DNA of 18,299 nt from an uncultured bacterium (GTDB lineage: Bacteria > Patescibacteriota > Minisyncoccia > CAIUEV01). The position numbers and the translations under genes were made by a program. Of this stretch, positions 1-18,299 are shown one piece after another. Location of the stretch: contig CAIUEV010000016.1 in the NCBI GenBank assembly GCA_903898335.1, positions 1 through 18,299 on the forward strand, written 5' to 3'. Each line of letters starts with the position of its first letter. The stretch's first letter is position 1. Below the pieces are notes generated by a model. The model ran no database searches and was not told the DNA's origin. It saw only the letters and a program-made list of their open reading frames with translations.

Positions 1-651
1 ACTGATGGCTATAATCATTTTTGTCGATAAGGGTAGCTCTATGTTCATTTCGGTAAAAATCTTCATCAAGTTTGGCACGACAAAAATCATTAAGAGGATG
101 GCGATTATTATCATGGCGACCACAATTACCGAAGGATAAATCATGGCGCCTCTGACTTTGGTCTTAAGTTCATGCTCTTTTTGAAGCTGGATGGAGAGAA
201 GATCAAGAACCTCTTCCAAATTACCGCCCATCTCACCGATTCTAACCGAACTTGAAAAGAGGGGCGAAAATACCTTCGGGTATTGCTGCATGCTGTCGGC
301 TAAATTTTTTCCGCCTTTCAGACTTTCTTTAATGTTTTCAAGTACCTCCTTGAAATAAGGAGATTTTGTTTGTATGGCTAAAATCTCTATGGCTCTGGGT
401 AGATTTAATCCGGCGCGAATCATAACGGAAAGATGTTTTATAAACATCATTTTTTCCATTAAGGAAACGCGTTTAAACAGAATTATCCCCTTGGAGCCTC
501 CGCTTTCGCCTTCCTTCAAGCTAGCTGCAAAAACCAAAAGTAATCCCTGATTTTTTAGAGAGTGAGCCAACTCCGTTTTGTTTTCAGCCTGAATGATTCC
601 TTCAGTTTTTTTTCCGCTGTCGTCACGAGCTTGGTACTTGAAAAGAGGCAT
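1..651 (-). CDS. pilC: Type IV pilus / type II secretion inner-membrane platform protein (PilC/GspF family), 3' end cut by window edge
   Basis: I translated this from the minus strand: 217 residues from an ATG at 651 to the window edge, still open there, so about half of the usual roughly 400-residue protein is present. It starts MPLFKYQARDDSGKK, the typical opening of the family. The first T2SSF domain covers about residues 65-190, with the pattern SVMIRAGLNLPRAIEIL (about 75-91) and the conserved VRIGEMGGNLEEVL (136-149). A hydrophobic helix follows at about 169-192. Family knowledge: PilC/GspF sits in the cytoplasmic membrane, binds the assembly ATPase and organises pilin polymerisation. 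The start lies 6 bases beyond the stop of pyrG on the same strand, so the two are probably co-transcribed. There is no Shine-Dalgarno site ahead of the ATG. The second T2SSF domain and the later membrane helices should lie outside the window. Family assignment is secure; whether it serves pili or secretion is not decidable here. Confidence 0.93.
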   Translation of the reverse strand, partial: MPLFKYQARDDSGKKTEGIIQAENKTELAHSLKNQGLLLVFAASLKEGESGGSKGIILFKRVSLMEKMMFIKHLSVMIRAGLNLPRAIEILAIQTKSPYFKEVLENIKESLKGGKNLADSMQQYPKVFSPLFSSSVRIGEMGGNLEEVLDLLSIQLQKEHELKTKVRGAMIYPSVIVVAMIIIAILLMIFVVPNLMKIFTEMNIELPLSTKMIIAIS

Positions 652-657
652 TTTTAT

Positions 658-2310
658 TTAATTTTTTATTTTTTTAGCTTTTTCAATCAGCTTAAAGAAG
701 AGAGGGTGAGGGCTAAAGGGAGTGGACTGAAATTCGGGATGAAACTGGGAAGCGATAAAACAGGGATGGACATTCTCCGGCAATTCAATAATTTCCATCA
801 GTTTTCTATCCGGAGAGGTGGCGGAAAAAACCAAGCCGGCCTTTTCCAACTTGGGAATAAATTTAGGATTAACTTCATATCTGTGACGATGTCTCTCGGA
901 AATTTGAAGTGTTCGGTAGGCTTTGTAAGCTAAAGTGCCCTTTTTGATTTTCGCCGGATAGGAACCCAATCTCATTGTTCCTCCGTAACGATTTTGACTG
1001 AGAATCTTTTTTTGTTCCGGCAAGATGTCGATAACCGGATAAGCGGTTTTTGGATTGACTTCCGTGGTGTGAGCGTTTTTAAGCCCGGCACAATGACGAG
1101 CAAATTCGATGACAGCCAATTGCATGCCGTAACATAGCCCGAGATAAGGAATTTTATTTTCGCGGGCAAAACGAATGGCGGAAATTATGCCTTCAATGCC
1201 GCGACTGCCGAATCCGCCAGGAACAACCAGTCCTTGATATTCCTTTAATTTATCTAATTCGCTTGGATTTTTTTCAAATCTTTCGGAGTCGATCCAGTTG
1301 AGTTCCAGCTCAACGCCGGCTTTGTAGGAAGCATGCTTCAAAGATTCGATAACTGAAATATAAACATCACTGAGAACGAAGCTGCCGGTTGAAAAATATT
1401 TTCCGATCACCCCTATTTTTACCGGTTCCCTTTTCTCTCTGATGGCGGCATTCAGCTTTTCCCATTTCTTCAAATCGTTTTTTACCGGTTCCAACCCGAG
1501 CTTCTGAAGAATATTGATGCTGAGACCTTCTTTCTCGAAATTCAAAGGTACCTCATAAATTGAATCAACATCGGGAGCGGAAATAACGTCTTTCTTGCGA
1601 ACGTTGCAGAATATGGAAATTTTTTCCTTTCGTTTGTTGTCTAAGGGTACAGAGGATCTGGCAATGACAATATCCGGTTGAATGCCGGCTGAATTTAGAG
1701 TTCTGACTGCGTATTGGGTCGGCTTGGTTTTCATTTCACCGACTTTACTGGGGACCGGCAGAAAACTAACCATGGCAAAAATGACATTGCCGGGAGAATC
1801 GAGTTTGAGGATTCTTCCCGCCTCAAGGAAAAGAACGTTTTGATATTCACCGACCGTTCCTCCAATTTCGATAATAACTATATCGGCTTTGTTTTGCTGC
1901 CCCGCTTTTTTTATTCGATGAATTATCTCGTAGGGTATGTGGGGTACAACTTCGACGCATTTTCCTCCGTAATGCATACTTCTTTCCTTCTCTATAACAG
2001 ATTGATAAACGCTGCCGGTGGTCATATAATTTACGCCGGTCAGCTCGTTCCCTAAAAATCTTTCATAGTTTCCCATGTCTTGATCGCACTCGGTTCCGTC
2101 TTTTAGAACAAAAACTTCGCCGTGCTCGGTTGGATTCATGGTGCCGGCGTCAACATTGACGTAGGGATCTATTTTCATAGAGGTCACTTTATAACCTCTA
2201 GCTTGAAGAATAGCAGCGATAGAAGATGAAGCTATTCCCTTCCCCACTCCGGACATGACGCCCCCGGTAACAAAAATATAGCGTAGGGACTTTTTGTTTT
2301 TCTTGGCCAT
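658..2310 (-). CDS. pyrG: CTP synthase (glutamine-hydrolysing)
   Basis: Makes CTP from UTP, ATP and glutamine in the last step of de novo pyrimidine nucleotide synthesis; cytosolic. The 550 residues match the normal full length. The N-terminal synthetase domain (about 1-275) opens with the P-loop-like VTGGVMSGVGKG (14-25) and contains KIDPYVNVDAGTMNP (46-60) and GGTVGEYQ (150-157). The C-terminal class I glutamine amidotransferase domain (about 296-545) has the oxyanion strand PGGFGSRGIEG (364-374), nucleophile Cys393 in GLCYGMQ, and the catalytic pair His524/Glu526 in SQFHPEF. All catalytic residues are present, so the enzyme should be active. The start is the first ATG after an upstream stop, with no Shine-Dalgarno site. 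A sigma-70-like promoter is visible at 2355-2383. The pilC-like gene follows after 6 bases. The pairing with a pilus gene has no obvious functional reason. Confidence 0.98.
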   Translation of the reverse strand: MAKKNKKSLRYIFVTGGVMSGVGKGIASSSIAAILQARGYKVTSMKIDPYVNVDAGTMNPTEHGEVFVLKDGTECDQDMGNYERFLGNELTGVNYMTTGSVYQSVIEKERSMHYGGKCVEVVPHIPYEIIHRIKKAGQQNKADIVIIEIGGTVGEYQNVLFLEAGRILKLDSPGNVIFAMVSFLPVPSKVGEMKTKPTQYAVRTLNSAGIQPDIVIARSSVPLDNKRKEKISIFCNVRKKDVISAPDVDSIYEVPLNFEKEGLSINILQKLGLEPVKNDLKKWEKLNAAIREKREPVKIGVIGKYFSTGSFVLSDVYISVIESLKHASYKAGVELELNWIDSERFEKNPSELDKLKEYQGLVVPGGFGSRGIEGIISAIRFARENKIPYLGLCYGMQLAVIEFARHCAGLKNAHTTEVNPKTAYPVIDILPEQKKILSQNRYGGTMRLGSYPAKIKKGTLAYKAYRTLQISERHRHRYEVNPKFIPKLEKAGLVFSATSPDRKLMEIIELPENVHPCFIASQFHPEFQSTPFSPHPLFFKLIEKAKKIKN

Positions 2311-2354
2311 TAGAATTTAGCTAAAAATAAAAAATCTACCTCTAACCCAAACTT

Positions 2355-2383
2355 ATAATAGTTTGAAAAAACAGGCAGAGCAA
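2355..2383 (-). promoter_or_regulatory. Putative sigma-70 promoter for pyrG
   Basis: On the minus strand, TTGCTC (-35, 2378-2383) is followed by a 17-base spacer and TATTAT (-10, 2355-2360). It lies about 45 bases ahead of the pyrG ATG and after the stop of the upstream membrane-protein gene. The match is by eye only. Confidence 0.45.
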
Positions 2384-2421
2384 AACAGGAATAAATTTTA
2401 AGAAGTTACCAGAAAGTTCCT

Positions 2422-3195
2422 TTAGTAGAATTTCCATTTGGAAGTTATCAATACCAGGGCTATGGCAACGAGACCGACGATAATGTCTTTTGCGAGTTTT
2501 CTCTTTCTGTCCTCTTTGATAAGAAAAAATTGAGCCGAGGTGAAAAAAATATAAAAAACAGCCAAAAGAATCATAGCGCTCGAACGATAGCGGAAGGGGT
2601 AAAAAGCCAAGGCCCAGGTGATTTGACTGGTTAGGAGTGAGGTTAAAATAGAGGCCAGATTGATATCGTTTTTTTCCAGTTTACGACTTTTTATTGCTAC
2701 CGACAGGTTGGTTTCCAGAGTGTCTCTGGAAATAATAAAAGAAAGAAGCGCTGAAAGTAAAAGCATAACCCAGACGGGATAAACTTGTTCCGAGAAGTTT
2801 ATAAAACTGGCAAAAAGCAAATTGGCCCAAATAAAAAATACTAAAAAATTTATTCCATTAATAATTGCGATAGCCAACTTGTCAAATGAATTTTCATTCA
2901 GACGCCCCTTGGCCAGAAGATAAAAGTAGAGAGCAACGGTCAAGATTCCAATAGAAACGGACCTGATAGCCAGGGTACTCATCAAAGAAAGAAACGGCAA
3001 GCTGCCAAGGATTAGGCAGACGGGGAGAAATGTTCCGCTGAACTTTCCGATAGATTTTTTCACGAAAGAATAAACTAAAACAGCCCCTACTCCCAATACC
3101 CACCAAACAAAACTCCGATCAAAAAAAACAAGAGAGAAAATTATCAATCCTAAATAAAAAACGGTAGCCAGAAACGGATATAGTCTGAAAAGCAT
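2422..3195 (-). CDS. Polytopic membrane protein of unknown function
   Basis: I do not recognise this 257-residue protein. It is mostly hydrophobic, with about eight likely membrane helices, roughly at residues 4-24, 28-46, 55-75, 78-95, 108-132, 138-155, 182-225 (two) and 236-252. They are linked by short basic loops such as KSRKLEKN (about 169-176) and KEDRKRK (about 227-233). No catalytic motif, cysteine pair or transporter signature is visible. The aromatic-rich helices and lack of charged residues within membranes argue against a simple ion channel. It sits between uvrC and pyrG on the same strand, with 66 bases before it and 111 after it, so it may have its own transcript. The ATG at 3195 has no clear ribosome site. 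The frame is long and intact, so it is a real gene; function is open. Confidence 0.8.
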   Translation of the reverse strand: MLFRLYPFLATVFYLGLIIFSLVFFDRSFVWWVLGVGAVLVYSFVKKSIGKFSGTFLPVCLILGSLPFLSLMSTLAIRSVSIGILTVALYFYLLAKGRLNENSFDKLAIAIINGINFLVFFIWANLLFASFINFSEQVYPVWVMLLLSALLSFIISRDTLETNLSVAIKSRKLEKNDINLASILTSLLTSQITWALAFYPFRYRSSAMILLAVFYIFFTSAQFFLIKEDRKRKLAKDIIVGLVAIALVLITSKWKFY

Positions 3196-3260
3196 TTCTT
3201 AAAATTATTTTTTCTTTATATTTCATCTTAAATGAAAACAATCTTTTAGAAAAGAAGCTT

Positions 3261-4487
3261 TTAGTTGGAAATCCAATTTTTGTTACGGAGTCGCTTGTGA
3301 TAGTCTATAGCAAAACGATGAGCTTCGTTTCTTACTTTCTCTATAGTGGACTCTATTTCTTCTTTGCTTTGAATTACGGTTTGGTTGCGGGTATGAAAAT
3401 CCAGCTTGTTTCGTTTAGGTCCTTTAGATACCGCCAGAAGCGGGATTGGTCTTTTTAGTTTTTTTAGCAACGCTTCTATTTTGTTTAAATGGCCTATGCC
3501 ACCGTCTAAAACAATTAAATCGGGGGTTGGCCACTCTTTATGTTTTAGTCTTCTTGCTAAAACTTCCTTCATCATTCCAAAATCGTCCACTCCTTCAACT
3601 CGTCTAATTTTAAAACGACGGTAACTTTTTACGTCCGGTTTACCATTCAAAAAAACAACCATGCTTCCAACCGAGTACTCACCGTTTAAATTTGAAATAT
3701 CATAACCTTCAATTCGTTGGAAAGTATTTTTTTCATTTGGCCAACTGAATTCATCTTTACTTATAAGGGCTACATCTCGAATATGTTCGAGTGCAAAAAT
3801 TTTATCTCTGATAATACCGGCTTCTTCATATTTTTTTTCTTTCGATAGATTTTGCATCTCCTTCTGCATTTTTTTCACTAACAGTGCTTTTTTCCCCTTC
3901 AAAATCGATTCTATTTGAGATATATTTTTTAAATATTCTTTACGGGATATTTTATTGGCGTAAGGTCCGGGGCAAAGACCGATTTGAAAATCAAGACAGC
4001 CTTTTTCAGTCTGTTCTTTTCTCGAATGAAAAGGAAAAATCTTTCTTATTATTTTCAAGGCCGTTTCCATTTGCCTTTTTGATGTGTATGGACCGTAATT
4101 TGCCATTCCCGGATATTTGCTTAAATCAGTTTGACGAACTATCAAAATTCTTGGAAAATGCTCATTTTTTGTAATTAAAAAATAAGAAAAACTTTTATCA
4201 TCTTTGGCTTTAATATTATATTTTGGCTGATTTTTTTTGATTAAATTTGATTCCAGAATTAGAGCTTCAAGTACCGTCGGTGTCTTTGTAAATTTCAAAT
4301 CGGTGATCTCTAGGACGAGCCTTTCCGTTTTGTTATCGTGAGCTCCTGAAAAGTATGATCTAACCCGATTTTTAAGGGATGTTGCCTTGCCGATATAAAT
4401 CAATTCTTTTTTCTCATCATAAAAAAAATAGACTCCCGGAGCTTCTGGTAAATTTCTTAATTTTTGAGCTAGATTTTTTGTTGGCAT
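3261..4487 (-). CDS. uvrC: UvrC-type excinuclease subunit lacking the helix-hairpin-helix tail
   Basis: Nucleotide excision repair nuclease subunit that cuts the damaged strand on both sides with UvrAB. The 408 residues show the N-terminal GIY-YIG domain (PGVYFFYD 17-24, YIGKA 31-35, Arg41, Glu79), a UVR motif for UvrB contact (KEKKYEEAGIIRDKI, 216-230), and the RNase H-like C-terminal nuclease with Asp263 (GYDISN), Asp328 (LDGG) and His390 (EAHRF). Both active sites look intact. The protein stops right after the RNase H-like domain, while usual UvrC is about 600 residues and ends in a helix-hairpin-helix DNA-binding domain. The cysteine region reads GCLDFQIGLCPGPY (163-176): only Cys164 and Cys172 remain of the four that bind an iron-sulfur cluster in E. 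coli UvrC. The stop is genuine, with no continuing homology seen beyond it. Cho is a poorer match because it lacks the second nuclease domain. Confidence 0.93.
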   Translation of the reverse strand: MPTKNLAQKLRNLPEAPGVYFFYDEKKELIYIGKATSLKNRVRSYFSGAHDNKTERLVLEITDLKFTKTPTVLEALILESNLIKKNQPKYNIKAKDDKSFSYFLITKNEHFPRILIVRQTDLSKYPGMANYGPYTSKRQMETALKIIRKIFPFHSRKEQTEKGCLDFQIGLCPGPYANKISRKEYLKNISQIESILKGKKALLVKKMQKEMQNLSKEKKYEEAGIIRDKIFALEHIRDVALISKDEFSWPNEKNTFQRIEGYDISNLNGEYSVGSMVVFLNGKPDVKSYRRFKIRRVEGVDDFGMMKEVLARRLKHKEWPTPDLIVLDGGIGHLNKIEALLKKLKRPIPLLAVSKGPKRNKLDFHTRNQTVIQSKEEIESTIEKVRNEAHRFAIDYHKRLRNKNWISN

Positions 4488-4522
4488 AATTTCAGTTCAT
4501 CGAGTTTAATTTTTTATAGCTT

Positions 4523-4557
4523 AAAATAAAAAATCCCACGATTTTTTGGATCGTGGG
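4523..4557 (-). terminator. Rho-independent terminator after the unassigned gene at 4565
   Basis: On the minus strand the perfect 8-bp stem CCCACGAT/ATCGTGGG (4535-4542 with 4550-4557, 7-base loop) is followed by ATTTTTTATTTT. It lies 7 bases past the stop of the gene at 4565-5419 and ahead of uvrC, so uvrC probably has its own promoter. Confidence 0.85.
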
Positions 4558-4564
4558 TAATTGT

Positions 4565-5419
4565 TTACTCAACATTTGAATGGCGTCTGGCGTTGTGCCA
4601 AATCATTATAGAGGTTAATTCACCTCGAGGTTTAAAGTAGAGCCTAACAAATTCTCGATCTATTCCCTTACCCAAATCTTTAAGGGCTAACCCTCCTTTT
4701 TTGAGATAATCCATTAAAGATAGAAGACATTTATCGTTAAGGGTTCGAAAATTTTCTCCTCGGGGTGGTTTTTCCCTGAGTTGACGAAAGGTTCCCAGGG
4801 CTAGCATGCGGAATCTGTTTTTTCTTGTTTTCCTTAAGATTTCTTTTATCTTAGCGGCGTCGATGCCGATTCTCCCTAGAGCGGAATCGTAGTCCTCTCT
4901 GGAAAAATTAAGCTCTTCTTCGTTGGAACTTTTTCGGCCAAACTCAAAAATAAAAGAAACTATTTTAGGAACTTGGCGAACGAATTTCTCGTTTTGATAA
5001 TTACTCTCATCTTCTAGCCATAAAAGAAGTTCCTTGGCAAAGCGTGCGTAGAAGCTTTCTCGCAGAAGAGTCTTTATTTGAGAGCATTTAAAAAAGCAAC
5101 TGCCGGGTATTTCAAGACCGTTGCCAAGATAGTTCCAAAGAGATGTTTCTCTAAAAAAAATTTCTGCCGGCTCCTCGCTTTCGGTCTCATTGAAAATATC
5201 TATTTCCAAAGAGAGGAAGAAAAAAGCTGTTTTGTCTTCGCCGGTAGGCTCATTGAATTTAAATTTGAGCTGATGAAATTTTTCAAGTTCGTCTAAATCC
5301 TTTACTAGCTGCATCTTGTCCAGCCTTTCCGAGACGAGATGCGCCCATTTGTTAAAACATTCGTTTTCCGGTACTGTCTTGGTTTTTGTCCTGTTCTTAA
5401 TTTTCTCCAGGATACCCAT
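4565..5419 (-). CDS. Soluble protein of unknown function
   Basis: I do not recognise this 284-residue protein. It is charged, rich in Glu, Lys and Phe, and has no signal peptide or membrane segment, so it should be cytosolic. The N-terminus is lysine-rich (ILEKIKNRTKTKT). A long helical middle (about 100-200) leads to a basic stretch, KTRKNRFRML (about 198-207). The end contains FVRLYFKPRGELTSIMIWHN, with alternating hydrophobic residues suggesting a small beta sheet. No catalytic motif is evident. It has one of the few strong Shine-Dalgarno sites in the window, AAGGAGG at 5429-5435. GTG at 5422 and ATG at 5419 are adjacent; I chose the ATG (9-base spacing), but the GTG (6 bases) is equally possible. 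A promoter-like pair precedes it and a strong terminator follows, so it looks like a single-gene, well-expressed unit. Confidence 0.8.
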   Translation of the reverse strand: MGILEKIKNRTKTKTVPENECFNKWAHLVSERLDKMQLVKDLDELEKFHQLKFKFNEPTGEDKTAFFFLSLEIDIFNETESEEPAEIFFRETSLWNYLGNGLEIPGSCFFKCSQIKTLLRESFYARFAKELLLWLEDESNYQNEKFVRQVPKIVSFIFEFGRKSSNEEELNFSREDYDSALGRIGIDAAKIKEILRKTRKNRFRMLALGTFRQLREKPPRGENFRTLNDKCLLSLMDYLKKGGLALKDLGKGIDREFVRLYFKPRGELTSIMIWHNARRHSNVE

Positions 5420-5428
5420 CACTAGAAA

Positions 5429-5435
5429 CCTCCTT
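5429..5435 (-). promoter_or_regulatory. Strong Shine-Dalgarno site for the gene at 4565-5419
   Basis: The minus strand reads AAGGAGG, 9 bases before ATG 5419 and 6 bases before GTG 5422. Most other genes in the window lack such a site, so this one helps fix the start to one of these two adjacent codons. Confidence 0.8.
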
Positions 5436-5464
5436 TTAAGGTGCTTTTTGTAAAACTGACCAGC

Positions 5465-5494
5465 ATCGTAGAGCTAAACAAATTTTTTGTCCAA
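5465..5494 (-). promoter_or_regulatory. Putative promoter for the gene at 4565-5419
   Basis: On the minus strand, TTGGAC (5489-5494), an 18-base spacer and TACGAT (5465-5470) lie in the 89-base gap after the GH130 gene. The spacer is slightly long and the match was made by eye. Confidence 0.35.
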
Positions 5495-5508
5495 TCAAGA
5501 AATATTTT

Positions 5509-7434
5509 CTATTCTTCGATGGACTTTTTTATCTCTTTGAGAAGTTTACTAACGGTAGTGGTAGCGACGCAAAGCACTTTATCGGCTCCACCGTAGTAAA
5601 CGAAAATTTTATCTTTAACCAGAACATTTCCGCAAGAGAAAACAACATTGTTGACATTGCCGTTTAATTCGTATTCTTCTATTGGCTCCAAAATCGGATT
5701 TTCCGTGCGAGCGATTATCTTTTCCGGATTTTTCAGGTCGGTTAAAATAGCCCCGATTCTGTAATGAGAATCTATATCCGATATTCCGTGATAAAGGATA
5801 ATCCAGCCTTCTTTGGTTTTTATTGGAGGACCGTTGAGACCGACTTTTCGACTATCCCACTTCCCTTTTCTTGGCACTATCCAATTGGTTTCATGATTTA
5901 ATTTCTCTTCTGAGAAATTCAAATCTTTTGAGTACAGAAGATCCATTCCATAATCGTTTAGTCGATGAATAATTAAATATTTACCGCGAAATTTTTCAGG
6001 AAAAGCGCAGGCGTCTTTGTTTGATCGATCGGTGGTGGAAATTAAAAACGGCTCCGACCAATTCCATTTTTTATTCAGAAAATCTTTCACACTTATACTG
6101 CTAAGGGCTACGCGAGGTTTGTCGGCGCCGTTGAAAGCTGTATAGAACATATAAATTTTGTTACCGATTCTAACTAAACGTGGGTCTTCGCAGCCATAAT
6201 ATTGACCGCGATCATTTTTTTCGAAATCTTTACGCGGCAAATAGACGGGTTGCTCTGAGCGATAATCAAAATCGATCCCGTTTTTCGAGGAGGCGTAGCC
6301 GAGAACGGAAACAAAATTGTTTGATTCAGCCCGATAAATCAGATGAAATCTGCCTCCTTCGTAAATTGCGCCGCTGTTGAAAACCGATCTGGCTTCCCAA
6401 GGATTTTCTTCTTTCGGCTCAAGAATCGGATTCTTTTTGTATCTATCCAAAGAAAAGGCGTTCAAATGAGGGCTAAAAATGTTCTCCAATAAATCTTTGA
6501 TTTTAAAGGTAGTAGCGCAGCAAACACTGTCAGCAGCCCCGTAAAACAGGTGAAGCTCTTTCCCTTTGATAAATCCACCGGTCGGGAAAATAATATTCGG
6601 TACTTTCCCGTAAAGTTCATATTCTTTTTCCGGAACCATCAGCGGCGTTTTGCTGTGGCCGAGAATTTTTTGAGGATTTTTAGCGTCCAAAACCAGAGCT
6701 TGAACTTCAAATACTGTTTCCTTGTCCGGATTGTAGTAGTTGCGAATATATGAGTAAATCAGAAGCCACCCCTCTTTAATTTTAATCGGAGGCGCTCCCA
6801 CCTCGAAATGATCTTCCGGATTTCTCGGAATCTCGATAAGATTTTTATCCAATTTTTTATACCAATTATTCCAGAATTTTTTTGACCAAAGATCACTCTC
6901 CTTTTTGAATAGGGCTAGCCCGACTTTGGTAGTTGGCGGTCGGTCGGTGTCTACGGAAAGAACGGCGGCGTATTGGCCCTTAACTTTACCGGGAAACAAA
7001 GCCATAGCCTTGGCATTGAAAGTGGTGACCGGATGTTTCTCCCATTTTTTAAAATCCTTGGTGATGGCTACTCCGACTTTGATGCCCTCCGGTCCGAAAG
7101 GATACTGAGAAAGCGCAGTGTAGCAAACAAAATATTTTGAGCCGATTTTGGTGATTCGCGGATCTTCACAGCCATATTTCTCCCATTCGAACTCGGGTCT
7201 GATAACTTGTTCTCGACTTTTCCAAATTTTTCCATCTCGGCTAATCGCCATACCTACAGAGGAGACGTTTAATTTCGCCTCACCGATTTCTTGCGGAGTA
7301 GAAAGAGCTCTGTAAAAAAGACGGTATTTACCTCCATCTTTTATTGGGCAGCCGTTAAAGGAAGCTTCCAGCTCCCAGCTGTTTGATTCGGTCGGCATTA
7401 AAATCGGGTTGCAAGCGTAGCGTTTGGTGATCAT
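5509..7434 (-). CDS. Tandem GH130 beta-propeller protein (mannoside phosphorylase/hydrolase family), two intact units
   Basis: GH130 enzymes are five-bladed beta-propellers that split beta-mannosides, mostly by phosphorolysis to alpha-mannose 1-phosphate. This 641-residue protein contains two complete units, about 1-320 and 325-635. Each starts with a CNPIL/KNPIL strand, then FN-x-G/C, a YRA motif (41-43, 367-369), and the signature GCEDPR at 88-93 and 414-419. The Asp of that signature (D91, D417) is the family's proposed catalytic acid. Each ends with a YELYGKVPN/YELNGNVNN strand and an FYGAAD/YYGGAD strand. Typical GH130 proteins are single propellers of 300-400 residues. No signal peptide is visible, so it should be cytosolic. 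It lies 34 bases after the related gene at 7469 on the same strand, so the two probably form one operon. Substrate and the phosphorylase-versus-hydrolase choice cannot be read from the sequence. Confidence 0.88.
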   Translation of the reverse strand: MITKRYACNPILMPTESNSWELEASFNGCPIKDGGKYRLFYRALSTPQEIGEAKLNVSSVGMAISRDGKIWKSREQVIRPEFEWEKYGCEDPRITKIGSKYFVCYTALSQYPFGPEGIKVGVAITKDFKKWEKHPVTTFNAKAMALFPGKVKGQYAAVLSVDTDRPPTTKVGLALFKKESDLWSKKFWNNWYKKLDKNLIEIPRNPEDHFEVGAPPIKIKEGWLLIYSYIRNYYNPDKETVFEVQALVLDAKNPQKILGHSKTPLMVPEKEYELYGKVPNIIFPTGGFIKGKELHLFYGAADSVCCATTFKIKDLLENIFSPHLNAFSLDRYKKNPILEPKEENPWEARSVFNSGAIYEGGRFHLIYRAESNNFVSVLGYASSKNGIDFDYRSEQPVYLPRKDFEKNDRGQYYGCEDPRLVRIGNKIYMFYTAFNGADKPRVALSSISVKDFLNKKWNWSEPFLISTTDRSNKDACAFPEKFRGKYLIIHRLNDYGMDLLYSKDLNFSEEKLNHETNWIVPRKGKWDSRKVGLNGPPIKTKEGWIILYHGISDIDSHYRIGAILTDLKNPEKIIARTENPILEPIEEYELNGNVNNVVFSCGNVLVKDKIFVYYGGADKVLCVATTTVSKLLKEIKKSIEE

Positions 7435-7468
7435 TTTTTGTTTTTATTTATCGGAATTAACGTATACT

Positions 7469-9382
7469 TTAAGTTAGCAAAACTCTTTTAAAATGAATAA
7501 TTTTTGGGGTTTGAATCAGGGAGCTTAAAAATTCCTCAACGGGGGCTGAAGCGGCACAGACGAATTTGTCGGCTCCACCGTAGTAAACGAAAATTCTTCC
7601 GTCCTTTATAATACTTCCGCAAACATAAACCACTCCCGATTTAAATCCGTTATTTTCGTAGTGAGCGTCCGGCTCCAATATCGGCTGGTGGCAGCGATGA
7701 ATAATTTTTCTCGGGTCGTTCAAATCCAAGAGCATCGCTCCTACTTTATAGCGATTCGGGTCCCGTTTGTCCATGGCATGATAAAGCACCAGCCAGCCGT
7801 AGTCGGTTTTAATCGGGGGTGCTCCCACTCCTCGAAGAATATTATCCCAACGGCGATCATCTGATTTATTGTTGTGATGACTTTTGATGGTAAAAATATC
7901 TTCCAAAGAATCAAAATAATCGATTGTTACCGAAGGAGAAATACTGTGCAGGATTGCGTATTTACCGTTGAGTTTTTCCGGGAAGATGACCCAATTTTTT
8001 TGAATTTCACCTGCGGGCGAAATGAGCTTTGGCTCTTCCCAGTTCCAGATTTTTTTTATAAAATTTTCTTTTGAAATTGATGTGAGGGCGACTCCCGGTG
8101 GCGCGTAGCCATTGAAGGCGATATACGTCATGAAAACTTTGTCGTCGATGGCAACGATTCTCGGATCTTCGCAGCCGCCCCAACCACTACCGGACTCATA
8201 GGCAAAAGGCTTTTGATTTTTTAGACCCTTTTTTTCGAATTCAAATTTTTTTCGAGGAAAGTAAATCGGACTTTCCGCTCTTTCATCAAAATTTATTCCA
8301 TCTTCACTGGCAGCGTAGCCGAAGGAAGAAATACCGTCTCGACTCATTGCCCGATAAATCAGATGCACTCTACCGTCCAAGTAAACGGCGGCCGGATTGA
8401 AAGTCGCATCCGCTTCCCAGTGATTTTCTTCTCGGGGACTAAGAATCGGATTTTGAATTGATCTCTCGAGTCGAGGTTGAAGTTGCCAAACAAAATCATT
8501 CTTTTTTACTTTGCTATAAATAAGAGATGGTAGTTCCGTTCCGTAGAATATTTCATTTTTGTCTTTGCCGAAGAAAAAATAATGATTTTTGAAAAGGACT
8601 ATTCCCAATGGTTGAAATTGGCCGGCAGTATGCTCCTTCCAGAGAGGAATTTCTGATCGCCAAAGAACTTTTTTGGAATTTTTTTTGTCCAACAAAACCG
8701 CCCCGACTGACAAAAAGTTGTTTCTGTCTTTGGCGTAATAAAAAACCAGATAGCCTTCTTTTCTTTGAAAAACTTCCGCCGGAGAAATTGATTTTTCATC
8801 AAAGAAATTTTCTCTGATCGGCATGACTATTTCAATCTCTGTTGAACTTTTTGTTTTCTTGTCGATTTCTCCGGTTCGGATATTTTTTTTACCATCAAAA
8901 ACGAGAGTCTTGCTCGGATCGGAAAGACTGTCGCAAAATATTGTAGCACCGTTTACCTCATCTGGTGACTTCCCTTTTCGCCATTTCTTTAGGTCTTTTG
9001 ATCGAAGTAATTCTGTTTTTGTTTTGCCTTTTTGATCGGCTTTCGTAAAAGAAAAAATAAACTCTTTATTTGCTTTAGATAGCCGAATATCTCGCCAGCT
9101 GAGTTTCGATTTTTTTAGATCGGATTTTTTGACCAAATTTACTTTTTTGACGCTTCTAGCGTTATCTAAATCTATAATTCTGGTTTCCTGTTTGCCGGGA
9201 GAAAATTTTATTAAATATCTTTTTTCTTGATGGCCAAAAACTTTCAAATTAATAAAATCATCCTTTTTAACCAAGGGGCTGTTTTCTTCTTTTGGCGACA
9301 AGCTTTCTCCATCTCCCAGAACCAGATAATTCTCAAAAAGAAAATCAACCAATTCACGAGAAAATTTTTCAAACGAATTCAT
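7469..9382 (-). CDS. GH130-type protein with a divergent N-terminal propeller and an intact C-terminal propeller
   Basis: This 637-residue paralogue of the next gene has the same two-unit size. The C-terminal unit (about 305-625) has QNPILSPREEN (310-319), YRAMSRDG (343-350), GCEDPR (403-408, with Asp406 as the family's catalytic Asp), GVGAPPIKTDYGWL (518-531) and YYGGAD (600-605). It should therefore be an active GH130 fold. The N-terminal unit (about 1-300) keeps propeller-like strands such as LRSKDLKKWRKG (126-137) and EGYLVFYYAKDRNNFLSVGA (209-228), but has no EDPR signature. It is therefore probably a non-catalytic propeller with a binding or structural role. A 17-residue tail (SLIQTPKIIHFKRVLLT) follows the last blade. 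No signal peptide is seen. It is the first gene of a two-gene unit, with a TATAAT box upstream and a divergent gene at 9515. Duplication of an ancestral tandem protein is the simplest origin. Confidence 0.83.
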   Translation of the reverse strand: MNSFEKFSRELVDFLFENYLVLGDGESLSPKEENSPLVKKDDFINLKVFGHQEKRYLIKFSPGKQETRIIDLDNARSVKKVNLVKKSDLKKSKLSWRDIRLSKANKEFIFSFTKADQKGKTKTELLRSKDLKKWRKGKSPDEVNGATIFCDSLSDPSKTLVFDGKKNIRTGEIDKKTKSSTEIEIVMPIRENFFDEKSISPAEVFQRKEGYLVFYYAKDRNNFLSVGAVLLDKKNSKKVLWRSEIPLWKEHTAGQFQPLGIVLFKNHYFFFGKDKNEIFYGTELPSLIYSKVKKNDFVWQLQPRLERSIQNPILSPREENHWEADATFNPAAVYLDGRVHLIYRAMSRDGISSFGYAASEDGINFDERAESPIYFPRKKFEFEKKGLKNQKPFAYESGSGWGGCEDPRIVAIDDKVFMTYIAFNGYAPPGVALTSISKENFIKKIWNWEEPKLISPAGEIQKNWVIFPEKLNGKYAILHSISPSVTIDYFDSLEDIFTIKSHHNNKSDDRRWDNILRGVGAPPIKTDYGWLVLYHAMDKRDPNRYKVGAMLLDLNDPRKIIHRCHQPILEPDAHYENNGFKSGVVYVCGSIIKDGRIFVYYGGADKFVCAASAPVEEFLSSLIQTPKIIHFKRVLLT

Positions 9383-9419
9383 TGACGAGTTTTTTTGTTT
9401 TGTTTAGATTTCTCTTTAC

Positions 9420-9425
9420 ATTATA
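9420..9425 (-). promoter_or_regulatory. -10 box (TATAAT) for the GH130 operon
   Basis: A consensus TATAAT on the minus strand lies 37 bases ahead of the GH130 ATG at 9382, inside the 132-base divergent intergenic region. The -35 region is a T/C-rich stretch without a good consensus match, so only the -10 box is claimed. Confidence 0.5.
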
Positions 9426-9514
9426 TCCTAAAAATAAAACGGAAGAAAAATTATTTTTATTTCCTTTCGTTTTTAGTTGAGCTAAGATTAAAGAATAAGA
9501 ATTAAATTGACGAA

Positions 9515-10108
9515 ATGACCTCGAAGATTAAAGAGATTTTGGAGAAGATTGAGCAGTTAAACGAATCTCTGAGAAAGGAGCACGCCCGTCTGTCCGAAAA
9601 ATACGGGTTTTTGATTGAGGAAAAAAAGATTACTTTCCTTAAGAAAATCAAAGAAAGAAACAGGAGATTTAAAATTCCGGCTTGGAAATATGCCGTACCC
9701 GTTAATATCAGGCATTTTCTTTCCATTCCCTTTATTTATTCCATGATAATCCCGGCGTTGATTCTTGATTTATTCATTACCGTTTACCATCATGCGGCCT
9801 TTTCGCTTTACAAAATTCCCAAGGTAAAACGAAAAGAATATATTGTTTACGATCGCCAGTTTCTCGATTATCTAAACTGGGTTCAGAAAATTCATTGCGT
9901 ATATTGCACTTATGTGAACGGTCTTTTTGCCTATTCTTTAGAAATTGCAGCTCGCACCGAAAGATATTGGTGTCCGATCAAAGCGGCCAGAAAACCGAAA
10001 TTTAGTCACGGTTGGTACAAAGATTTTGCCGACTACGGTGATCCGGAGGAATGGGACAAAAAATTCAACGATCATGATCAGAAGGCTTTCAAGAAGGCGA
10101 AGAAATAA
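9515..10108 (+). CDS. Small membrane-associated protein with a conserved-looking Cys/Arg motif, function unknown
   Basis: I cannot assign this 197-residue protein. It has a charged helical N-terminus, probably a coiled coil (about 2-50, MTSKIKEILEKIEQLNESLR and on). A hydrophobic segment follows (about 67-96, SIPFIYSMIIPALILDLFIT), then a cytosolic-looking domain with HCVYCTYVNG (127-136), EIAARTERYWCPIK (143-156) and a C-terminal acidic/aromatic region, GWYKDFADYGDPEEWDKKF (166-184). The Cys128-x2-Cys131 pair plus Cys153, with His92, His93 and His127, could bind a metal or form a redox site; that is inference. The density of Trp, Tyr, Cys and Arg in the motif region suggests strong conservation. 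It is the only plus-strand gene in the first 13 kb, divergent from the GH130 operon and closed by a strong terminator. ATG 9515 has no ribosome site. Confidence 0.82.
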   Translation: MTSKIKEILEKIEQLNESLRKEHARLSEKYGFLIEEKKITFLKKIKERNRRFKIPAWKYAVPVNIRHFLSIPFIYSMIIPALILDLFITVYHHAAFSLYKIPKVKRKEYIVYDRQFLDYLNWVQKIHCVYCTYVNGLFAYSLEIAARTERYWCPIKAARKPKFSHGWYKDFADYGDPEEWDKKFNDHDQKAFKKAKK

Positions 10109-10145
10109 AAAAACGAGAAGATAGTTTCTTCTCGTTATATTTTTT
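10105..10145. terminator. Bidirectional rho-independent terminator
   Basis: A perfect 9-bp stem ACGAGAAGA/TCTTCTCGT (10113-10121 with 10127-10135, loop TAGTT) is followed on the plus strand by TATATTTTTT. On the minus strand it is followed by seven T. It ends both the gene at 9515-10108 and the converging zinc-ribbon gene at 10148-10336. Confidence 0.9.
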
Positions 10146-10147
10146 AG

Positions 10148-10336
10148 CTAAATTCTGTCTTGGGGAGAAGACTTCTCCAAATCTTTAAACATTGCAAAAC
10201 AATTTTTGCAAAAAATGTAGAGCGTCCAAGATCGGCCACCCGGTCCCATTATTCCATTACTTTCGGTGATCCTTTTGTACTCTGTGTGTCCACAAAGTCT
10301 GCATTTAAACTCGTTTTTTTTCTCCGGACTTTCCAT
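10148..10336 (-). CDS. Small zinc-ribbon protein
   Basis: This 62-residue protein carries two Cys-x2-Cys knuckles: CRLC (12-15) and CKNC (43-46), 27 residues apart. This is the layout of a zinc ribbon that could bind one zinc ion. Between them lies a Gly-rich turn (MGPGGRSW, 30-37). No other domain is present, so a nucleic-acid or protein-binding adaptor is the likely role; the specific function is unknown. It has a strong Shine-Dalgarno site (AAGGAGG, 10344-10350) 7 bases before ATG 10336. It follows the toxin stop by 33 bases on the same strand and may be the third gene of that operon. The bidirectional terminator lies directly after its stop. Confidence 0.78.
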   Translation of the reverse strand: MESPEKKNEFKCRLCGHTEYKRITESNGIMGPGGRSWTLYIFCKNCFAMFKDLEKSSPQDRI

Positions 10337-10343
10337 CTGGAAT

Positions 10344-10350
10344 CCTCCTT
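10344..10350 (-). promoter_or_regulatory. Strong Shine-Dalgarno site for the zinc-ribbon gene
   Basis: The minus strand reads AAGGAGG, with 7 bases to ATG 10336. It confirms a start for a short gene that could otherwise be doubted. Confidence 0.8.
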
Positions 10351-10369
10351 TTTTAAAGAACTCTTCTTT

Positions 10370-10615
10370 TTAAAGCTTTAGTTTGTAAGTTTTCTCAGAT
10401 CTTCTCTCGATGGCTAATATTTTTATTTCCCCATTATTCGTTGTAAAAATTATTCTCAAAGTTCCCTTCCTTACTCGGAAAATATTTTTGTGGCCTTTGA
10501 GCTGATTGAAATCAAGGCCGTAAAATTCTTGATTCTTGATTTTTAGCAAAATCTTTTTTAAGCTTTTTCTTTCCTTATCGCTTAATTTTTTCAAACTTTT
10601 TTGGATTTCGTCCAT
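10370..10615 (-). CDS. RelE/ParE-superfamily toxin
   Basis: An 81-residue protein of typical RelE size. The pattern LDFNQLKGHKNIFRVRKG (34-51), then TLRIIFTTNNGEIKILAIERR (52-72) and a final KTYKLKL, matches the RelE/ParE core: a Leu-Lys-Gly turn, the R-V-R strand, the R-I-I strand and a basic C-terminus. Known family members either cut mRNA in the ribosome (RelE, YoeB) or poison gyrase (ParE). The Arg-rich late strand (Arg71, Arg72) and Tyr77 fit an RNase-type toxin better, but this is an inference. It starts one base after the antitoxin stop, so the two are translationally linked. Confidence 0.83.
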   Translation of the reverse strand: MDEIQKSLKKLSDKERKSLKKILLKIKNQEFYGLDFNQLKGHKNIFRVRKGTLRIIFTTNNGEIKILAIERRSEKTYKLKL

Positions 10616-10616
10616 C

Positions 10617-10850
10617 TTAGAGGCGAGAAATTAATTCATCAATATCAACTCCTCCCCTTTTGATCTTAGTTAAATCAATGACCTCTTCCCAACGACTTTC
10701 ATCGCTTTTCTCAAAAGGAGGAACTATTTTGAACAAAGGCTTGGAGCGTCTGACAACCGTAAAGGAGGCGCCCTGGCTAATTTTTTGAGAGTATTTTTCT
10801 ATATTCTCTCGTAAATCTCGCAAGCCTATGATAGCAGATTCAGTTTGCAT
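10617..10850 (-). CDS. Phd/YefM-family antitoxin
   Basis: A 77-residue partner of the downstream toxin. The N-terminal half, IGLRDLRENIEKYSQKISQG (8-27) followed by TVVRRSKPLFKIVPP (31-45), is the Phd/YefM DNA-binding fold: a helix ahead of a strand ending in a Val-x-Arg-x-x-x-Pro pattern. The charged tail (48-77) is expected to wrap around and neutralise the toxin. Antitoxin first, toxin second and a 1-base gap are the classical order. Such antitoxins repress their own promoter. Here an 18-bp palindrome lies 10 bases upstream of the ATG, overlapping the likely transcript start. No Shine-Dalgarno site is visible. Confidence 0.83.
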   Translation of the reverse strand: MQTESAIIGLRDLRENIEKYSQKISQGASFTVVRRSKPLFKIVPPFEKSDESRWEEVIDLTKIKRGGVDIDELISRL

Positions 10851-10860
10851 TTTATTCTAT

Positions 10861-10887
10861 GTTAATCTTTAGATTAACTTTAGATTA
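10861..10887. promoter_or_regulatory. Palindromic operator with an added half-site ahead of the toxin-antitoxin operon
   Basis: GTTAATCT-TT-AGATTAAC (10861-10878) is a perfect inverted repeat. The 10-mer CTTTAGATTA recurs at 10867-10876 and 10878-10887 with an 11-base period, close to one helical turn. The second copy overlaps the -10 box of the operon promoter. This layout fits cooperative autorepression by the antitoxin or toxin-antitoxin complex. Confidence 0.65.
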
Positions 10888-10910
10888 TCAAAAATATAGT
10901 TTTCGGTCAA
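10882..10910 (-). promoter_or_regulatory. Promoter of the toxin-antitoxin operon
   Basis: On the minus strand, TTGACC (10905-10910), a 17-base spacer and TAATCT (10882-10887) are close to the sigma-70 consensus. The transcript start would fall inside the palindromic operator, about 25 bases before the antitoxin ATG. Confidence 0.6.
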
Positions 10911-10912
10911 GA

Positions 10913-10935
10913 GCGGAGAGGCAGGCTCGCCTGCC
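10913..10935. repeat. Partial copy of the tRNA-Ser 3' end joined to a GC-rich hairpin
   Basis: The 13 bases GCGGAGAGGCAGG at 10913-10925 repeat exactly the 3' end of tRNA-Ser (10970-10982). The copy runs into a GC-rich palindrome, GGCAGG-CTCG-CCTGCC (10920-10935), with no T run after it, so it is not a standard terminator. It may be a dispersed intergenic repeat or the footprint of an old recombination at the tRNA. Confidence 0.55.
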
Positions 10936-10969
10936 GGCTTAAACGTTACTCTTAGGGTGTCATTTTTTT

Positions 10970-11055
<86 letters not shown>

Positions 11056-11112
11056 AATATTGTATTTTAATCCTTTCTTTTTAGAACGCTTTTTCCCTTC
11101 TGTCGAAATAAT

Positions 11113-12987
11113 CTATCTATTTTTACTCGGTCGATAATTAAACATTCTAATTGAATTAAAGAGCGGTAAAAAATCTGTCACAAAATTAAACAGAGCGGCT
11201 CCTTCCGGTCCTATTATTTTACTGAAAACCAAAAATAGTCCGGCTGAATTCACAATTCCCCAAATCCAAAAATCCTGTCTGGCGATTCGATTGACTTTTT
11301 TTCCAAGTTCAAAGGCTTCCGCTACTTTGGAAAAATCATTTTTCATAAGAGCGATGTCTGAAGCTTCAACGGCGGTGTCGGCTCCGGCGGCGCCCATAGC
11401 GATTCCTATGTCTGAAATGGCGAGGGCGGCAGCGTCATTGACTCCGTCACCTACCATGACTACCTTGCTTCTTTTATTGATATATTTTCTGGTGTATTTA
11501 ACTTTTTCTTGAGGAAACAGATTGGCGTGAAAAGAGGTTATTCCCACTTCTTGAGAAACTCTTTTGGCGACTTTTTCGTTGTCTCCTGTAAGCATAACGA
11601 TCTCTTTGACGCCGAGTTTCTTTAATCTCTCTACGGTCTCTTTCGCTTCCGGTCTTATTTCATCTTCTAAAAAAATTAATCCCACCAGTTCCCTTCCGAC
11701 GGCTAAGTGGAGAACACTACCGTGAAAATTTTTTGTTGATTTTTCTATTATTAATTTTTCCTCTTTTCCGATTTTAACTTTTTTCTCCTTTAAAAAATCG
11801 AGCTTGCCGCAAGTTACGGTTTTGTTTTTCATAAAAGCTTGCGAGCCTTTTCCGGGAAATTCTTTAAACTTGGAACTTTTTATAAAGCGAATTTTCTTTT
11901 TCTCAGCGTACTCAATAATAGTCTTAGCGATCGGATGACCGGAGAAAAAATCGGCGCTGGCCGCCAAGGAAATAATTTCATTTTCTTTTTTGTTTCCAAA
12001 CGGAATCACCTTTTTTATTTTCAATCGCATTTTTGTCAGTGTTCCTGTCTTGTCGACAATAACTGTTTTTGCATTTGTCAGTCCCTCCAAAAAAGCTCCT
12101 CCCTTGATGATAATTCCTCGTTTGGCCGCCGAGGCGATTCCGGCCGAGAAAGCCATCGGAACGGCAATAGCGATATCATCGGCGCAAGTAACAAGAAGAA
12201 TTGAAAGAACTAAACTGAGGTCTCCGGAAATGGCGTAGACCAGAAGAGTTATGCCGAAAGTCGCGGCAATATACCAAGTGGTAAATTTATCAATGACAGT
12301 CTCGATGGCGATTTTCCCTCTTTGAGATTCTTCAACGAGCTTGATTATTTTTTCAAAAGTCGTGTCTTGTCCGATTTTCTCCGCTCTGATTACCAGAGAA
12401 CCTGACATGTTGAGAGTTGAGCTTAAAACTTTATCCCCAATTCCCTTTTCAACCGGCAAAGATTCTCCCGTTAATGAAGATTGATCGATTTGAGCTTGGC
12501 CACTCGTGACGATGCCGTCGACCGGGATTCTGTCCCCCAACTCGACGACTACCAAATCGCCAATGTTTATTTCACTTGGCGTTTTTTCGATTATTTTTTT
12601 ACCGATTTTGATTTTTACTTTTTCCGGTCTTAATTTCAGCAGGCTTTTTATTGCGTTTCTTCCTCGAGTTTGAACATAGCTGTCAAAAATTCTGGCCGAA
12701 GTCAACATTAAGTTTATAAAGACGGCACTGGCCCAATACTGATTGAGCATCGAAACAACCAAAGCCAAAGAAGCCAGAAGATCAACGGTTATCTTTTTAT
12801 TCTTCAGGGCTCGGTAGGCGCTTAGCATTACCGGAAGAGTTGCGATACTGGCGAAAAAGGCCAAGAGAGCCGAGTCGAAAAGAAATGGAAAAACGCCCAA
12901 GTAATGAAAAGCTAGGACTATTAACAAAAAAATCAGCAAAAAAACATCTGATTTGGGCAATTCTGTTTTAAAAATTGTGTTTTTCAT
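11113..12987 (-). CDS. P1B-like metal-translocating P-type ATPase with an atypical membrane motif
   Basis: Membrane ATP-driven ion pump, 624 residues. The core motifs are complete: TGES (173-176) in the actuator domain, DKTGT (312-316) with phosphorylated Asp312, the P1B-type HP pair (350-351), TGDN (467-470) and VGDGVNDAA (512-520). Membrane segments lie near 15-58, 68-98, 235-282 and 570-612. The layout (two helices before the first pair, short length) is that of heavy-metal pumps. However, the membrane motif that is usually CPC, CPH or SPC reads TCADD (267-271), with no proline. The last helix has Asn601 and NSIR (611-614), where His or Asp is common in the former position. There is no N-terminal Cys-x2-Cys metal-binding domain. 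The transported ion therefore cannot be named. A promoter-like pair is upstream; tRNA-Ser follows on the same strand. Confidence 0.9.
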
Positions 12988-13001
12988 TTGTTTTGTCAGT
13001 C

Positions 13002-13029
13002 CCTATATTTTAGAAATCTTTTATGTCGA
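13002..13029 (-). promoter_or_regulatory. Putative promoter for the metal ATPase gene
   Basis: On the minus strand, TCGACA (13024-13029), a 16-base spacer and TATAGG (13002-13007) precede the ATG at 12987 by 14 bases. The -35 matches the consensus at five of six positions. The short leader fits the missing Shine-Dalgarno site. Confidence 0.35.
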
Positions 13030-13063
13030 TGTCGATTTCGAGGCCACTTAGAAATTGAAAGGT

Positions 13064-13092
13064 TTGATTTTTTAATAAAAAAGCGATAGAAA
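13064..13092 (+). promoter_or_regulatory. Putative promoter for tRNA-Gln
   Basis: TTGATT (13064-13069), a 17-base spacer and TAGAAA (13087-13092) end 13 bases before the tRNA. This is a plausible distance for a short 5' leader. Confidence 0.4.
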
Positions 13093-13105
13093 GAACAAGT
13101 AAGTT

Positions 13106-13177
<72 letters not shown>

Positions 13178-13198
13178 CTGATGAAAATACGACCAGGT

Positions 13199-13223
13199 AA
13201 AGGCTTCAGTAAGCCTTTTTTTT
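13199..13223 (+). terminator. Rho-independent terminator after tRNA-Gln
   Basis: The perfect 8-bp stem AAAGGCTT-CAGT-AAGCCTTT (13199-13218) runs into eight T (13216-13223). It isolates the tRNA transcript from the operon that begins at 13346, which therefore needs its own promoter. Confidence 0.9.
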
Positions 13224-13310
13224 GGTTCTAACTTTGTTTATTTATAAGAATATCTTTGAATAACAATCTTTTAAGGAAAAACTTGATAACTTTATTTTGT
13301 TGAAGGAAGA

Positions 13311-13339
13311 TTGATAAGGTAATTATTGATGTATATTTA
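13311..13339 (+). promoter_or_regulatory. Putative promoter of the kinase/HAD/fusion operon
   Basis: TTGATA (13311-13316), a 17-base spacer and TATTTA (13334-13339) end 6 bases before ATG 13346, so the transcript would start at or next to the start codon. The region is very AT-rich, so chance matches are likely. Confidence 0.35.
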
Positions 13340-13345
13340 TAAAAT

Positions 13346-13969
13346 ATGTCATTTGAAAAATGTAAAAATTCTCAAGAAATAAAACTCAGAGATATTCATT
13401 TGAATTCTAACGAGGGAAAAGAGAGTGCAAAGAAACTGGAGCTACTGTTGGAAAAATATAAAAACAAAAGAGTTTTAGTTCTTGCTGCTCCGAGTGTTGG
13501 AAAAAGCACTATAATGCAGCACATTGAAAAGGGTGTTGATTTAGATGTAGCTTTTGATTATATGCCGGAAGAATTTAAGAGATATGTTTTGCATCATGAA
13601 AGTCCCTTTATGTTTATTGACGGTGATAAGCAAACTCTTAAATATGCTGAGAAAAAGTTTGATTCGAATAATCCCGAGCATCAAGAACATCTCAGAAAGA
13701 CCACAGAATTACTTACAGAATATACGCAGAATAAGGTGAGCATAAAAATCGGGTATCCCGCTTTTGGAGCTATTCTTATTGAATCTGATGTGGTGATATA
13801 TTTAAAAATTTCTGAAGAGGAATTTAAAAAGAGAATGGAATCAAGGAATAACAATACTCATCGGCTTATTCAATCTGAAAGAGCTATATCCATAAAAAAT
13901 ATTCTTGAAGAAGATTTAAAAAAAGTTAAATTAGAAGGCAGGATAGTCGAAGAATTAGAAATTTGTTAG
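13346..13969 (+). CDS. P-loop kinase-like protein, first gene of the nucleotide-enzyme operon
   Basis: This 207-residue protein has a Walker A-type loop AAPSVGKST (47-55). The first Gly of the usual G-x4-GK[ST] is replaced by Ala47, while Gly52, Lys53 and Ser54 are kept. A conserved-looking acidic region follows, with AFDYMP (69-74, Asp71), FIDGDKQ (90-96) and VVIYLKISEEEFKKRMESR (149-167). The strand-turn-helix VIYLKIS-EEEFKKR resembles the part of small-molecule kinases where a hydrophobic strand precedes the lid or adenine-contact helix. The overall size fits nucleoside, nucleotide or small-metabolite kinases, but I cannot name the substrate. The first 40 residues are an unassigned helical segment. 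It lies 28 bases ahead of the HAD gene on the same strand. It has no Shine-Dalgarno site, and its start could be leaderless. Codon use looks more AT-rich than in the region before tRNA-Gln. Confidence 0.75.
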   Translation: MSFEKCKNSQEIKLRDIHLNSNEGKESAKKLELLLEKYKNKRVLVLAAPSVGKSTIMQHIEKGVDLDVAFDYMPEEFKRYVLHHESPFMFIDGDKQTLKYAEKKFDSNNPEHQEHLRKTTELLTEYTQNKVSIKIGYPAFGAILIESDVVIYLKISEEEFKKRMESRNNNTHRLIQSERAISIKNILEEDLKKVKLEGRIVEELEIC

Positions 13970-13997
13970 TTTTATTAATAAAATAGAGGCTATGAAA

Positions 13998-14534
13998 ATG
14001 AAGAAAAAAATAATTTTTTTAGATGGAGACGGTACGCTTTGGTATCCAAGAACTACAAAGAGATCACAGAAGCCTCATTGGGTTTATCATGATCCAGAAA
14101 CCAAGGATAATTATCTAGAGCATTTAGAGTTGACTCCACATACAAAGGAAGCTCTGGAATACTTGAGTGGGAAAGGTATTTATCTAGTAGTTCTTTCGGC
14201 TAATCCTTATGCGGAAGATGTTGCTATCAAGGAAATAAAAGAAAGACTTGAGCATTTTGGATTAGCAAGTCTTTTCTATACATATCGATCTTCAGAAGGA
14301 AGTGATCCAAACGGTAAATCTTCAATTATCTTGGAAGTTCTCAATACTTTGGGGCTTAATAAAAAAGACGCTCTCATGGTCGGGGATAGTTATTTTTATG
14401 ATTATTTGGCGGCTAAAAATATTGGGGTGGATGCTTTTTTTATAGAAAATAACGTTTCGAAAATGCCAAGCCAAACTCCTCATGATTTGAAATCAATAAA
14501 AGAGGTTCATGAGTTGGTTGATATTTTGATTTAG
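13998..14534 (+). CDS. HAD-superfamily phosphatase
   Basis: The four HAD motifs are present (numbering from the upstream ATG at 13992). Motif I is LDGDGTLW, with nucleophile Asp11 and acid/base Asp13. Motif II is the Ser69 of VLSAN, motif III the Lys109 of NGKSS, and motif IV is VGDSYFYDY with Asp132 and Asp137. Motif I and the small inserted region (LWYPRTTKRSQKPHWVYHD) resemble the short MDP-1-like or histidinol-phosphatase-like phosphatases, with a small cap. The product should be a magnesium-dependent phosphatase of a small phosphorylated metabolite; the substrate is unknown. GAGG at 13986-13989 stands 8 bases from ATG 13998 but only 2 from ATG 13992, so I prefer 13998 (178 residues). It ends 9 bases before the large fusion gene and begins 28 bases after the kinase-like gene, so the three are almost certainly one operon. 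Confidence 0.87.
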   Translation: MKKKIIFLDGDGTLWYPRTTKRSQKPHWVYHDPETKDNYLEHLELTPHTKEALEYLSGKGIYLVVLSANPYAEDVAIKEIKERLEHFGLASLFYTYRSSEGSDPNGKSSIILEVLNTLGLNKKDALMVGDSYFYDYLAAKNIGVDAFFIENNVSKMPSQTPHDLKSIKEVHELVDILI

Positions 14535-14543
14535 CAATAAATT

Positions 14544-17500
14544 ATGAAGAATAAAAGCTTAAAAACAAAAATTTATAAGTTTAATAAAGAAGGTGGCATT
14601 GATATTCTTATCGATTTGTTGAGTAACTATAGCTTAAAAGATGTCGTATGCTTTATTAATAAGAACGCTAATAATCAGCAGCTAAAATTGTTAGTATTCC
14701 AGCCACTTAAAATTAATAAAAAATATCTTGTATTTATAAATTCATCCGCAAAAGTTGAAGTTGCTGGTTCTGACATCGCTAATTTAAAAAAAACTTTGAA
14801 TCGAATTAAGTTGTATGAAAATGATCATCCAAAACAAAAAATTAAAAGTCTAAATTTAAGAAATGTGTTGCTTTCTATTTCCAAATCAAAACTTAAATCG
14901 TATGATGCCTTTACTAATTTTTGTACCGACGGTATAGATAAAATTACTCTAAGAAATTTATTGGGCAATGAAAAAAACTGGATAAGAGAAAGAGTAAAGA
15001 TACAAAATAGATTGATAAGCTATTTTTTTAAAAGTTCTGAGATTTTATCGAAAAGAATATTAAAATCGAAAAAAATAGAAAAAGGCATTTACTGTATTAA
15101 GGGGGCTGCTGCTTCTGGGAAATCATCTTTCATAAAGATTTTTTTGGATCGAAATTTAAAAAATACTACTGGAATTGACGGCGTATTGAATACTGATGCT
15201 GTGAAAAGAAGACTTATTCTAAGTACTAAAAATTTTACGGGCAATGTATTTTCTGGATATGTATTTCACGAAGAAGCATCTGTCATTGGTGAAAAAGTTC
15301 TTAGTCTTGTTAAGAGCTCCAATCTAAGTTATGTAATAGACAAAAGGATGCAAAGCGTATCTGATATAGAGAATCTTCTTATCGATGCAAAAAAAAGAAA
15401 ATTACCAGTTACTATTTTTGATGTAAAAATTGATTTTATAACATCAGCTCTTAGGATCTTAGAAAGAACGGGGACATATCCGAGTGATCCAACGCCTGAC
15501 TTTCGAGCACTTTTTAAAAGCTATAAAAGCATAGAGGAAAGCAGACTCTTATTTTTAGAGAAATCACTTAATTCAAAGTTTGTAAAAAATTACTATACAT
15601 TATTGGCCAATGCTAATGGGTTTCCAGTAATTACATCTATCAAAGAAAATTATAGAGTAAACAAAAAAAATTTAGCACGAGAATTTGAGATTCAATCGAA
15701 AGTAAGTATTGATGATTTAAAAAATGTTGTCCTTTCCGGTAAGGAAAAGCTTCAAGTCGCTTTAGACAAGCATTCAAGAAAAAATTACACTTTACATTTT
15801 TCAAAAAGAGAATATCAAAAAAAGCTTCTAATGAATATTGACAGTACGAGCAGAACTTTTAGTGGAGAAATTAATGTTACGGCGTCCACATGTAAGCCTA
15901 AAATTGTTAATCTATTGTATTCAAAAGAAGATTTGGCTAAGATTACAAAAAAAAATATAATGCAAGCTTTTGACTTTGTATACGAGAACAGGAATTTGAT
16001 TTTATTTTCACCCCAAGTACTTAGAAGCTTTATTTTCCAAGTCGCAAAGACAGTCAATCAAGATATTATTAAAAATGAAAAGTTCATTGTCAGAAGGGGC
16101 AATAACTCACATAAATATTTTTATGTGAGTACAAAAAACGTAAATGGCTTTTATGAATCATTTGTGGAGCAATTTTATAAGAGATTGAATAGTCCTGAAA
16201 CTATCCCGATTGATTTAGCTGCATGGGTTGAGTGGAATATAGATTTCTGTGGACACGTTTTCAGTGATGGCTGCGGAAGAACAGCGAAGGTTCTAAGTTC
16301 ATGGGTGTTGATGAGATTTAATTGTGATTTACCAGACTATCGCAATGGTCAAGATGGTTTTGACACAATTCGAGAATCTTATAGAAAAAGATTCGCTATC
16401 AGGTCTGTAGTAAGGCTCAAAATTCCAAAGAAGACAAGAAAATTTTACGATTTTCTAAAATACTACAAGAGACTTTTTAAAGCTAAAATAAAATACAAAA
16501 TCTTAGCTGCTGGCGGATTAGTTTACAATGCATCGGGGCAATTTTTAATACTTCAAACTAGCAAGGGAAAAGATTCCGGAAAATGGGTTGTTCCTGGTGG
16601 AAAGCTCAACACCAATGAAGCCCCCATGGAAGCTTTTACTCGTGAAGTTTTTGAGGAAACCGGACTCACCGTCGATTATATTAATTTGTTGGGAGTGAGA
16701 GACTACACGGCAAGAAGCGGCAATCATTATGAATTATATGACTACACTTCCTTTGTCAAAGATGATAAAAAGATAAAGATTAATAATGAATCCCTAGGGT
16801 TCAAATGGATAACAAAAGATCAGATACCTAATTTTATATTTACAGATTCGATAATGAATTTTATGAACAAATATTTTATATTTGGACATAAGGAAATTTA
16901 TAAGAAGGTTGTGAAGATTTCAAACAAGCATTTTGATGTACCGTTTTTTACTGATCATACAATGACAAATTCACTTGAAAAGTATATCGAATCAAAATTA
17001 CCGGTAGAATCGATACGGGGCATAATAGAGGACATGGAAAAGCTAGAGGTTCATGGAATTTATCCTGATTTAAATATACTTAACGATTTAGACCTTGGTT
17101 TTAATATAATTGAGGTTATTTATTTAAGTAAACAGAAGGACGATAATAGTAATAGTTTAAGGCCGTTATTCTTAATAGCTGAAAGAGCCTCAAAAAAGCT
17201 GATTGTTTGCTGCGTAACGCCAGGAAGAGATTTGCTTATTCATTATGCCTCGATGATCAAATACTGCCTGAGAGATACTCAAATTAAGATCGATGCATAT
17301 GCCTATCCGCTTGCTGAAAAAAGAATTGACAAGTGGACGGGGTTGGATGAGAAAATAATTAAGGAAAACGACTTGGTAATCCTTGGTTACAGTACTTTTT
17401 TTAAAGTTCGTTTCGAAAAAGATATGGATTTTTCTGTTTTAAGTACTTATCAAAATAAATTTTATACAGCTACAAGATTTATTACTAAAAATGGAAAGGT

Positions 17501-18065
17501 AGTAAATTGTTTAGAAGCTAATTATGGCCATTGGGGAAACATCAGTGATTTTTTAGCACATAAAATATGTCAGCTAAAAGCAATTGAAATATTACATATT
17601 GGGAAAGTAGGTACTCTAAAATCTCCAAATGAAATATATCGAAGAATATACATACCAGATTCCTTTATTGTCGCTAGAGGAGAAAAGATTATGAATTCAA
17701 GCTCAAAGATAAAAAATTCTATGGAATATATAAAAGAACACTCTTCCTTAACTCACGCTTCGGTTTCAACTACAATGGAGGAAACTTTTAGTCAGCGCGA
17801 AGCTTTATCTAAGCGGAAAATTGAAACGATAGACATCGAATCTTCAAAAATTGCTCAGGCTATTGCTCTGTATAATTTTACTAACAAGACCAAGATAAAA
17901 TTTGGGGCAATACACTTTTCATCAGATTATCTGAAGAAGTTCAGAGAATCCGATAAAAATTTCGAGGTGAATTTGTCAACTGACAGAATTGATTTGAAGT
18001 ACTATAAACAGAGGATACTGAATGAAATTTATTATATTACAAAAAAGCATATTTTGGATAAATAG
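14544..18065 (+). CDS. Giant fusion: zeta-like P-loop kinase + Fic + Nudix + nucleoside-phosphorylase-like domain
   Basis: A 1173-residue intact frame with four recognisable enzyme units. Residues 1-175 form an unassigned N-terminal region. Residues 180-365 are a P-loop kinase with Walker A GAAASGKSS (187-195), NTDAVKRRL (216-224) and YVIDKRMQSVSDIENLL (263-279), like zeta-toxin or AAA_33 kinases. Residues about 450-635 are a Fic domain with HVFSDGCGRTAK (571-582): catalytic His571 and the Gly-Arg part are kept, while the usual Asn is Cys577 and the final Arg is Lys582. Residues 648-775 are a Nudix domain with a perfect box from Gly686 to Leu708 (E692, R700-E701, E704-E705). Residues about 830-1170 resemble the nucleoside phosphorylase superfamily: HIGKVGTL (1018-1025), HASVSTTMEET (1071-1081), IDIES (1096-1100). 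No signal peptide or membrane segment is seen. ATG 14544 has no ribosome site but is 9 bases from the HAD stop. Confidence 0.85.
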   Translation: MKNKSLKTKIYKFNKEGGIDILIDLLSNYSLKDVVCFINKNANNQQLKLLVFQPLKINKKYLVFINSSAKVEVAGSDIANLKKTLNRIKLYENDHPKQKIKSLNLRNVLLSISKSKLKSYDAFTNFCTDGIDKITLRNLLGNEKNWIRERVKIQNRLISYFFKSSEILSKRILKSKKIEKGIYCIKGAAASGKSSFIKIFLDRNLKNTTGIDGVLNTDAVKRRLILSTKNFTGNVFSGYVFHEEASVIGEKVLSLVKSSNLSYVIDKRMQSVSDIENLLIDAKKRKLPVTIFDVKIDFITSALRILERTGTYPSDPTPDFRALFKSYKSIEESRLLFLEKSLNSKFVKNYYTLLANANGFPVITSIKENYRVNKKNLAREFEIQSKVSIDDLKNVVLSGKEKLQVALDKHSRKNYTLHFSKREYQKKLLMNIDSTSRTFSGEINVTASTCKPKIVNLLYSKEDLAKITKKNIMQAFDFVYENRNLILFSPQVLRSFIFQVAKTVNQDIIKNEKFIVRRGNNSHKYFYVSTKNVNGFYESFVEQFYKRLNSPETIPIDLAAWVEWNIDFCGHVFSDGCGRTAKVLSSWVLMRFNCDLPDYRNGQDGFDTIRESYRKRFAIRSVVRLKIPKKTRKFYDFLKYYKRLFKAKIKYKILAAGGLVYNASGQFLILQTSKGKDSGKWVVPGGKLNTNEAPMEAFTREVFEETGLTVDYINLLGVRDYTARSGNHYELYDYTSFVKDDKKIKINNESLGFKWITKDQIPNFIFTDSIMNFMNKYFIFGHKEIYKKVVKISNKHFDVPFFTDHTMTNSLEKYIESKLPVESIRGIIEDMEKLEVHGIYPDLNILNDLDLGFNIIEVIYLSKQKDDNSNSLRPLFLIAERASKKLIVCCVTPGRDLLIHYASMIKYCLRDTQIKIDAYAYPLAEKRIDKWTGLDEKIIKENDLVILGYSTFFKVRFEKDMDFSVLSTYQNKFYTATRFITKNGKVVNCLEANYGHWGNISDFLAHKICQLKAIEILHIGKVGTLKSPNEIYRRIYIPDSFIVARGEKIMNSSSKIKNSMEYIKEHSSLTHASVSTTMEETFSQREALSKRKIETIDIESSKIAQAIALYNFTNKTKIKFGAIHFSSDYLKKFRESDKNFEVNLSTDRIDLKYYKQRILNEIYYITKKHILDK

Positions 18066-18168
18066 TTTTTTTTAGAGAAAATTTATTCATTCTCATCTAG
18101 TATTCCTCTATGGGCAATTCGCTATAAACCAAATCTGACGCTGTATAGTAAATTAGAATAAATATTTC

Positions 18169-18282
18169 TTAACTATTCCCTTCTGGAGCCAAATCCGGGA
18201 TATAAACATCTTCATTTCTCTTCTCAAAAATAGTTCTAATTGAGTCCACTACTGACAGCAGATTGAAATAAGTTACAGTTTT
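18169..18282 (-). pseudogene. Possible C-terminal remnant of a minus-strand gene
   Basis: Read on the minus strand, 37 codons are open before a TAA at 18169-18171 and encode TVTYFNLLSVVDSIRTIFEK and then RNEDVYIPDLAPEGNS. This looks like protein rather than noise. The frame is closed upstream by TAG at 18283-18285, but another frame gives IKEEFRK just before it, as if a single-base shift had split the gene. No ATG start exists inside it. It could be a decayed gene, an assembly error near a sequence end, or chance. The rest of the 234 bases after the fusion gene shows nothing else that I can support: a T run follows the fusion stop, but no strong hairpin. Confidence 0.25.
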
Positions 18283-18299
18283 CTAAACTCTTCCTTTAT

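Follow-up and report, generated by a model that had tools for sequence, protein, structure and literature searches.

The cassette and its fusion gene

The window, a stretch of 18,299 nucleotides from an uncultured bacterium of the Patescibacteriota (Minisyncoccia), holds a three-gene cassette encoding a P-loop kinase, a HAD phosphatase and a fusion protein, the fusion being the third gene of an AT-rich operon. An earlier sequence-only reading had described the fusion, and its description was borne out; it had overlooked that three genes form a cassette and that this cassette shows signs of mobility. From the N-terminus, the fusion consists of an N-terminal domain, an AvrRxo1-type kinase, a Fic fold, a Nudix domain and a nucleosidase unit. 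The features are as follows (residues refer to the fusion protein).

13106..13178, + strand: tRNA-Gln(ttg), 167 bp ahead of the cassette
13199..13218, +: terminator-like hairpin between tRNA and cassette; such sites are no commoner than in shuffled sequence
13346..13969, +: P-loop kinase-like protein, 207 aa, first of the three cassette genes
13992..14534, +: HAD phosphatase, 180 aa, separated by 9 bp from the fusion gene that follows it
14544..18065, +: fusion gene, 1173 aa (open reading frame; near-full-length matches in homologues)
14544..14873, +: N-terminal domain, residues 1-110 (model pLDDT 78-96 in blocks of ten)
14874..15728, +: AvrRxo1-type kinase domain, residues 111-395 (fold and sequence matches)
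15102..15125, +: Walker A, residues 187-194 (homologue alignment)
15192..15197, +: T217-D218, present in 37/37 homologues
15741..16472, +: Fic-fold domain, residues 400-643 (fold matches; free-standing relatives L015 and L016)
15846..15896, +: conserved loop before the Fic core, residues 435-451 (homologue alignment)
16254..16289, +: Fic motif HVFSDGCGRTAK, residues 571-582 (homologue alignment)
16494..16853, +: Nudix domain, residues 651-770 (Pfam and sequence matches)
16599..16667, +: Nudix box, residues 686-708 (homologue alignment)
16896..18062, +: nucleosidase/phosphorylase unit, residues 785-1173 (encoded on its own in some relatives)
17319..18062, +: nucleoside-phosphorylase fold, residues 926-1173 (fold matches)
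17826..17846, +: TIDIESS, residues 1095-1101; E1099 in 32/32 rows with a letter
17913..17930, +: HFSSDY, residues 1124-1129; D1128 in 32/32 rows with a letter

The search for homologues with the same domain order, as had been proposed earlier, yielded 37 homologous proteins, on which the conservation counts are based (32 rows with a letter for the nucleosidase motif columns). At least 95% of the fusion length was matched by 31 of the 37, which rules out an assembly artefact joining separate genes. The architecture claimed from the letters, with kinase, Fic, Nudix and phosphorylase-like domains in one chain, was upheld by fold and sequence: four nucleotide-acting enzyme folds are present, and key residues are conserved in each. 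The regions 450-635 and 830-1170, on whose folding as Fic and phosphorylase that claim had been staked, were both supported by fold matches, in the second region from about residue 926 onwards. The fold-alignment lists cover mainly residues 176-643 and 927-1173, and the model leaves out residues 644-815. This architecture was not found in the literature searched, a search that most subscription journals lay outside. Few proteins are known in which a single conserved chain combines four different catalytic domains that act on nucleotides.

The five domains

The N-terminal domain is the least conserved part, with 2 of its 109 columns at least 95% conserved as against 12-29% of columns elsewhere. 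Against a viral fold library, residues 1-643 gave named matches that were mostly zeta-like, kinase or AAA, with low TM-scores in most.

The second domain had been called a Zeta-like kinase; the kinase assignment stood, and the label was narrowed to AvrRxo1-type. As had been noted, Walker A is complete, and it is conserved across homologues, with G187, G192 and K193 in 37/37 and Ser or Thr at residue 194. D218 lies 24 residues past the Walker A Ser, as compared with 26 past the Thr for the AvrRxo1 aspartate (PMC5491322), and by this spacing it is likely the equivalent of the AvrRxo1 catalytic aspartate, so that Walker A and a candidate catalytic Asp are both present in an AvrRxo1 fold. With 91.2 bits for NCBIfam NF041405 against a curated cut-off of 300, the fusion kinase is, judged by its sequence, a distant relative of the AvrRxo1/XopAJ family that lies below the member threshold. 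AvrRxo1 phosphorylates the adenosine 3'-OH of NAD (NAD 3'-kinase) and is a secreted effector paired with a small inhibitor protein, according to one report (PMC5087710), and its expression suppresses growth of E. coli, as stated in another (PMC5491322). Here, by contrast, the kinase is the second of five domains in a fusion. No AvrRxo1-like small inhibitor gene was recognized beside the fusion, whose neighbours are the HAD and P-loop proteins, and the inhibitor partner was absent from the PDB sequence matches of these two, a weak test.

Fold comparison placed the third domain in the Fic/DOC fold. The canonical Fic motif is HxFx[DE]GN[GK]R. In HVFSDGCGRTAK the H, F, D, first G, C and R are found in 37/37 homologues, the motif Asn being replaced by Cys throughout, and the PF02661 score of 13.2 bits falls below the cut-off of 24 (9/37 homologues matched at E <= 1; best E 0.034). 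The domain thus differs from Fic/Fido proteins such as BT_2513 and FICD, whose canonical motif has the Asn; Cys also occurs in the free-standing relatives L015 and L016, the former without relatives on the plasmids searched. A further difference is the additional loop 435-451, of which T435, R437, G441, S448 and K451 are present in 37/37. The inhibitory motif [ST]xxxE[GN] occurred in at most 4/37 rows at any one place and in neither upstream protein, and canonical Fic regulation was therefore dropped. A DUF2278 match at 400-527 (E 0.036) was seen in 1/37 rows and judged to be chance.

The Nudix domain scored 60.7 bits with PF00293 (cut-off 21.1), and its box agrees with GX5EX7REUXEEXGU, confirming the completeness reported before; E704 and E705 are each conserved in 36/37 and the last Gly in 32/37. 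The complete box and a Pfam score well above cut-off are shared with MutT-type Nudix hydrolases, from which it differs in being embedded in a fusion; the MutT-like Nudix match itself falls below that model's cut-off.

The last unit has the fold of the PNP/UDP phosphorylase superfamily, yet it matched no Pfam family up to E 5, and its profile matched no PDB sequence up to E 10. Comparison by eye with DeoD, Mtn and Amn suggests that E1099 is likely the ribose-binding Glu and D1128 likely the catalytic Asp. Its IDxES..IA motif resembles, again by eye, that of E. coli Amn, and AMP-nucleosidase structures were present among the Foldseek matches. Relative to the superfamily (PNP, MTA/SAH nucleosidase, AMP nucleosidase, HpnG), the unit adds a conserved front part of ~140 residues bearing HTM and TPGRDLLxHY motifs.

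Split forms, partners and mobility

In two homologues (P0036, P0037) the match ends at query residue 778, just past Nudix, and in three others (P0040, P0042, P0047) it starts at residues 783-785; P0036 and P0040 come from one source contig each, equal in listed size, which makes them candidates for a neighbouring pair. Two Klebsiella plasmids carry PNP-like, DMT transporter, Nudix and DegT aminotransferase genes; the four-gene stretch had no megablast match in E. coli genomes, and phage records held no match to the Klebsiella nucleosidase unit. One relative, from Klebsiella oxytoca, is labelled 'RHS repeat'; no link to RHS was drawn from this, as the match spans just a part of the nucleosidase unit and is located after an IS102 transposase gene. 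On a Streptomyces plasmid a nucleosidase homologue, related to the unit at 5.3e-20 in one global profile comparison, adjoins FolE-, QueD-, QueE- and dTMP-kinase-like genes, with a Nudix gene ~3 kb off. In this homologue the SSDY motif is without its Asp, and its chemistry may therefore differ. The Streptomyces gene at L039 6985-7806 had by eye seemed TGT-like, an idea abandoned when no NCBIfam or Pfam match to the gene was obtained.

Three homologues (P0032-P0034) carry an N-terminally fused HAD that is 63-67% identical to the upstream HAD product. The best similarities of the latter, all sub-cut-off, were to HAD-IIIA (7.5e-10) and then to the YjjG noncanonical nucleotidase (7.7e-9). Every Pfam and NCBIfam match of the P-loop protein lay below cut-off. 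Relatives of its gene on plasmids were not found at E 0.01, and no relationship to the Streptomyces P-loop kinase was detectable. Its match to VakA in PADLOC, which we take to be viperin-associated kinase, was discarded as generic, since the Streptomyces dTMP-kinase-like protein gets it too.

The same cassette occurs in different surroundings in a Moraniibacteriota genome (locus L034), where it is bracketed by a 19-bp direct repeat with only two copies in that genome, and a tRNA gene precedes the cassette in both loci. Its occurrence is sporadic (2/383 class genomes; 1/379 phylum genomes). A GC contrast is clear in L034 (cassette genes 32.5-36.6% GC and 27.8-32.8% GC3 versus 46.3-54.9% and 43.1-56.2% in five other genes) and smaller in the window (31.1-34.8% and 26.4-28.2% versus 34.4-43.0% and 28.9-45.5% in eight other genes). 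The cassette thus appears to be mobile between genomes, with marks of horizontal transfer. No repeats of at least 9 bp were found between the tRNA-Gln region (13100-13345) and 18060-18299 of the window, where the contig ends.

The window's UvrC-like gene comes close to the cassette in AT-richness (GC3 28.9%), and neither stretch is short of tRNA genes (four in L034, two in the window). Both observations count against mobility, as do the L034 repeat, which does not overlap the tRNA, and the lack of an integrase gene within the cassette. A phage origin was rejected: profile scans with alignments A1 or A4 found no relative in viral contigs, and phage records gave one match to the fusion, to Nudix only.

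Possible roles of the cassette

Of the two roles offered earlier, a multi-step nucleotide enzyme was judged the better fit, with a conflict effector remaining as its rival. Tentatively, then, and at somewhat less than even confidence, we favour a mobile multi-step nucleotide-processing enzyme over a single-hit toxin, the cassette making or unmaking a nucleotide-derived small molecule. The AvrRxo1-type kinase would add phosphate to a nucleotide, at the adenosine 3'-OH of NAD in the characterized relative; transfer of a nucleotide or of a related phosphate group would fall to the Fic domain; Nudix would release an NMP by cleaving a nucleoside diphosphate linkage; the adjoining nucleosidase would cut the N-glycosidic bond of this product; and the HAD and small kinase would remove or add phosphate on intermediates. 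The molecule would be useful only at times, which would account for a mobile cassette. This reading is favoured because key residues are kept in four domains, HAD is fused in some homologues and the nucleosidase is separate in others. A fused-or-split pattern is typical of pathway enzymes, and these forms were counted accordingly, as was the recurrence of the nucleosidase unit near Nudix on the Klebsiella and Streptomyces plasmids.

Nucleoside antibiotic clusters offer a parallel: in tubercidin biosynthesis a tailoring step is performed by a Nudix enzyme (PMC6112128), and the surroundings of the Streptomyces relative hold 7-deazaguanine-type and nucleotide-kinase-like genes. Such clusters, however, are multi-gene, whereas by eye no base- or sugar-making genes were recognized beside the fusion in the window and the L034 ORF lists, and that no biosynthetic neighbours were recognized in the window counts against a pathway. 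Weighed on the same side were the missing Asp of the Streptomyces homologue and the lack of any detectable kinship between the window and Streptomyces P-loop kinases. So was the variable N-terminal domain, since variation of this sort would be expected of a domain that senses a changing trigger. Toxins are also known among such kinases and among Fic domains, a record that counts likewise.

These last points lead to the conflict effector, which we consider possible though rather doubtful. Here the N-terminal domain would sense a trigger, for example phage, whereupon nucleotides or NAD would be phosphorylated, NMP-transferred and degraded until growth stops, the HAD and P-loop proteins restraining the effector or reversing its products. 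The transfer marks, the position after tRNA genes in both loci, the sporadic occurrence, the fast-evolving N-terminal domain and the growth suppression by AvrRxo1 are all in keeping with it. Yet conservation of key residues covers all four domains and not one, the supposed toxin carries the fused HAD in three homologues, viral contigs lack relatives in the scans above, and PADLOC 2.0.0 gave only generic or weak matches, to Nudix (PDC-S07), the P-loop protein (VakA and others) and HAD. The sole PDB match of the P-loop protein, a weak one to PH0226 (E 0.0014), is not named as an antitoxin, itself a weak test.

Salvage and sanitation, by which a reduced-genome scavenger would break down NAD or damaged nucleotides to yield base and ribose phosphate, is improbable. 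The MutT-like Nudix, the HAD similarities and the Amn-like features of the nucleosidase, each qualified as above, agree with it, but nearly all related genomes sampled do without the cassette, housekeeping would be oddly placed in an accessory cassette, and Fic and kinase are left unexplained. RNA repair or modification, with kinase, phosphatase and Nudix working on RNA ends, is very improbable.

An unlikely but more novel reading is a one-chain mobile pathway for making and breaking a 3'-phosphorylated or NMP-tagged nucleotide, perhaps NAD-derived, as a novel type of nucleotide-based immunity or a chemical weapon in ultra-small bacteria, in which kinase and Fic would write a mark and Nudix and nucleosidase would erase or process it. 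That the domains occur both split and fused hints at a sequence of steps, testable domain by domain. The fusion places an AvrRxo1-type kinase in an enzyme of a small-genome bacterium instead of a secreted effector, and brings to light a Fic subfamily with Cys in its motif, together with a nucleosidase-fold family that has no Pfam match and links small genomes to Klebsiella plasmids and to a Streptomyces plasmid bearing 7-deazaguanine-type genes. If its chemistry were solved, it could reveal bacterial uses of 3'-phosphorylated nucleotides beyond plant disease.

The fusion gene and its active sites

The open reading frame at 14544–18065 is intact and real. A homologue search over a space of ∼5.8 billion proteins scored the 7995 candidates that had the most words in common with the query and yielded 37 proteins at E ≤ 0.001, the fusion itself included. 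As 31 of these 37, again counting our own, covered at least 95% of the query (39–72% identity when our own is set aside), the frame is, on this sequence evidence, a true and conserved gene, and an error joining separate genes, which the sequence-only reading had named as a possible refutation, is ruled out. Every domain of the fusion belongs to a known superfamily. To our knowledge, neither the four-domain combination, nor a Cys-type Fic motif, nor a nucleosidase family lacking a Pfam match was known before, and a literature search on the combination and related ideas, with poor coverage of subscription journals, turned up no paper on the combination.

Active-site residues were counted over the 37 aligned proteins. 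In the kinase domain G187, G192, K193, T217, D218, H242, D266, R268, T300, S301, R304 and R308 were present in all 37. AvrRxo1 needs both a catalytic Asp and the Thr of its Walker A loop (PMC5491322); judged by spacing, D218 probably corresponds to that Asp. The Fic residues H571, F573, D575, G576, C577 and R579 were likewise invariant (37/37). The canonical Fic motif has Asn at the position of C577, whereas Cys replaces it in all 37 proteins as well as in two free-standing relatives (L015 and L016). In the Nudix domain E692, R700 and E701 occurred in 37/37, and E704 and E705 in 36/37, P0031 being the exception. E1099 and D1128 of the nucleosidase unit (residues 785–1173) were found in all 32 rows carrying a letter there, five rows being without this part. 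Profile alignment of the unit to E. coli DeoD, Mtn and Amn failed, and thus the correspondence of E1099 to the ribose-binding Glu and of D1128 to the catalytic Asp, made by eye against these three enzymes, is a reading. The N-terminal domain was far more variable than the remainder: 95% conservation was reached by 2 of its 109 columns, as against 34/285, 50/244, 29/121, 32/141 and 70/245 in the other parts.

Fused, split and free-standing forms

In P0032–P0034 the HAD phosphatase, encoded separately in the window, forms the N-terminus of the fusion (63–67% identity to the window HAD). The matches of P0036 and P0037 end at query residue 778, immediately past the Nudix domain, and those of P0040, P0042 and P0047 start at residues 783–785; P0036 and P0040 each lie on a contig of 946,868 bases, which suggests that they share the same one.

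Fic relatives occur as free-standing genes in two genomes of the phylum (L015 851–2205 and L016 1453–2705, with the DGCGR motif of the fusion). Next to come after each of them is a gene matching an HD-type model, HD_4 in L015 (above cut-off) and HD in L016 (slightly short of cut-off), so that Fic and HD may form a two-gene module. Free-standing kinase relatives were detected in two genomes (G141 and G367). A free-standing AvrRxo1-type kinase gene is located directly past two methyltransferase genes identified by Pfam (L061 8251–10694), and a gene resembling the N-terminal and kinase domains ends early, near a contig end (L044 15779–16663).

The cassette and its distribution

Two genes upstream of the fusion gene complete the cassette, with gaps of 22 bp and then 9 bp.

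Cassette genes upstream of the fusion gene
13346–13969, same strand as the fusion gene, P-loop kinase-like gene
13992–14534, same strand as the fusion gene, HAD phosphatase gene

The three genes recur in the same order, among different neighbours, on a Candidatus Moraniibacteriota contig (L034), which belongs to genome G559, positions agreeing exactly. Its HAD is 82% identical to that of the window, and its kinase-like protein is clearly related (E = 2.1e-88, two-sequence comparison). The L034 cassette genes have a GC content of 32.5–36.6% (third position 27.8–32.8%), and five other genes measured there 46.3–54.9% (43.1–56.2%). The corresponding values in the window are 31.1–34.8% (26.4–28.2%) for the cassette and 34.4–43.0% (28.9–45.5%) for eight other genes, a UvrC-like gene being the low one. 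A tRNA-Gln gene lies 167 bp ahead of the cassette in the window and a tRNA-Ser gene 312 bp ahead in L034; as the stretches carry two and four tRNA genes, respectively, this nearness alone is modest evidence for mobility. In L034 a perfect 19 bp direct repeat (at 6688 and 11760) encloses the cassette without overlapping the tRNA gene ahead of it; with one mismatch allowed, these were the only two copies in that genome, and the control gave zero. No such flanking repeat was found in the window, where the contig ends 234 bp past the fusion gene, and the cassette has no integrase gene. A reverse transcriptase gene (L034 16335–17393; Pfam RVT_1, 5.6e-23) lies ∼5 kb past this second copy of the cassette.

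The C-terminal unit was present in two of 383 genomes of the class sample (our own and G559) and in one of 379 of the phylum sample (our own). The fusion was confined to our own among nine genomes of its order and to G559 among 28 of its family, the remaining matches in both being to the Nudix region. The cassette is therefore accessory and sporadic in the genomes sampled.

Elsewhere in the window, the AT-rich UvrC-like gene (3261–4487; GC3 28.9%) encodes only 408 residues with GIY-YIG, UVR and RNase H parts. A full UvrC normally has a further C-terminal part, which here seems absent. Adjacent genes at 5509–9382 encode long proteins of 641 and 637 residues with two Glyco_hydro_130 matches each. 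A 197-residue protein (9515–10108) gave Pfam matches at chance level only, no PHROG match and no confident family.

The nucleosidase unit on plasmids and the proposed mechanism

On two Klebsiella plasmids the unit heads a row of four genes that looks like a small-molecule operon.

The Klebsiella gene row (in order, PNP-like unit, DMT transporter, Nudix, DegT aminotransferase)
L035, 10067–13553
L037, 8043–11553

Three more plasmids, two of them examined, match the unit in part only. A Streptomyces plasmid encodes a distant relative (tblastn 2e-7 with the Klebsiella protein as query), which matched a unit profile including the Klebsiella proteins at 5.3e-20 over 345 columns in global comparison and at 8.4e-14 in a local HMMER match among three sequences. 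The Asp of SSDY is missing in this relative; its match to the phosphorylase-family model HpnG (3.1e-6, below cut-off) is sequence support for the fold. The genes beside it (L039 ∼4500–9600) are FolE-, QueD-, QueE- and dTMP-kinase-like, and a Nudix gene lies ∼3 kb away on the opposite strand. This stretch is a possible 7-deazaguanine nucleoside pathway. In tubercidin biosynthesis a tailoring step is performed by a Nudix enzyme (PMC6112128).

A serious rival explanation is that the fusion is a conflict effector. The variability of its N-terminal domain speaks for this, and the sporadic occurrence of the cassette, together with its signs of transfer, suits defence or competition. The four conserved active sites, together with a HAD and a nucleosidase that are each either fused or separate, show the pattern expected of a multi-step enzyme. 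In such an enzyme the kinase may phosphorylate the 3'-OH of a nucleotide, since its relative AvrRxo1 converts NAD to 3'-NADP and NAAD to 3'-NAADP (PMC5087710). Of all the steps proposed, that of the Fic domain is the least secure. The most concrete step we infer is the tandem of Nudix and nucleosidase, in which the Nudix domain would produce an NMP as substrate for the adjoining nucleosidase domain, acting like AMP nucleosidase.
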